64,000 nucleotides of DNA from assembly GCA_019695295.1 (NCBI GenBank), contig JAIBAH010000001.1:62001-126000 (forward strand). Reading direction: 5' to 3'. Positions 1 through 64,000 of the stretch are shown one piece after another. Numbering within the stretch: position 1 is the stretch's first letter; each line of letters begins with the position of its first letter. The notes below the pieces were generated by a model. That model made no database searches. It saw only the letters and a program-made list of their open reading frames with translations, and had not been told where the DNA came from. The DNA comes from Bacteroidia bacterium. Its GTDB lineage: Bacteria > Bacteroidota > Bacteroidia > J057. Made by a program: the position numbers and the translations under genes.

Positions 1-181
1 AAAAAAGCGGCTCCTGCCTCAGCGCATTAAACCTTTGGAGAAATTAATAGTCCATTCCAAAGAGAAAATTATCCGGTTAATGCTTACATTTTTCTGCTGA
101 AAAAGTGGATAAATAAAAGATTGTAAGGCCTGATTTTTGTAGAAATCGTCATTATTTTACCTCTTGAAACAAAATTCATTT
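1..181. other. Left edge, no assignable gene
   Basis: Short open stretches run in from the left edge on the plus strand and stop at about 30 and 102, so the tail of an upstream gene may be present, but nothing identifies it. No minus-strand start codon opens a useful frame here. The remainder is the leader of the CotH-like gene. Confidence 0.3.
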
Positions 182-1702
182 ATGAAAAAAGCAATTTTTA
201 TTTTCCTCCTGATTCCCTTTTGGCTTGAAGCTCAACAAAACGATGGTGACAGCCTTTTTAATCTGCCGGTAGTGCATGATATTTATCTGGATTTTGCGCA
301 GAATAATTTCTGGGATACTCTTGTTCTGAATCATGACACAGATATTTATACGCTTTGTAATCTAACCATTAACGGGCAGGTAATTGATTCCATAGGGGTA
401 AAACTCAAAGGGAACTCTTCCTATAATAATCCCAGCCTTAAAAAATCCATGAAGCTGGATTTGAATGAATTTGTAAGCGGCAAAAAATACAATGGTCTAA
501 AAAAATTCAATCTGAATAATGTCTTTAAAGACCCTTCTTTTTTAAGAGAAAAAATCACACTGGATTTATTCAACGAACTGGGGATTCCGGCTCCGAGATG
601 TAGTTATGCCAATGTATATTTAAATAATGAGTACTGGGGATTTTATACGGTGGTGGAGGAAGTAAACGGAAATTTCCTGAATCAGCGGTTTGCAGACAAC
701 GACAGTAATTTGTATAAAGGAGACCCTCACGGCGATTTACGGTGGAAAGGAGTGCTTCCTTCTTCCTATTACAGTGATTATGAACTGGACGCCAAAAGCG
801 ATAGCTCCAACGATTGGAGGGATTTGGTACATCTGATTGATAAAATCAATAATACCCCCACCAATCAATTCTATGACTCCCTGGAAACCATACTGAATAC
901 ATATGATTTTATCCGCTACTGGGCCCTGACCAATCTTTTTGTGAACCTGGATTCCTATATTGGCAGCGGGCATAATTACTATCTCTATCACAACTCCCTG
1001 ACGAACAGGTTTGAGTGGGTAGTGTGGGATGTAAATGAATCGTTTGGCAATTTTAAACTTAACTTAAGCACTCAGCAAATTGAAAATTTTTCCCTGTTTT
1101 ATTCAGGACAGCCCGGAAGCCGGCCGCTGATAGAAAAAATGGTTCAGAACAATCCCTACAAAACCCAGCTGGCAGACTATACCTGCGAGGTTTTAAGGAC
1201 TTATTTTACAGAGGATTATCTATTTCCAAAAATAGACAGCATTGCAAATATTATCCGGCCTTATGTTTATGCAGACCCAAAGAAAACCTACAGCAACCAG
1301 CAGTTTGAAAACAATCTGAACCAAACGATTACTACCACCGGACCCAATGGCGTATTTACTATTTTAGGAATTAAGCCCTTTATTTCAGCGAGAATCAACG
1401 CTATGTTTAGTGAACTCCAGCCCTACGGATGTTTTGCAGTATCCAGTGAAACGGAAATACAGGAAGCCTTCAATCTCTATCCCAATCCGGCTTCCGGTCA
1501 GATTACCGTCAGTATTTCAGGGTATCAGTCGCCCGGAACACTAAAAATATATACCCTATCGGGACAAAAAGCGCAGGAAAACCCTATTCTTTCCGAAAAC
1601 ACTCAGGTATCAACCAAAAACCTTAGTCCGGGAGTCTATTTTTATGAGATAAGGGTGGATGAAACCGTAAAAGGATACGGAAAACTCGTAATTCAGCCCT
1701 AA
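182..1702 (+). CDS. Secreted CotH-like protein with T9SS sorting domain
   Basis: The protein has an N-terminal signal peptide (Lys-Lys, a hydrophobic run, then EAQQ), a CotH-like body and a C-terminal T9SS type A sorting domain. The CotH signature is GVKLKGNSS at about residues 72-80, followed by a Lys-rich KKS segment and later by WVVWDVNESFG, the family's acidic active-site region. CotH proteins are atypical kinases known from spore coats; many bacterial homologues are secreted and uncharacterised. The last ~75 residues contain YPNPASG and end in a GVYFYEI-type strand, typical of T9SS cargo. I chose ATG 182 over TTG 164 because it places the charged signal-peptide start at residue 1. The kinase activity is inferred from family membership only. 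Confidence 0.8.
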   Translation: MKKAIFIFLLIPFWLEAQQNDGDSLFNLPVVHDIYLDFAQNNFWDTLVLNHDTDIYTLCNLTINGQVIDSIGVKLKGNSSYNNPSLKKSMKLDLNEFVSGKKYNGLKKFNLNNVFKDPSFLREKITLDLFNELGIPAPRCSYANVYLNNEYWGFYTVVEEVNGNFLNQRFADNDSNLYKGDPHGDLRWKGVLPSSYYSDYELDAKSDSSNDWRDLVHLIDKINNTPTNQFYDSLETILNTYDFIRYWALTNLFVNLDSYIGSGHNYYLYHNSLTNRFEWVVWDVNESFGNFKLNLSTQQIENFSLFYSGQPGSRPLIEKMVQNNPYKTQLADYTCEVLRTYFTEDYLFPKIDSIANIIRPYVYADPKKTYSNQQFENNLNQTITTTGPNGVFTILGIKPFISARINAMFSELQPYGCFAVSSETEIQEAFNLYPNPASGQITVSISGYQSPGTLKIYTLSGQKAQENPILSENTQVSTKNLSPGVYFYEIRVDETVKGYGKLVIQP

Positions 1703-1799
1703 AATACAGCCAAATCCCAGGTATTATAGAATGTTCAGTTTGTTTTTAGGCCAATGTCCGGATTGGGCGATAAAAACCCGAGATTTTCACCTATAAAAA

Positions 1800-1828
1800 A
1801 AGCGGAAGGTAAAAATTACCTTCCGCTT
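1800..1828 (-). terminator. Intrinsic terminator of the Lys/Glu-rich gene
   Basis: Perfect 13-bp inverted repeat (1800-1812 and 1816-1828) with a 3-base loop. On the minus strand it is followed by a T run (plus-strand A run 1794-1800). It lies just past the stop codon at 1861; the plus side is also T-rich, so it may also serve the CotH gene. Confidence 0.8.
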
Positions 1829-1860
1829 ACTTTATCGTTTTATTTTTTTATCAGAAAAAA

Positions 1861-2235
1861 TTACAATAATTTTCCGAGTTTTTCTTTAACAGTAGCTGCG
1901 AGATCATCAATTTTTTCTTCGAGTTTTTCTTTGAACTCTTCAACTTTTTCTTTTCCTTTTGCGGTAAGTTCCTCAAACTTATCTTCCGCTTTTTCTTTCA
2001 TTTCCTCTGCTTTTTCTTTCATCTCTTCGTATTTGTCAGCAGCTTTGTCTTTCAGTTCTTCTGCTTTTTCCTTCCACTCATTTTTAGCAGACTCGACGTC
2101 TTCTTTCTTTTCTGCTACTACTTCAGCGCTTTCAGTTTCAATCTTTTCAACACTTTCAGAAATCACTGTTTCGACAGTCTCTACTACAACAGGATTCTCG
2201 ATTACTTCTTCGTTGAGGTTCTTCTTATTTTTCAT
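1861..2235 (-). CDS. Lys/Glu-rich coiled-coil protein
   Basis: This 124-residue protein is almost entirely made of Lys, Glu, Ala and Val, with no signal peptide or membrane segment. From about residue 50 it carries imperfect 11-residue periods of the type KxKAEEMKEKAED, characteristic of long amphipathic helices as in LEA-like, YtxH-tail or apolipoprotein-like proteins. An N-terminal Val/Glu-rich section (residues 10-45) probably lacks fixed structure. It is monocistronic with its own terminator. The long open frame on the opposite strand (1754-2317) is a shadow of this repeat. Function is unknown; stress protection or envelope association is only suggested by composition. Confidence 0.7.
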   Translation of the reverse strand: MKNKKNLNEEVIENPVVVETVETVISESVEKIETESAEVVAEKKEDVESAKNEWKEKAEELKDKAADKYEEMKEKAEEMKEKAEDKFEELTAKGKEKVEEFKEKLEEKIDDLAATVKEKLGKLL

Positions 2236-2540
2236 GACGATTAATTTTATTAAAAAATTTTTAATATTTACAGATTTAAACGAATTTCAGGAAGTAAGGT
2301 TTGATTTTTTGCCTTAAAAATTTATTTATTTTTATAATGTAGGATAAAGCCTCCGTAGAGCCGGATTAATCGTTAAAGAGTAGAGAATCGGTACCATTGA
2401 AACGTATAACCAAACCGTTTACACTAAATTATTAACATTTTTCGTTAAAATCGGATGAAATACCAGATTTTTTTTTTACTTTGTACTTTCATTTCATGAT
2501 ACAGTATTAAATCAAATATTTTTTAAACAAAAGAGAATAT
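2236..2540. other. Divergent intergenic region
   Basis: This 305-bp AT-rich spacer lies between the divergent Lys/Glu-rich gene and the large secreted repeat protein and must hold promoters for both. A TTTACTTTG sequence near 2476-2484 resembles a Bacteroidota -7 element with one base missing, but no well-spaced -33 partner is visible. No other structure was seen. Confidence 0.4.
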
Positions 2541-5006
2541 ATGAATAGACTTTTTTACTTTCTCGCAGTATTTGGACTAGTTTTCACAACGACAAACGTT
2601 TTGGGTCAATGTATTAATAGTTATCCATCTATTGAAACTTTTGACACTAATGGTCAGAACGGCTGGAGTTCGGCGATTGTTTCAGGGGCCTCCAACACAT
2701 GGGCATTTGGTACGCCCGGAAAAGTTACCATCAACAGCGCTTACTCCGCCCCTAACGCCTGGGTTACCGGTGGACTTTCCTCCGGGAAGTACAATAATTT
2801 TGAAAAATCTGCTGTAGTTAGCCCTTGTTATGATTTAAGCACCCTCATCAAGCCTCAGGTAGGCCTGAAAGTGTGGTGGGAATCTGAATACAGTGCGGAT
2901 GGGGCAGTTTTACAGTACTCAACCGACGGATTAATCTGGTACGTAGTAGGGGCATTTAATTCTCCCTTCAACTGGTATAATGACAACAGTATTCAGGCTG
3001 GCCCCGGAGGACAAATAGGCTCTACAGCGATAGGATGGTCAGGAACCACTACCCCTAATTCGTATGGAAGCGGGGGCTGGAAGGCGACTCAGCATGATTT
3101 ACCGGCAGCATGTATAGGGCAACCCAATGTACAATTCCGGATTGCTTTTGCCGCTGACGGAAGTGTAAATGATGATGGATTTGCTTTTGATGATTTTGTA
3201 ATCAGAGAAAAATTTGATATCAATCTTGGGCCTGACCGTACCCTTTGCGGCGGTGCTCCTGTTACAATAGATGCAGGTTTTTATCCGGGAGCAACCTATT
3301 TATGGAACAATACCCAGACTACACAAAGTATAAATGTAAGCGGCCCGGGAACCTATATTTGTACCGTAACAGATTCTATGGGCTTTAAAGACAGAGATAC
3401 CGTCTTAGTGACAAACTCTACTTTATTATTAACCTTAGGCCCGAATCAATATCTTTGTCCCAATCAGACAATACAGTTAAACTCCAGCAACCCCTCAGCA
3501 CCCACCCATATATGGCAACAGCTTCCTTCCGGAAATGTCCTCAACAACAATCAGTTTCTCAGTGTTGCTACCGGTGGGGTATATGTAGCTACAGTATCGG
3601 ACAATGTAGGGTGTACGCTGAAAGATACAATCACCATTTATCAGGAAGTGTTACCCAATACCAATTTTGGCCCTGACCAAACGATTTGTTTTGGTACCTC
3701 TCTCCTGCTCGACGCAGGTCCCGGCGGACCGGGTACCTCCTATGCATGGAATATCGGGCCTTCATCCCAGACATTAAATGTTTCGGCACCCGGTTTATAT
3801 ATTTGTAACGTAAGTTCCCCCAGTGGATGTGTGGTAACCGATAGTATTAACATTGCTGTTGCGCCCGCACCCATTGTAGATTTAGGCCCTGACCGGAATG
3901 AATGCGGTACTTTCACGCTTGATGCCGGCAACCCCGGTTCATCCTTTCAGTGGAACACCAATGCCATTACGCAAAGTATCACCTTAAATACCGCCGGATT
4001 TTTCTGGGTAACTGTAACCAATGCTCAGGGTTGCGAAGGAAGAGATAGTATTGTAATCCAGTCTTCTCCTTCATTTGGGGTAAATATTGGTCCTGACAGG
4101 GTAATTTGTGACGGGAATCCGGTCGTGCTCAACGCCGGGAATTTTGGTGCAGGTTATTCCTTCTTCTGGTCAACAGCCGCCCCTACCCAAACCATCAACG
4201 TAACCCTTCCGGGTACCTATTATGTAAAGGTAACCAACGCCGATGGTTGCTTCAGAACAGATACTGCAGTCGTCACTCTTTCCACTCTGAGTGTAGATTT
4301 AGGGCCGGATGTTTCTGTTTGTAATGGAACTTCTGTAACTATTAATTCCGGCTCAAACAACAATATCTACAACTGGTCCAATGGTGCAACAACGCCGAAT
4401 ATTACGGTTAATTCCCCTGGAACATACTGGGTTTCAGTGCTCGACGCACTGGGATGTATTATCAACGACACGGTTCAGGTATCTTCTACCGGAAACTATG
4501 TAGCAGGAATCAATGCACCGGCTTATGGTTATTTGCTCTCTTCTATTCAGTTTAATGATAATTCGACTGCAGGAGCCACTCAGTGGCAGTGGGATTTTGG
4601 AGATAATCAGGGTGTCTCCACCCTTCAAAACCCAACCTACACCTATCAGTCTGTAGGGAACTTCACCGTTACCCTTACCTCCGGAAACGGAATATGCTCC
4701 AATACTTCCACCAAGGTAATCAGCATTTGGGTAACATCTCTGGAAGATAAAGAGATGGGATTGAAGGTAAATGTATATCCCAACCCCAGTAACGGAAATT
4801 TTACAATTGACCTGAACTCAGCCGAAATATCTGACATTGATATGGAGATACTGGATTTGAACGGAAAAAGGATTTGGGCAAAATCTTTTAACGATATCAT
4901 AGAAATTTCTGAAAATATCCAGCTTTCGGGCATGAGTAATGGTTTTTACATTGTAAAACTGACCAAAGGAAATCGTTCTTTATATCATAAAATAAGTATC
5001 CAGTAA
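2541..5006 (+). CDS. Large secreted repeat protein, PKD and T9SS sorting domains
   Basis: An 821-residue secreted protein. A signal peptide (residues 1-22) is followed by a lectin/MAM-like domain (about 25-225, ending in a DDFVIRE strand). Six tandem Ig-like repeats of about 70-90 residues follow, each opening with a LGPD/IGPD-type motif and a Cys a few residues later, and each holding a W(S/N)-containing strand and a PGTY/GTYWV motif. Next comes one PKD domain (WQWDFGD, about 680-725) and a T9SS type A sorting domain (YPNPSNG onward). Such proteins are exported by the PorU/PorV machinery encoded at 17.6-23.8 kb. The role is probably surface adhesion or binding, by architecture only. Confidence 0.8.
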   Translation: MNRLFYFLAVFGLVFTTTNVLGQCINSYPSIETFDTNGQNGWSSAIVSGASNTWAFGTPGKVTINSAYSAPNAWVTGGLSSGKYNNFEKSAVVSPCYDLSTLIKPQVGLKVWWESEYSADGAVLQYSTDGLIWYVVGAFNSPFNWYNDNSIQAGPGGQIGSTAIGWSGTTTPNSYGSGGWKATQHDLPAACIGQPNVQFRIAFAADGSVNDDGFAFDDFVIREKFDINLGPDRTLCGGAPVTIDAGFYPGATYLWNNTQTTQSINVSGPGTYICTVTDSMGFKDRDTVLVTNSTLLLTLGPNQYLCPNQTIQLNSSNPSAPTHIWQQLPSGNVLNNNQFLSVATGGVYVATVSDNVGCTLKDTITIYQEVLPNTNFGPDQTICFGTSLLLDAGPGGPGTSYAWNIGPSSQTLNVSAPGLYICNVSSPSGCVVTDSINIAVAPAPIVDLGPDRNECGTFTLDAGNPGSSFQWNTNAITQSITLNTAGFFWVTVTNAQGCEGRDSIVIQSSPSFGVNIGPDRVICDGNPVVLNAGNFGAGYSFFWSTAAPTQTINVTLPGTYYVKVTNADGCFRTDTAVVTLSTLSVDLGPDVSVCNGTSVTINSGSNNNIYNWSNGATTPNITVNSPGTYWVSVLDALGCIINDTVQVSSTGNYVAGINAPAYGYLLSSIQFNDNSTAGATQWQWDFGDNQGVSTLQNPTYTYQSVGNFTVTLTSGNGICSNTSTKVISIWVTSLEDKEMGLKVNVYPNPSNGNFTIDLNSAEISDIDMEILDLNGKRIWAKSFNDIIEISENIQLSGMSNGFYIVKLTKGNRSLYHKISIQ

Positions 5007-5021
5007 TTCAGGTTACACTAT

Positions 5022-5058
5022 AAAAGGCAGATAGGAAATCCTTATCTGCCTTTTTTTT
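5022..5058 (+). terminator. Intrinsic terminator after the repeat protein
   Basis: A 12-bp inverted repeat (5022-5033 with 5043-5054) and a 9-base loop, followed by a T run to 5058, lies 16 bases after the stop codon. Confidence 0.85.
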
Positions 5059-5136
5059 ATTGGATTTAAAGAAAGAATACCGGACATCAGAAAAAATGCT
5101 TACTTTTGCTTTCCGAAAAAAATACAAAAAGAAATT

Positions 5137-6366
5137 TTGAATCTCTCCTATTTTATAGCAAAACGGATTTCATTCCAGCAGCAACGTTCCATTTCTACGC
5201 TGATGGTGAGACTTGCAATTATCAGTATTGCACTATCCATTTCAGTTATGGAGATTTCTCTTTCCCTCGTTCAGGGATTTGAATCGGCTATCCGGGAAAA
5301 AGTGATAGGATTTGTCTCCCATATTCAGATTGGGGATTATGGATTTCTTGCCTCTGCCGGAACGGAAATTGAGCCCCTGAAAGATTCTACCGGCGTCATT
5401 GACAAAATCCGGAAGGAGCCTTATGTGGAGTCTGTCTCTCCTTATATTATAAAGTGGGCAATGATTGAAGCAGGGCAGGAAATGGAGGTTTTTATGCTAA
5501 AGGGAATAGATGAGAATTACGATTTTAATTTCTTTAAAAAGCACCTTAAAGAAGGGAAAATCCCCGACCTGAAGGTCGAAAACCAATCACTGGAAGTGCT
5601 GATTTCCCGTAAGCAGGCGGAGTTGCTCAAAGTGAAGGCCGGAGACAAGCTGACAATCCTTTTTATTCAGGACCCCATAAAAAGAAGACCGGTAAAAATA
5701 GCCGGAATATATGATACCGGGCTTGAGGAATTTGACCGGGTAACCGTTTTTTGTGATATCAGGCTTCTCCGCAAGGTAATGAAATGGGAAGAGAATGAAG
5801 CGATGGGGTTTGAAGTGGATTTAAAAAACACAGATGACCTTGAGGGAAAAGCCACAGCAATCAACAGTCTTTCCGGTAATTTGTGGGAGGCAATTCCTGT
5901 AACACAAATTCCTGCTTATACTCCTATTTTTGACTGGCTAAAGGTACAGCATCAAAATGTATGGGTAATTCTGATTCTGATGATTCTTGTTGCCGTAATC
6001 AATATGTCGTCGGTAGTACTCATTATGATTATCGAAAGAACCCAAATGATTGGGGTTATCAATGCGCTTGGTCTTACACACCGGAAAATCCAGGGGATAT
6101 TTGTCTGGAAAATGGGTTTACTGATGATAAGCGGTATCATCATTGGGAATATTCTGGGGTTAGGAGCACTATTTCTACAGTATCAATTCCAGTTCATGAA
6201 GCTCGACCCCGAAAACTACTTTCTGGATGTAGTGCCGGTTGCCTGGGTATGGAGCCGGTTTATAATAATAAACGTCAGCGCACTGATTATTTGTACGCTG
6301 ACGATGTTTATTCCTACGCTGATTATCACAAAAATCAGTCCTTCAAAGGCAATTCGCTTTCAATAA
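5137..6366 (+). CDS. LolC/LolE-type ABC transporter permease (FtsX-like fold)
   Basis: A 409-residue inner-membrane permease with the MacB/FtsX layout: one N-terminal membrane helix (about residues 22-45), a large periplasmic domain (50-260), then three C-terminal helices (about 275-300, 325-350, 375-400). The N-terminal FIAKRI sequence and the QGFE motif after the first helix are typical of LolC/E proteins, which release lipoproteins from the inner membrane with the ATPase LolD. No ATPase is adjacent. The start is TTG at 5137, the only good start in front of the conserved N-terminus, preceded by an A-rich ribosome site. The 3' end overlaps the convergent gene by 32 bases. Confidence 0.8.
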   Translation: MNLSYFIAKRISFQQQRSISTLMVRLAIISIALSISVMEISLSLVQGFESAIREKVIGFVSHIQIGDYGFLASAGTEIEPLKDSTGVIDKIRKEPYVESVSPYIIKWAMIEAGQEMEVFMLKGIDENYDFNFFKKHLKEGKIPDLKVENQSLEVLISRKQAELLKVKAGDKLTILFIQDPIKRRPVKIAGIYDTGLEEFDRVTVFCDIRLLRKVMKWEENEAMGFEVDLKNTDDLEGKATAINSLSGNLWEAIPVTQIPAYTPIFDWLKVQHQNVWVILILMILVAVINMSSVVLIMIIERTQMIGVINALGLTHRKIQGIFVWKMGLLMISGIIIGNILGLGALFLQYQFQFMKLDPENYFLDVVPVAWVWSRFIIINVSALIICTLTMFIPTLIITKISPSKAIRFQ

Positions 6367-7153
6367 AACCCGACATCAAAGTGTTAAAGGGCACAATGGG
6401 AGAATATATCAGATGTTTTTCGTAAATCAGCTCCTGCATATTTGCAGCATCTTCATAGTCTTCAAAATCTCCCAGCACTATACAATAAACCGTTCTGCTC
6501 TCATTATACTGAGAATATACCGAAATTTGATTTTTCCATACTCTTACAATTTTGCCTAATTCCGCAGCCAGTGCTTTTTTAGTACTGTAAGTACCAATTC
6601 TCAGTCCATATCCATCCTCACCGGCATTTTCCAAACTATACTGACCGTAATTTTCCACATCTTTGTAATATACATCAGAAGCAGCCCTTTTACCGTAGGC
6701 CATTCCTCTGAAATCCGGATTGGCTTTTTCGCCTCTTTCATGCCATCCGTTTAATTCCCCCACAAGTTGTCTGGAATTAACGACTCCTTCAAGCCTGTCC
6801 AGTACTTCTCCGTTTTTACCCACTACCAGAAAGGTCGGAAAATGTTTAATGTTCCAGAATTGAGTTTTATCTATATCCTGAAAAGCATCAAATTTAAACG
6901 AGTGAAAATTCTTCTGAATATAGGCAGTAGCAACTTTATCGTTCATAATTTCGGACTCCATTGCAGAATAATCCGCAATATCATACATTGTGCAAAGAAT
7001 TAGCACCGGTTTACCATCATTGGCTGACAGTAAAATATCCTCAACAGAAGCATCAGTCATAAACAGAATTTCTGTTTTGTCTGTGAATGGATTGGCAAAC
7101 AAACCAGAAAAGCAAACTACTGACAAGGTGAAGCAAAATAGTAATCGTAACAT
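6335..7153 (-). CDS. Secreted thioredoxin-fold protein with C-terminal SPOR-like domain
   Basis: A signal peptide (residues 1-20) precedes a thioredoxin-like domain (about 30-140). It contains a KPVLILCTMYD strand, a FPTFLVVGKNGE segment with the family's cis-Pro, and a helix after it. The usual CxxC is missing: only one Cys stands at the expected position, so disulfide exchange is doubtful. A C-terminal region (about 185-260) with the pattern YGLRIGTYSTKKAL and later YCIVLGDFEDYEDA resembles a SPOR domain, which binds glycan strands stripped of stem peptides. The combination suggests an envelope protein acting at peptidoglycan. The gene is convergent with the permease, overlapping it by 32 bases. 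Confidence 0.65.
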   Translation of the reverse strand: MLRLLFCFTLSVVCFSGLFANPFTDKTEILFMTDASVEDILLSANDGKPVLILCTMYDIADYSAMESEIMNDKVATAYIQKNFHSFKFDAFQDIDKTQFWNIKHFPTFLVVGKNGEVLDRLEGVVNSRQLVGELNGWHERGEKANPDFRGMAYGKRAASDVYYKDVENYGQYSLENAGEDGYGLRIGTYSTKKALAAELGKIVRVWKNQISVYSQYNESRTVYCIVLGDFEDYEDAANMQELIYEKHLIYSPIVPFNTLMSGFIESELPLKD

Positions 7154-7457
7154 AATTTTCTCAATTTAAAACCCGTTGAAATTAAACCCAAACAAATACG
7201 TATTTTCGTACAGTTTTACATTACAAAAATTATACTACAAAAAATAATACTCAGTGAAATTTACAAACTTATTATTTCAAACACAAAAAACTACCTCTTT
7301 ATGTAGAACAATAATAGTTTTACATTTTTACAAATAAATGCTGCTAATTCAATTTAACAAAATAAAATTACAAATAAATACGGAATTATCCGAAACTCAA
7401 TACATTTCACGAATAAAATATATTTTTAGGTGATTCATTATTCCCACCCGTTCAGGA
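7154..7457. other. AT-rich intergenic region
   Basis: 304 bp between two minus-strand genes, containing the promoter region of the thioredoxin-like/SPOR gene. A 12-base direct repeat TTACAAATAAAT occurs at 7328-7339 and 7368-7379, exactly 40 bases apart. No terminator hairpin for hutH is evident. Confidence 0.4.
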
Positions 7458-8942
7458 TTAACTGACTACATGAAATTTTAAAAATGCTCCAGCCTTGTTT
7501 AAAAAATTATACATAATCATGTCTTCATTCAGGACTGGAACTTCTTTACGAAAAGCGTCTATAAAATGCTGTACTTTGGTTCCCGTTTTGAGCGGTTCCC
7601 TGAAGCTGATTGCCTGCGAAGCATTCATGCATTCTATTCCCAAAACCGAAAATGTATTTTCAGATACCTTATAACATTTAGTAGCGGCATTTGCACCCAT
7701 GCTTACGTGATCTTCCTGATTGTGAGAGGAAGGGATTGAGTCAACGGAGGCGGGAGTACACAGTTGTTTATTTTGGCTTACAATTCCGGCGGCGGTGTAT
7801 TGAGGAATCATAAATCCGGAAGAAAGTCCGGGGTTACTGGTAAGGAAAGCCGGTAATCCCCTGCTGCCGGAAATCAGCTGAAATGTACGGCGTTCAGAAA
7901 TTGAGGCTAGCTCAGCCATAGCAATAGCCAGAAAATCAAGGGTTAAAGCCAAGGGCTGACCATGAAAATTTCCCCCTGAAAGCGAGCAGTCCTCATCCGG
8001 AAATACGTTGGGATTATCCGTTGCGGAGTTGAATTCTATCTGAAATATCCCTTTTGCATACTGAATTACATCATAGGAAGCCCCGTGTACCTGAGGAATA
8101 CATCGAAAAGAATACGGATCCTGAACCTGTTTTTTTGCGGAATGAGCAATTTCAGAATCCTGCAAAAGGGTTAAAATGGTTTCTGCGGTTTTGATTTGTC
8201 CTGCATGAGGTCTGATTTGATGAATCAGTGGGTTAAAAGGCTCCAGTTTTGCATGAAATGCGTCAATACTAATCGCTGCAATCAGGTTGGAAAGATGCCA
8301 CGCTTTTTCAGCTCTCGCCACCGTAATCAATCCGTAGGAAAGCATAAACTGTGTCCCATTAAGCAGAGCAAGGCCTTCCTTGGACTTTAATTTTACCGGC
8401 TCCCAACCCAGTTTTTCGAGCACAACGGAAGAAGGATACACCTGTCCCCGCCATCTTACTTCGCCCTCCCCTATCAGCGGTAAACATAAATGCGCAAGAG
8501 GCGAAAGGTCTCCGCTTGCTCCGAGTGAGCCCTGGGTAAAAACTACAGGGGTGATATTTTCATTATAAAAATCCAGTAATCGCTGAGCAGTAATCAACTG
8601 TACACCTGAATATCCAAAAGCAAGGGAACGCACCTTGGTGAGCAACATCATCCTTACCACTTCTTCGGGAACTTCCTCTCCCATTCCACAGGCATGAGAA
8701 CGTATCAGATTGTACTGAAGCGTTTCAAGATGATAGCTTTCCACTACTGTATCACACAAAGCCCCAAAACCGGTGTTGATTCCATATACGATTCTGGAGC
8801 TACCCGAAAAATGTGTATCTAAATACGCTCTGCATTTTTCGATTTTTGCAACTGCGTCCTCTGAAAGGAATGCTTTTTCTCCGGATTCAAAAAAATGAGT
8901 CAGTGTATCCAGACTCAACGCAGCATTGTCTATATAAAACAT
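7458..8942 (-). CDS. hutH: Histidine ammonia-lyase
   Basis: Converts L-histidine to urocanate and ammonia, the first step of histidine degradation. The 494-residue length fits the family. The Ala-Ser-Gly triad that cyclises into the MIO electrophile is at residues 142-144 (GSLGASGDLSPLAH context). Tyr53 (YGINTGFG) and the Ser-His pair at 82-83 match the histidine-specific enzymes rather than phenylalanine or tyrosine ammonia-lyases, which carry other residues there. No hutU, hutI or hutG is present in this window, so the rest of the pathway must be elsewhere. Transcription probably starts from the promoter at 8989-9020. Confidence 0.93.
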   Translation of the reverse strand: MFYIDNAALSLDTLTHFFESGEKAFLSEDAVAKIEKCRAYLDTHFSGSSRIVYGINTGFGALCDTVVESYHLETLQYNLIRSHACGMGEEVPEEVVRMMLLTKVRSLAFGYSGVQLITAQRLLDFYNENITPVVFTQGSLGASGDLSPLAHLCLPLIGEGEVRWRGQVYPSSVVLEKLGWEPVKLKSKEGLALLNGTQFMLSYGLITVARAEKAWHLSNLIAAISIDAFHAKLEPFNPLIHQIRPHAGQIKTAETILTLLQDSEIAHSAKKQVQDPYSFRCIPQVHGASYDVIQYAKGIFQIEFNSATDNPNVFPDEDCSLSGGNFHGQPLALTLDFLAIAMAELASISERRTFQLISGSRGLPAFLTSNPGLSSGFMIPQYTAAGIVSQNKQLCTPASVDSIPSSHNQEDHVSMGANAATKCYKVSENTFSVLGIECMNASQAISFREPLKTGTKVQHFIDAFRKEVPVLNEDMIMYNFLNKAGAFLKFHVVS

Positions 8943-8988
8943 AATATTAAATGATAAAAATATGGTAATGACGGATGAAATAAGCGGA

Positions 8989-9020
8989 CAAAATTAAGAT
9001 AAATTCTATAGGAAAACAAA
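8989..9020 (-). promoter_or_regulatory. Promoter of hutH
   Basis: Read on the minus strand: TTTG (9017-9020), a 20-base spacer, then TAATTTTG (8989-8996), matching the Bacteroidota -33/-7 consensus TTTG and TANNTTTG. It lies about 47 bases upstream of the hutH start. Confidence 0.65.
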
Positions 9021-9044
9021 AAGCCATCCCAAAAGGGATAGCTT
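9021..9044 (-). terminator. Terminator of the FKBP gene
   Basis: A 10-bp stem with one mismatch (9021-9030 with 9035-9044) and a TTTT loop on the minus strand, followed by a T-rich run. It sits between the FKBP stop codon and the hutH promoter. Confidence 0.7.
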
Positions 9045-9073
9045 ATATTTGGAATGAAATCAGTAAGCAAATT

Positions 9074-9505
9074 TTACAGAATCTCAACGAGTTCCAGATC
9101 AAAATTCAAATCCTTGCCAGCAAGCGGGTGATTGGCGTCAATCACAACAACTCCTTCTTTTACTTCAAAAATACTAACCGGAAGTACATAACCTTCAGGC
9201 GTTTGCATATTTAAAGGAGTGCCGGGGAGCAAAGGAATCGTATCAGGTAACTGGTCAGAAGGCACTTCAATGAGGTTTTCATCAGAACGCTCTCCATAAG
9301 CCTCAACTGCTACGATATGAACCTTTTTGGATTCTCCTACCACCATCCCTAAAACACCGTTTTCGAAACCCGGGATAACCTGTTGTTCACCCATTGTAAA
9401 CTGAAGAGGCTCTCCTCTTTCTACAGAACTATCAAAAATATTACCATCATCAAATGTACCTGTGTAATGAACAAGTACCGTATCTCCCATTTTTACTGCT
9501 GACAT
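9074..9505 (-). CDS. FKBP-type peptidyl-prolyl isomerase, SlyD-like
   Basis: A 143-residue cytoplasmic protein with no signal peptide. The FKBP core shows VHYTGTFDDGNIFDSS and VIPGFENGVLGM, and an insert-in-flap chaperone domain occupies about residues 70-125, the SlyD arrangement. The end DANHPLAGKDLNFDLELVEI is highly typical of SlyD/FkpA-like short FKBPs. Such proteins speed cis-trans proline isomerisation and hold unfolded chains. The His-rich metal-binding tail of E. coli SlyD is absent, so a nickel role is not supported. It is the last gene of the minus-strand run starting at fabH. Confidence 0.88.
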   Translation of the reverse strand: MSAVKMGDTVLVHYTGTFDDGNIFDSSVERGEPLQFTMGEQQVIPGFENGVLGMVVGESKKVHIVAVEAYGERSDENLIEVPSDQLPDTIPLLPGTPLNMQTPEGYVLPVSIFEVKEGVVVIDANHPLAGKDLNFDLELVEIL

Positions 9506-9548
9506 AAAAAAATAATTAAAATTAAAAATTCTGCGAAATTACTGGTTT

Positions 9549-10928
9549 TTATTTATTTAATAAAACTTTTTCCAGTTTTTTTTCCAATTTCTCGCCTCTG
9601 AGGTTTTTTTCCAGAATTCTGCCATCTTTCCCTACGATTAAGGTATAGGGAATTCCGGTTACTCCGTATAGTTTTGCGGCAGAACTTCCCCATCCTGCGA
9701 GGTCACTCACATGAGTCCATGTCAGTTTATCGGTTTGTATTGCATTCACCCAGGCCTCTTTTTGCTGATCAAGGCTTACTCCCAGAATTTCAAAACCTTC
9801 ATTTTTAAAGCGGTTATAGATTCTTACCACGTTGGGATTTTCTTTGCGGCAGGGTTTGCACCAGCTTGCCCAGAAGTCAACCATCACAACTTTACCTTTG
9901 TAGTCACTCAGGGAAACTTCTTTCCCTTCGGGAGTTGTAAGTTTGAAGTCCAGTGCAGGCTGACCGATGAGAGTAGGTTTGATCCTGTCCATGGTTGATT
10001 GCAGTTGCTGACTGAGATTGGGGTTTACCTGTGCGTAGTCTTTGAGGTAGAGGGAGGAAAAATGGTTAAAGCAATCATCATTTTTACCCATAAACCCGGT
10101 AGCAAGTCCAACCAGCAGCATAGCGTAAGTATTGGATTTTGCATCAAGGCCTTCAATCAGGCGGGAAGCATAGTTAATTTGCTCTTCGGCAGATAGCCCA
10201 AGCATTGTGAGCGTATTGGCATACTGCTGCGCCTGTTCCATTACAAAGTGAATTCGCTGAAAGTCATTCTTTTTCAGGTCTGCATATTTAAAATACGTTC
10301 TGGCGAAATATTCCGGTTCTTCTTCTCCTTCGAGGTGATTGTACTGAAAACTGAGGTAGGTTTTCAGTCCTACTACATTGGCCAGAAAAGGATTGGTTTT
10401 TTGGAGGGAATCCAGAATGGCAATTTTGGTATTGTCCATATCCTTCATTTTTTTCTGAATCGAAGGGTCAACCATATCCGCCGGAAATGAACGAAAGTAC
10501 TGCATATACTGATTATTTTCCTGCGCCATTCGGTTCAGTCTCAGGTTCAACTCGCTCCAGGCTTTGTTGTCAGCTGAGCCGGAAATCACAAGGTTACTGT
10601 TAAAAGTACTGCAATCTCCCGTAAGGTGAATCGGAGACTCCTCCCCCAAAATCAGCGGGATGATATTCTGAGGATTCATTCCGATAAAATAATATCCTTT
10701 TTCGAGGCCGTTGATATTAATACTGAAAACGTATTTATTCTCCTTCAGGATAAGCGGAGTCACCGCAAGCTGATAGAGAGTTGTTCCGCTGTAGCCAAAA
10801 ATCCGGAGGGAATCCTGAGGTTTACACGACCCGAACTCTCCGGAAAGTACTACAGGTCCACCCGCAAAAAGCGCAGAAACAGAAAGAAAGAGGCTAAGAA
10901 TAAGTGAAACGATTACTTTATGGTTCAT
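9549..10928 (-). CDS. TlpA-like thiol-disulfide oxidoreductase with DUF4369-type N-terminus
   Basis: A 459-residue exported protein: signal peptide (1-22), a DUF4369-like beta domain (about 25-130), a helical middle, and a C-terminal TlpA/ResA thioredoxin domain (about 325-459). The redox motif is WCKPC with Cys357 and Cys360, followed by a GIPYTLIV segment holding the cis-proline. This family works in the periplasm reducing or shuffling disulfides, often for cytochrome maturation. The thioredoxin domain is clearly paralogous to that at 40224-41333: both share FWASWCKPCR and ILGVSLDQQK. It lies 38 bases after yqgE. Confidence 0.85.
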   Translation of the reverse strand: MNHKVIVSLILSLFLSVSALFAGGPVVLSGEFGSCKPQDSLRIFGYSGTTLYQLAVTPLILKENKYVFSININGLEKGYYFIGMNPQNIIPLILGEESPIHLTGDCSTFNSNLVISGSADNKAWSELNLRLNRMAQENNQYMQYFRSFPADMVDPSIQKKMKDMDNTKIAILDSLQKTNPFLANVVGLKTYLSFQYNHLEGEEEPEYFARTYFKYADLKKNDFQRIHFVMEQAQQYANTLTMLGLSAEEQINYASRLIEGLDAKSNTYAMLLVGLATGFMGKNDDCFNHFSSLYLKDYAQVNPNLSQQLQSTMDRIKPTLIGQPALDFKLTTPEGKEVSLSDYKGKVVMVDFWASWCKPCRKENPNVVRIYNRFKNEGFEILGVSLDQQKEAWVNAIQTDKLTWTHVSDLAGWGSSAAKLYGVTGIPYTLIVGKDGRILEKNLRGEKLEKKLEKVLLNK

Positions 10929-10966
10929 TTTTTAACGTTGATATGAAATATTTAATTTTATTATAA

Positions 10967-11527
10967 TTAATTAAGGTTAGGATCAATCGGATAATTACTA
11001 AAGTGTTTGTACTCATCCATACTTTTCAGGACGTCTCTCCAGAAATGTTCCGGATGCGGATTAAAAACGAGTATGGGATTTTCGGGAGCAATAATCCAGG
11101 ATTTCCTTTCAATCTCCTCGTTTAGCTGCCCTTTACCCCAGCCGGAATACCCAATAAAAAAAAGAATATCCGAAGCTGAAATCAGGTTAAAGGAAAGCAG
11201 CTCTTTTACCCTGTCAAAATCCCCTCCCCAAAACAAACCCGGCGCAATTTCCTCTCCTCCTGTAATAATCAACGGAGCCCTGTGTATAAAATGAAGGGTA
11301 TTATGTCCTACAGGTCCTCCGAGGTAAACCGGAGCGTCAAACTCCGGAACCCCTTCAAAAATCTGATTGATTTTTAATTTCAGTTTTTGAGTAAGAACAT
11401 ACCCGACACTGCCCTCTTCATTATGCTCAGCCAGAATAACCACTGTCCGGCGAAAATTCGGATCGTCCATAAACGGCTCTGAGACTAAAAAACGGCCTTT
11501 AGCAGGTTCATATTTATTGACAAACAT
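10967..11527 (-). CDS. YqgE/AlgH family protein
   Basis: A 186-residue protein of the UPF0301 family. Recognisable features are the N-terminal GRFLVSEPFMDDPNFRRTVV block, the VYLGGPVG motif around residue 95 and the GYSGWGKGQLNEEI block near residue 145. AlgH was described as a regulator of alginate production in Pseudomonas, but the biochemical role of the family is unresolved. It lies downstream of uppP in the same orientation with a 69-base spacer and is probably in the same transcription unit. The function is not known. Confidence 0.9.
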   Translation of the reverse strand: MFVNKYEPAKGRFLVSEPFMDDPNFRRTVVILAEHNEEGSVGYVLTQKLKLKINQIFEGVPEFDAPVYLGGPVGHNTLHFIHRAPLIITGGEEIAPGLFWGGDFDRVKELLSFNLISASDILFFIGYSGWGKGQLNEEIERKSWIIAPENPILVFNPHPEHFWRDVLKSMDEYKHFSNYPIDPNLN

Positions 11528-11596
11528 AGTTTTTTCTCGTTTATCTAGGTTTTAACGAAAAAAAATATAATTTGTTGGCTTTTGGAAATGGATAAA

Positions 11597-12421
11597 TCAA
11601 CCGATTACTCCCGTTATACATAATAATATAACGATAATTCCTGCTATAATTCTATAAATACCAAAATACTTAAATCCGTACTTACTGATTAATCCGATAA
11701 AGGACTTGACTGCGATAAATGCTACGATAAACGCAATTACGTTGCCAATCAGGAAGTTCGTTAAAATAGTGGTATCCGAAAGCATCAACTCATATCCTTT
11801 GATTTCTTTTCCGTCAATCGTTATGTCTTTCAGAAAAATGGTGTACAGGGTAGCGGCTGCCATTGTAGGAACAGCGAGAAAGAAGGAAAACTCTGCTGCT
11901 ACCTCTCTCGAAAGTTTCTGGCTCATGCCTCCGATAATTGTGGCGGCACTTCTGGAAAGCCCGGGAAACACAATGGCGAGCACCTGAAAAATCCCTACTT
12001 TAAAGGCGGTTAAATAGCTGATTTCTTTTTCTTCAAGCACCACAGGATTAGAAAACCATTTGTCTATGTTCAGTAAAACGATGCCTCCCAATAAAAAAAC
12101 GATACCGATAAAAAGCGGTTTTTCCAGCATTTCATCGATATAATCCCCAAATAATTTCCCGAAAATCAAAGCCGGAATTACTGCAATGATTAATTTAAAA
12201 TAAAATGACCACTCTTTAAAATTCAGGAATTTTTTCCAGTAAAGCACTACAACGGAAAGAATTGCGCCAAACTGAATGGCTACTGTATAAAGTTTTACAA
12301 ACTCGTTTTTTTCAATACCAAAAAGAGAGCTTGCCACAATCATATGCCCCGTGGAGGAAACAGGCAAATATTCTGTAATTCCTTCAATAATCGCTAAAAT
12401 AATCGCTTGTAGAATATTCAT
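11597..12421 (-). CDS. uppP: Undecaprenyl-diphosphatase
   Basis: Removes a phosphate from undecaprenyl diphosphate so that the lipid carrier for peptidoglycan and other glycans can be reused; overproduction gives bacitracin resistance in other bacteria. The 274-residue polytopic membrane protein carries both family motifs: EGITEYLPVSSTGH (residues 13-26) with Glu17 and His26, and FPGLSRSAATI with the conserved Ser and Arg. It follows ftsX and the DUF3098 gene, an arrangement common in Bacteroidota that links envelope-growth genes. Confidence 0.95.
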   Translation of the reverse strand: MNILQAIILAIIEGITEYLPVSSTGHMIVASSLFGIEKNEFVKLYTVAIQFGAILSVVVLYWKKFLNFKEWSFYFKLIIAVIPALIFGKLFGDYIDEMLEKPLFIGIVFLLGGIVLLNIDKWFSNPVVLEEKEISYLTAFKVGIFQVLAIVFPGLSRSAATIIGGMSQKLSREVAAEFSFFLAVPTMAAATLYTIFLKDITIDGKEIKGYELMLSDTTILTNFLIGNVIAFIVAFIAVKSFIGLISKYGFKYFGIYRIIAGIIVILLCITGVIG

Positions 12422-12521
12422 TTATTTTTCATAAAAAATGGAAGCAGGCATATGCCAATACAGACGCGAACCTGTAAACAAGGCTGAATCCAATAATATC
12501 AATGATTAAAAGAAAAATGAT

Positions 12522-12821
12522 TTATGCTTCGCTTTTGGGGGTACGGGGTTTGTACATAATTGCAAAAACAATTTCAATAAAACCTCCTACCACTAATAAA
12601 GGGGAAATATGAAGGGGGACAGAAAAAGTTTTGGAATCAACAAAAGGACCTCTCATCAGGAAAAAGCCCAAAGAAATCATCCCAATTCCTACTAAGAGTA
12701 AGATATAATTCATTTTAGTAAACGGAAGAATGTCTCTGCTTTGGGAAACAGAAGAAGTTGCGGTAACCGCTTTTTCTGTTTTCACTGCCTTAGGCTGTAC
12801 TTTTGGTTTTTGCGTTGCCAT
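12522..12821 (-). CDS. DUF3098 family membrane protein
   Basis: A 99-residue protein: a Lys- and Thr-rich cytoplasmic N-terminus (1-35), then two hydrophobic helices (about 38-55 and 68-90) separated by a short segment containing FLMRGP. This matches DUF3098, a family found almost only in Bacteroidota and usually next to ftsX and uppP, as here. No function has been assigned. Its position between a divisome permease and the lipid-carrier recycling enzyme suggests an envelope-growth role, by context only. Confidence 0.85.
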   Translation of the reverse strand: MATQKPKVQPKAVKTEKAVTATSSVSQSRDILPFTKMNYILLLVGIGMISLGFFLMRGPFVDSKTFSVPLHISPLLVVGGFIEIVFAIMYKPRTPKSEA

Positions 12822-12856
12822 ATTAATATTTATAGTAATGATTTATTATTTGAAAT

Positions 12857-13759
12857 TTAAATTAATGATTCAAGCGAGCGGTTCAGAAAACGATTTACGG
12901 CGAGATGACTGCCCGCATAGCCTAAAAGACCGCCAAATAACACAATTCCTGCCAATAATGCAAAAAAATCTATGTGTAAAATAAAGGGTAAAAATTCCCT
13001 GACGGGTACCATGCGCGAAAAAAGCAGCAGTAACATAAAGAACAACAGAATATCGGCCATCACTCCGGCGATGAGACCCTGAATCATTCCGGTACGGAGA
13101 TAGGGTTTCCGGATAAAAGGCGCAGTTGCTCCGATAAGTTGCATTGTCCTGATACTCAGGCGTTGTGCATAAATTCGCAGTTTTATGGTATTCATTACCA
13201 GATATATCGTAAGAAAAACAGCGATAATCCCGATAATCAGAGAGATTACGATAAGATTTTTCATATTGGTCTGAAACCCGCTGACCATTTCTATCGGGTA
13301 ATCTACCGCAGCCACTGCTATATCCTTTACAAGATTCTGCTGTATATTCAGAATACTGTCAGAGTGAATATAATCCGGTTTCAGAATTACTTCGTAAGAA
13401 GCATACAACGGATTTACCCCGTCCATCATTTTGATTACGTCCTTGTCTCCGGTCTGCTCAATAAAATGCCGGAGAGCCGTTTCTTTGGAGATAAAGGTCG
13501 GGGATTTACAATACGGAGCAGATTTTATCTTTTTTTCAAGCAGCAAAAGCGAACCGGAGGAAATCCCGTCATGCACAGAAATTTTCAGGAGAATAGCGTC
13601 CTGATGTTCACGGATAAATCTTTTACCAAACAAAAAAAACGAGAAGAATAAAGCAAGAATCAACAATATCAGCGCCACACTTAATGTAGCGGCAAGATAT
13701 CCCCTTCTGGAGCGGTTCTGTAAATAATTTATTTCTTTATTGAGGGAAGATTCTGTCAT
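12857..13759 (-). CDS. ftsX: Cell division protein FtsX
   Basis: The permease-like partner of the ATPase FtsE; the complex controls peptidoglycan hydrolases at the division septum. The 300-residue protein has the expected plan: a cytoplasmic N-terminus, helix one (about 25-50), a periplasmic domain (60-170) and three C-terminal helices. The family sequences MNTIKLRIYAQR and MQLIGATAPFIRKPY are conserved. I selected ATG 13759 rather than the upstream ATG 13849, which would overlap the preceding gene by 83 bases; the chosen start lies 7 bases after that gene's stop codon. No ftsE is adjacent. Confidence 0.9.
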   Translation of the reverse strand: MTESSLNKEINYLQNRSRRGYLAATLSVALILLILALFFSFFLFGKRFIREHQDAILLKISVHDGISSGSLLLLEKKIKSAPYCKSPTFISKETALRHFIEQTGDKDVIKMMDGVNPLYASYEVILKPDYIHSDSILNIQQNLVKDIAVAAVDYPIEMVSGFQTNMKNLIVISLIIGIIAVFLTIYLVMNTIKLRIYAQRLSIRTMQLIGATAPFIRKPYLRTGMIQGLIAGVMADILLFFMLLLLFSRMVPVREFLPFILHIDFFALLAGIVLFGGLLGYAGSHLAVNRFLNRSLESLI

Positions 13760-13766
13760 AATATTA

Positions 13767-14798
13767 TTAATTTCCGGAATACCCTGATTTAAAAAATGCT
13801 TTCCGGATTTTGCCGGTAACAGGCAGGCCGGTGTATAATGTTGAGTCATTCAGATTTTCAAAAACGCGAAGCTCATTATGCTGAGTACAAAACAGTACCG
13901 AGTTTGAAAAATCAAAATCCATGGAAGAAGTCCCAACGGTAAACTCATCGGTTCCGTTATCGTCTGTAAGGGTAATCCCTCCGGTTTTCAACAACTTCAC
14001 CTGCCCGAGCCACTCTTTTCCATAGCTGAGGGTATTGTAGGGAGAATTCAGTATTTTCCGGTAGTTTATCAGTGTATTTTTGGTAATATTATTATTGTTC
14101 AGCGAAAGGGTAGCCGAAAAAAGTGAGTCTCCGGAATGATACAGCAGCGATAAAGAAACGGATTTTGAAAAATCGTCAGGTGTAATATAATCTATTCTGC
14201 GCTGAGTGCTCAATTCTTCCCGCATCGCAAAAGCAGATTCTTCCCAAATCTGAATCGTTTTTTCCTCCGTAGCAACATAAAACCTTCCCATGAAGGCAAA
14301 TACAAGTACCGGTTTTTTATCTGATTGCTTGTAAATTATCTCTTTATTCAGGCTGTTTTTATCCATAAAAGCCAGTTTCCGGGCGATTGTATCCAAAGCG
14401 ATGATGTAATTATCTCCCAAAGCAATCCGGTGCGGAACAAAATCCACAAGCGTATGACTAATCGTTTCAGCAGAGGATTTGGCAGAAAAATTATTCATTT
14501 TCTCTTTAAAGACTGCGTATTTCACAGAAGGCTGAAGATAATCGCTCAAACATACCTCATTGTCTTTTCCGTCCATGTCACTCAGGCCCAACTCACTCAC
14601 ACCAAACTGTTTATGATAGTTTTGGGTGAACTTACGGGTGAGGTTATCATAATTTACCAGATGAGGAGATGAGAGGGAGTCCTCCATGAACAGGTAAGAC
14701 TGACGGGTAATAATCCGAAATTTTTCGTCATCATCACAACCAAAAAATGTAGCTGACAGTATCAGACAAAAAAAGAATATATGAGACTGAATTCGCAT
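13767..14798 (-). CDS. Hypothetical lipoprotein
   Basis: A 343-residue protein with an N-terminal hydrophobic signal and a Cys (ATFFGC at about residue 21) followed by Asp-Asp-Asp, compatible with a lipoprotein although the lipobox is not canonical. The body is rich in short beta strands with Asp/Asn turns, including ALGDNYIIALDTIARK and FMGRFYVATEEK, consistent with a beta-propeller-like or WD-like fold, but no family could be recognised. It sits between fabH and ftsX with gaps of 22 and 7 bases, so it is probably cotranscribed with them. Function unknown. Confidence 0.6.
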   Translation of the reverse strand: MRIQSHIFFFCLILSATFFGCDDDEKFRIITRQSYLFMEDSLSSPHLVNYDNLTRKFTQNYHKQFGVSELGLSDMDGKDNEVCLSDYLQPSVKYAVFKEKMNNFSAKSSAETISHTLVDFVPHRIALGDNYIIALDTIARKLAFMDKNSLNKEIIYKQSDKKPVLVFAFMGRFYVATEEKTIQIWEESAFAMREELSTQRRIDYITPDDFSKSVSLSLLYHSGDSLFSATLSLNNNNITKNTLINYRKILNSPYNTLSYGKEWLGQVKLLKTGGITLTDDNGTDEFTVGTSSMDFDFSNSVLFCTQHNELRVFENLNDSTLYTGLPVTGKIRKAFFKSGYSGN

Positions 14799-14820
14799 AC
14801 CTGAGTATTTTTATAAAAAA

Positions 14821-15816
14821 TTATTGGGAATTATATGCCCATTTCACGTAGATAGCTCCCCATGAAAATCCGCCACCAAAAGCGGCAAACATCAGATTAT
14901 CTCCTTTTTTGAGTTGCTTTTCATAATCCCACAGACAAAGCGGAATTGTGGCGCAGGTTGTATTTCCATACTTTTGAATATTCAGCATTACTTTTTCAGG
15001 AGGAAGACCTGCACGCTCGGCGGTAGCGTCAATGATTCGCTTGTTGGCCTGATGAGGAACCAGAAAAGCGATACTTCCGCCGGTAAGGCCGTTTCTTTTC
15101 ATCACCATATCCGTAATATCTGCCATACCTTTCACCGCAAATTTAAATACGGTTTTTCCTTCCTGATATACAAAATGCTCTTTATTCATTACTGTATCTA
15201 TGGAAGTATGATAATGACTGCCTCCGGCTTTCTGAAGAAGAAATTGCCTTCCGCTTCCATCAGTTTTTAGTTCGGAATCCAGAATGCCGTACCCTTCTTT
15301 ATTGGGCTCCAGTAAAACAGCACCGGCACCGTCTCCAAATAAGATACAGGTATTTCTGTCCTCATAATCTATCCGGCATGACATTTTATCTACTCCTATC
15401 ACCAGCACTTTTTTGTGGGCTCCGCTCTCAATGAATTTGGAACCGGTATTGAGTGCAAACAAAAACCCTGAACACGCTGCACTCAGGTCAAATCCCCAGG
15501 CGTTTTTGGCACCAATTTTATCTGCAATAATGGAAGCAGTAGCCGGATGTACATAATCCGGAGAAACGGTAGCGCATATTATCAGTTCAATGTCTTCCGG
15601 CCGTGTCTGAGTTTTTGCAAACAAATCTTTCAGTGCTTCTACAGCCATATCGGAAGAGGCTCTGTCTCCTTTTAATATCCTTCTTTCGGTGATTCCGGTT
15701 CTTTCCTGTATCCACTCGTCGGAAGTGTTTACCATTTGCTCCAGTTCTTTATTGGTAAGAATATACTCTGGAACATATCCTCCGATTGCAGTGATTGCCG
15801 CTGTTAATTTAGTCAT
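14821..15816 (-). CDS. fabH: 3-oxoacyl-ACP synthase III (FabH)
   Basis: Starts fatty-acid synthesis by condensing an acyl-CoA with malonyl-ACP. The 331-residue sequence has the complete catalytic triad: Cys115 (LSAACSGF), His255 (VPHQANKR) and Asn285 (YGNTTCAT). The N-terminal TSDEWIQERTGI block is the FabH hallmark. It appears to be the first gene of the minus-strand run that goes on to ftsX and uppP. Bacteroidota often carry more than one FabH; whether this copy prefers branched or straight primers cannot be seen from the sequence. Confidence 0.93.
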   Translation of the reverse strand: MTKLTAAITAIGGYVPEYILTNKELEQMVNTSDEWIQERTGITERRILKGDRASSDMAVEALKDLFAKTQTRPEDIELIICATVSPDYVHPATASIIADKIGAKNAWGFDLSAACSGFLFALNTGSKFIESGAHKKVLVIGVDKMSCRIDYEDRNTCILFGDGAGAVLLEPNKEGYGILDSELKTDGSGRQFLLQKAGGSHYHTSIDTVMNKEHFVYQEGKTVFKFAVKGMADITDMVMKRNGLTGGSIAFLVPHQANKRIIDATAERAGLPPEKVMLNIQKYGNTTCATIPLCLWDYEKQLKKGDNLMFAAFGGGFSWGAIYVKWAYNSQ

Positions 15817-16025
15817 TATCTGTTTTTTTTCTTTACAATCTAAATTCTTTGCAAAAATGCAAGTTTATATCGGGAAATGCAAACAATTTTCTAAAAGCCT
15901 TATCTTTTCAGAAAATGTAACAGGGTTACCCATTGAGTATAAAATTCCTTCTGGAAACTGTTTTGTAAAAATGAATTCTGTTTGGGAAATTCTTTTTACA
16001 TTTGCTTATTCAAAAAACAGCAATA

Positions 16026-17114
16026 ATGAATCCGTTTACAGTAGATCCTGACATACGAACAGCAAAAACACTGGATACTTCCTTTTATACGAACCCGGTT
16101 TATTTTGAGCTTGCAAGAGAAGCTATCTTTGCGATTGCATGGCAGTGGGCCGGGGACACAGAATGGATTAAGGAGGGAAAAAATATTCAGCCTTTTACTT
16201 TCCTTCCGGGTTATATGAACGAGCCCCTTGTACTCACTCAGGACGCCGGCGGGATTCACTGCCTGAGCAATGTCTGTACTCACCGGGGAAATCTTATCGC
16301 TACCGAAACCTGCAAGGCAAAGAGTCTGATTTGTAAATATCATGGCAGAAGGTTTTCTCTTTCCGGTTCTTTTATGTCAATGCCTCAGTTTCACAATACG
16401 CTTAATTTCCCTTCCGCTGACGACAGCCTTACAAAAGTTCCTCTCATGCAGTGGGGGAATTTCCTGTTTACAAAACTGATTTCCGAAGGGAAGAAAAACA
16501 TAGAATTCCCCCGGGAAATTATCGAAAAAATGCACTGGTATCCCATGGAAAAACTGAGGTACTATCCGGAATTAAACAGAATCTATACAGTCAAAGCGCA
16601 TTGGGCGCTGTATTGTGAAAATTATCTTGAAGGATTTCATATTCCCTTCGTACACAGCGAATTAAATGAAGTACTGAATTTTTCTGAATATACCACCGAG
16701 CTATTCCCTTTTGGCAGCCTCCAGACCGGTATCGCCAATGAGGGCGAATTGAGTTTTATACTTCCTCCCGAATCCGATGATTATGCCAAAAACAAGAAAA
16801 TTGCGGCTTATTATTTTTGGGTATTTCCCAATATGATGTTTAATTTTTATCCCTGGGGAATTTCGGTAAATATCATATATCCGGAGAAACCGGACCTGAC
16901 AAGGGTCTCTTTTATAACATATGTACTGGACGAATCAAAAATGAATCAGGGGGCCGGAAATGAATTGCATACAGTAGAGATGGAAGACGAAGCGATTGTA
17001 GAAAATGTACAAAAAGGGGTACATTCCAGATTTTACCGGTATGGCAGATATTCCCCTGACAAAGAACAGGGTACACATCATTTTCACCGATTGATAGCGG
17101 AATTTATGCAATAA
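16026..17114 (+). CDS. Rieske-type non-heme iron oxygenase, alpha subunit
   Basis: The family oxygenates or demethylates aromatic, betaine-like or sterol substrates. The Rieske 2Fe-2S ligands are Cys84-x-His86 (VCTHRG) and Cys103-x2-His106 (CKYHG), counted from ATG 16026. A C-terminal catalytic domain has the mononuclear iron motif NYLEGFHIPFVH around residue 210. ATG 16026 was chosen over the TTG at 16002, which lies inside a likely -7 element TACATTTG (15997-16004). The gene stands alone with no reductase beside it. The substrate cannot be inferred. Confidence 0.85.
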   Translation: MNPFTVDPDIRTAKTLDTSFYTNPVYFELAREAIFAIAWQWAGDTEWIKEGKNIQPFTFLPGYMNEPLVLTQDAGGIHCLSNVCTHRGNLIATETCKAKSLICKYHGRRFSLSGSFMSMPQFHNTLNFPSADDSLTKVPLMQWGNFLFTKLISEGKKNIEFPREIIEKMHWYPMEKLRYYPELNRIYTVKAHWALYCENYLEGFHIPFVHSELNEVLNFSEYTTELFPFGSLQTGIANEGELSFILPPESDDYAKNKKIAAYYFWVFPNMMFNFYPWGISVNIIYPEKPDLTRVSFITYVLDESKMNQGAGNELHTVEMEDEAIVENVQKGVHSRFYRYGRYSPDKEQGTHHFHRLIAEFMQ

Positions 17115-17121
17115 TCAGTTG

Positions 17122-17574
17122 TCAGGGCTTAGCGGCTATTACCCCTACACTTCTTACTCCGCGAAGGGTATCTTTCCGCATAAACTGAACCATCCTGAAT
17201 GAATAATTTCCCGATTCTTCAAACAAAAGCGGCGACAGGGTTTTGAACGGAATCGTTACTTCTTCTCCGCCCTCTACCCTCCAGGCACCGGTGTATTCCG
17301 TGAGGGAATCCAGCAGCAGCGCCTCCTGAATTTTCCCCTGAGGGCTTTTTGCCCAGATTTTTACATAAATATTTTGAAAAGGATAATTATTATCATACGT
17401 ATTTTCAATGGAAAAAGGAGCTTTCCCACCGGATTTCACATTCAGTGAAAAACGGATTGTGTCTGTATTCATCCAGCAGTTATTTTCCATTTTTTTATGA
17501 ATCAGGTACTCCTCCTTACATCCGCTCAAAGAAGCTACCCAAAGCACTGTTAATAATACGAAGCTGTATTTCAT
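17122..17574 (-). CDS. gldH: Gliding motility lipoprotein GldH
   Basis: A 150-residue lipoprotein with a clear signal and lipobox (ASLSGC, Cys at about residue 19). The following pattern is that of GldH: ENTYDNNYPFQNIYV, then a KSPQGK segment, GAWRV, a SGNYSFRMVQFMRKDTL block and a closing GVRSVGVI strand. In Flavobacterium, GldH is needed for gliding and belongs to the set of Gld proteins associated with T9SS function. Here it lies directly downstream of porU on the same strand, 81 bases away, reinforcing the assignment. Confidence 0.85.
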   Translation of the reverse strand: MKYSFVLLTVLWVASLSGCKEEYLIHKKMENNCWMNTDTIRFSLNVKSGGKAPFSIENTYDNNYPFQNIYVKIWAKSPQGKIQEALLLDSLTEYTGAWRVEGGEEVTIPFKTLSPLLFEESGNYSFRMVQFMRKDTLRGVRSVGVIAAKP

Positions 17575-17591
17575 GTAATATCAATAATAAA

Positions 17592-17623
17592 GTAAGCCTT
17601 ACGAAGTATATCATAAGGCTTAC
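17592..17623 (-). terminator. Hairpin between porU and gldH
   Basis: Perfect 10-bp inverted repeat (17592-17601 with 17614-17623). On the minus strand only a broken T-rich stretch (TTTATTATT) follows, so termination may be partial, leaving some readthrough into gldH. Confidence 0.5.
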
Positions 17624-17655
17624 AAAATTACAGAAAATTTTTATCAGTGCAAGGG

Positions 17656-20600
17656 TTATCGCATAATATACATTTTTCCCCAGCCGTTTTTGAACATTTT
17701 ATCCGTTTTGTCATCTTCGGCAGACTCTTTCAGGGTATTGGTTTGCATTTTCGTAACCACCCTGTAAAGATACACTCCGTTTGCCAGTCTGTCGCCGTAT
17801 TCGTCAGTTCCGTCCCAGGCAAAATCCGTGAGGTTTTTCCCGAAATGTACATCTCCCAACGCTTTTAAGTCAATGACTTTCACCAGTTTACCGGTAATGG
17901 TAAATATCTGAATCTGGAACATTTCCGGCAATTCATTTCCGGTAAGGATATAGGCAAACCGGGTAGAAGTGGAGAAAGGATTCGGATAATTCAGGACATT
18001 GGTCACAGTGTGCGCATTAATCACTCTGAAGGAAATTTCATAATTGGATTTTCCGGCGTCGTTGCCTCTCATATCCCGGCCTTGTACTCTCAGGCTGTAG
18101 TAGTCATTTTCAGAATCCGCCAGAGGCTGAATTGCGCCCGGAGAGAAGGTTAATCTGGCTTTATTCAACGGCAGTGTCGCAGGCTCCCACTCGATTCTGG
18201 GGTCGCTGTTGTCAATCCGGATTCGCTCCCATTGTGCTCCGTTCTGGGGGTTTCTCCAATATACATCAAAGGTAGAAGTATCCGTCATTGCAAGGAACTG
18301 ATTTTCGTCTTTTGCTTCAATCAGAATTTTGGGGGTAGGAGAAATAATATCGAGGTCCATAATTTCCTTCCCGTCAAAAGTAACATGCAGCAAAGGGTTT
18401 TCTTTATCAGAAATCACAAAGAAAGGATGAATATAGGTATTATTGAACAGATATTGTTCCGGTTGGTCGTATCCGGGATTCAGTTCTACAATAAATTTAT
18501 TGCTGCCTTCAATACCCATATTGAGTGTATTCACTTCAAAATCAATGACAATCCTTCCTTCCTTGGGTAAAGGAGCAAATTTTTTCTGACCAAGCTGAAT
18601 AATATCCCGGTCTTCTGTTTCAATCCGGAAAGAAACGAGCAGGCTGTCCATATTGATTTTGGACGGATTTACTGCCCCCATCCTTATCTTTAGGTCCGCC
18701 CCTTCCGCAAGGGTATCGGTTTTGAAGTAGAAGTCTCCAAAAGGATCAATGACAGCATCCGGAGCCTGATTATAGAGTATGTGCCAGTGTTCAAGCTGAG
18801 GTGCAGTACTATAAATACTATCCGTTATTTCTGATTTTAGCTGAATAAACGGATACGTTTCATGACTGATGGTATCCAGATTATAAGTTCCGGCAGAAGT
18901 TGTTTTAAACATAAAGGTTTCTGAACCATCCTGTTTTAATCCATACACAGATACATTTGCAAACTCTTGCAGCTGATTATCAATCGTATTCCAGTCCCAG
19001 ATGAGTTGAGTCCATCCCTTTGAAGGGCCGATAATCGTGGAAAACGCAGATGCATTCTGATAAGGAACAGAAAGCGTTACATCAACGACATAGTCTCCAC
19101 CGATATTGGGAGTAAGCAGGGATTGAACCGTGGAGGGATTGCCGATTCTGCCATATATCAGGAATTTCTCATTATCTCCCAGGTTTCTCAGACCGGCAGA
19201 TACGCCAATGGATTCCAGATAGTCAAAAATATAGGTTTGCCAGAAAGGCACTCTGGGATTTCTGTTGCTGGAAATAAAGAAGTAATCTCCCGGATTCGCA
19301 GATTGTAATGCCGTAATCAGGGTATTGAGTGAACCTCCGGTATTCAGGGCCGTAGGAGCAGCAGCATACCCAACGGTATTGGAAAAAGTCTGGGATGTAT
19401 ATTTAACGGTTAAGTCATTTTTGTCAATAATCATGAATGCAACCCCATTCAGATTCGAAGAGAAGTTGGAAGAGCCTACATAACCGGCGTCATTGATAAA
19501 TACTTCAAAAAAGCCAAAAGACCTTACTCTGTAACTATAAGATTTTTCTTTTTTGGTAAAAACCCATTTATCCTGAACAAGTTCCAGTTCTACATTCGTT
19601 TTGGCGTCCTTTATGAACTGAGGGATTCTTGCCTGCGCCCAGCCTTTTTTACCCTGAATATATCGGAAAGAGGAATTTGCCCATGCCAGAGGGGTAATAT
19701 CGGCTAATCTCACTCTCCAGTAGTAAACCATGCTGTCGGTAAGGGTATAAGGAATATCCCATTTGGCCAGCATAGATTTTCCGGTTACTACTTCTGATGT
19801 TCGCATTAAGGGAGAAGTAAAATCATAAGTAGTATCAATTTCAAATACATACTTTACAAGACTGTCTCTTGTCATGGAAAAACCCGAAGCGATAAGCTGT
19901 GGATCATTATAGTCAATCACCGAAAACTCAAACGGAAAAAGACAGGCGGGGATGTTACCCGGTATCAGCTTGCTGATTATTGCGATATTATTATTTTCGT
20001 TGGTTTCCGAAATAAAATTAGTGGAATCGGCAAAAATTTCAAAAGTATTATAACCTGCCATCGCAGCCCCTACAGGATTTTTGAGATAGACCGACAGGGT
20101 GTCCGAAAATTTAAATACGGCCATTTTTTTATTGGGGTGATTATACCACTCTCCCGAAGGAAGCTGCTGACGGAAAGATACATAGAAAGAATCATTGGAT
20201 ACCAGTCCGAGATTTTTCACGATTACATTGATTTTAAATGAATCCTCCATCGCAGAGAAATTATCAGGCGTAAAGAAAATGCCGGAATTGGTAAGTTCCA
20301 GGTCATATCCACCTGGTACATTCATTCGTACAGCAGGGTCACCCTGAAGGTCCAGCTGACGGATATGGTTTCTCAGTCTGATTGAAGTACCAAATGTATC
20401 CAGATATTTCTCAAATACTTCCTTCATAATATCTCCCATTCTTTCCCCGATTTCATATTTCCACGCCCAGTTGTACATGAGGTTTGAGTATCGGCTCAGT
20501 TCGTAGGCATATCCCGGCCCTGTATTGGCAAGGTAACCGATAGCCCCTCTCTCCGGCTGAATCACCCATCTTGAACCAAAGGTGTTTTTTTCATCAAATT

Positions 20601-22665
20601 TTCCACCATAGCAACCCATTGCAAATACAAAAGGATACTTATGGAAATTAGTGTATTCGTAAGGCTCTTTCAGGTCAACGTCCACGATATTGGAGCCTGA
20701 GTGTCCAAAGAAATGAATCCAGGCGGTTCCTTTATTGATTACGTAATCATAGTCAGCATTAGGATCAGTAGTACTGTTTGAATACTTCTGATAAATGGTT
20801 CCGTGTCCGCCAAAAGGATCCCCTTCAAAGATGGATTTCCCGTACTGAAGGGTCTGCTGAATGATGGATACTTCTGCATTGCTGTTTCCTCCTCCCAGGA
20901 AAACGCCTTCTTTTTTCCATGAATCCCACGCCTGATGCTCATGGTCAATCACTTTATTCAGATAGTCCAGCCCTTGCTGATTGTTTTCTATTACAATCCT
21001 GCCTATCGGAACGCGGGGCACTATTTCAAGGTGGCTGTTGGGGTTGTAATGACTCACAAATTCAAAATCCGAAACCGGGTTACCAATCGAAGGTACCGTA
21101 CCGAGATTAAATACCGTACTGTTGTTGGATGCATCAAAATCAATTGCTTTACCCAACAGTAAAATATATTCGGGCTTTACCGTCCAGCTATCGAGTGCCT
21201 CCTTGCAAAATCGTTTAATCGCCCAGGGAGTTACGGAGCCATATCCGTATTCATCATACATATCTTCTACATAGACAATTTTTGCGGGAATATTATTCAC
21301 CGTATTGGTATCCCTGTAGGTTTTGTAAGCTGTGGCAGCCTGAGTATAATCTCTGTGCGTAATAATCAGGAAAGGAGCTCCGGTTTGACTATAAAGTTGA
21401 TTCAGATTATGGGTCGGATTGATGACCGGTTTTTTATATCCCAAATCGGTAACGACAATCACATCCCTGTTAAAACTGCTTGCAGGAAAAATCAGGTTCA
21501 GTGTTTTATTATTTACCCCTGTGCCGGTTATATCTCCTTCTACTCTTACCTGATTCAGAACATCAAAGGCATATCCTTTTGTATTTCCCTTTACTTTAGG
21601 GAAGGCATAATACTGATTGGAAGCACTTAGGGGTATTTCCGGCAACTCAAAGTAGGGAATTGTATCCATACCGGAAGATGCAAGCCTTTCATATCTCAGA
21701 TTGATCCAGCAAAGGCTGTTATTATCAATCGGAAATGCCCCCTCAAAACGAATCGGTGTTGTGGCCGGCAGCGTTTGGTTCAGGGTTGCATGATAGGTTT
21801 GACAATAAACTCCTACGGTATCTTTGTTGATTACTGCAGTATTGTTTGCAAACACCCTTAGTCCATGCTGAGTATCTGACTTTCCAAATACCCGGACTGA
21901 TAAACGGGGAGAAACCGAAGGATTCGTATTTGCATAAGGTACTTTCAGATTGAGGGTGTAATAAGAAGAGGAGCTAAAATCTGGGCCTATCCAGCCTTCT
22001 CCTGTGGTATAGTCGCTGTTAAGGATGTGATTATCACTGTACTGACTGTTTGACCCGCTTCCTCCGTTTGAATTTCTCCGCTGAGGATAACCAGTGCCTG
22101 TCGTTTTAGTAGGGATATAGGCAGCGTCGAAAAGGAAAGTAGCACTGGGAGTGGTGTAGTTATTGGAAAATACGGGCGTAAACCGTTTTCCGACAATCCC
22201 GCCCGAAACAGAGGGCTCCCAGGTAAGGAAATAAGCAGAAGTATCCGAGAAAATACTCATTTGTTTGATGGGCTGAAGGTCCTGACCCGGTATCACAACG
22301 CCTGTTGCGGGGTCTCTGTACATAAGGGAATCTACCCTTCCGTCATTTTGTTTTCCGATAAACTCAAAAAAATCAAAGGTCGCAGAATTGGCAGGAGAAA
22401 CATAAATCGGAATCTCCACCCCTCTGTAATAGATTTTGAGTGTTCTTGCGTCAGCAGTGGACAAATCATGTCCGGCATTCAGCAAATCGGTTTTGGAAAC
22501 CTGATAAATTCCGTCTGAACCTACTTCCATTTTCACAAACAGACGGTTAGGATTGTTATTAATCAGATTTTTATACCATTGATTTCCCAAATCGAAGGAC
22601 TGCGCCCAAAGTAATTGAGATAAAAACAGTAAACCTGAAACGGAAAAAATTTTTTTCATATACAT
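17656..22665 (-). CDS. porU: T9SS C-terminal signal peptidase PorU (C25 family)
   Basis: PorU is the outer-membrane gingipain-like sortase that removes the C-terminal signal of T9SS cargo and attaches it to the cell surface. The 1669-residue size matches Bacteroidota PorU proteins. The C25 catalytic dyad is visible as His655 in a FFGHSGSN motif and Cys685 in AMGCYGGKFDEK. A signal peptide starts the protein; the second ATG at 22659 is an equally good start. The C-terminus contains NYPNPFSTSTRF and ANGVYLYRV, a T9SS-type end also seen in other PorU proteins. It lies 46 bases downstream of porV, its partner in the attachment complex. Confidence 0.95.
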   Translation of the reverse strand: MYMKKIFSVSGLLFLSQLLWAQSFDLGNQWYKNLINNNPNRLFVKMEVGSDGIYQVSKTDLLNAGHDLSTADARTLKIYYRGVEIPIYVSPANSATFDFFEFIGKQNDGRVDSLMYRDPATGVVIPGQDLQPIKQMSIFSDTSAYFLTWEPSVSGGIVGKRFTPVFSNNYTTPSATFLFDAAYIPTKTTGTGYPQRRNSNGGSGSNSQYSDNHILNSDYTTGEGWIGPDFSSSSYYTLNLKVPYANTNPSVSPRLSVRVFGKSDTQHGLRVFANNTAVINKDTVGVYCQTYHATLNQTLPATTPIRFEGAFPIDNNSLCWINLRYERLASSGMDTIPYFELPEIPLSASNQYYAFPKVKGNTKGYAFDVLNQVRVEGDITGTGVNNKTLNLIFPASSFNRDVIVVTDLGYKKPVINPTHNLNQLYSQTGAPFLIITHRDYTQAATAYKTYRDTNTVNNIPAKIVYVEDMYDEYGYGSVTPWAIKRFCKEALDSWTVKPEYILLLGKAIDFDASNNSTVFNLGTVPSIGNPVSDFEFVSHYNPNSHLEIVPRVPIGRIVIENNQQGLDYLNKVIDHEHQAWDSWKKEGVFLGGGNSNAEVSIIQQTLQYGKSIFEGDPFGGHGTIYQKYSNSTTDPNADYDYVINKGTAWIHFFGHSGSNIVDVDLKEPYEYTNFHKYPFVFAMGCYGGKFDEKNTFGSRWVIQPERGAIGYLANTGPGYAYELSRYSNLMYNWAWKYEIGERMGDIMKEVFEKYLDTFGTSIRLRNHIRQLDLQGDPAVRMNVPGGYDLELTNSGIFFTPDNFSAMEDSFKINVIVKNLGLVSNDSFYVSFRQQLPSGEWYNHPNKKMAVFKFSDTLSVYLKNPVGAAMAGYNTFEIFADSTNFISETNENNNIAIISKLIPGNIPACLFPFEFSVIDYNDPQLIASGFSMTRDSLVKYVFEIDTTYDFTSPLMRTSEVVTGKSMLAKWDIPYTLTDSMVYYWRVRLADITPLAWANSSFRYIQGKKGWAQARIPQFIKDAKTNVELELVQDKWVFTKKEKSYSYRVRSFGFFEVFINDAGYVGSSNFSSNLNGVAFMIIDKNDLTVKYTSQTFSNTVGYAAAPTALNTGGSLNTLITALQSANPGDYFFISSNRNPRVPFWQTYIFDYLESIGVSAGLRNLGDNEKFLIYGRIGNPSTVQSLLTPNIGGDYVVDVTLSVPYQNASAFSTIIGPSKGWTQLIWDWNTIDNQLQEFANVSVYGLKQDGSETFMFKTTSAGTYNLDTISHETYPFIQLKSEITDSIYSTAPQLEHWHILYNQAPDAVIDPFGDFYFKTDTLAEGADLKIRMGAVNPSKINMDSLLVSFRIETEDRDIIQLGQKKFAPLPKEGRIVIDFEVNTLNMGIEGSNKFIVELNPGYDQPEQYLFNNTYIHPFFVISDKENPLLHVTFDGKEIMDLDIISPTPKILIEAKDENQFLAMTDTSTFDVYWRNPQNGAQWERIRIDNSDPRIEWEPATLPLNKARLTFSPGAIQPLADSENDYYSLRVQGRDMRGNDAGKSNYEISFRVINAHTVTNVLNYPNPFSTSTRFAYILTGNELPEMFQIQIFTITGKLVKVIDLKALGDVHFGKNLTDFAWDGTDEYGDRLANGVYLYRVVTKMQTNTLKESAEDDKTDKMFKNGWGKMYIMR

Positions 22666-22711
22666 ATTATTATAAACAAAACTAAAAAACAGTAATAAAA
22701 TACATCAGAAG

Positions 22712-23845
22712 TTAATTTGTTTTTGAAGGAACGAGGAGTTTCAGGGAAACCACATGAGAGTATAGATTCTGCTGAAAATTTCCGATATTGGCAAGGGCAT
22801 AATCCACCTGCAACCCTTTGATTACAAATCCGAGTCCGGCGGTAGGAAAAATCCCTGTAACCTCTTCTCCATCACCATTTACGGTATTCTGAAGATTATA
22901 CACGCCTCCTCTCAGGAAAGCAATGGGTTTTCCGGTATTTTTGTTTTTGTATGCAAACTCGAGTCCTACTCTTGGGTCAAAGGAAGCCGCTCCTGCCGAG
23001 ATAAGTGCGCTGCTCCTTTTGCCGTCCAGAAAAACATCGTTGTCTAAGGCAAGCAAAAGCCCCAGAGAATTACTATTGATGATATTATAGGCCACTCCCA
23101 GGCGAATCGTAGGGCGGGTGATTTCAACGGAGTTTTCAGGGATGACATTGCCTGTGCTGATGAAGGTGGAGCCAAAGGTTTCTGTATTGAAGGTCCACAT
23201 ATTATAGGTCTGTGTTGCATCCATGAGCATAAGTCCTGCAGCAAAACGTTCAGTTTTGTATTTTGCAGCGACATCCAGCCCAAATCCCCAGGCATTTCCA
23301 AAACGTCCGACTCCCCTGTAAATTACTTTAAAGTTTGTACCAAAAGAGAGTCTGGGAATGGAGGCGGGTCTCCAGGCATAGGAAATCAGGGTTGCAAAAT
23401 CCGAGGTAGAAAAGGCTTTAACCTTATTAAAGTCGATATTTCCGTTACTCACAAGATCCAGTGTATTAGGGATATTATCCACTCCAAGCCTGATAACAGA
23501 AACGCCAAAACGGCGGTTGCCTGCAGAGTCAAGCGGAAGGGAAAAACCGGCATAATTATACGTTGCAATATTGGCAAAATAGGAAGAATACATGAGTGAA
23601 ACTTCAGGCTTCATACTGCCATGAACCAGGCCTGCGGGATTCCAGTAGCCACTCAGTACGTCATCAGAAGTAGCAATCATTGCATGCCCCATTCCAAAAG
23701 CTCTCGCTCCTACTCCTATTTTCAGAAACTCATTGGAATACTTACGGGCTTCAGCTTTGGGCTCTTGTGCATAAACAGACAAATTCAGCCCGGCCACGAA
23801 TCCGATTACCCCCAAAATGTGTTTACAAAATCTTACAAAATTCAT
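22712..23845 (-). CDS. porV: T9SS outer-membrane shuttle protein PorV
   Basis: PorV (LptO) is a FadL-like beta-barrel that takes cargo from the SprA translocon and hands it to PorU. The 377-residue sequence has a signal peptide, then the diagnostic EFLKIGVGARAFGMGHA block and the SGYWNPAGL motif, followed by alternating amphipathic beta strands to the C-terminus. It is directly upstream of porU in the same direction. A candidate -7 element (TATATTTG on the minus strand, 23896-23903) lies about 50 bases upstream of the start, without a clear -33 partner. Confidence 0.94.
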   Translation of the reverse strand: MNFVRFCKHILGVIGFVAGLNLSVYAQEPKAEARKYSNEFLKIGVGARAFGMGHAMIATSDDVLSGYWNPAGLVHGSMKPEVSLMYSSYFANIATYNYAGFSLPLDSAGNRRFGVSVIRLGVDNIPNTLDLVSNGNIDFNKVKAFSTSDFATLISYAWRPASIPRLSFGTNFKVIYRGVGRFGNAWGFGLDVAAKYKTERFAAGLMLMDATQTYNMWTFNTETFGSTFISTGNVIPENSVEITRPTIRLGVAYNIINSNSLGLLLALDNDVFLDGKRSSALISAGAASFDPRVGLEFAYKNKNTGKPIAFLRGGVYNLQNTVNGDGEEVTGIFPTAGLGFVIKGLQVDYALANIGNFQQNLYSHVVSLKLLVPSKTN

Positions 23846-23942
23846 AAATAGTAGTTAATTTTTAAAGATGAAAGATAAATCCAAATAATAAAACGCAAAT
23901 ATACCCTTCATCGTAGTCTTAATTTATATCAAAAATTATACC

Positions 23943-24623
23943 TTATTCCGGTTTTGGTAAATTCTTATGCAAAAAAACAAATAATTCCCCTATTTCCGGT
24001 TTAATTTTCTTTTCAAACTCCCTGAGATATTCCAGAAAAACCGGTGTATCCATATAAGCTGTTTCTTCAATCCCCACCCTACCGACAATTCTTTTCAGTA
24101 CAAAGATAATATATTCGTATGATTCATAGTGATACAAATACTCATTGTCCAGAAATTTTTGTAAAAAACCGCTAAAAGTAGAAGCCGGAGTATCAAGAAA
24201 AGCCTGAGTCATTTCTGTAATTCTGACAGCCCCTATTTTATGCAAATGAAAATAAAAGTCCCTGACCAGCTGATTATCTTCTTCTATCAGGATTTTATCA
24301 ATGAGAATCTCTATCAGAACATGAGCAACAAAAAAGGAGCGTTTGGCGGAGCCGTCGGGAAACATCTTTCTGAGATCAGCTGATACAACATTACATTCCC
24401 TTTCAAAAAATTCGCAGGTATGAAATATTTTATCTGTATCATAATGCCTGACGATTCCCTGATAAAATTTCTGAAGCGGAAGCGGAAAATGTAAGTGGTG
24501 GGAAAGATGTTTTATTCTTAACTTTCTGTTATAGATGGAAAGCAGGTCAGGAATACATACCCCTACCAAATACTCTGAATCAGGATGAAACCGATCAAGC
24601 GAAAAATGAGAAATAAAATTCAT
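23943..24623 (-). CDS. Hypothetical protein, possibly ACP-phosphodiesterase-like
   Basis: A 226-residue soluble, His- and Phe-rich protein. The start MNFISHFSLDRF, then GVCIPDLLSIYNR, and YQGIVRHYDTDKIFH resemble the metal-binding layout of AcpH-like ACP phosphodiesterases and other HD-like all-helical hydrolases, with His6, Asp26 and His59/Asp61 as candidate ligands. The similarity is faint and I would not assert the enzymatic activity. It lies upstream of porV on the same strand with a 97-base gap that includes porV's likely promoter, so it is probably a separate unit. Confidence 0.5.
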   Translation of the reverse strand: MNFISHFSLDRFHPDSEYLVGVCIPDLLSIYNRKLRIKHLSHHLHFPLPLQKFYQGIVRHYDTDKIFHTCEFFERECNVVSADLRKMFPDGSAKRSFFVAHVLIEILIDKILIEEDNQLVRDFYFHLHKIGAVRITEMTQAFLDTPASTFSGFLQKFLDNEYLYHYESYEYIIFVLKRIVGRVGIEETAYMDTPVFLEYLREFEKKIKPEIGELFVFLHKNLPKPE

Positions 24624-24953
24624 ATTTTGTATCCAAACGGCTACAAATATCTGTTTTTTTTTTCATTAAGTTATCTTTTTTACACTAATAAAAGATTTTT
24701 TAACACATATCTGTAAAAATTAACCGGTTTTTATGTAGTTTTGAGCAAAAAATACGGGAAGTGGTCTCATTTAATACTTTATTAATTAGAGATTTACGGG
24801 AATCATTAAAAAAAACGGTATTCATATTTATCTGCTCCTGTGTCTGAATCTGTTTATTTTTACTTAATTTGCACCGTATTTTTTTCAAAATATATTATCA
24901 CCTTTTAAATCACGTTGATTTAATCAGAAAACGAAATCATTTACTCAATTTTT
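24624..24953. other. Divergent intergenic region
   Basis: 330 bp of AT-rich DNA between the divergent hypothetical gene and the peptide transporter. A TTAATTTG (24864-24871) resembles a -7 element for the transporter, with only a poor -33. A 62-codon minus-strand open frame here (24700-24888) has low-complexity composition and is not credited. Confidence 0.35.
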
Positions 24954-26468
24954 ATGGCACAAACTAAATCACATCCACGCGGACTCTATCTGTTATTTGT
25001 AACAGAAATGTGGGAGCGTTTCAGTTATTACGGAATGAGGGCAATCTTCATCCTGTTTATGACAAAAATTCTATTGCTGAAGGATGCAGAAGCGTCTCAG
25101 ATTTATGGAAGTTATACTGGTCTGGTTTACCTTACCCCTTTACTTGGCGGGTATCTTTGCGATAAGTTTTTAGGAAACCGGAGAAGCATCATTATCGGTG
25201 GTGCACTGATGGCAATCGGGCAGTTTTTTATGTTTTTGAGTGCTTCCGCCGGAGGACCTTCCGGGACTTCTCTCATGTGGGCCGGACTTACCTCCCTGAT
25301 TATCGGAAATGGTTTTTTTAAACCCAATATTTCCACCATGGTGGGGCAGCTTTATCCCGCTAACGACAGGAGAATTGACAGTGCGTTTACCATCTTTTAT
25401 ATGGGTATCAACCTGGGAGCGTTCTTTTCTCCGCTTGTGTGTGGCTCCATGGATTTCAAATGGGGATTTCTCGCGGCCTGTATCGGGATGATTATCAGCT
25501 TAATTACTTTCATTTTGTTCCAGAAAACCTACCTTATCTCTGAAGAAGGGCAGGAAATTGGCTTACCGGTAAAAAAATTAGACATTGTGAGTATTCTTAT
25601 GACCATCGGCTCTATTGGTATTGTGTTTTTCATGCTGAATTTCAAACAGTTATTTCAATCGGACATAGATATTATCAGCTACTTTATTTATGGAGCGATG
25701 ATTATAATGCCTTTGATAATCCTGACAGACAAAAGCCTTACCATTACAGAAAGAAACCGGATTATCGTGATTTTCATTCTGGCATTTTTCGTAATTTTCT
25801 TCTGGGGTGCATTCGAACAGGCGGGCGCCTCACTTACCCTTTTTGCAGACCGTCAGACTAACCGGACACTGTTTGGATGGGAAATGCCTGCCTCCTATTT
25901 TCAATCAGTGAATCCCCTTGCTGTAATCGGGCTTGCGCCTTTATTTACCATCATCTGGGGATTTTTATATACCCGTAATCTTGAGCCTTCTTCTCCTAAA
26001 AAAATGGCGATTGGTCTTGCTTTGGTTGCGCTCGGATACGTCGTCATCGCTATTGCTGTAAAAGGGCTGGGCGTGGAAGACAAAGTTTCCATGTGGTGGC
26101 TGATTGCATTGTACATCATTCATACAATGGGTGAGCTTTGCCTCTCCCCTATCGGACTTTCGATGGTATCCAAACTATCTCCCCTCCGTTTATCTTCTCT
26201 GATGATGGGTACATGGTTCCTTGCAAATGCAGCCGCCAATAAATTTGCAGGTACTCTCAGCGCGCTGATTCCCCCTACTGCAGGGGCTGAAGCGACTACA
26301 GAGCCGGTAAAGTATCCTGAATTTTTAGGATTTCAGATAACCAATCTTTATGAATTTTTCATGCTGTTCATTATTATGACAGGTGTAGCGGCAGGTATTC
26401 TCTTTGTATTGAGTTCCTGGTTACAAAAAATGATGAATGAAGATAAATTTGAAGCGAAAACCCACTAA
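24954..26468 (+). CDS. POT-family proton-dependent peptide transporter
   Basis: A 504-residue, roughly 12-14-helix inner-membrane protein of the PTR2/POT branch of the major facilitator superfamily, importing di- and tripeptides with protons. The signature WERFSYYGMRAI is at about residues 20-31 and contains the ExxER-type proton/substrate element; GNGFFKPNIST occurs near residue 120 and FYMGINLGAFFSPL near 150, all POT hallmarks. The gene is alone and followed by a strong terminator at 26501-26534. Confidence 0.92.
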   Translation: MAQTKSHPRGLYLLFVTEMWERFSYYGMRAIFILFMTKILLLKDAEASQIYGSYTGLVYLTPLLGGYLCDKFLGNRRSIIIGGALMAIGQFFMFLSASAGGPSGTSLMWAGLTSLIIGNGFFKPNISTMVGQLYPANDRRIDSAFTIFYMGINLGAFFSPLVCGSMDFKWGFLAACIGMIISLITFILFQKTYLISEEGQEIGLPVKKLDIVSILMTIGSIGIVFFMLNFKQLFQSDIDIISYFIYGAMIIMPLIILTDKSLTITERNRIIVIFILAFFVIFFWGAFEQAGASLTLFADRQTNRTLFGWEMPASYFQSVNPLAVIGLAPLFTIIWGFLYTRNLEPSSPKKMAIGLALVALGYVVIAIAVKGLGVEDKVSMWWLIALYIIHTMGELCLSPIGLSMVSKLSPLRLSSLMMGTWFLANAAANKFAGTLSALIPPTAGAEATTEPVKYPEFLGFQITNLYEFFMLFIIMTGVAAGILFVLSSWLQKMMNEDKFEAKTH

Positions 26469-26500
26469 TTCCAGTCCGGTTTTCTTCCGTCTATAATCAC

Positions 26501-26534
26501 AAAAACCGGTAAAGTACTGCTTTACCGGTTTTTT
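26501..26534 (+). terminator. Terminator of the peptide transporter
   Basis: Perfect 14-bp inverted repeat (26501-26514 with 26520-26533) with a 5-base loop, ending in T residues, 32 bases after the stop codon and just before the PrsW-type gene. Confidence 0.88.
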
Positions 26535-26547
26535 AAACAACAATTCA

Positions 26548-27315
26548 ATGGAAAATATTTTAAATATAGCCGGTGTAGTTGCGCTTGCCCTCGCCCCGGT
26601 TATTTTTATACTGATATACGTTATCACCAAAGATAAATACGACAGAGAACCCCTGCCTTATCTCATCGCTGCTTTTACTTTGGGGGCTTTGGGTGCGTAT
26701 CCGGTAGTAAAATCATCAGAATTCCTCAGTGAACTGCTTAATATTTCCGAGAATCAGTCTTCGCTTCACCTGCTGGTCTATATATTTGTAATTATTGCGC
26801 TGACAGAGGAGTTGATGAAATACCTTTGTCTGACGCTGTTTTTTTACCCCCTGAAAAAATTCAATGAGCCTTTGGATGGGATTATTTATTGTGTCTCTAT
26901 CTCGATGGGCTTTGCTGCCGTTGAAAATATTATCTATGTATATCAGTCCGGGTTTGCTACAGGGATTCTAAGAATGTTTACTGCGGTACCCTCACATGCT
27001 GTTTTTGGGACTATCATAGGATATTATGTCGGAAAAGCGAAGTTTACAGAAGGACAAAAACCTAAAATACTGCTTCATTTACAGGGTTTTATTATCGCTC
27101 TGATTCTGCACACCCTGTATGATTTTTTTATCTTTCTGGATTGGGGCGTGTCAGGGCTGATTTCTATCGCCATTCTGATTAAAGGAATCCTTTTTGCAAG
27201 AAATGCGATTCAGATAAGACTGGCGAATTCGCCTTTTCGTCCTGCCCCCACCGAAGTTATCATAGAGGAAACAGACAATCCGGAAGCAGAAGAAATGATT
27301 GGTTCAGAATTATGA
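26548..27315 (+). CDS. PrsW-family intramembrane protease
   Basis: A 255-residue membrane protein with about seven hydrophobic helices. All PrsW motifs are visible: EExxK at residues 87-91 (TEELMKY), Glu126 in FAAVENI, His150 in SHAVFG and His188 in HTLYDF. PrsW of Bacillus subtilis cleaves the anti-sigma factor RsiW in stress signalling; the Bacteroidota homologues lack RsiW and their substrates are unknown. The Arg/Glu-rich C-terminal tail is cytoplasmic. It follows the transporter but is separated from it by a terminator. Confidence 0.88.
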   Translation: MENILNIAGVVALALAPVIFILIYVITKDKYDREPLPYLIAAFTLGALGAYPVVKSSEFLSELLNISENQSSLHLLVYIFVIIALTEELMKYLCLTLFFYPLKKFNEPLDGIIYCVSISMGFAAVENIIYVYQSGFATGILRMFTAVPSHAVFGTIIGYYVGKAKFTEGQKPKILLHLQGFIIALILHTLYDFFIFLDWGVSGLISIAILIKGILFARNAIQIRLANSPFRPAPTEVIIEETDNPEAEEMIGSEL

Positions 27316-27518
27316 TTTCTGATTTTTTTTCCCTAAAAACCTGTCTGAAAAAGCATGAAACCTCCTGTTTTTTCGTTGATTATTGTCATAGTGCAGGCTT
27401 TCTGTGCAAGCGTGTCAAATTAACCTTCATTGGATTTGGCTAAGGGCTAAATTATTCTCAATTTTGTAGCGGGAATTGTTCCTGTCATTTTAATCAATAA
27501 TTATTTAACCGCTTTAGT

Positions 27519-30230
27519 TTGAAAATCAGATTCTATATCATTTTTCTGCTGTGTTTTTTCCTGAGTGGAATTCAGTTTGTATATGCTCAAAAAAAAGGAG
27601 CACCGTCAACGCCTCCTGATTCGCTAAAAAACACTCCGCTTACCGTTTCAGACTCTTTGAAAAAAGACTCTGTAATAGTAGGAACTGACAGAAAATCGGT
27701 AATTACGGATTCCCTCAAAAATATATCAGAACTGAAAACGCCGATAAAATCCCGGGCAGAAGATTCAATCGTATTCGATATCGAAAAAAAGATTCTTTAT
27801 ATGTATGGCAGTGCCGGAATGGATTACGAAGATTTAAAAATAGAATCTGACAGGATAACGGTGGACTGGACCTCTCAGCTGATGACAGCGGAAGGCACGC
27901 CTTATCCGGACAGTAGCGGCAACATTAAGGGGAAACCTGTTTTTACACAGGGGGAACAAAATTATACTGCCCGCAAAATGTCCTATAATTTCAAAACCAA
28001 AAAAGGAAAAGTGACCGAAGCAAGAACCAGTGAGGGCGAAGGCTTTTTGCTGGCAGAAGCGGTTAAAAGAAATCCCGACAATTCCTATTTCGGTCTCAAC
28101 GGCAAATATACCACCTGTAATGAACCGGAACACCCTCATTTTTATATTAAATCCAAAAAAATGAAGGTAATTCCCGATGATAAAATCATTTCCGGACCGC
28201 TGAATCTGGTCATTGAAGAATTCCCCCTTCCGATTATTGTTCCTTTCGGATTTGTACCCAATGTCAAGAAAAAAACCACGGGTATCGTAATGCCTACCTA
28301 CGGAGTACAGGGAGAAAGAGGGATTTATCTTCAGAATCTGGGATATTATATCGGAAAAAGTGAGTACTTTAACCTGCTGCTGGACGGAGATATTTACTCT
28401 AAAGGTGGCTGGAGATTAGGCGCAGGCTCTCAGTACAAATATCAGTCCCGTCTTAGCGGAAATATCGCCATGGACTATGGTATCATTCAGTTTAATGAAG
28501 CGACTGACCCCGATTTCCGCAAAACCGTAGCCTGGAAATTCAACTGGACTCATCAGCAAACGATTAATCAGAACACGAATTTAAGCGCAAGGGTTACGCT
28601 GGACAAGCAGTTTAACCGAAACCTGAATTTCAATATGAATCAGGCGTTGGCCAACCTGCAGACCTCCTCCGTTACGCTCAGCAAATCCCGTATTGCAAAC
28701 ACTCCTTTTTCTTTTTATCTTTCGTCTGAACTCACACAGAATATCAACAAAAATACAATCACCATGCGTTTGCCCAATTTTACTTTTTCGATGGCACCTC
28801 AAACGCCTTTTAAAAATGTAGGGGTAAAATATGACGGGTTGAAATTTTTACGGCAACTGAATTTCAATTACAGCCTGAACGCTACCAATCAGGTTACCGA
28901 TGTACTTCAGGATATTGCTTTTGAGATTATTCAGAATCCCAATAAACGATATACCTATACTCAGGAAAATCCTTTGGATACAATCAGTAAAATGGGATAT
29001 GAATTTTTCAGCAATGGAATCCGGCATTCTATTCCGCTATCAACCAAAATCCAGTTATTCAAATACCTGAATATCTCCCCTTCCATGAGCTATAACGAAT
29101 ACTGGTACACCAAAACCATTGAAAAATCATACGATACACTCAACCGGCAGGTAATGAATACGACGCTCAATGGTTTTGCAACAGCAAGGGATTTCAATAC
29201 AAGCGTAAATGCCAATACTACTTTGTATGCATTTTACGGCCTCAAAAAATCCAAACGAAATTTCGTCGTAAGACAACTTTTTATTCCCAGTATCGGATAT
29301 ACGTACCGTCCGGATTTTTCGGAAAAACAATGGGGATTCTACAAAACCTATACCGGTCAGGACAACCGGGAATTTACCTACAGCCGGTTTGAAGGCTCTA
29401 TTGTCGGAGGCCCGGGCTCGGGGGAAAGTCAATCCCTGAATTTTTCGCTCCAGAGCAATCTTGAAGCAAAACTCCTGAAAAAAGAAAGCTTCAAGCCTGA
29501 TTTTCCCGAAAAAGAAGATAAGTATGACCGGATTCGTCTGCTGGACAATCTGGGATTAAGTACCTCTTATAACTTTGCGGCAGACAGCTTCAATCTTGCC
29601 GGAATCAGCCTCAACGGACGAACCACATTATTTAAAAACAAACTGAATATCAATGCAAATGCAACCCTTGACCCGTATTATTTTAATGATAGTCTGGGGA
29701 GAAGAGTGAATGAATTTGCTTATCGGGTCAATAATACCCCGGGCAGACTTACGAATGCGGGAATCAGTTTTAATACTGCTTTTCAATCCAAAAACAAAAG
29801 GAAAAGACCAGTTAAAAAATCACCGGGATTTGATGAGGCGGAATATGCAGATATTCAGCGGTTTATGGCAGGATATGTGGACTTTAACATTCCCTGGTCG
29901 CTTAGCCTGACCTATAACCTCACTTACATTAACAGCGGCAACCTGGATCCGGTACTCAATAATGTACTGAATTTCAGAAGTGATTTTAACCTGACCGAAA
30001 AATGGAAAATCGGCCTTAACAGCGGATATGATTTCACCAATAATCAGATTGCCGAGAATACCTCTTTCAGTCTGTACCGGGATTTACATTGCTGGGAAAT
30101 GTCCTTTAACTGGAATCCTCTCGGGCGTTTTCAGTCCTACTTCCTTACGATAAACGTCAAAAGCAGCACGCTTCAGGATTTAAAACTCAATAAGAAAAAC
30201 CTCTGGACCAATCGTTTCAGGGACTTCTAA
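27519..30230 (+). CDS. lptD: LPS-assembly protein LptD (Bacteroidota type)
   Basis: LptD forms the outer-membrane barrel that inserts lipopolysaccharide. The 903-residue protein has a signal peptide, a Ser/Thr/Pro-rich linker (to about residue 85), an OstA-like beta-jellyroll (90-230; YMYGSAGMDYED, LIEEFPLPIIVPFG), and a long beta-barrel region to the end. The signature KKKTTGIVMPTYG near residue 250 is typical of the Bacteroidota form. Translation begins at TTG 27519, immediately before a normal signal peptide; no better ATG exists. No lptE is adjacent. Confidence 0.85.
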   Translation: MKIRFYIIFLLCFFLSGIQFVYAQKKGAPSTPPDSLKNTPLTVSDSLKKDSVIVGTDRKSVITDSLKNISELKTPIKSRAEDSIVFDIEKKILYMYGSAGMDYEDLKIESDRITVDWTSQLMTAEGTPYPDSSGNIKGKPVFTQGEQNYTARKMSYNFKTKKGKVTEARTSEGEGFLLAEAVKRNPDNSYFGLNGKYTTCNEPEHPHFYIKSKKMKVIPDDKIISGPLNLVIEEFPLPIIVPFGFVPNVKKKTTGIVMPTYGVQGERGIYLQNLGYYIGKSEYFNLLLDGDIYSKGGWRLGAGSQYKYQSRLSGNIAMDYGIIQFNEATDPDFRKTVAWKFNWTHQQTINQNTNLSARVTLDKQFNRNLNFNMNQALANLQTSSVTLSKSRIANTPFSFYLSSELTQNINKNTITMRLPNFTFSMAPQTPFKNVGVKYDGLKFLRQLNFNYSLNATNQVTDVLQDIAFEIIQNPNKRYTYTQENPLDTISKMGYEFFSNGIRHSIPLSTKIQLFKYLNISPSMSYNEYWYTKTIEKSYDTLNRQVMNTTLNGFATARDFNTSVNANTTLYAFYGLKKSKRNFVVRQLFIPSIGYTYRPDFSEKQWGFYKTYTGQDNREFTYSRFEGSIVGGPGSGESQSLNFSLQSNLEAKLLKKESFKPDFPEKEDKYDRIRLLDNLGLSTSYNFAADSFNLAGISLNGRTTLFKNKLNINANATLDPYYFNDSLGRRVNEFAYRVNNTPGRLTNAGISFNTAFQSKNKRKRPVKKSPGFDEAEYADIQRFMAGYVDFNIPWSLSLTYNLTYINSGNLDPVLNNVLNFRSDFNLTEKWKIGLNSGYDFTNNQIAENTSFSLYRDLHCWEMSFNWNPLGRFQSYFLTINVKSSTLQDLKLNKKNLWTNRFRDF

Positions 30231-30242
30231 TGCACATAAAAA

Positions 30243-30278
30243 AGAGCCTCTCAGGGGGAATTGCCCCGGAAAGCCTCT
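30243..30278 (-). terminator. Terminator of fbp
   Basis: An imperfect hairpin: outer AGAG/CTCT, a G-G mismatch, a 5-bp wobble-containing segment and a GGGG/CCCC core. On the minus strand it is followed by six T residues, 37 bases after the fbp stop codon. Confidence 0.6.
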
Positions 30279-30314
30279 CTATTATGAAAAAAAATTAATA
30301 TAAAGAGTACGTTA

Positions 30315-31355
30315 TTAGCTCTTTTCTTTTCCTATAGTATTGGTAACCAACTGAGAAATCTGGTCATATACCTGAAGGAAATTATGAATCATATTCACTT
30401 CTTCTTTATTTCCCAGAAACAAAGGCGTTCTTTGATGAAGTTCTGTGGGCTCAATATCCAGAATTTCCATATAGCCATTGGTTGCCATTCCTCCCGCCTG
30501 TTCTGCGAGCATTGCCATAGGGTTTCCTTCATAGAGTAGTCTGAGTTTGCCGCTTGGCTTATCAGTTGTACCCGGATACAGGTAAATGCCCCCTTTCAGC
30601 AGGTTTCGGTGAAAATCCGCAACCAAAGAACCTACGTATCTTGCACTGTAAGGCTTTTTCACTTCGTTGGAGGTTTTGATAAAACGCAGATATTGCTTTA
30701 CACCTTCAAACAGCTTGCGGTAATTCCCTTCATTGATAGAATAGATATTACATCTGTCGGGATAACGAATATTGGAATGCGAAAGCAAAAACTCCCCGAT
30801 TGAAGGGTCAAGCGTAAAAGCATTGACTCCATGTCCAGTAGTAAAAATCAACATTGTACTGGAACCGTACAGGATATACCCTGCGGCAACCTGATTACGG
30901 CCTTTCTGAAGATAATCCTCCGGTAAAAGTTGATCGCCTTTGGAAATTCTTTTATATATGGAAAATATCGTACCAATAGAACCATTTACATCAATATTGG
31001 AAGAGCCATCCAGGGGGTCAATCAGTACCACATATTTCCCTTTGGGATTCAGAAAAACAATCTCTTCCTGCTCTTCAGACCCTACAGCACAGGTTTCTCC
31101 CCCTTTCCTGAGCGCGTCAATCAATTGTTTTTCGGCATAGATATCTAATTTCTGCACTTCTTCCCCCTGAATATTGGTTGCATTCAGAGATCCAAGTATA
31201 TCCACAAGGCCTGCTTTTGTAACCTCACGGTTAATAATCCGGCAGGCAAGCATTAAATCCCGGATAATCTGAGAAAACCCACCCGTTGCTTCGGGATTAC
31301 TTTTCTCTTTTTCAATGATAAACTGCTCTAAAGTAATAATTGACTGAGTACGCAT
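30315..31355 (-). CDS. fbp: Fructose-1,6-bisphosphatase, class I
   Basis: The gluconeogenic phosphatase converting fructose 1,6-bisphosphate to fructose 6-phosphate. The 346-residue length is normal. The metal-binding DPLDGSSNIDVNGSIGTIF motif is at about residues 118-136 and the substrate-binding KLRLLYEGNPMA and EQAGG motifs are near residues 270-290. It is transcribed divergently from topA and ends in the hairpin at 30243-30278. A candidate -7 element (TACCTTTG on the minus strand, 31414-31421) lies about 60 bases upstream. Confidence 0.94.
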   Translation of the reverse strand: MRTQSIITLEQFIIEKEKSNPEATGGFSQIIRDLMLACRIINREVTKAGLVDILGSLNATNIQGEEVQKLDIYAEKQLIDALRKGGETCAVGSEEQEEIVFLNPKGKYVVLIDPLDGSSNIDVNGSIGTIFSIYKRISKGDQLLPEDYLQKGRNQVAAGYILYGSSTMLIFTTGHGVNAFTLDPSIGEFLLSHSNIRYPDRCNIYSINEGNYRKLFEGVKQYLRFIKTSNEVKKPYSARYVGSLVADFHRNLLKGGIYLYPGTTDKPSGKLRLLYEGNPMAMLAEQAGGMATNGYMEILDIEPTELHQRTPLFLGNKEEVNMIHNFLQVYDQISQLVTNTIGKEKS

Positions 31356-31575
31356 GGCGGTAAAATTCTATTATTTTTAAATACTATTTTTATCAGAAAA
31401 CTGATTTTGGGTACAAAGGTAAAAAAATTACCAATGAATTCCTTTATCCGAAATAATTTTTAGCACCGTTTAAATTATTAAAGTTTCCGGATTTTCTGTC
31501 TGTAAACGTTTTTTCGAGGATTTTTAACCGGAAAAACAGGGTCAGGAAAAAAATCTCTTTTATTTTGTAAAAAAG

Positions 31576-31603
31576 AAAAAAAGGCAGATCAAGGCCTTTT
31601 TTT
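31576..31603. terminator. Orphan terminator-like hairpin
   Basis: A 9-bp inverted repeat (31576-31584 with 31595-31603) with A runs before and T runs after, so it could end transcripts on either strand. It lies upstream of both divergent neighbours, which do not need a terminator there. Confidence 0.5.
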
Positions 31604-31671
31604 GCATAGCAATTCTCCCTGTTTCAAGTCATGCCTGGAGGGTTCCCAATGAAATTTATTTTCTAAAAAAA

Positions 31672-31702
31672 TTGGTATATTGAAAACTAAGTTCTAAGTT
31701 TG
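31672..31702 (+). promoter_or_regulatory. Promoter of topA
   Basis: TTG (31672-31674), a 20-base spacer, then TAAGTTTG (31695-31702), a full match to the Bacteroidota -7 element TANNTTTG. It predicts a leader of about 80 bases before the topA ATG. Confidence 0.7.
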
Positions 31703-31787
31703 CCGTATTTTTGTGAAAAATCTCACAAAAAAGACTGGATTTTTTTTCTATTTTTATACATTATAATATTCATCTGATACAGAAAAT

Positions 31788-34259
31788 ATGGCCAAAAACT
31801 TAATGATTGTGGAATCCCCTGCTAAGGCAAAAACCATCGAAAAATACCTGGGAGCAGATTTTATCGTAAGGGCGAGCTTCGGGCATGTGAGAGACTTGCC
31901 AAAGGGGGATAATGCAATAGATATTAAAAACAACTTTACCCCGAAATATGAAGTCATTGATAAACAGGTCAAAGTAATCAATGAATTAAAACAAATCATT
32001 AAAACCGTGGAAACCGTGTGGCTCGCAACGGACGAGGACCGTGAAGGAGAGGCTATCTCCTGGCACCTTGCAGTTGCTTTAGGGCTTAATATCCCGACCA
32101 CTAACCGGGTGGTATTCAATGAAATCACTAAAAACGCTATTACTCAGGCCATCCAGAAACCCAGAACGATAGACATCAATCTTGTGGACGCCCAACAAGC
32201 CCGCCGGATTCTTGACCGCCTTGTAGGATTTAACCTGTCACCGGTTTTGTGGAAAAAAGTAAAAAAAGGACTTTCCGCCGGACGGGTTCAGTCGGTAGCG
32301 GTAAGACTTGTGGTAGAAAGAGAAAAAGAAATCATGAATTTCACTCCGGTCTCTTCCTATAAAGTAGTGGCTGAATTTCTTACCGGTAAAAAAGAAGGAC
32401 TTAAGGCAGAACTTGCAAGGAAAATAGATAAATCCGAAGACGCAGTCAGTTTTCTCAATAGTTGTATTGGAGCAACCTTTACGGTAACCAATGTGGAAAA
32501 AAAGCCGTCCAAGCGTTCTCCGGCGCCTCCCTTCACTACCTCAACCCTGCAACAGGAAGCAAGCAGAAAGTTAGGATTCTCGGTTTCTGATACGATGAAG
32601 GTGGCACAATCCCTCTACGAATCCGGGAAAATAACTTATATGAGAACGGATAGTGTCAATCTTTCCGATACAGCACTACAGCAATCAGAAGCAGCAATCA
32701 AACAAATGTACGGGACTCAATATCATCAGCTGCGAAAGTTTAAAAATAAAAACTCCGGTGCACAGGAAGCACACGAAGCGATTCGTCCTACGGACTTTTC
32801 TCTGACCAAAGTAGAGGGAACCAAAAATGAGCAGCGATTGTATGAACTTATCTGGAAAAGAACTACTGCTTCACAAATGGCAGACGCTCAGCTTGAAAGA
32901 ACGATTGTAGATATTCTGACCTCTTCCAATCAGGCTGTTTTCAAGGCTTCAGGAGAAGTCATTTTGTTTGACGGGTTTTTGAAATTATATATGGAATCTC
33001 TGGACGAGGAAGAAGAAGATGAAAATGCAATTTTGCCTCCGTTAAAAAAAGGAGATATCCTGGACTTAAGTCAGATGATTGCGACAGAGCGGTTCACCCG
33101 TCCTGCCGCCCGTTATGCTGAGGCTTCACTCGTAAAAAAACTGGAAGAACTGGGAATCGGAAGGCCTTCTACTTACGCACCGACTATCTCAACGATTCAG
33201 CAAAGGGAATATGTAGAAAAAGGAAACAGAGAAGGAAAGAAAAGAGAATATAATGTACATACTTTAAAATCCGGAAAAATTGATTCCATAGTGAAATCTG
33301 AAACAATCGGGGTAGAAAAAAACAAATTATTCCCGACGGATTTAGGCATGATTGTAACTGATTTTCTGGCAAAACACTTTGTGGAAATCATGGATTATTC
33401 CTTTACCGCCAAGGTGGAAAACGAATTCGATGAGATTGCAGAGGGAAAAATCGGATGGCAGGAGATGATTGCTACGTTTTTTAAGGGATTTTCGGTTACG
33501 CTGGAAAAAACCAATCAGGAAGCAGACCGCGCAAAGTCGGAAAGGCTGCTGGGAGAAGAAGAAAGTACCGGCAGACCGGTTTTTGCCAAATTGGGTAAAA
33601 ACGGTCCTTTAATTCAAATAGGCAATACTTCCGATGAGGAAAAACCTCGTTTTGCCAGCCTTAAGCCTACGCAGCGCCTCGATACGATTACCCTGAAGGA
33701 AGCAATGGAGTTGTTTCAACTACCCAGAACGCTGGGAGAGCTTGAAGGAAAAGTCGTAAGAACTGCAATCGGCCGGTTTGGACCTTATGTTCAGGTAGGT
33801 TCGGTGTTTGTAAATCTGAAAGCTGACAGCCCTTATGATATTACCCTGGAAAGAGCCCTGGAACTTTATGAAGAAAAACTGGCCGCAGATTTGAATAAAA
33901 TTATCCGTCAGTTAAAAGACGATGTGGTGATTCTCAGAGGCAGATGGAACGCTCCTTATCTGAAAATCGGGAAAGACAATGTTCCGCTTCCGAAAGATAT
34001 CAACGTAGAGACACTAACTTTGGAGGATTGCTACCGCCTGCAGGAAGAAAACAATGGCAAAGCCGGAAAAGCCCTTTCCAAAAATGCAATTCAGGACTTC
34101 GGAGAGATTCAGGTGCTGAACGGAAAGTACGGTGCTTATATCAAAAAAGGGAAAGATAATTTCAAAATCCCCAAGGATAAAACGCCGGAATCCCTTACAA
34201 AAGAAGAATGCGAAGCCATCATTGCAGCGGCTGGTTCAACCCCTAAAAAGAAGAAATAA
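31788..34259 (+). CDS. topA: DNA topoisomerase I
   Basis: Type IA topoisomerase that relaxes negative supercoils. The TOPRIM acidic residues are Glu9 and Asp82-x-Asp84-x-Glu86 (ATDEDREGE), and the active-site Tyr284 is in ITYMRTDS. The 823-residue chain ends in several Topo_C-type repeats (from about residue 620; the recurring pattern is IGRFGPYVQVG, APYLKIG, YGAYIKKG) in place of the tetracysteine zinc fingers of E. coli TopA, as usual in Bacteroidota. The Lys-rich tail AGSTPKKKK is probably a DNA-binding end. The downstream lipoprotein gene is 3 bases away. Confidence 0.96.
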   Translation: MAKNLMIVESPAKAKTIEKYLGADFIVRASFGHVRDLPKGDNAIDIKNNFTPKYEVIDKQVKVINELKQIIKTVETVWLATDEDREGEAISWHLAVALGLNIPTTNRVVFNEITKNAITQAIQKPRTIDINLVDAQQARRILDRLVGFNLSPVLWKKVKKGLSAGRVQSVAVRLVVEREKEIMNFTPVSSYKVVAEFLTGKKEGLKAELARKIDKSEDAVSFLNSCIGATFTVTNVEKKPSKRSPAPPFTTSTLQQEASRKLGFSVSDTMKVAQSLYESGKITYMRTDSVNLSDTALQQSEAAIKQMYGTQYHQLRKFKNKNSGAQEAHEAIRPTDFSLTKVEGTKNEQRLYELIWKRTTASQMADAQLERTIVDILTSSNQAVFKASGEVILFDGFLKLYMESLDEEEEDENAILPPLKKGDILDLSQMIATERFTRPAARYAEASLVKKLEELGIGRPSTYAPTISTIQQREYVEKGNREGKKREYNVHTLKSGKIDSIVKSETIGVEKNKLFPTDLGMIVTDFLAKHFVEIMDYSFTAKVENEFDEIAEGKIGWQEMIATFFKGFSVTLEKTNQEADRAKSERLLGEEESTGRPVFAKLGKNGPLIQIGNTSDEEKPRFASLKPTQRLDTITLKEAMELFQLPRTLGELEGKVVRTAIGRFGPYVQVGSVFVNLKADSPYDITLERALELYEEKLAADLNKIIRQLKDDVVILRGRWNAPYLKIGKDNVPLPKDINVETLTLEDCYRLQEENNGKAGKALSKNAIQDFGEIQVLNGKYGAYIKKGKDNFKIPKDKTPESLTKEECEAIIAAAGSTPKKKK

Positions 34260-34262
34260 AAT

Positions 34263-34829
34263 ATGCTGAAATCTCATTTATTCTTTATTTATATGACAGG
34301 ATTACTGATTGCATTCAGTGCCTGTAATAAACCGGACCTGGCGTTGATTAACTCCGTTAAATCCTTTGAGTCTCAGTGGCAGGACATGAACAAACAACTG
34401 GGGTTTGTGGACAGAAACCTTTCTCTGGCAGAAAAAAAATATGAATCAAACGCGAAGGAACTTGGCAGTTTTGTAAGCAATGCACCTGCGGATACCACGA
34501 AGAATACTTCTCCCTTTGAACTCGAATGTAAAAGAATTATTCTGGAAAGAAATAAAATCCGCGCTGATTATCAACTGACGAAGTCCGCTTTTGATAAGGA
34601 AGTAAAAAAATTCAATGAGTGGCAGGGCAAACTCATGAAAAACAAACTCAATAATGAGGAAGCAAAAAAGGATTTTAAGGCCTTTCAGGATTCCTATACA
34701 AAACTCGATCAGGAAATTAAACTGCTTACAGAAAAGCTCACCCAAAACATCAGTAAACACAATAATATTACCCGGGATAAGGCATTTGCAATAGGGAATT
34801 ACAATAATTTTCATATTAATATGCATTAA
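34263..34829 (+). CDS. Hypothetical coiled-coil lipoprotein
   Basis: A 188-residue protein with a signal peptide and lipobox LIAFSAC (Cys at about residue 20). The rest is highly charged helix with Lys/Glu/Asn content and probable coiled coil from about 30 to 60 and 95 to 170. No family was recognised. It starts 3 bases after the topA stop codon and ends just before a strong terminator, so it is probably cotranslated with topA, although a functional link is not evident. Confidence 0.65.
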   Translation: MLKSHLFFIYMTGLLIAFSACNKPDLALINSVKSFESQWQDMNKQLGFVDRNLSLAEKKYESNAKELGSFVSNAPADTTKNTSPFELECKRIILERNKIRADYQLTKSAFDKEVKKFNEWQGKLMKNKLNNEEAKKDFKAFQDSYTKLDQEIKLLTEKLTQNISKHNNITRDKAFAIGNYNNFHINMH

Positions 34830-34844
34830 TTTCTCTCAACGGAC

Positions 34845-34890
34845 ATAAAAAGAAAAAGACAACCGGTTAAAGTTGTCTTTTTCTTTTTAT
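34845..34890. terminator. Bidirectional terminator
   Basis: A 19-bp perfect inverted repeat (34845-34863 with 34872-34890) with an 8-base loop, A-rich on one side and T-rich on the other. It separates the topA-lipoprotein unit from the convergent DUF2147 gene and can serve both. Confidence 0.9.
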
Positions 34891-34906
34891 ACACACTAAA
34901 CATTTT

Positions 34907-35407
34907 TTATTTTATTCTGGTCATCGTTACCGTTTTTCCAAGAAGAGAAAAACCCAGATATCCTCTGCATTTCATTACATCCTTACCTTCCAGCCATATT
35001 GTACAACTATATGTATAACCGGAACGGGCATCGTAAGCCACACCAAGGTCATATTTACCTTCCTGATATACCAGATCCTTGAATACATCCGCTCCTACAA
35101 TTCTGCGGTTTCTCATAGATACGACAGGGTTCTGATCATCCAGTTTGGGCTTTCCTACTTTATCATCAATAGACCAGATAAGTCTTCCGTAATACTTACC
35201 GCCATGCTTATAAAACTCCACCTGCCCGTCTTTATCAGGCGACCACCATTTACCGAGGATGTCATCGGGCAGGTAAGCAAAACTAATCACCCTGTCACAG
35301 GGTTGTGGATTTGGATTTAATGGAGTCTTTCCATTATTTTGCATTGTAAATGCTGAAGAGAAAAGCCATACTAAAAAAAGTATGAAAAAAGAATTAAGTC
35401 TGACCAT
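34907..35407 (-). CDS. DUF2147 domain protein
   Basis: An exported 166-residue protein with a signal peptide (1-22) and a DUF2147 domain: ILGKWWSPDKDGQVEF, YYGRLIW, then DDQNPVVSMRNRRIVG, and a C-terminal MKCRGYLGFSLLGKTVTMTR. These conserved segments cover the family's central strands. The family is small, beta-rich and secreted, and its biochemical role is unknown. The gene is monocistronic and converges on the topA unit with the shared terminator. Confidence 0.85.
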   Translation of the reverse strand: MVRLNSFFILFLVWLFSSAFTMQNNGKTPLNPNPQPCDRVISFAYLPDDILGKWWSPDKDGQVEFYKHGGKYYGRLIWSIDDKVGKPKLDDQNPVVSMRNRRIVGADVFKDLVYQEGKYDLGVAYDARSGYTYSCTIWLEGKDVMKCRGYLGFSLLGKTVTMTRIK

Positions 35408-35566
35408 AAGCGTTTTTTTTTACAAAGTTAATAAAAAAGAAAAAGACAATGAATTGATTTATATCAAGTTTTTTCAGGATTCAGATTTAAAAGAACAAAG
35501 AAAGCGTTTTTTTTATTAAAAACCAAAATTTATTTTATTCAAATACAGACAATTATCTGCCAAAAT

Positions 35567-36571
35567 ATGCAAAATGCAGGCTTCCTTCATCATGAAACGG
35601 AAACTTTAATCAAAAAGTTTTCACAGAAAAAAATACTCGTTATCGGTGACCTGACCCTTGATGAATTTATCACAGGTACCGCAGAAAGAATATCCAGAGA
35701 AGCTCCGGTACCTGTCATCCGGTATGAAACTACCCGAAGGGTGCCAGGAGGGGCTGCCAATACGGTATATAATCTCCATAAACTCGGAGCAAAAGTCATA
35801 CCATGTGGAATTACCGGAAATGACCCGGAAGGAAAAGCCCTGCTGGAAATTTTTGAGCAGGAAAAAATAGATACTAATTTAGTTTTTTTAGTTCCCGGCA
35901 GACGTACCATCACCAAAACCCGTATTTCTGCACACTCCCGCCAATCGGTAACCCAGCAAATCGTGCGGATAGATAAAAAGCCGGACTCCGCAATTCCGGA
36001 AGAAGTGCTGAGTCAAATCTGTAAGCAACTACCGGCTGCTTTGGCTGAGTGCGATGCCGTAATCTGTTCTGACTACGGAGATGGTATTTTCACAAAAGCA
36101 ATCATTGAATTATTACTGGGTCATCCTCTGGTAATTGTAGATGCACAGCAGCATTTGGCACGATTCAGGGGAGCAACGCTTTTCACCCCCAATGTACCGG
36201 AAGCAGCTTTGGCAACCGGTCTCGCGATAAACAATGAAGAAAGCCTGATTCAGGCAGGTCTTCAGCTCATGAATACTCTCGCGTCAGAATATTTATTGAT
36301 TACAAGAGGAGAAGAAGGCATGACTCTTTTTGAGCGAAAACCTGCTCATCCGGAAATTCATCATATTCAGCCGTTTAATAAAACTGAAGTGTATGACGTA
36401 ACGGGAGCCGGCGATACTGTAGTGGCAGTGCTGGGGCTTGCGCTTTCTGCCGGTGCTCCTCCCCTGCTCGCAGCTCAGCTCAGCAATATTGCCGCCGGGC
36501 TTGTCGTAAAAAAGAACGGAACAGCCACGGTTACTCCTGAAGAAATCCTTCAGGCAATGTATGCAGTGTAA
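35567..36571 (+). CDS. PfkB-family sugar kinase, RfaE/HldE kinase-domain type
   Basis: A 334-residue kinase of the ribokinase fold. The N-terminal GDLTLDEFITGTAERISREAP and VPGGAANTVYNLHKLGA blocks are those of the D-glycero-D-manno-heptose 7-phosphate kinase domain of RfaE/HldE. The catalytic DVTGAGDTVVAV motif lies near residue 285. No nucleotidyltransferase domain is fused, so an ADP-transferase would have to be separate if this serves heptose synthesis. A different sugar-phosphate substrate remains possible. It is a single gene with no clear operon partner. Confidence 0.75.
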   Translation: MQNAGFLHHETETLIKKFSQKKILVIGDLTLDEFITGTAERISREAPVPVIRYETTRRVPGGAANTVYNLHKLGAKVIPCGITGNDPEGKALLEIFEQEKIDTNLVFLVPGRRTITKTRISAHSRQSVTQQIVRIDKKPDSAIPEEVLSQICKQLPAALAECDAVICSDYGDGIFTKAIIELLLGHPLVIVDAQQHLARFRGATLFTPNVPEAALATGLAINNEESLIQAGLQLMNTLASEYLLITRGEEGMTLFERKPAHPEIHHIQPFNKTEVYDVTGAGDTVVAVLGLALSAGAPPLLAAQLSNIAAGLVVKKNGTATVTPEEILQAMYAV

Positions 36572-36820
36572 ATCATAATAAGAATAAACATTCTGCCCTG
36601 GTTTTCGTAAAATACAAGCAGGACATCCTTCCAATATCCTGACGGGAATCCAAAGATAAAAATGCAAAAAATCATATCATTCATACTCAATATATTAAGC
36701 AGTTTTTTGGCTATTTTGCAAATATTTTTTGATAAATTTGCAAAATTTATTTGCAATTATAAATATTTATTTAGTTATTTGCATAAGTTTTTAAGCAATA
36801 CTCTAAATAAAATAGCAAAA

Positions 36821-37552
36821 ATGAAAGCATTTATCACCTTAGAAAAAATTTTCAGTTCTGGTTTTGAAACCCCTAAACCGGTAATTCACATTCAGCCACT
36901 CAATTTTAGTCTGAACACCCGGCTACTTACTACTCTGCTTGGGATTCTTTTACTGACCAATGCAGGGAGTTTTTTGATTGGCAAATGGAGAAATGTGTAT
37001 TCGGTCGAGCCTCCGGGATTATACCTTTCAGAAAAAGCATCTGTTTACGTAACGGATTTCCCCTCATTTGAAATGAAAGTAAAAGAAATAGCCGCAAAAC
37101 TGAATGTCCCGCCCGAATGGCTGATGGCTGTAATGTATTCCGAATCCCGTTTTGATGCTTCTGCCGAAAACTTCAGGGGAAGCGGAGCCGTTGGTTTGAT
37201 TCAGTTTATGCCTGCAACCGCTAAAGATATGGGAACAAGTACCCAGAAAATTGGACAACTGAATCATGTAGAACAACTCGACTGGGTATATGAGTATATG
37301 CAAATGGTGAGAAATAAGTACGGAGAATACGAAAGTCTTACTGATTTTTACCTCGCTATCTTATACCCCAAAGCACGCAGACAGGAAATGTGTTATACGT
37401 TATACGCAAATCCCTCCAAACCCTACAAACAAAACAGCGGACTGGATATTGATAAGGACGGTCAGGTTACAGTACATGATATAGACAAAAGAATGAAACG
37501 GATTTATCCTACTGCCTACATCAAAAGAAAACCGTCTGAAACCAAACTCTGA
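36821..37552 (+). CDS. Membrane-anchored lytic transglycosylase with calcium-loop-like insert
   Basis: An SLT-type transglycosylase that cleaves the glycan strand of peptidoglycan. An N-terminal anchor helix (about residues 33-53) is followed by the catalytic domain: AVMYSESRFDAS with the conserved Glu, and GAVGLIQFMPATAKDMG. Near the C-terminus, DIDKDGQVTVHDID has the spacing of an EF-hand/dockerin-type calcium loop. I use ATG 36821 because the preceding frame from 36662 is AT-rich, has repeated TTTGCA sequences and looks like the promoter region. The loop is a candidate only; calcium binding is not shown. Confidence 0.7.
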   Translation: MKAFITLEKIFSSGFETPKPVIHIQPLNFSLNTRLLTTLLGILLLTNAGSFLIGKWRNVYSVEPPGLYLSEKASVYVTDFPSFEMKVKEIAAKLNVPPEWLMAVMYSESRFDASAENFRGSGAVGLIQFMPATAKDMGTSTQKIGQLNHVEQLDWVYEYMQMVRNKYGEYESLTDFYLAILYPKARRQEMCYTLYANPSKPYKQNSGLDIDKDGQVTVHDIDKRMKRIYPTAYIKRKPSETKL

Positions 37553-37562
37553 CTTTAAAAAA

Positions 37563-37705
37563 CTGTCTGATATTAGCCATTTTTGTAAAAACAGGATTTT
37601 TTTTCCCTGATTTTTCGTTGATAAAATTTGCTTTTTGATGAGCTTTCCCTTTATTTTATCCCATAAAAAGCCCTCTTTTTGAATAAGAAATCTATATTCA
37701 GACAG
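37563..37705. repeat. Possible relic bounded by an inverted repeat
   Basis: CTGTCTGA (37563-37570) and its exact inverse TCAGACAG (37698-37705) bound a 143-bp AT-rich noncoding segment. The left part shares GATTTTTTTTCCCT and TTTTTCGTTGAT with the region before lptD (27321-27380), suggesting a MITE-like or insertion-sequence remnant. Both matches could be chance in AT-rich DNA. Confidence 0.3.
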
Positions 37706-37797
37706 ATTCTATCCTTTTTAATAAAAACAGATTCATTTTATGGGTCTGTTTTTTTTTATAAAAATTTATGTTTACTTTGTGTCAATTTTAATTAGTT

Positions 37798-38169
37798 ATG
37801 CTTATGCGCAAAAATATCCTTCTTTTTATTACTTGTTGTTTTATACTGATTATTTCATCCTGTAAATATGAAAAAATCGACGGTTGCGATACTGCAAGCG
37901 TAAAATATGGTTCAACGATTAAACCCATTCTGCAAAACTCCTGCTACTCCTGTCACGGACAAAGCCAGTTTCTTTCCAATGGTGCAGGGTATAACCTTGA
38001 GGCTTACGATAGCCTGAAACAGTTTATTGCAGATGGAAGATTTCTGAAATCGATAAAATGGTCAGACCCTGACAATGTATCTACAATGCCTAAAGGCGGC
38101 ACTAAAATCGCCGACTGCGATATCAGTAAAATTGAAAAATGGATAAACGACGGGTATCCTGAAAATTAA
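37798..38169 (+). CDS. Cytochrome c-like lipoprotein
   Basis: A 123-residue lipoprotein: a signal peptide and lipobox ending at LIISSC (Cys at about residue 22), then a small cytochrome-c-like domain with the heme-binding CYSCH motif (Cys49, Cys52, His53). A later Met in STMPKGG is a candidate axial ligand, the position typical of the family. This class often sits beside a DUF5777 beta-barrel, as it does here. It probably carries electrons at the membrane surface; the partner is not known. The ATG at 37804 is an alternative start. Confidence 0.75.
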   Translation: MLMRKNILLFITCCFILIISSCKYEKIDGCDTASVKYGSTIKPILQNSCYSCHGQSQFLSNGAGYNLEAYDSLKQFIADGRFLKSIKWSDPDNVSTMPKGGTKIADCDISKIEKWINDGYPEN

Positions 38170-38211
38170 AAATTCTTTTTTTTAAATTCTGAGACTAAAT
38201 AAAGATTTTAT

Positions 38212-39102
38212 ATGAAAAAAATAATTACTGCACTTCTGATTTTTCCGCTCTTTATTTCCGGGTTACGTGCTCAAACCGAAGAAAAAAAAACCGAGCCGGT
38301 AAATTATACCTATCAGACGTTTCGCTCTTTGCGGAATGTAAACTCCCATAATGTAGAAACGCTTCCCTCCGGCGTAATGCATTACTGGATTCAGCACAGA
38401 TTCGGGCTGCTGAACAGCGGGATTGATGATTTATTCGGGCTGGACCTTGGGGCAAGTATGCGTCTGGGGGTAGATTATGGAGTCCTGAACAATCTGATGG
38501 TATCGCTTGGCCGAGCAAATACAGGCAAAACTTATGATGCTTCTGCTCAGTATAAATTTTTGCATCAGTGTTCCGGAGGGAAAAACATGCCCGTAACGGC
38601 TACTTTTCTTTCGAGAGTTGCCATCAATACATTGTCCTATCCGCAGGCAGGAGACCCAAGAGGGATGTTTACTTCCAGAATGCAATATACTTTTCAGTTA
38701 ATGGTTGCGAGAAAATTCGGGGAGAAATTTTCCGTACAACTTTCTCCTACCATGATTCACAGAAACCTTGTCCCTACTGCACAGGATCAGAACGACATTT
38801 TCGCTATCGGACTCTCTGCAAGATACAGAGTAACTTACAATATAGCACTTTGTATGGATTATTATTATCAGTTGCCGGGCTATAATGCTGACAATAACCG
38901 CAATCCGCTTTCGCTGAGTATGGATTATGAGACCAATGGTCACGTATTTTCCTTTGTGTTGAGCAATAGTTTTGCACTGACCGATAACTATTTCATATCC
39001 GGTTCTCCGTTTAATAAAAATGAGGACTGGAGCAAGGGCAGAATTCTATTTGGTTTTAATATCAGCAGGTCATTTAAGATACACCGTCCAATCGGAGGGT
39101 AA
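38212..39102 (+). CDS. DUF5777-family outer-membrane beta-barrel
   Basis: A 296-residue exported protein with a signal peptide (1-20) and a series of amphipathic strands (SMRLGVDYGVLNNLMVSLG, FLSRVAINTL, YTFQLMVARKF) ending in an aromatic strand typical of outer-membrane barrels. The NSHNVETLPSGVMHYWIQHRFG opening identifies DUF5777. Members commonly sit next to small cytochrome-like or YceI-type proteins; this one follows the cytochrome lipoprotein by 42 bases. A role in electron transfer or outer-membrane transport is inferred from context only. Confidence 0.8.
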   Translation: MKKIITALLIFPLFISGLRAQTEEKKTEPVNYTYQTFRSLRNVNSHNVETLPSGVMHYWIQHRFGLLNSGIDDLFGLDLGASMRLGVDYGVLNNLMVSLGRANTGKTYDASAQYKFLHQCSGGKNMPVTATFLSRVAINTLSYPQAGDPRGMFTSRMQYTFQLMVARKFGEKFSVQLSPTMIHRNLVPTAQDQNDIFAIGLSARYRVTYNIALCMDYYYQLPGYNADNNRNPLSLSMDYETNGHVFSFVLSNSFALTDNYFISGSPFNKNEDWSKGRILFGFNISRSFKIHRPIGG

Positions 39103-39112
39103 TACAATCAGG

Positions 39113-40120
39113 ATGAAAACGGAAACCGGTCAAGACCTCAATTATGCAAAACGGCTGCTGGAGCGGGGCGATTTGGTCGCAATCCCTACCGAAACGGTTT
39201 ACGGGCTTGCCGCCAATGCGCTGAATCCGGATGCAGTGATTAAGATATTCAGGGCTAAAAACCGTCCGGAATTCAATCCATTAATTGTACATTGCGGAAG
39301 CTGGGAGCAGGTTACTCATTTCACTGAGGATATTCCGGCGGTAGCCGAAAAACTCGCGGAGCATTTTATGCCGGGTCCGCTTACGTTGCTCCTGCCTAAA
39401 AAAAAGGAAATACAGGACCTCGTCACCTCCGGAAGTGATAAAGTAGCGGTAAGAATTCCAGACCATCCCGTAAGTCTTTCATTACTGAAAATGCTTTCTT
39501 TTCCGCTTGCGGCACCCAGCGCGAATCCATCCGGCTATATCAGCCCTACTACATCCAGCCACGTTTTTCAGCAACTGAATGGAAAAATCCCTTATATTCT
39601 GGAAGGAGGCCCTTCAAAAGTGGGGCTGGAATCTACGATTGCGGGGTTTGATGAAGAAGGAAGGCTGTGTATCTATCGTCTGGGGGGATTAAGCATAGCA
39701 GAAATTGAGAAAGTAGCAGGCAAAGTCCGTATTCTTACCCATTATGAATCCAAACCCAAAACCGCAGGGCAGTTATTAAGTCATTATGCGCCCATGACTC
39801 CCTTAATGCTGGGAAATATAGAAACGATGGTAAAGGAGTTCGGGAAGGAAAAAGCCGGAGTGCTGTCCTTCAGGAAGGGAAATCCTCTTATCTCTCCTGA
39901 GTTTCAAAGAATATTATCTCCTACGGGAGATACCGAAGAAGCGGCAAAAAATCTTTTCCGTGCCATGCGCGAACTGGACGGTATGAATCTGAGGGTGATT
40001 TATGCGGAAGAAGCACCGGAAGAAGGCCTTGGACCTGCCATCAATGACCGGCTGAGACGTGCAAGGTATGAACTTAAACTGTTAAATGAAGGAGATGAAC
40101 TCCCGGATTTGCCGGAATAA
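39113..40120 (+). CDS. Threonylcarbamoyl-AMP synthase (Sua5 type)
   Basis: Makes threonylcarbamoyl-AMP from threonine, bicarbonate and ATP, used to form t6A at position 37 of ANN-reading tRNAs. The YrdC domain is at residues 1-200 (PTETVYGLAANAL, IFRAKNRPEFNPLIVH, MPGPLTLLL, AAPSANPSG), followed by a linker with QLLSHYAP and a C-terminal Sua5 domain. The length of 335 residues separates it from the short TsaC form. ATG 39113 avoids overlap with the beta-barrel gene, whose 3' end the longer frame (from 39020) would cross. Confidence 0.92.
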   Translation: MKTETGQDLNYAKRLLERGDLVAIPTETVYGLAANALNPDAVIKIFRAKNRPEFNPLIVHCGSWEQVTHFTEDIPAVAEKLAEHFMPGPLTLLLPKKKEIQDLVTSGSDKVAVRIPDHPVSLSLLKMLSFPLAAPSANPSGYISPTTSSHVFQQLNGKIPYILEGGPSKVGLESTIAGFDEEGRLCIYRLGGLSIAEIEKVAGKVRILTHYESKPKTAGQLLSHYAPMTPLMLGNIETMVKEFGKEKAGVLSFRKGNPLISPEFQRILSPTGDTEEAAKNLFRAMRELDGMNLRVIYAEEAPEEGLGPAINDRLRRARYELKLLNEGDELPDLPE

Positions 40121-40163
40121 ATGCTTCAGGAATTATCGGTCCTGACCGGGAAGATGAAATTAT

Positions 40164-40195
40164 TTTGCATAGTAAAAGAAAAATCTTTTAATTTG
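40164..40195 (+). promoter_or_regulatory. Candidate promoter of the TlpA-like lipoprotein
   Basis: TTTG (40164-40167), a 20-base spacer and TTAATTTG (40188-40195), one mismatch from TANNTTTG, about 29 bases before the start codon. Confidence 0.5.
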
Positions 40196-40223
40196 CGGTA
40201 AATTATTGTAAATATTAAAATAA

Positions 40224-41333
40224 ATGAAAAAATTTATTGTCGTTTTATCATCTCTTATTTTACTGGGATTCGGGTGTGAGAAGAATGATACCCCCCAGGA
40301 CGGTTATAAGCTGACGGGTACTATCGAAGGGCTTACCGGTGAGGTGTATCTTGTAAATCCTGCAATGCAAAAAGTAATTGATACAGCAGTGGTTAAAGAA
40401 GGTAAATTTGAGTTTACCGGAAAGATGACTGAGCCTGACATGCTTATGATTTTTAATACTCAAAAACAACCGGTTGCGAGTGTTTATCTCGAAAATACAA
40501 CTATCGGTATTGAGGGGAAAGCCAATGACCCGAATTCCATTAAGGTAAAAGGCTCTAAGCTCAGTGAAGAATACGGTGAAGTTCAGGCGATTATTCAAAA
40601 GGTAAATACCGAATTTAAACCCATTGAAGAAAAACTGAGAGCAGAACAAATGACTTTTCAGGGTCAAAATCCGCCTGCTTCATTTGGAGTAAAGGTAGAT
40701 TCTTTTCAGAAAGCGATTAATACAAGAGTGGAAACGGAACTTCAGAAATTTATCAAAGACCATAGTTCTTCACCAATTGCAGCTCTTACTGTAAACAATT
40801 TCTTTGGTCAGGGACATGAATTAAAAGTAATGGAAGAAACCTTCGCTATGCTTTCCAAAGAGGCGCAGGAATCCAAATACGGAAAGAATTTCGCAGCTAT
40901 GCTTGACAAAGAAAAAAAATGGATGAATACGCCTGCACCGGACTTTACGCAAAATGATGAAAACGGGAAACCCATCAGTCTTTCTTCCTATAAGGGAAAA
41001 TGGGTTTTAGTGGACTTCTGGGCCAGCTGGTGCAAGCCCTGCCGTGCAGAAAATCCAAATGTAGTAAAGGCATACGCTAAATACAAAAGCAAAAATTTTG
41101 ATATTCTCGGCGTTTCTCTTGATCAGCAAAAAGACGCATGGGTTCAGGCAATTAAAGCCGATAATCTACCCTGGAAACACGTATCTGACCTTCAGGGATG
41201 GCAGAGTTCTGCCGGAAGATTGTATGGTGTAGAGTCGATTCCATTTAATATCCTCGTTAATCCGGAAGGCGTAATCGTAGGTAAAAATCTCCGGGGCTCA
41301 GCGCTTGAGAAAAAATTATCTGAAGTACTTTAA
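40224..41333 (+). CDS. TlpA-like thiol-disulfide oxidoreductase lipoprotein
   Basis: A 369-residue protein with a signal and a lipobox ending in LLGFGC (Cys at about residue 18), a DUF4369-like N-terminal domain (25-110), a helical middle and a TlpA thioredoxin domain (about 235-369) with WCKPC at Cys270 and Cys273. It is paralogous to the protein at 9549-10928; the thioredoxin part shares FWASWCKPCR and LGVSLDQQK with it, whereas the upstream regions differ. It probably acts at the periplasmic face of a membrane. It stands alone between a candidate promoter and a terminator. Confidence 0.83.
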   Translation: MKKFIVVLSSLILLGFGCEKNDTPQDGYKLTGTIEGLTGEVYLVNPAMQKVIDTAVVKEGKFEFTGKMTEPDMLMIFNTQKQPVASVYLENTTIGIEGKANDPNSIKVKGSKLSEEYGEVQAIIQKVNTEFKPIEEKLRAEQMTFQGQNPPASFGVKVDSFQKAINTRVETELQKFIKDHSSSPIAALTVNNFFGQGHELKVMEETFAMLSKEAQESKYGKNFAAMLDKEKKWMNTPAPDFTQNDENGKPISLSSYKGKWVLVDFWASWCKPCRAENPNVVKAYAKYKSKNFDILGVSLDQQKDAWVQAIKADNLPWKHVSDLQGWQSSAGRLYGVESIPFNILVNPEGVIVGKNLRGSALEKKLSEVL

Positions 41334-41346
41334 ATATTTACTTTTG

Positions 41347-41386
41347 AAAGAAGTTCCTTTTTTAAAAAGACAGGAACTTCTTTTTT
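41347..41386 (+). terminator. Terminator of the TlpA-like lipoprotein
   Basis: A 12-bp inverted repeat (41347-41358 with 41372-41383) followed by T residues, 13 bases after the stop codon. Confidence 0.82.
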
Positions 41387-41407
41387 ATTTTTTAAATTTA
41401 CTGTTTT

Positions 41408-41929
41408 ATGGACAGACCCTTACATAATGAGTTTACCCCTTTTCAGGCCGCTTACATCGACAAAGTAAAAGGAGATGATATTGCTGTGATTCTGGAAGAC
41501 CAAAAGCAGGACATTAGCCGTATTTTTTCTGCACTTTCGGACGAAGCCGCTCTTTTTGCCTATAAAGAGGATAAATGGACTTTAAAGGAAGTACTGGGAC
41601 ATCTTACTGACGTAGAGAGAATTATGAGCTACAGGGCTTTGAGAATTGCCCGTAAAGACAAAACGCCCCTTCCCGGATTCGACGAGAATGAATATGTATT
41701 CAATGCAGGCTTTAATGGCAGAACCGTCAAAGACCTTCTGAATGAATTTATTTTTGTTCGTAACTCAACCATTTCTTTTGTAAACAGCCTGAGCCCGGAA
41801 GTATGTACTTATACCGGATTTGTGAATGACAACGTGATTTCTGTATCAGCCCTTATGTTTATCATAACCGGCCACACAATTCATCATATGGATATCATTA
41901 ACGACCGCTACCTGAGTCAGAATCCATAA
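41408..41929 (+). CDS. DinB-like (DinB_2) metal-binding protein
   Basis: A 173-residue soluble four-helix protein. The DinB-type metal ligands appear as His in VLGHLTDVER (about residue 63) and the pair in GHTIHHMDI near residue 158, spaced as in the DinB/YfiT superfamily. Members include thiol-S-transferases (bacillithiol- and mycothiol-linked) and proteins of unknown function; no choice can be made from the sequence. The gene stands alone, with a convergent neighbour 17 bases away. Confidence 0.8.
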   Translation: MDRPLHNEFTPFQAAYIDKVKGDDIAVILEDQKQDISRIFSALSDEAALFAYKEDKWTLKEVLGHLTDVERIMSYRALRIARKDKTPLPGFDENEYVFNAGFNGRTVKDLLNEFIFVRNSTISFVNSLSPEVCTYTGFVNDNVISVSALMFIITGHTIHHMDIINDRYLSQNP

Positions 41930-41946
41930 GGCTCAATATCGATTCC

Positions 41947-42828
41947 TTATTCTTCGCTCACTTCTTTGGTTTTGGTTTTGAAGACTGTACCGGTTGCTAC
42001 TCCTCCTATTGAGAAAACAGCCCTGTCCGTGAGTCCGTTGATGGGCTTATCTGAGCCTAAAGGGAAATATTTACGCAATTCAATAAAAAAGGAAAAGTCG
42101 TTCAGGGGAATCATCAGTTTCCCTCCGAATCCCAGAATATCATGAGCAATGTCCGTATTGGCTTTGGCCAGTTCTTCAAAGGACTTCCCGCCGGCTTTTT
42201 CTTCATACACATGAATATAATTAACCTGAGGGCTGAAAATAGCCCCTACCAAACCAAAGTCGGTATTGGTAAGATATCCAAACTGCCCGCCGGTATTTAA
42301 ATTGAAGGTTCTGAACCCGGGATTACCTGCCGGGCTTCCGTTCAGGTTGTAGGGCGTGGAGGAAAAATCGGTAAAGGCAGTCATGAGGAATTTTGCATTC
42401 TCATCCGCTCCGGATGCTATCAGGTTGTTGAATCTTAATCCAAATAAAAACTGAAACTCATTGTCAATAAAGGCCATTTTCCGGAGGTCCACAGAATCAC
42501 CGGAAGTGTAATTCACTTTCAAAAGCGGATTGTATTTAAAAACGGTTGTGAGGGTTCTGAGTTTTTCGTTGGGTTGTTTTTCATAGGATAATATCCCTTC
42601 TTTTCTGACATTCTGCCGGTTCAGTGCGATATTCCAGTCGAGTGCAACCTGACCGGAAGCAGAGGATTTTTCTGCGTTGAACTCATATAAGTTTCCGCCC
42701 CCTACACCGGAAATGGCAAACGTATTCACTCTGGGATTGTAAATAATGCTAATCGGAGACGCCTGCTGCCCGGAAGCGATTCCATACATGATTGAAAAAA
42801 TCAGAAAGGAAACAATGTTTTTTTTCAT
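41947..42828 (-). CDS. Hypothetical exported protein, probable outer-membrane barrel
   Basis: A 293-residue protein with a signal peptide (1-20, ending SGQQ). The body has many alternating strands (AISGVGGGNLYEF, ALDWNIALNR, FQFLFGLRFNNL, GQFGYLTNTDFGLVGAIF) and no membrane helices, suggesting an outer-membrane beta-barrel. The C-terminus is charged rather than aromatic, which is unusual for a barrel end. No family was recognised. It is probably a single-gene unit. Confidence 0.6.
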   Translation of the reverse strand: MKKNIVSFLIFSIMYGIASGQQASPISIIYNPRVNTFAISGVGGGNLYEFNAEKSSASGQVALDWNIALNRQNVRKEGILSYEKQPNEKLRTLTTVFKYNPLLKVNYTSGDSVDLRKMAFIDNEFQFLFGLRFNNLIASGADENAKFLMTAFTDFSSTPYNLNGSPAGNPGFRTFNLNTGGQFGYLTNTDFGLVGAIFSPQVNYIHVYEEKAGGKSFEELAKANTDIAHDILGFGGKLMIPLNDFSFFIELRKYFPLGSDKPINGLTDRAVFSIGGVATGTVFKTKTKEVSEE

Positions 42829-42983
42829 TTTGACAAAATATTGGATGAAATGATTATTTGGTATTAACTATGACAAACTTCGGAATATTTTACCGGTTTA
42901 CCATAATTTTTCATATTGTTTTTTTACAATGTCAGGACTTCAGACGGGATTTCGCCCAAATTCATGTTGACAATAACAACAAA

Positions 42984-43583
42984 TTACCCTTTCAGAGATT
43001 GAAGAAGCCTGTTTTTTACTTCGTTTTCCCACTCAGATTTCAGAATACTCAGGACGATACTGTCTCTGCGCGTGCCGTCGGGCCGGGGAGTATTACTTCT
43101 CAGGATTCCTTCAACGGTACATCCAATGCTTTTCATTGCAGCAATACTTCTCGCATTCATGCTATCAGCCCGGAATTCCACTCTTTCCATATCCATTTTT
43201 TCGAAGGCAAAAGCAAGGAGCAGATATTTACAGTGTTTGTTCAGTCCTGTACCCTGAAATTGTATTCCATACCAGGTGTACCCGAGCTGAAGCGTTTTGT
43301 AGTTTAGCTGAATATCGTAAAAACGGGTACATCCTGCATATTCCTGAGTTTCTTTATCATATACAATAAAAGGATATTCTTTTTCTGCTTTTCTCGCATT
43401 CAGGGCCAGGTTCAGGTAATTTTTCAGGCCGTCTTCTCCTACAGGCTGAACGAGGGAGTATTTCCACAGGTCCGTTTCGTTCAGGGAAAAATACAGGAGG
43501 TTTTCAAAGTCTGAGGAGACCAAAGGCGTGAGTATTACCCTTTCATTTTCAAGTATATATTCTTCGTTAAAATTAAAAATCAT
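42984..43583 (-). CDS. GNAT-family N-acetyltransferase (RimJ/RimL-like)
   Basis: A 199-residue acetyltransferase. The RimJ/L-like pattern is visible: ILENERVILTPL at the start, a LGYTWYGIQFQGTGLNKHCKY segment where the acetyl-CoA loop lies, ERVEFRADSMNARSIAAMKSIG, and a C-terminal RRDSIVLSIL strand. The substrate may be a protein N-terminus or a small amine. It overlaps the upstream small membrane-protein gene by 4 bases, so the two are translationally coupled. Confidence 0.83.
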   Translation of the reverse strand: MIFNFNEEYILENERVILTPLVSSDFENLLYFSLNETDLWKYSLVQPVGEDGLKNYLNLALNARKAEKEYPFIVYDKETQEYAGCTRFYDIQLNYKTLQLGYTWYGIQFQGTGLNKHCKYLLLAFAFEKMDMERVEFRADSMNARSIAAMKSIGCTVEGILRSNTPRPDGTRRDSIVLSILKSEWENEVKNRLLQSLKG

Positions 43584-43966
43584 ATTTGTATATTATTAAG
43601 ACTTCGGTGGTAAATAACGGTATATACTGCGATACATGAAAAAGGAAGCACTGAGCCAATTATTCTTAAATTTGTACTCATGATTCCAATCAGCAAAATC
43701 AGCAGCAGTAAAATACTCATAGCTGCCAAACCTGAAAAGGTTAAAACCCGGCTGACCTTTTGCTGAAACAAGGTAATCAGGAGTAGAATCTGACCCAGCA
43801 AAGGTAAAATAATAAAGGGATGTAATACTTCTCCCGGACTCGTCAGTAGTTTTGTGAAGATTACAGACTCAACCTGAAACAGAAACTGATGTTGGTTACC
43901 TCCCCATTCGAGGTAGCCAAAAAGTGAAGTGAGAATCAACAGAAGATTCAGGATTTTTGTTTTCAT
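43580..43966 (-). CDS. Hypothetical small membrane protein
   Basis: 128 residues with about four hydrophobic helices (residues 5-20, 48-66, 72-94 and 102-118) and short loops. The first helix could be a signal anchor. No family was recognised. Its stop codon overlaps the start of the acetyltransferase, indicating one transcript. Function unknown. Confidence 0.6.
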   Translation of the reverse strand: MKTKILNLLLILTSLFGYLEWGGNQHQFLFQVESVIFTKLLTSPGEVLHPFIILPLLGQILLLITLFQQKVSRVLTFSGLAAMSILLLLILLIGIMSTNLRIIGSVLPFSCIAVYTVIYHRSLNNIQI

Positions 43967-46717
<2,751 letters not shown>

Positions 46718-46748
46718 TGCATGGTTTGAAAATAATGGTTTGAAAAAG

Positions 46749-46779
46749 GAAGTAGCGGTAAAAGGCTACTTCTTTTTTT
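46749..46779 (+). terminator. Terminator of katG
   Basis: An 8-bp stem (46749-46756 with 46765-46772), an 8-base loop and a run of seven T residues, about 30 bases after the katG stop codon. Confidence 0.8.
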
Positions 46780-46897
46780 GTGGCCGGCAACCCCATACTT
46801 TTATCGTTTTCAGAACACTTACGATACCGGAAAAGGAGACCAATATTTTGAATTTCCGGAAATTAAGTCATCCTGTAAAAAAAAACAGGAAAATCAC

Positions 46898-46928
46898 TTG
46901 GAAAATAAAAACTTTATATTCTAATTTG
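46898..46928 (+). promoter_or_regulatory. Candidate promoter of the first regulator-kinase pair
   Basis: TTG (46898-46900), a 20-base spacer and CTAATTTG (46921-46928). It is kept in the second copy (49870-49900) with the same spacing although the surrounding leader has diverged, which supports function. Confidence 0.5.
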
Positions 46929-47126
46929 TGGTGTTAAAAGAATGTTCTGCAATTAAAGGGGTTATTCTGAATATAACTACTGTCACCATCAATAAAAAGT
47001 ATGTACAATGACAAACTTCATTAAACTGACATTTTTATACTGGTGTTAAAACAAATAATCAACCGGCCAATTTATTTTTACTTCTAACACTTTTTATCTA
47101 TATTTTCAACCTGTAATATCAAACAC

Positions 47127-47504
47127 ATGAAATTTTTAATTGTAGATGATGAAAAAGACGTAGAAATCATGTTTCGGCAAAAATTAAGAAAGGAAATCCG
47201 AAATGGTGATTTAGCGTTAGCGTTTGCTTTCTCAGGAATGGAAGCACTCAACATGCTGCGCAATCAAACCCCTCCTGATATTATGTATATTTTCTCTGAT
47301 ATTAATATGCCCGGGATGTCGGGAATTGATTTATTAGAAACAGTAAAAAGTGAATTCCCTGAAATTAGGGTAAGTATGATTTCGGCTTACGGCGATGATG
47401 AAAACTATACAAAAGCCATCAATTCCGGCGCAAATGGTTTTTTTACAAAACCCATTGATTTTGATAGTTTAAAAAAAGAAATCAATGAGATTCTCATGGG
47501 TTAA
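47127..47504 (+). CDS. Single-domain response regulator, copy 1
   Basis: A 125-residue CheY-like receiver with no output domain. The phosphorylation site is Asp58 (SDINMPGMSG), with the acidic pocket Asp7/Asp8, Ser86 and Lys108 all present. It differs from copy 2 by only three residues (Thr48, Thr72 and Asp91 here; Ile, Lys and Asn there). It lies 48 bases ahead of a histidine kinase that presumably phosphorylates it. Without an output domain it must work through protein contacts or as a phosphate sink. It also resembles the receiver of the cyclase at 56820. Confidence 0.92.
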   Translation: MKFLIVDDEKDVEIMFRQKLRKEIRNGDLALAFAFSGMEALNMLRNQTPPDIMYIFSDINMPGMSGIDLLETVKSEFPEIRVSMISAYGDDENYTKAINSGANGFFTKPIDFDSLKKEINEILMG

Positions 47505-47552
47505 TCCCGATTCTGTTATTTCCTTCACTTCATTCACTTACTTTAAATATTG

Positions 47553-49748
47553 ATGAGATTATTACTTCCTGTCCTGCTTATCCTTTGTTTTTCTGCTCTG
47601 GCACAAAAGAGTGAATTTTTTACAATTGATAGTATCCCCAAACAGGGAGTTCTCCTCGACAAGGGGTGGAAATATCAAGAGGGAGACAATATGCAATGGG
47701 CAAAACCCGACTTTAATGACTCTGGCTGGGCTTCTGTTGACCCACTGAAAGAAATCACCTCCTATCCGGAAATATTAGGCTCAACTGTATTCTGGCTGAG
47801 ATTAGAGGTGGATGTAACCCAAAAATCCCCCCGTCCTCTGGGACTTGCCATTAATCAGGCGGGTGCTTCTGAAATTTATGTCAATGGGATATTGGTACAT
47901 GAATTCGGCACCTTTGATACAGACCCGCGCAACGTCAAAGCCTATGATCCTATTGAACATCCGATATTCATTCCTTTTGACTCCGCAGGCCACTATATTT
48001 TAGCGGTACGATATGCCATTCAGCCTGATTTGAGATATACCAGGATATTTGCATACAATAAAAATCGTGTCTTTTATGCCAAAGTGGTGGATTTAGTGAA
48101 AACATCCAACACTGACAGGGCAGTTACACTATATAAATTTGGACTGGATATCGTAACACTGGGTTTTTATCTTATGCTTTTTGTGCTTCATTTTGCTTAT
48201 ATTATTTATCAAAGAAAAAACAGAATTCAATGGCTACTGACTATTTATTTCAGTATAGGAGCCTGTATAAGAGTGTTTAAAATTATAGGGCAGAATGAAT
48301 CCTTCCTGGCCGAAAGATTTATTTATCTGAATCTGTCCAATATCTGCCTTGCTATCTCGGCAGTGTGCCTGAGTATTATCATTTACCGGATGGCCAGGAT
48401 GCGTTTTGATATTTATCTCTATCTAGTATGGTTTTTACAATTCATTTATTGTATAGTTTCTTATGGGACATCAGCGGAAGACTGGCAAACAAAACTATTG
48501 TTATTGTTTAATATCTATAACTTAGCCATTGTAATCCGGGTAGTTAGATTGGGCATAAAAAAAGGTATAAAAGGCTTTCAGACAGTTTTATACGGTATAT
48601 TTATTGCCATTTTAGGATTATTAGTACTTAGTACCGGGTTTCAGTTTCTTAATTATGGGCACTCTTCTACGGGGCTCAATGAATTACGATTGGGTGTTTC
48701 TACTTACCTCATAGATTTTATTGCCTTGATTGGCGGTATATCTATCCCTGTTGGGTTATCTTTGTTTATGGGTATTCAAAGCCGGGAGACTAACTTAGCA
48801 TTAAGCAAACAACTAAATGAAAATGAAATGCTGAAAAATAAAGCAATTGAGCAGGAACAGGAGAAACAGCAAATCCTCGAATCTCAGAAAGAAATGCTGG
48901 AAATTCAGGTAAATGAAAGAACGGCTCAGTTAAATCAATCGCTCGAAAATCTCAAAGCTACGCAAAATCAACTCATTCAATCCGAAAAGCTGGCTTCGCT
49001 GGGGGAACTTACCGCAGGCATTGCCCACGAAATCCAAAACCCCCTCAACTTTGTGAATAACTTCAGTGAACTAAGCAACGAATTGATTGATGAAGTACTG
49101 GAAGAAAGAAAAAAAGACGAAGAAGAAAGGGATGAATCGCTTGAAAATGAAATTTTAGCGGATTTAAAGCAAAATTTAACCAAGATCCATCATCACGGCA
49201 AACGGGCTTCCAATATTATAAGGGGAATGTTGCAACACAGCCGAAAAAGCTCCGATGTAAAAGAATTAACCGATATCAATGCATTATGTGATGAATATCT
49301 CCGGCTTTCCTATCATGGATTAAGGGCAAAAGACAAATCCTTTAACGCCAGTTTTGAAACGCATTTTGACCCCAGCCTGCCAAAAACTGAAGTCATAACC
49401 CAGGATATAGGCAGGGTCATACTCAACCTCATCAACAATGCCTTTTATGCAGTGAATGAGAAACGCAAAAAAGGAGAGCCCGGTTATATCCCAACTGTCA
49501 CTGTCTCCACTCTCCTTACAGACTCAAAGCACTTTCAAATCAAGATACAGGACAATGGTTTGGGAATACCCGAGCACATTAAAGAAAAAATTTTTCAGCC
49601 CTTTTTCACTACCAAACCCTCCGGACAAGGTACAGGATTAGGGCTGAGTCTGGCTTATGATATCATTACAAAAGGGCATGGTGGGACATTAGAAGTAAAT
49701 AGTACTGAAGGCGCTGGCGCTGACTTTATAATACAGATACCCATCTGA
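47553..49748 (+). CDS. 7TM sensor histidine kinase, copy 1
   Basis: 731 residues: a signal peptide, an extracytoplasmic galactose-binding-like beta sandwich (about 30-185; FNDSGW, VNGILVHEFG), seven membrane helices (about 195-410), a coiled-coil signalling helix (415-480), a HisKA domain with phospho-acceptor His492 (GIAHEIQNPLNF) and an HATPase domain (N box, DNGLGIP, GTGLGLSL). I use ATG 47553 rather than the TTG directly before it. The first 58 residues are almost identical to the kinase at 50644, then the sensor diverges. It probably senses an external ligand and phosphorylates the neighbouring receiver. Confidence 0.92.
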   Translation: MRLLLPVLLILCFSALAQKSEFFTIDSIPKQGVLLDKGWKYQEGDNMQWAKPDFNDSGWASVDPLKEITSYPEILGSTVFWLRLEVDVTQKSPRPLGLAINQAGASEIYVNGILVHEFGTFDTDPRNVKAYDPIEHPIFIPFDSAGHYILAVRYAIQPDLRYTRIFAYNKNRVFYAKVVDLVKTSNTDRAVTLYKFGLDIVTLGFYLMLFVLHFAYIIYQRKNRIQWLLTIYFSIGACIRVFKIIGQNESFLAERFIYLNLSNICLAISAVCLSIIIYRMARMRFDIYLYLVWFLQFIYCIVSYGTSAEDWQTKLLLLFNIYNLAIVIRVVRLGIKKGIKGFQTVLYGIFIAILGLLVLSTGFQFLNYGHSSTGLNELRLGVSTYLIDFIALIGGISIPVGLSLFMGIQSRETNLALSKQLNENEMLKNKAIEQEQEKQQILESQKEMLEIQVNERTAQLNQSLENLKATQNQLIQSEKLASLGELTAGIAHEIQNPLNFVNNFSELSNELIDEVLEERKKDEEERDESLENEILADLKQNLTKIHHHGKRASNIIRGMLQHSRKSSDVKELTDINALCDEYLRLSYHGLRAKDKSFNASFETHFDPSLPKTEVITQDIGRVILNLINNAFYAVNEKRKKGEPGYIPTVTVSTLLTDSKHFQIKIQDNGLGIPEHIKEKIFQPFFTTKPSGQGTGLGLSLAYDIITKGHGGTLEVNSTEGAGADFIIQIPI

Positions 49749-50217
49749 AAAACTTCCGTTTTTCATCCAATCTGTCTCCGTTCAGGGAGGTGAACCGATG
49801 ATTATAGCGGACATAATATTTTAAGTATCCGTAATTTAAGCCATACTGTAAAAAAAACAGGAAAATCACTTGGAAAATAAATATTTTATATTCTAATTTG
49901 TGGTGTTGAATGAATGTTTTGTAATTAAAGAGGGGTTTATACTGAATATAACTACCGTCACCATCAATAATAAAAGATATAAAATGACAAATTTCATTTA
50001 CCTGACATTTTCTATAACCTTATTTATCAAGGTAGCCAAACTTTTGTTTTTTACCTTTAATTATCCTTACAAATTTAGTTATCAAACAATTAACAGCAGA
50101 GTCGAAAAATTCAGTTTTTCTTTTTACAATGGCGTCCAAATAATCAACCGGCCAATTTATTTTTACTTCTAACACTTTTTATCTATATTTTCAACCTGTA
50201 ATATCAAACACAAACAC
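49749..50217. other. Leader region of the second response regulator
   Basis: 469 bp between the first kinase and the second regulator. It holds a candidate promoter (49870-49900) and a leader of about 310 bases. An open frame of 62 codons (49984-50172) would encode a small, hydrophobic, Phe/Tyr-rich peptide; the first copy keeps only its first 13 codons. A CAAACA unit is tandemly repeated just before the regulator's ATG, unlike in copy 1. The coding status of the small frame is uncertain. Confidence 0.5.
49870..49900 (+). promoter_or_regulatory. Candidate promoter of the second regulator-kinase operon
   Basis: TTG (49870-49872), a 20-base spacer and CTAATTTG (49893-49900), the same as the promoter of copy 1. 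Confidence 0.5.
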
Positions 50218-50595
50218 ATGAAATTTTTAATTGTAGATGATGAAAAAGACGTAGAAATCATGTTTCGGCAAAAATTAAGAAAGGAAATCCGAAATGGTGA
50301 TTTAGCGTTAGCGTTTGCTTTCTCAGGAATGGAAGCACTCAACATGCTGCGCAATCAAATCCCTCCTGATATTATGTATATTTTCTCTGATATTAATATG
50401 CCCGGGATGTCGGGAATTGATTTATTGGAGAAAGTAAAAAGTGAATTCCCTGAAATTAGGGTGAGTATGATTTCGGCTTACGGCGATAATGAAAACTATA
50501 CAAAAGCCATCAATTCCGGCGCAAATGGTTTTTTTACAAAACCCATTGATTTTGATAGTTTAAAAAAAGAAATCAATGAGATTCTCATGGGTTAA
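50218..50595 (+). CDS. Single-domain response regulator, copy 2
   Basis: A 125-residue receiver, 122 of 125 residues identical to copy 1, with the same Asp58 acceptor and pocket residues. The three changes lie away from the acceptor, though Asp91 to Asn is near the switch region after Ser86. It is 48 bases ahead of kinase 2 and starts the run of genes ending with the HD-YitT fusion at 59342. Sharing between the two kinases' receivers seems likely because both receivers have almost the same surface. Confidence 0.92.
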   Translation: MKFLIVDDEKDVEIMFRQKLRKEIRNGDLALAFAFSGMEALNMLRNQIPPDIMYIFSDINMPGMSGIDLLEKVKSEFPEIRVSMISAYGDNENYTKAINSGANGFFTKPIDFDSLKKEINEILMG

Positions 50596-50643
50596 TCCCG
50601 ACTCTGTTATTTCCTTCACTTCATTCACTTACTTTAAATATTG

Positions 50644-52851
50644 ATGAGATTATTACTTCCTGTCCTGCTTATCCTTTGTTTTTCTGCTCTGGCACAAAAG
50701 AGTGAGTTTTTTACGATTGATAGTATCCCCAAACAGGGAGTTCTCCTCGACAAGGGCTGGAAATATCAAGAGGGAGACAATATAGAATGGGCAAAACCCG
50801 ACTTTAATGACTCGAATTGGGCTTCTATAGACCCTACAAAAGAATTATCGTTGCTGCCAGAGGTATTCAATCATCAGGTAAAATGGCTGCGAATCCAATT
50901 TGAGATAAGAGATACACTCCCGGAAATAGCAGGAATTGCCGTCAATCAGGCGGGAGCTTCTGAGGTCTATCTCAATGGCAGATTAATCCGGCGTTTCGGT
51001 AATTTTGACCTCAATCCGGACAAGGTTATTGCTTACGACCCACTGGAGTACGCTGTTCATTTTCCGCTGGACACTGTCGGCCGCTATACTTTAGCCGTGC
51101 GCTATGCCTTGCAACCCGGTATCAGATATACTGAAATTTTCACTTTGACAAAAAACCGGTTGTTTAATGCCACTTTAGTCAATCTAAGTGCTGCAACCGA
51201 GGAGCAGAGGTCATTCAGAATGTTTTATATAAGCACTGATATTTTTAAAATCGGGCTTTTTTTCATATTACTTATACTTCATTTTGCCCATTATTTATTC
51301 CATCGGCAGAATAAAACCCATTTCTACCTGGCTATCTATTTATTGGCAAATCTCCTTGTTTATGCCTTTAAACTGACAGGACAGAATATTACTTCCGTAG
51401 AATACCGGTATTTTGCGCTCAACCTTTCTATTGCACTATATACAGTTGGGCTGATAAGTACCGTTGTGGTCTTTTACCGGTTAGCAAAAGTGCCTCTGGA
51501 TTTGTATTTCTATTTACTGGTAGTATATTCAGTAGTGCAGGTGCTGGTTACCAGCCTGACTTATGGCGAAATTCCGTGGCATATACTTCTCACGCTGATA
51601 AGCTCAATCGTGAGTTCCGCAATCTTTATCCGGCTCATCCGTACAGGATTAAAAAAGAAAATCAAGGGTTTTTGGACCCTGGCAACGACCATTATGATTG
51701 CCTTGCTTTGCTTGTTGTTGGTTACTACAGCGATGATTTCCTGGAACTTTGGCTTTGCGACACTGGGTTATAAAGTGATGAACAACGGTATGTCACCCTA
51801 TTTTATAGAGGCGATTTTTGCTCTTGGGGGCATTTCTATCCCCATAGGTTTATCGCTTTTTATGGGAGTAGAAGGCAGAGAAACAAACCGGGCATTAAGC
51901 AGACAACTGAGTGAAAATGAAATCCTGAAAAACAAAGCGATTGAGCAGGAGCAGGAAAAACAGCAAATACTCGAATCTCAAAAAGAAATGCTGGAAATTC
52001 AGGTAGTTGAAAGAACCGCTCAGTTAAATCAATCGCTTGAAAATCTCAAAGCCACCCAGTCCCAACTTATTCAAGCCGAAAAAATGGCCTCCCTCGGAGA
52101 ACTTACCGCAGGAATTGCCCACGAAATTCAAAATCCTCTCAACTTTGTGAATAATTTCTCAGAGTTAAGTATGGAGCTGATAAATGATATAAAAACTGAG
52201 TTGAAAAACCCTGAAACAGACAAAGGATATATTAATGAATTATTTGAAGATCTGAATACGAATCAGGAAAAGATTCATCATCATGGCAAACGGGCTTCCA
52301 ATATTGTAAAAGGAATGCTTCAGCATAGCAGGAAAGGTACAGAGCAAAAAGAATTAACCGATATCAATGCGTTATGCGATGAGTATTTCAGGCTGGCTTA
52401 TCACGGACTCAGAGCCAGGGATAAATCTTTTAATTCAGACATGAAAACAGATTTTGACCTTTCCGTTGGCTCTCTCAAAATCCATTCGCAGGATATAGGC
52501 AGAGCAATTCTTAACATCATTACCAATGCTTTTCATGCTGTAATGGAGAAAAAAAGGGAGAACCTTCCTGGCTATCAGCCAATCGTTCTGGTAAAGACAA
52601 AAAAGGAAAACAATCAGGTACTGATTTCTATCAGTGACAACGGATTTGGAATTCCCAATCACATCAGAGAGAAAATTTTCCAGCCGTTTTTCACTACAAA
52701 ACCCACCGGAGAAGGAACAGGATTAGGGTTGAGTTTAGCATATGATATTATTACAAAAGGACACGGAGGAACAATAGAAGTAAATAGTACTGAAGGAATT
52801 GGTACTGAGTTTATTATTACTTTTCCAATTCAGTCAGTTACTTTAACTTAA
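50644..52851 (+). CDS. 7TM sensor histidine kinase, copy 2
   Basis: 735 residues with the same plan as the kinase at 47553: signal peptide, galactose-binding-like sandwich (VNQAGASEVYLNG), seven helices (about 195-412), coiled coil, HisKA with His493 and HATPase (DNGFGIP, GTGLGLSL). Identity to copy 1 is nearly complete over the first 58 residues, much lower through the sensor and helices, and high again in the coiled coil and HisKA. This mosaic suggests that sensor and catalytic parts have evolved at different rates or by exchange. The next kinase starts 7 bases downstream. Confidence 0.92.
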   Translation: MRLLLPVLLILCFSALAQKSEFFTIDSIPKQGVLLDKGWKYQEGDNIEWAKPDFNDSNWASIDPTKELSLLPEVFNHQVKWLRIQFEIRDTLPEIAGIAVNQAGASEVYLNGRLIRRFGNFDLNPDKVIAYDPLEYAVHFPLDTVGRYTLAVRYALQPGIRYTEIFTLTKNRLFNATLVNLSAATEEQRSFRMFYISTDIFKIGLFFILLILHFAHYLFHRQNKTHFYLAIYLLANLLVYAFKLTGQNITSVEYRYFALNLSIALYTVGLISTVVVFYRLAKVPLDLYFYLLVVYSVVQVLVTSLTYGEIPWHILLTLISSIVSSAIFIRLIRTGLKKKIKGFWTLATTIMIALLCLLLVTTAMISWNFGFATLGYKVMNNGMSPYFIEAIFALGGISIPIGLSLFMGVEGRETNRALSRQLSENEILKNKAIEQEQEKQQILESQKEMLEIQVVERTAQLNQSLENLKATQSQLIQAEKMASLGELTAGIAHEIQNPLNFVNNFSELSMELINDIKTELKNPETDKGYINELFEDLNTNQEKIHHHGKRASNIVKGMLQHSRKGTEQKELTDINALCDEYFRLAYHGLRARDKSFNSDMKTDFDLSVGSLKIHSQDIGRAILNIITNAFHAVMEKKRENLPGYQPIVLVKTKKENNQVLISISDNGFGIPNHIREKIFQPFFTTKPTGEGTGLGLSLAYDIITKGHGGTIEVNSTEGIGTEFIITFPIQSVTLT

Positions 52852-52858
52852 TGAAACA

Positions 52859-54964
52859 ATGGTAAATAAATTCAGGACAGTTATACTTCGTAAATATATT
52901 TTTCTCCTTTTCTCATTGCTTTTATTCTTTACCAGAACAGAAGCAAATGACACCTTATTTTATACCGACCCTCTTACGATTGTGGACATTGCACAATATG
53001 TTCAAATCTACAAAGACCCAACCAATGCCGTAAGTTTTGAACAGATAAAAAACTTCCCTGATACCGCTTTTGAAAAATCGAAGAACTTCCCATTGAGTTT
53101 TGGCAATACCAAATCCAGTATCTGGTTGAAATTTAGCGTTAAAAACCAAACTTCAGCGCCCGTTTTTCTTGGTTTTGGCAGTAATGCGTTAAAAATTATT
53201 GATGTTTTTATTTATGATGAATCGGGCATGCTCACCCAAAGGCAGTCCGGGAGTGACCGCCCTACAAACAGCCGCGATTTGCAACGCAGCAACGTTGTAT
53301 TAAATATCGGGCAATCGCCCCAACTCATTTACATTAAAATGGAAAGTCGGTATAGTTTGCGACTGCCCCTCACATTATCTCTTATAGCACCCTTAAATGA
53401 CATCTATCACAAGCGGGATGTCATCAATGGGCTATGTTTAGGGATTCTCTTAGCGATGGCACTGTACAATCTGTTCATTTTTTTCTTTATCAGAGACCGT
53501 TTGTATTTATACTATTGCTTGTATGTGCTTTCTGGCATTCTGGTATTTTCGCATATCAATGGTTTGTGGTACTTAGTCCGGACAAATAACTATTATATCA
53601 ATCATTTTCTGGGGTTACAATTACTGATGATTTCCTCCGTGTTGTTTTCTGCTCGTTTTTTGAATCTGAAACAAAATATGCCCCGTGTATATATCGCTTT
53701 TATATTTCTGAGCATAATTCTCATCATTGACATTCCATTTGACCTTTTCTTTATTCCTTTTTTTACAAACTATATTGTGCAAATTATCCCCCCCTTCTTA
53801 GCCATTTCGCTTTTGATAATCGGTATAATAGCGCATGTTCAAGGAAATAAAAGTGCAAAATATTATGTGCTTGCCTGGGGGTTCTATTTTGTAGGGGGAA
53901 TTATTTCAGCATTGAGCCATGAGGGGCTTTTGCCCCATAACTTTTTCACCTTAATCTCTTTACAGGTAGGGGCTTGTATTGAGTGTATTTTACTGGGCTT
54001 TGCTATGGCGAACAGAATTAATACTTATCGGGAAGAGTCGGCACAGGCCCAAGCGTTAGCCTTAAAACGACTACAGGAAAACGAAACTTTAATCAAGGAG
54101 CAAAGCAGAGTACTGGAAGAAATGGTGAGTGCACGCACTGTTGAACTGGAGACCTCCCTTGAGATGCTTAAAACCACACAGACACAGCTCATACATTCTG
54201 AAAAAATGGCCTCTCTCGGAGAGCTTACCGCAGGCATTGCCCACGAAATCCAGAATCCGTTAAATTTTGTTAATAATTTTTCTGATTTAAGTATTGGGCT
54301 TGTAAGTGAAATACAGGAAGAAATGCAAAAACCTCAGACAGACGAACCCTATATCAAAGAATTGTTTGATGATTTGAGTAAAAATCAGGGCAAAATCAAT
54401 CATCATGGCAAAAGGGCTTCCAATATCGTAAAAGGAATGTTGCAACACAGCCGGAAAGGCACTGCTCAAAAGGAACTGACAGACATCAATAACTTATGCG
54501 ATGAGTATTTCAGACTGGCTTATCATGGGCTCAGAGCCAAAGACAAGTCCTTTAATGCCGAAATGAAAACGGACTTTGACCCTGCTACCGGAACGCTTAA
54601 CATCAATTCACAGGACGTTGGAAGGGTGTTTCTGAATATCATTACCAATGCTTTTCATGCTGTAATGGAAAAATCCAGAAAGAATATTTCCGGTTATCAG
54701 CCAGGGGTTTGGGTGCAGACCCAAAAGACAGACAACCACATTGTAATTTCTATACATGATAATGGGGCAGGAATACCTGACTCGATAAAAGATAAAATTT
54801 TTCAGCCATTCTTCACTACAAAACAAAGAGGAGAAGGAACCGGCTTAGGGCTTTCCCTTTCTTATGATATTATTGTCAAAGGGCATAATGGAAACATTGA
54901 TGTAAAATCCGTGGAAGGAGAAGGCACCGAATTCATTATTACAATACCATATAACAATTTTTAA
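52859..54964 (+). CDS. 7TMR-DISM sensor histidine kinase
   Basis: 701 residues with a different sensor: an N-terminal anchor or signal, a DISMED2-type extracellular domain (about 35-180; a SSIWLKFSVKN strand), a 7TMR-DISM membrane unit (about 190-390), a coiled coil, then HisKA with His462 and an HATPase domain. The core is close to kinases 1 and 2 (ASLGELTAGIAHEIQNPLNF, GKRASNIVKGMLQHSRKGT). It probably detects a different ligand from kinases 1 and 2 but could act on the same receivers. It lies 7 bases after kinase 2 and 9 before the patatin gene, so they share a transcript. Confidence 0.92.
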   Translation: MVNKFRTVILRKYIFLLFSLLLFFTRTEANDTLFYTDPLTIVDIAQYVQIYKDPTNAVSFEQIKNFPDTAFEKSKNFPLSFGNTKSSIWLKFSVKNQTSAPVFLGFGSNALKIIDVFIYDESGMLTQRQSGSDRPTNSRDLQRSNVVLNIGQSPQLIYIKMESRYSLRLPLTLSLIAPLNDIYHKRDVINGLCLGILLAMALYNLFIFFFIRDRLYLYYCLYVLSGILVFSHINGLWYLVRTNNYYINHFLGLQLLMISSVLFSARFLNLKQNMPRVYIAFIFLSIILIIDIPFDLFFIPFFTNYIVQIIPPFLAISLLIIGIIAHVQGNKSAKYYVLAWGFYFVGGIISALSHEGLLPHNFFTLISLQVGACIECILLGFAMANRINTYREESAQAQALALKRLQENETLIKEQSRVLEEMVSARTVELETSLEMLKTTQTQLIHSEKMASLGELTAGIAHEIQNPLNFVNNFSDLSIGLVSEIQEEMQKPQTDEPYIKELFDDLSKNQGKINHHGKRASNIVKGMLQHSRKGTAQKELTDINNLCDEYFRLAYHGLRAKDKSFNAEMKTDFDPATGTLNINSQDVGRVFLNIITNAFHAVMEKSRKNISGYQPGVWVQTQKTDNHIVISIHDNGAGIPDSIKDKIFQPFFTTKQRGEGTGLGLSLSYDIIVKGHNGNIDVKSVEGEGTEFIITIPYNNF

Positions 54965-54973
54965 TATAATACC

Positions 54974-56749
54974 ATGAAAAATAATCCCGGCTCAGAAAGA
55001 AAATGGTTGAGTGTGCTTGCTAAACTTTTTGAAAGTTTGGATGAAAACTTGTTGAGACAGATATTGGAAAAAGGAAAAATACTGGAATTTAATACCGGAG
55101 AAACTATCTTTAAACAGGGGGACACCGAAAAAAACTTTTTTATAGTACTATCAGGACGGTTCAGGGCTGTGGCTGAAACAAATAATAAAATGAAAGTCCT
55201 GGGTGATATTACAGAAGGTGAGCCTGTGGGTGAGTTTGCTCTTTTTACGGGAGCAGCCCGCTCGGCTACAGTGTATGCAATGCGCCCTTCTGTCACTCTG
55301 GAGCTATCCGAATCAGAATACCTCGATTTAGTGGGGTTACAACCTGCATTTGCACAAAAAATGACCTCCATAATCTTAAACAGGCTTAAGAGCAACAGTT
55401 TACAGAAAAAGATAAATGACGCGCCCAAAAACATCGCTTTAATCAATCTTCAGGAAAGTCATGAAATCACCCCATGGACAGAACTTATTGAAAAAGAATT
55501 CAATAAAACTAATGTGGCATACCAAAAATTAGATTATGACGCGTATAAAAATGAAGACCCCAATTCTTTTTTTCAAAAACTGGAATCCAGCGATGATATG
55601 AAGTTTTTTGTTTGCAGCAGCGAGCATTCAGAATGGTCAAAACAATGTTATGCTTACTCTGACTTGATTGTAATTGCAGCTGAATTTAACAGTGATTGCG
55701 AAATACATGCGCTGGAAAAAGAGCTGGAGCTTTACAAAGACAATTTATTGCATAAAAAAGTGTACCTGCTTTTACTGCATCCCGAAAATGCCCCGAATCC
55801 GGTTAATACAATCCGGTGGCTTGAAAAAAGAAATATTGACTTACATATTCATTTCAGAAAAGACCATGCAAACGATGTGGCAAGATTTTGCAGAATCATC
55901 ACCAACAGAGCAATAGGGCTGGTATTGAGCGGGGGCGGCGCAAAGGGGTATGCCCACATCGGCGCTGTGAAAGCCCTGATGGAAAGCGGGATTCAGATTG
56001 ATTTTCTGGGTGGAACAAGTGCAGGAGCATTGTATGGTTTAACAATGGTAAGCCAGGACTTTCAATTTGAAAAAATAAACTTCTACGCAAAAGATTCTGC
56101 AGGAAAGAGGCTCACTTCCAACGATTATACCGTTCCTGTAATATCACTATTAACCGGCAAAAAACTGAAGTCGTATCTGCAAAAAATGCTGGGAGAGATT
56201 TGCCTTGAGGACTTGTGGATTTCAAGTTATTGTATCACTACTAACTTTTCCACGGCATCCCTTTCCATGCATGAAACCGGATTGGTTTACCAGAAAGTGC
56301 TTGCGAGTATTGCTATTCCCGGGGTCTTCCCTCCTGTAATCATAGACGGTGAGCTGCACGTAGATGGTGGTGTAATGGACAATTTGCCGATTCAGTCCAT
56401 GTACAAATACCCTGTTAGTCATATCATTGCCCTTTCTCTTTCGAGTACCACGCAACGAAAATTCGAGATCCGGGAAACTCCTTCCAACAAGGAATTATTC
56501 TGGGACAAGTTGCTGAAAAGAAAGAAATACAGAATGCCGGGGCTGAGCTCATTGATTATCAATTCTCTGACACTCAACAGTGTGCAAAAACAAGAACAAC
56601 ATAAAGCGAATGTCTCTGTTTATCTGGAACTGAATCTCAAGGGATTTGGGTTTTTAGATGATAGTAAATGGAAACAAATTATCCAGAGCGGGTATGATCA
56701 GATGAAAGATTATCTCAATACGTTAAATTCAACAGAAAAATTTTGGTAA
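54974..56749 (+). CDS. Cyclic-nucleotide-binding patatin-like phospholipase (NTE type)
   Basis: 591 residues. A cyclic-nucleotide-binding domain (about 15-140) has the phosphate-binding cassette GEFALFTGAARSA (86-98) with its Arg96. A middle domain (150-310) resembles the linker of NTE-like proteins. The patatin domain (313-490) has the oxyanion loop SGGGAKG (319-325), GTSAG with Ser349 and DGG with Asp464, so both catalytic residues are intact. No signal peptide is visible. The likely model is a lipid hydrolase controlled by cAMP from the cyclase encoded next. NTE-family enzymes act on phospholipids and lysophospholipids. Confidence 0.9.
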   Translation: MKNNPGSERKWLSVLAKLFESLDENLLRQILEKGKILEFNTGETIFKQGDTEKNFFIVLSGRFRAVAETNNKMKVLGDITEGEPVGEFALFTGAARSATVYAMRPSVTLELSESEYLDLVGLQPAFAQKMTSIILNRLKSNSLQKKINDAPKNIALINLQESHEITPWTELIEKEFNKTNVAYQKLDYDAYKNEDPNSFFQKLESSDDMKFFVCSSEHSEWSKQCYAYSDLIVIAAEFNSDCEIHALEKELELYKDNLLHKKVYLLLLHPENAPNPVNTIRWLEKRNIDLHIHFRKDHANDVARFCRIITNRAIGLVLSGGGAKGYAHIGAVKALMESGIQIDFLGGTSAGALYGLTMVSQDFQFEKINFYAKDSAGKRLTSNDYTVPVISLLTGKKLKSYLQKMLGEICLEDLWISSYCITTNFSTASLSMHETGLVYQKVLASIAIPGVFPPVIIDGELHVDGGVMDNLPIQSMYKYPVSHIIALSLSSTTQRKFEIRETPSNKELFWDKLLKRKKYRMPGLSSLIINSLTLNSVQKQEQHKANVSVYLELNLKGFGFLDDSKWKQIIQSGYDQMKDYLNTLNSTEKFW

Positions 56750-56819
56750 TTAGTTGTAACTTTGACGCTGATTTTACAGTTTTGTGTATCGTACAGAAAG
56801 TTTACATAATTTCTTTAGC

Positions 56820-57851
56820 ATGATAAAAATATTGGTAGCGGATGATGAGCCCGACATGGAAGCATTAATCCGGCAAAGGTTCAGGCAAAAAATACGAGAA
56901 AACGAATACGAATTTGTTTTCGCAGAAAATGGCAGAATTGCACTGGAGCATTTGAGAGCACACAATGACTTCGATATCGTACTGAGCGATATTAATATGC
57001 CTGAAATGGACGGACTGACTTTATTAAATAAGGTTTGTGAAGAACTCCCTTTGATTAAATCTGTCATTATCTCTGCTTATGGCGATATAGAAAATATCAG
57101 GGTTGCGATGAACAACGGTGCTTTTGACTTTATTACCAAACCCGTGAATTTTCTGGACCTGGAAAAAACTCTGGAAAAAACCATCTTGAGTGTAAATCAT
57201 ATAAAGAAAACACTTCAGGCAATCAAAGAAAATGATATTCTCCGTATGTATGTGGATGAAAATGTGCTGAACTTCATGAATTCAAGAGCCTATACCGAGT
57301 CGCTGACCGAAAATGAAAATATTGAAGCTACTGTAGCTTTTATTGATATTTGTGGATTTACGGCTATTAGTGAAAAACAATCTCCCAATATTGTCGTACA
57401 TCACCTCAACCAGTATTTTGATGTAATGGTCAGAGATATTATTGCACATGACGGAATCGTGGACAAGTTTATCGGGGATTGTATTATGGCCGTATTCAAG
57501 GGCGAATATCACCTCGACAAAGGAATAGAAGCCTGTCTGGATATAAAAAAATCCCTGGCGGCCCTGCCCGATGATGAATTGTTTTCGCCCAAAGTATCAA
57601 TAGGAATTAATAGTGGAGAAATGGTTTCGGGCAATATCGGTTCTGCTACTTTGAGAAGGCTGGACTTTACGGTCATCGGTGATACCGTTAATACTGCGCA
57701 AAGGATACAAAGTATTGCTCAGCCCAACCAAATCCTTGTAAATCAAGACTGTTACGAAAAAATAAAAAAATCCTTTCAGTGTAATCGGATAGGTAGCTTT
57801 AAACTGAAAAACAAGGCTGCGGAAATTACCGTATATGAAATTTTATCTTAG
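56820..57851 (+). CDS. Receiver-adenylate cyclase (REC-class III cyclase)
   Basis: 343 residues: a receiver (1-125; Asp57 acceptor, Asp8/Asp9, Ser85, Lys107), a helical linker and a class III cyclase domain (about 165-343). Metal-binding Asp176 and Asp220, the substrate Lys216 (DKFIGD), Thr284 at the adenine-selecting position (FTVIGD), and the catalytic Asn291 and Arg295 (NTAQR) are all present. A Lys/Thr pair indicates ATP rather than GTP. ATG 56820 begins the conserved MIKILVADDE; the frame from 56784 adds 12 unsupported residues. Phosphorylation by the adjacent kinases probably sets its activity. Confidence 0.9.
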   Translation: MIKILVADDEPDMEALIRQRFRQKIRENEYEFVFAENGRIALEHLRAHNDFDIVLSDINMPEMDGLTLLNKVCEELPLIKSVIISAYGDIENIRVAMNNGAFDFITKPVNFLDLEKTLEKTILSVNHIKKTLQAIKENDILRMYVDENVLNFMNSRAYTESLTENENIEATVAFIDICGFTAISEKQSPNIVVHHLNQYFDVMVRDIIAHDGIVDKFIGDCIMAVFKGEYHLDKGIEACLDIKKSLAALPDDELFSPKVSIGINSGEMVSGNIGSATLRRLDFTVIGDTVNTAQRIQSIAQPNQILVNQDCYEKIKKSFQCNRIGSFKLKNKAAEITVYEILS

Positions 57852-57884
57852 TCTGAATGCCTGTATAAATAATATATATGTCTT

Positions 57885-59342
57885 ATGGATTATCAGTCAG
57901 CATACACTTTTATAATCAATAAATTAACGTACGAACTGCGTCCTGAATATAAGTATCACGACTGCAATCACACTCAAAGTGTGATAGAGTCTGCAGTATT
58001 GATTGCGGCTTCAGAAGGGATTACAAACGAACAGGATATCACAATCCTTAAAACCGCTGCTTTGTTTCATGATGTGGGTATGATTATAGGTTCGGAGAAT
58101 CATGAAGCAACCTCCTGTCAGTTTGCAAAAAAACATCTTCCGGAGTTTGGTTACGGTGAAGCACAGATTGAGCAGATTTGCAAAATGATAATGGCCACTA
58201 AAGTGCCTCAAAATCCCACAAATCAATTGTCAGAAATCCTGTGTGACGCTGATTTGTATTATCTCGGAACTGCTGACTACTATTCAAGAGCGCAGTTGCT
58301 GTATGAAGAATTCAAAACTGAAAATAAAATACAAAATCAGGAGCAGTGGATAGATATTCAAATCCGTTTTTTAACGGCTCACAATTACTTTACCAATACC
58401 GCCAGGAAACATGGAGATAATCAAAAGGCTAAGGTTCTACAGAATTTAAGATCTAAAGCTACAGCTTCTCATCCCCCAAAAAACAATTATTTCAAAAATA
58501 TTTCAGATATTATTTTAATTATTTTCGGGGTTAGTCTGGCGGCACTGGCTCTTAAAGGGTTCTTTGTTCCCAATCATTTTTTTGATGGAGGAATTACGGG
58601 TGTCAGTTTGCTTATGCATGAGCTGACCCACATCAATCTTGCCCTTGTATTGTTTGCATTCAACCTGCCTTTTATTATTGTCTCTTATTTTACTGTGGGT
58701 AAAACGTTTGCCTATAAAACGATGTTTGCAGCTGTTTTGCTGGGGCTTCTGATTACTATCATGCCGGATTTAAAATTCACTTCCGACAAGTTGCTCGTGG
58801 CTATTTTCGGAGGGGTTTTACTTGGAGTCGGGGTCGGGATTGTAATGCGGGCAGGCTCTGCATTGGACGGGATTGAGGTACTTGCGATGTACACATTAAA
58901 AAGGACTTCCTTTACGATTACCGAAATCATTATGGCAATCAATATCTGTATTTTCACAATTGCGGCCTTTAAATTTGGAATTGAAACTGCCTTATATTCC
59001 ATGCTTACATACTTCTGCGCAACCCGTACGATTGATTATGTGATTGAAGGAATTCAGGCCTATTTAGGGGTAACTATCGTATCTTCAAGCAGCGAGGAAA
59101 TCAAACATCTGCTGGTGGAAAATATGAGAAAAGGAATCACAGTTTATAAAGGCGAAAGAGGATATTTACCCAATCAGTTTGATCAGCATTCAGAATGCGA
59201 TATTCTGTTTACGGTCATCACAAGATTAGAATTACGGAAACTCAAAAATTTAATCCATGAATTAGACCCGCAAGCCTTTGTCTATGTAAGCTCCATCAAA
59301 GAAGCCGCTGGCGGTATCCTGAAAAGGGTAAGCGGACATTGA
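57885..59342 (+). CDS. HD-hydrolase/YitT/DUF2179 fusion membrane protein
   Basis: 485 residues. An N-terminal HD domain (about 1-185) has the metal ligands His25/His29 (YHDCNHT), His62-Asp63 (FHDVGM), His73 and Asp121/Asp123. It is followed by a YitT-family membrane domain (about 195-385; five or six helices, with FDGGITGVS and LDGIEVLAMY) and a C-terminal cytoplasmic DUF2179 domain (about 395-485; GITVYKGERGY). HD domains hydrolyse phosphoesters, including cyclic nucleotides. The YitT group is thought to be membrane transport- or sensing-related but is not well defined. It ends the signalling run, 33 bases after the cyclase; a role in removing its product is a hypothesis. Confidence 0.85.
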   Translation: MDYQSAYTFIINKLTYELRPEYKYHDCNHTQSVIESAVLIAASEGITNEQDITILKTAALFHDVGMIIGSENHEATSCQFAKKHLPEFGYGEAQIEQICKMIMATKVPQNPTNQLSEILCDADLYYLGTADYYSRAQLLYEEFKTENKIQNQEQWIDIQIRFLTAHNYFTNTARKHGDNQKAKVLQNLRSKATASHPPKNNYFKNISDIILIIFGVSLAALALKGFFVPNHFFDGGITGVSLLMHELTHINLALVLFAFNLPFIIVSYFTVGKTFAYKTMFAAVLLGLLITIMPDLKFTSDKLLVAIFGGVLLGVGVGIVMRAGSALDGIEVLAMYTLKRTSFTITEIIMAINICIFTIAAFKFGIETALYSMLTYFCATRTIDYVIEGIQAYLGVTIVSSSSEEIKHLLVENMRKGITVYKGERGYLPNQFDQHSECDILFTVITRLELRKLKNLIHELDPQAFVYVSSIKEAAGGILKRVSGH

Positions 59343-59652
59343 GTATAATCGTACCATTCAAATACATATTTAGGGTGTCAGGATTTTTAATATCAGTTAA
59401 TTAACTGATATCAAGCCCTTCTGCAATAAACCGCAGACAAAGGTTTTTTAGCGGCTTGCAGATGCTTACAATATAGCCCTGATTGCAGGGATATTTCTGT
59501 CTATTAGACCAAACTCCTTTTCCAAATACTTTCAGCCCAAAACACCCTCTACTCATACTTTACTTTTTATTTAAAAAAAGTTTCAGTCAAAGCGAAGGAT
59601 TAGAAACCGGGTGTCGTCTAAATTCAAAATAAACTACAAACCAGACAATATT
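59343..59652. other. Intergenic region after the signalling island
   Basis: 310 bp including a perfect 22-bp palindrome (59390-59411). A 51-codon minus-strand frame (59401-59556), with four Cys and ending in the palindrome, is not recognised and may be chance. No T-rich terminator is clear. Confidence 0.45.
59390..59411. promoter_or_regulatory. Perfect 22-bp palindrome
   Basis: An 11-bp half site (59390-59400) and its exact inverse (59401-59411) with no spacer, 47 bases past the HD-YitT stop codon. It could be an operator or a cruciform-forming site. No following T run makes it a standard terminator. Confidence 0.5.
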
Positions 59653-61026
59653 ATGGTAAAACAAATTTCTCTCATTGCTTTATTACTAACTTGCGTTTTA
59701 TGCGAAGCACAGCTAAGCCCTGCAATCACATCCTGGCTGCAAAACAACACCGTTTATGGTAGTTACTATACCGCAGCTTCAGGCTCCACCCCAATACCGA
59801 TGAGCGTTTTAGCAAACTGTCAGGAAGTAAGTTATTCCGGCTCCTGGGTATATGTAAAAACCAGAGGTATCCCGGCTTACCCAACAGGCATTTTTACGGG
59901 TGACGGAAATACCAATTTAGCCGGAGACCAGAATGCTATTTATAAATTCCCTTTAACCCCTGCGCAAAATACTGGCACTCCTGTAGCAACTTCGGGGGGT
60001 AATAATGGGATTTTTGTCAATGGTGTATCTTTATTTGATTACCGGGATGGGGTGAAATATTATGCTTCGGCAGTGAATGGAATTTGTGGCGGTCCGGGGA
60101 ATCCCCAATGCCCCGGAGGACCTGGCTATGTATCCCCATGGAACAGAGATGCTGTACCCGCAGAGAAATTAGGCTTTGATTGTGCTAAAGGACATCCCGC
60201 AGGGACAAACTATCACCATCACCAGAACCCAAGTGCATTCAAGCATGACGGACAAACCTCTATTAGCTGGTCAGATATTTGCAGCACCTATAATTCCGAC
60301 GCACTCTATACGATTGATGAGACTGTACATTCGCCACTCATTGGATTTGCATACGACGGATTTCCAGTTTACGGAGCTTACGGTTATAAAAACGTTGACG
60401 GAACAGGCGGAATCGTTAGAATCCTGTCCAGTTATAGCTTAAAAAATCATACTACAAGAGCCAACGGACCGGCAGTTGGACAAACTATTGGTACCCAAAC
60501 ATTTTTTAATGGATATTTCAGAGAGGACTATGAATATATCGCAAGCACAGACCCTGAGCGTTTAGATGAACACAATGGCCGTTTTTGTGTCACTCCGGAG
60601 TACCCTGATGGAACGTATGCCTACTTTGCAACCGTAAACGCTGATCATTCTTCCGCTTATCCCTATATAATCGGACCAACATTTTATGGTACCAAAACCG
60701 GAGCAAAAGTAACCAGTATCACTGAGCCCGTTACCGTTTATACTCCAGGCTCAACCGGAATTTCCGCCAATGTAAGCAGCTTAAATGTGAAAGTTTTCCC
60801 AAATCCTTCTGAAGATTTTATCGCAGTTCAAATCGTTGGACTCAATAAGGAAAACCTGAAAATTGAAATGTATAGTTTTGATGGAAAACTCATTAAAACG
60901 GCAACCTTAAACGCTGGAGCTACTCTTTCTTACTTAGATATCAGAACCGTTTATGCCGGAACTTATTTAGTGAAAATTTCCGGAGAAAACACGTCTTCAA
61001 GTCATAAAATAGTAGTGATTAAATAA
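59653..61026 (+). CDS. Secreted YHYH-domain protein with T9SS sorting domain
   Basis: A 457-residue secreted protein counted from ATG 59653, which opens a normal signal peptide (MVKQISLIALLL); the frame from 59611 adds residues that do not fit. The YHYH domain shows GTNYHHHQNP in place of the usual YHYH, and PLIGFAYDGFPVYGAYGY, its most conserved segment. The C-terminal T9SS type A sorting domain begins at FPNPSEDF and ends in HKIVVIK. YHYH proteins are widespread and mostly uncharacterised. Cargo for the PorU/PorV system encoded earlier in the window is likely. Confidence 0.85.
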   Translation: MVKQISLIALLLTCVLCEAQLSPAITSWLQNNTVYGSYYTAASGSTPIPMSVLANCQEVSYSGSWVYVKTRGIPAYPTGIFTGDGNTNLAGDQNAIYKFPLTPAQNTGTPVATSGGNNGIFVNGVSLFDYRDGVKYYASAVNGICGGPGNPQCPGGPGYVSPWNRDAVPAEKLGFDCAKGHPAGTNYHHHQNPSAFKHDGQTSISWSDICSTYNSDALYTIDETVHSPLIGFAYDGFPVYGAYGYKNVDGTGGIVRILSSYSLKNHTTRANGPAVGQTIGTQTFFNGYFREDYEYIASTDPERLDEHNGRFCVTPEYPDGTYAYFATVNADHSSAYPYIIGPTFYGTKTGAKVTSITEPVTVYTPGSTGISANVSSLNVKVFPNPSEDFIAVQIVGLNKENLKIEMYSFDGKLIKTATLNAGATLSYLDIRTVYAGTYLVKISGENTSSSHKIVVIK

Positions 61027-61046
61027 TTAAGGGGATTAATTTTTCG

Positions 61047-61086
61047 AAAAGCCGTTGGAGTTGATAACCTCAGCGGCTTTTTGTTT
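61047..61086 (+). terminator. Terminator of the YHYH gene
   Basis: An 8-bp stem (61047-61054 with 61074-61081) with a partly paired loop and T-rich tail, about 20 bases after the stop codon. Confidence 0.7.
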
Positions 61087-61230
61087 TGTAAGTAAGTCAA
61101 CAAAAATGACCTGATAATATGATTTGATAGTATTTAAGCAAAATGCCTTTTTCACGCAAAGCCGCAGAGAACGCAAAGAGAGAAGAGTTTTACCATACAA
61201 CCGGTCTGAGAACAGTAATTCTTAGGGATT

Positions 61231-61261
61231 TTTGCCATTTCCGGGAAAATTGCTATGTTTG
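61231..61261 (+). promoter_or_regulatory. Promoter in front of the propeller relic
   Basis: TTTG (61231-61234), exactly 19 bases, then TATGTTTG (61254-61261): a full match to the Bacteroidota promoter consensus. It probably now drives the intact propeller gene at 61509 across the relic. Confidence 0.7.
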
Positions 61262-61328
61262 TGGCAAGGAAAACGGAACGCAACGGTGCGGAACGTTGGT
61301 TAATTAACACTCTATGTCAAAATTCCTG

Positions 61329-61480
61329 GAAATATCTTACTGGATTGGATGTGACCAGGAAGGAGTATGCAAGTATGATGGTAAAGCCTTTACTTACTAC
61401 ACTCCTGAAAGACAATTTGCTTTTTTGCTTCGGCAGAAAGAGGCATATATAAATTTAATGGTAACGGATTTGATTGATTC
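61329..61480 (+). pseudogene. Remnant of a beta-propeller (Reg_prop) gene
   Basis: Two propeller-blade fragments lie in different frames. The first (61332-61409) reads ISYWIGCDQEGVCKYDGK, then FTYYT. The second (61412-61477), in the frame shifted by two bases, reads NICFFASAERGIYKFNG (with a Thr before), then NGFD and a stop. Both match the blade pattern NYWFGSWEDGLYKYDG of the intact gene 30 bases downstream. The distance between them is shorter than a normal blade, so a frameshift and a deletion have occurred. No start or end of the original gene remains. Confidence 0.65.
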
Positions 61481-61508
61481 CTTTAATATATATATTCACA
61501 ACCAAAAA

Positions 61509-62582
61509 ATGAAAACAATGACATTCTTATTCTTTTCGCTGACAATGCTTTTTACATCCTGTACCCAGACAGTCAAACAGCACCCCGTGGAGAAATCCAG
61601 TAGCAGTGCAGACCAGATGAAAGGCGATACCGTACAGGAACTGGCAAACAACATCATGGTAATTTATCAGGACAAGAAAGACAACTACTGGTTTGGTAGC
61701 TGGGAGGACGGATTATATAAGTATGACGGTAAAACGATTCTTCATTACACAACGAAAAACGGTTTGCCCGACAACAGGATTGAAGAGATTAAGGAAGACA
61801 ATGCCGGAAATGTATATTTTAATACAGTCAATGGCATTATGAAATTTGATGGAAACAACTTTCATGTATTAAAAGTATCAGATTCGGATCATCACTGGAA
61901 ATTAGAACCCGATGACCTGTGGTTTAAAGATGGCTGGAATTCAGAAAATATTTATAGATTTGACGGCAGTATCTTATACAAATTACCGATTCCCAAAACC
62001 AGGTCTGGAGAGGAGTATCGTATAAAATATCCTTCTCTAAGTCCTTATACGGTCTATACCATCTATAAAGACAGAAAAGGATATATTTGGTTTGGCACTG
62101 CAACCCTGGGAGTTTGTCGCTACAATGGAAAATCGTTTGACTGGATATCCGAACCGGATGTGACAGAAATGCACGATGGGCCGGCCAATGGAGTTCGCTC
62201 AATCATTGAAGACAAAGATGGATTTTTTTGGTTCAATTCGGAGTATCGCTATAATGTTTTTGAAATTGCGGAGGATAAAGGAAAACCATTTTATGAACGA
62301 CAATTAAGTGTTGGCAGTTTAGACGGTATCAGGAATGGTGATTTAAACGAGTATTTATCCATTGCAAAGGATAACGAAAACAATTTATGGATAGCCACTT
62401 ACCTAAGCGGTGTCTGGAAATATGATGGCAATAAAGTAAAGCATTTTGCTGTTCAGGAAAATGGCAAAGACATCAAATTATTTTACATCTACAAAGACAG
62501 CAAAGGAGACTTATGGCTTGGAACACACGAAAACGGAGTCTGGAAATTGAATGGAGAAACATTTATCCGATTTACACCCTGA
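61509..62582 (+). CDS. Beta-propeller (Reg_prop) lipoprotein
   Basis: A 357-residue protein counted from ATG 61509, which starts a signal peptide with lipobox LFTSC (Cys at about residue 17). The rest is about seven propeller repeats of the two-component-regulator propeller type, such as IYQDKKDNYWFGSWEDG, IYKDRKGYIWFGTATLG and IYKDSKGDLWLGTHENG. Unlike the usual hybrid sensor kinases that carry this domain, no kinase or DNA-binding part follows, so it is a stand-alone surface propeller. The function is unknown; ligand or protein binding is likely. Confidence 0.78.
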   Translation: MKTMTFLFFSLTMLFTSCTQTVKQHPVEKSSSSADQMKGDTVQELANNIMVIYQDKKDNYWFGSWEDGLYKYDGKTILHYTTKNGLPDNRIEEIKEDNAGNVYFNTVNGIMKFDGNNFHVLKVSDSDHHWKLEPDDLWFKDGWNSENIYRFDGSILYKLPIPKTRSGEEYRIKYPSLSPYTVYTIYKDRKGYIWFGTATLGVCRYNGKSFDWISEPDVTEMHDGPANGVRSIIEDKDGFFWFNSEYRYNVFEIAEDKGKPFYERQLSVGSLDGIRNGDLNEYLSIAKDNENNLWIATYLSGVWKYDGNKVKHFAVQENGKDIKLFYIYKDSKGDLWLGTHENGVWKLNGETFIRFTP

Positions 62583-62676
62583 CGCCCTCCGACCGCCTCC
62601 CGAATCTCTGGATTTTCCCATCATCGATAAAAAAAAACAGCATTGTCGGGTTTAAAAACAACCCCTTTCATAATAA

Positions 62677-62706
62677 TTGTTTTTTTGAGAAATATATCTA
62701 TATTTG
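62677..62706 (+). promoter_or_regulatory. Candidate promoter of the DUF4180 gene
   Basis: TTG (62677-62679), a 19-base spacer and TATATTTG (62699-62706). The bases just downstream (GCAAGGAAAACG) match those after the propeller promoter at 61254. The leader to ATG 62859 would be about 145 bases. Confidence 0.5.
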
Positions 62707-62858
62707 CAGCAAGGAAAACGAAATGCATTAAATCCGGGAAAATCAAAAAAATCAATATTTTACAGGAAGGATAAATTTTCAGACATAATCTTTCGTTTTA
62801 TTACGAATAGAAATTATTCAATTAAAGTATAATCAAAAAAAAATCAGTCCATCACCTT

Positions 62859-63209
62859 ATGCAACTTCAAACAATTCATAATACGAAAATTGCGGAAGTA
62901 ATCTCGGAAGGGGTGGTGATTGGTAAAACCGAAGACGGACTGGATTTATTGGGTGAAGTATATTTCCAGGGATTTGAGGGAGTGATAATAGCAGAGAAAA
63001 ACATTACACCTGATTTTTTTGATTTAAAAAACGGAATGGCGGGGGAAATTCTTCAAAAATTCTCGACCTATCGGGTGCGTTTAGCAATTACAGGCGATTT
63101 TTCCCGATATTCCAGTAACAGTTTGAGGGATTTTATATTTGAGAGTAATCAAAGAAAACATATTTGCTTTGTAGCTTCGCGGGAGGAGGCACTGGCAGTT
63201 TTTTCCTGA
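62859..63209 (+). CDS. DUF4180 domain protein
   Basis: A 116-residue soluble protein matching DUF4180 over its length: a DGLDLLGEVYFQGFEGV segment, then ITPDFFDLKNGMAGEILQKFS, VRLAITGDFSRYSSNSLRDFIFESN, and a closing strand with CFVASREEAL. DUF4180 proteins are stand-alone and of unknown function, frequent in gut and soil bacteria. It is a single gene in this window. Confidence 0.85.
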   Translation: MQLQTIHNTKIAEVISEGVVIGKTEDGLDLLGEVYFQGFEGVIIAEKNITPDFFDLKNGMAGEILQKFSTYRVRLAITGDFSRYSSNSLRDFIFESNQRKHICFVASREEALAVFS

Positions 63210-63227
63210 AAGGGATTCATTCCAACA

Positions 63228-63258
63228 TTTGCAAAACAGAACAAAATCAATATCTTTG
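63228..63258 (+). promoter_or_regulatory. Promoter of the ricin-like/CAP gene
   Basis: TTTG (63228-63231), exactly 19 bases and TATCTTTG (63251-63258), a full consensus match, about 108 bases before the start codon at 63367. Confidence 0.65.
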
Positions 63259-63366
63259 TATTCATAATAAAGATAAGTGTGTACAGAAGGGATAAAAACC
63301 TTCATTCTGATCTTAAATCCATGAAACCTCCTTAATTTCTCTTTTATATTAATCCTTAAAATTATC

Positions 63367-64000
63367 ATGAAAAAAATTGTAATTATTCTACTGGGTTTCA
63401 TGCTTTCAGGGAGATCTCTTGAAGCGCAGTATCATCGTATCGGCAATCTCGCAGTTTCAGATCATTATTTACATACCGAAACCGGAGGCATTGCTTCTGG
63501 TCCGATTGGCGAGGGTTGGTGGAGTGCCCACTGGAAGATTATATCTGTTCCCCGGGAAGGGCCGGATGTTTTTTGTATCGTAAATCGCTGGACAGATTGC
63601 GCACTCGAAGCTGAGAAAGGGATATTGACATGCAGCCCCTTTGATATCAATTCAGAAAACCAGCATTGGACTAAGGTTTCTGAAAACAATAATGGATATA
63701 GCCTGCTGCTGAATACGGGCACTTCCGGCTATTTATGCGAACAAAACAACCGGCTTATCCTTAAAAATACGGATAAAGAGGATAAAACAGCACTATGGAA
63801 AATTTCAGATTTCAATACAGCTATTGTATCTTCCGGCAATTCCGGAAACAATACGACAGATGAACCTCCGAAAGTCGATATCGCAACTTTAGAAAATGCC
63901 GAAAACGATAATCCCGTTGCAGAAAACCCGGTTTCCTTTAATGGCACTTTAAACCGGGAACAAATCGAAGCATTTGTCAATAGCCATAATGCCGTAAGGG
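63367..64000 (+). CDS. Secreted ricin-like/CAP-domain protein (truncated by the window end)
   Basis: The open frame runs from ATG 63367 to the window edge (211 codons) without a stop. A signal peptide (residues 1-20, ending LEAQ) is followed by a beta-trefoil-like region (about 25-150) with a WTDCALEAEKG strand, NQHWTKV and ALWKI: the QxW-type repeats of ricin-like lectins. A Asn/Pro/Glu-rich linker follows, then a segment reading EAFVNSHNAVR, which is the opening of a CAP/SCP domain. The remaining part of that domain is beyond the window. A carbohydrate-binding, secreted CAP protein is likely. Confidence 0.7.
   Translation, partial: MKKIVIILLGFMLSGRSLEAQYHRIGNLAVSDHYLHTETGGIASGPIGEGWWSAHWKIISVPREGPDVFCIVNRWTDCALEAEKGILTCSPFDINSENQHWTKVSENNNGYSLLLNTGTSGYLCEQNNRLILKNTDKEDKTALWKISDFNTAIVSSGNSGNNTTDEPPKVDIATLENAENDNPVAENPVSFNGTLNREQIEAFVNSHNAVR

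Follow-up and report, generated by a model that had tools for sequence, protein, structure and literature searches.

An HD phosphohydrolase fused to a YitT-DUF2179 membrane protein is linked to class III cyclases in Bacteroidota and may end their signal

We found that an HD phosphohydrolase of Bacteroidota, fused in a few genomes to a YitT-DUF2179 membrane protein, is associated with class III cyclases far beyond chance. We propose, with moderate confidence, that these components form a conserved cyclic-nucleotide (cNMP) module in this phylum, comprising a class III cyclase, an HD enzyme that probably cleaves cAMP, and a YitT-DUF2179 protein as the membrane partner. Cyclic-AMP signalling has been little mapped in Bacteroidota, and YitT/DUF2179 proteins are widespread. 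The HD enzyme is a good candidate for the missing cyclic AMP 'off switch' in these bacteria, and its linkage gives YitT a first signalling context; in the literature searched, we found no assigned function for YitT/DUF2179 proteins. The same literature, which included few subscription journals, held nothing on YitT with HD, on PycTM with HD or on a Bacteroidetes HD-type cAMP phosphodiesterase (PDE), and the papers retrieved for YitT and cyclase were, judged by their titles, not about such a link. Within that scope, the cyclase-HD-YitT module appears to be undescribed. The repeated fusions that join cyclase, HD and YitT in various ways lead to a directly testable prediction, in which the HD degrades the cyclic nucleotide and YitT is its membrane client. 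If the HD activity proves true, it would name a new phosphodiesterase family and provide the first functional handle on YitT.

The HD-YitT fusion and its gene row

Within the 64,000-nucleotide stretch of Bacteroidia DNA analyzed here (the window), a single open reading frame encodes an HD domain, a YitT membrane domain and a DUF2179 domain (Table 1). All three matches exceed the curated Pfam cut-offs, and the protein falls within the YitT/DUF2179 family at 197.4 bits (cut-off 24.3) and 52.3 bits (cut-off 22.8), while its H...HD...D metal motif and HD fold identify it as an HD superfamily hydrolase. Compared with the YitT/DUF2179 proteins of COG1284, which have the same two Pfam domains over their full length, the window protein adds the N-terminal hydrolase. 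The sequence-only reading of this DNA had described an HD domain joined N-terminally to YitT/DUF2179, a complete set of HD metal ligands and a position directly after a cyclase gene; all of this was borne out, with H29, H62-D63 and D123 as the ligands and a REC + class III cyclase gene immediately upstream on the same strand. In an AlphaFold2 model built from an alignment of 50 relatives (mean pLDDT 92.6, pTM 0.67), the individual domains are predicted with confidence and their placement relative to each other is not.

Table 1. Features of the HD-YitT-DUF2179 fusion and of the genes upstream of it (window positions)
Feature	Position	Strand	Remarks
Stand-alone response regulator	50218..50595	+	Pfam
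Sensor histidine kinase	50641..52851	+	Pfam
Sensor histidine kinase with 7TMR-DISM receptor	52859..54964	+	Pfam
cNMP-binding + NTE P-loop-like + patatin phospholipase	54974..56749	+	Pfam; phosphate-binding cassette intact
REC + class III adenylate cyclase	56820..57851	+	Pfam (PF00072, PF00211)
HD-YitT-DUF2179 fusion ORF	57885-59342	+	485 aa, single ORF
HD domain, residues 1-198	57885..58478	+	Pfam match residues 28-124, PF01966, 4e-7; model
H25-x3-H29 motif	57957..57971	+	H29 is a metal ligand; position of H25 matches the extra YpgQ active-site His
H62-D63 metal-binding doublet	58068..58073	+	Invariant, 67/67 sequences
D123, fourth metal ligand	58251..58253	+	Motif DADLxYLG; invariant
Q159-x-x-F162	58359..58370	+	Invariant in the cyclase/YitT-linked HD clade
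YitT membrane domain, residues 208-410	58506..59114	+	PF02588 YitT_membrane, 2e-58; model
DUF2179 domain, residues 417-476	59133..59312	+	PF10035, 5e-14; predicted PII-like fold (Foldseek)

The fusion gene is the last of six genes in a row on the same strand, with gaps of 45, 7, 9, 70 and 33 nt between them; a gap of 268 nt follows at its 3' side, and then an unrelated YHYH protein. The GTG at 56784, listed as the start of the cyclase, probably lies too far upstream; with the ATG at 56820, the protein has 343 aa, near the length of its relatives. The cyclase motifs FIDICGFT, KFIGD and LDFTVIGDTVNTAQR are intact, and the protein keeps the metal aspartates, the adenylate-type K/D residues and the N/R transition-state residues. 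The patatin protein carries a canonical cyclic-nucleotide phosphate-binding cassette, GEFALFTGAARSATV, which makes it a candidate reader of the signal. PF00211 finds a single class III cyclase in the source genome, the one directly upstream of HD-YitT. The genome also has exactly one HD of this family, and of its nine cNMP-binding-domain proteins one is encoded in the row described here. A cyclic nucleotide is presumably both made and read in this organism. As for its removal, neither class I (PF00233) nor class II (PF02112) PDEs were matched in the source genome at E <= 1e-3, nor was a CpdA-type PDE (PRK11148 / NF008359) at E <= 1e-5; the assembly is 97.4% complete, so these absences are not absolute. 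Judged by such profile matches, the HD of the fusion is the only candidate eraser found there. Some relatives have a class II PDE (G401, G283, G120, G385 and G147), so the HD would not be the sole eraser everywhere.

Linkage of HD and YitT to class III cyclases

Full-length HD-YitT fusions occur in 5 of 395 genomes of the class, namely the source genome of the window and G085, G143, G401 and G385, the latter four proteins being 49-53% identical to that of the window; given these other cases, we rejected the idea that the fusion arose by chance or in the assembly. A class III cyclase gene adjoins the fusion in all five cases (the window, L080, L081, L082 and L083). The domain-architecture search that the sequence-only reading had called for thus did not reveal a common fusion unrelated to cyclases. 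In one further genome (G038), a stop splits HD and YitT into two adjacent genes in the same order. Among the 22 genomes of the window's own order there is no second fusion, and the relatives have YitT and HD as separate genes; a restriction of the fusion to this order is rejected by its presence in other families of the class. The HD-YitT fusion is therefore rare and recurrent.

From the neighborhoods of about 70 loci, we read several other wirings of the same components. More often than being fused, HD and YitT are separate neighbors beside a cassette of kinase, response regulator and REC-adenylate cyclase (L074, L090, L094, L096 and L098); at these five loci, of which L074 is from Cecembia rubra, and at L088, the cyclase, the HD and YitT each have a gene of their own, in either order. 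Elsewhere, the cyclase is fused to the HD, either with YitT as the next gene (L132 and L133) or without YitT and with propeller-receptor or other inputs as recognized by Pfam (L084, L087 and L070-L073). Genes that fuse repeatedly in this way are typically taken to act in a common function. A cyclase is missing from the neighborhood of some HD clade members (L089, L092, L095 and L146), and at two loci a YitT gene adjoins a cyclase without a neighboring HD (L130 and L131).

To avoid circularity, the strength of this linkage was assessed on HDs chosen by HD similarity alone: 24 homologs from a phylum-wide search (E <= 1e-35), excluding the source genome and HD-PycTM fusions, with class III cyclases located independently of this sample. 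A class III cyclase lies within 2 kb of 11 of the 24 HDs, within 5 kb of 14 and within 12 kb of 19, compared with 0.06, 0.13 and 0.30 expected under uniform placement. The Poisson-binomial P is about 1e-27 at 5 kb, and a cyclase is present in 22 of the 22 genomes that hold the sampled HDs versus 196 of 396 overall (hypergeometric, 1e-7); both figures ignore the relatedness of the genomes and therefore overstate the significance. The linkage holds across several families (f9, f10, f13, f14 and f16).

The HD active site

In the HD tree, a 100/100 branch splits 42 sequences, which contain every YitT-linked and cyclase-fused HD, from 25 others, which include all HD-PycTM proteins. H25, H29, H62-D63 and D123 are invariant in the 42 linked relatives, and the metal and catalytic-site residues are invariant in the 25 others as well. 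The linked clade has in addition an invariant DADLxYL, Q159-x-x-F162 and H166. Position 159 is Q throughout this clade and mostly N/T/S in the other, PycTM-linked clade, so that the Q159-x-x-F pattern is, in the sequences aligned, specific to the cyclase/YitT-linked HDs; as a hypothesis, Q159 might contact the base and contribute to purine recognition. The HD-PycTM proteins (PF18967) share a homologous HD and differ in their membrane domain, in their residues at positions 126 (H/N) and 159 (N/T/S), and in being seldom near a cyclase.

The position of H25 also corresponds to that of the catalytic His of class I PDEs, and its role may be similar to that of the His in YpgQ and in these enzymes. 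Class I PDEs (PDEase_I) also share the pattern Y-H-(N/D)-x-x-H ... HD ... D with the fusion's HD, which at about 195 aa is smaller than their catalytic domain, and the profile similarity between them is sub-threshold: the PDEase_I profile (PF00233) matches 11 of 37 HD members, the window HD not among them, with a best E of 1.5e-4 that is below the cut-off, and an HD profile search reaches class I PDEs weakly. It is important to point out that a short YH-x3-H match is possible in any HD hydrolase, which limits the weight of the PDEase_I matches. The nearest solved folds found with Foldseek are 2pq7, 2pjq and YpgQ-ADP, with PDE5 lower in the list. YpgQ, an NTP/dNTP pyrophosphohydrolase and not a PDE, has H25, H29, H58, D59 and D124 as the counterparts of the fusion's H25 and metal set (PMC8177086). 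Although the YpgQ/2pq7-type phosphohydrolases have this ligand set (H29-HD-D and H25) in common with the fusion's HD, the latter differs from them in its linkage to cyclases and in its clade-invariant motifs. The H...HD...H...HH...D motif that defines the di- and trinuclear PDEs of the HD-GYP and PgpH kind (PMC8177086) is absent, only H73 being conserved between the HD doublet and D123, and an HD-GYP- or PgpH-like substrate was rejected on these missing histidines. Since the extra histidines are absent and the linked cyclase makes 3',5'-cyclic mononucleotides, c-di-AMP and (p)ppGpp seem less likely as substrates.

The YitT-DUF2179 part

The YitT part of the fusion is about 40-60% identical to stand-alone YitT proteins. 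In the YitT tree, 13 unlinked YitTs lie on one side of a 100/100 branch and the linked YitTs on the other. One row of this tree (L027_o) has a very long branch and an odd make-up, probably from a bad gene call, which leaves the 100/100 branch around the unlinked YitTs unaffected; the drawn root is meaningless. The YitTs linked to HD or cyclase thus form a separate group with residues of their own (E347, V411, L428 and E473). A Foldseek search with DUF2179 returned 3hlu first and then largely PII-like proteins, including SbtB, GlnK and PstA, at E values of about 0.01-0.05 that indicate similarity at the fold level only; a PII-like fold is accordingly predicted for the DUF2179 tail. None of the 50 best PDB hits matched the YitT membrane part.

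A proposed cyclic-nucleotide module and its alternatives

The observed architecture, intact motifs, genomic linkage and recurrent fusions would fit a module whose core consists of a class III cyclase, controlled in the window by a response regulator, an HD phosphohydrolase and a YitT-DUF2179 membrane protein. In this module, the HD would hydrolyze the 3',5'-cyclic nucleotide of its partner cyclase, probably converting cAMP to AMP and thereby ending the signal. The off-step would be placed at the membrane through the YitT fusion or a neighboring YitT gene, with the HD either held at the membrane by YitT or acting on YitT. The PII-like DUF2179 tail may in turn sense the cyclic nucleotide or the AMP product and gate YitT as SbtB does SbtA, a step suggested by the example of SbtB, a sensor of cAMP versus AMP that binds to the transporter SbtA (PMC8352866). 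Both systems pair a PII-like cytosolic domain of the same fold class with a membrane protein, but DUF2179 is fused to YitT, and we saw no structural similarity between the YitT membrane part and SbtA. The row in the window, with two sensor kinases, a response regulator, a cyclase, a cNMP-patatin and an HD, may represent an input-maker-reader-eraser set. The HD reaction, its nucleotide, the direction of control, and the function and coupling of YitT are what we infer here. The sequence-only reading had already suggested a phosphodiesterase tied to the membrane, which would terminate the cAMP signal, or else the coupling of a signal to YitT activity; the rare fusions, the cyclase linkage and the cyclase-HD fusions argue for this idea, leaving its claims about activity, nucleotide and YitT role as suggestions. 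A more far-reaching version, which we put forward tentatively and would not expect to hold, is that the HDs of this clade make up a new bacterial family of 3',5'-cNMP PDEs and act as the main cAMP eraser in many Bacteroidota, with YitT as a cNMP-gated transporter and DUF2179 as a PII-like cAMP/AMP sensor.

The main rival to the PDE reading is that the HD is a nucleotide phosphohydrolase like YpgQ or YfbR (for example an NTP pyrophosphohydrolase or 5'-nucleotidase) that works beside the cyclase and, rather than cleaving the cyclic nucleotide, clears by-products or downstream AMP or tunes the nucleotide pool. Its best structural neighbors and its mononuclear H...HD...D site with H25 are consistent with this, and the homologs in his operons (L003 and L005) hint that this branch of the family acts on a nucleotide or sugar phosphate. 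Yet a housekeeping nucleotidase need not adjoin or fuse with class III cyclases, and the source genome is without another recognizable cAMP PDE. Since the fold alone does not separate a PDE from a nucleotide phosphohydrolase, the genomic linkage carries most weight, and we consider this rival unlikely, if still a serious contender. The notion that HD, YitT and cyclase are unrelated and neighbors by coincidence, as the HD and YitT paralogs without such neighbors might suggest, is scarcely credible given the co-location within 5 kb and the recurrent HD-YitT and HD-cyclase fusions.

It is also conceivable that catalysis is secondary and that the HD is a regulatory domain, binding a (cyclic) nucleotide, sensing the cyclase product and gating transport by YitT. 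The parallel HD-YitT and HD-PycTM fusions, which set related HDs on two different membrane modules, would suit such a role; the invariance of the metal and catalytic residues in both clades would be unexpected in a non-catalytic domain, however, and many HDs are stand-alone or fused to cyclases without YitT, which makes this improbable. We regard as more doubtful still an anti-phage defense of the Pycsar type, in which cyclase, cNMP-binding patatin effector and HD off-switch would work together. The PADLOC models for PycC and Pycsar effectors cross-match the cyclase and the cNMP-patatin, and a related HD occurs in the HD-PycTM proteins, but the cyclase is of the adenylate type and under REC/two-component control, and the module occurs across chromosomes together with kinase cassettes, the patatin being part of the window version only. 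The fusion itself matches no PADLOC model, and its membership in Pycsar was rejected.

Further observations

The gene for the cNMP-binding/NTE-P-loop/patatin protein shares its row with the genome's only cyclase and was not seen at the other HD-YitT loci; a cAMP-controlled phospholipase is a possible role for its product. Stand-alone HDs of the same clade as that of the fusion are located between hisB and hisH, within the histidine biosynthesis operon, in two relatives (L003:1486-2067 in G010 and L005:1495-2088 in G006), with no cyclase nearby and with the hisB and hisH names assigned by eye from the sequences. Bacteroidota proteins of about 420 aa fuse a related HD to the PycTM (Pycsar effector) membrane domain (L007-L016, L076, L077 and L151); these HD-PycTM proteins are widespread and mostly have no cyclase as a neighbor. 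An HD of the linked clade is also found at the C-terminus of proteins of about 860-880 aa, one with TPR repeats (L085:7387-9963) in a sensor-kinase cluster about 10.5 kb away from a cyclase, and the other (L086:9602-12241) encoded by a gene that adjoins a REC-cyclase. Finally, upstream in the window, a recent tandem duplication (47127-49748 versus 50218-52851) comprises a response regulator and the start of a sensor kinase gene. Over their initial 627 bases the two copies share 96.7% identity, whereas the greater part of the kinase gene has diverged.
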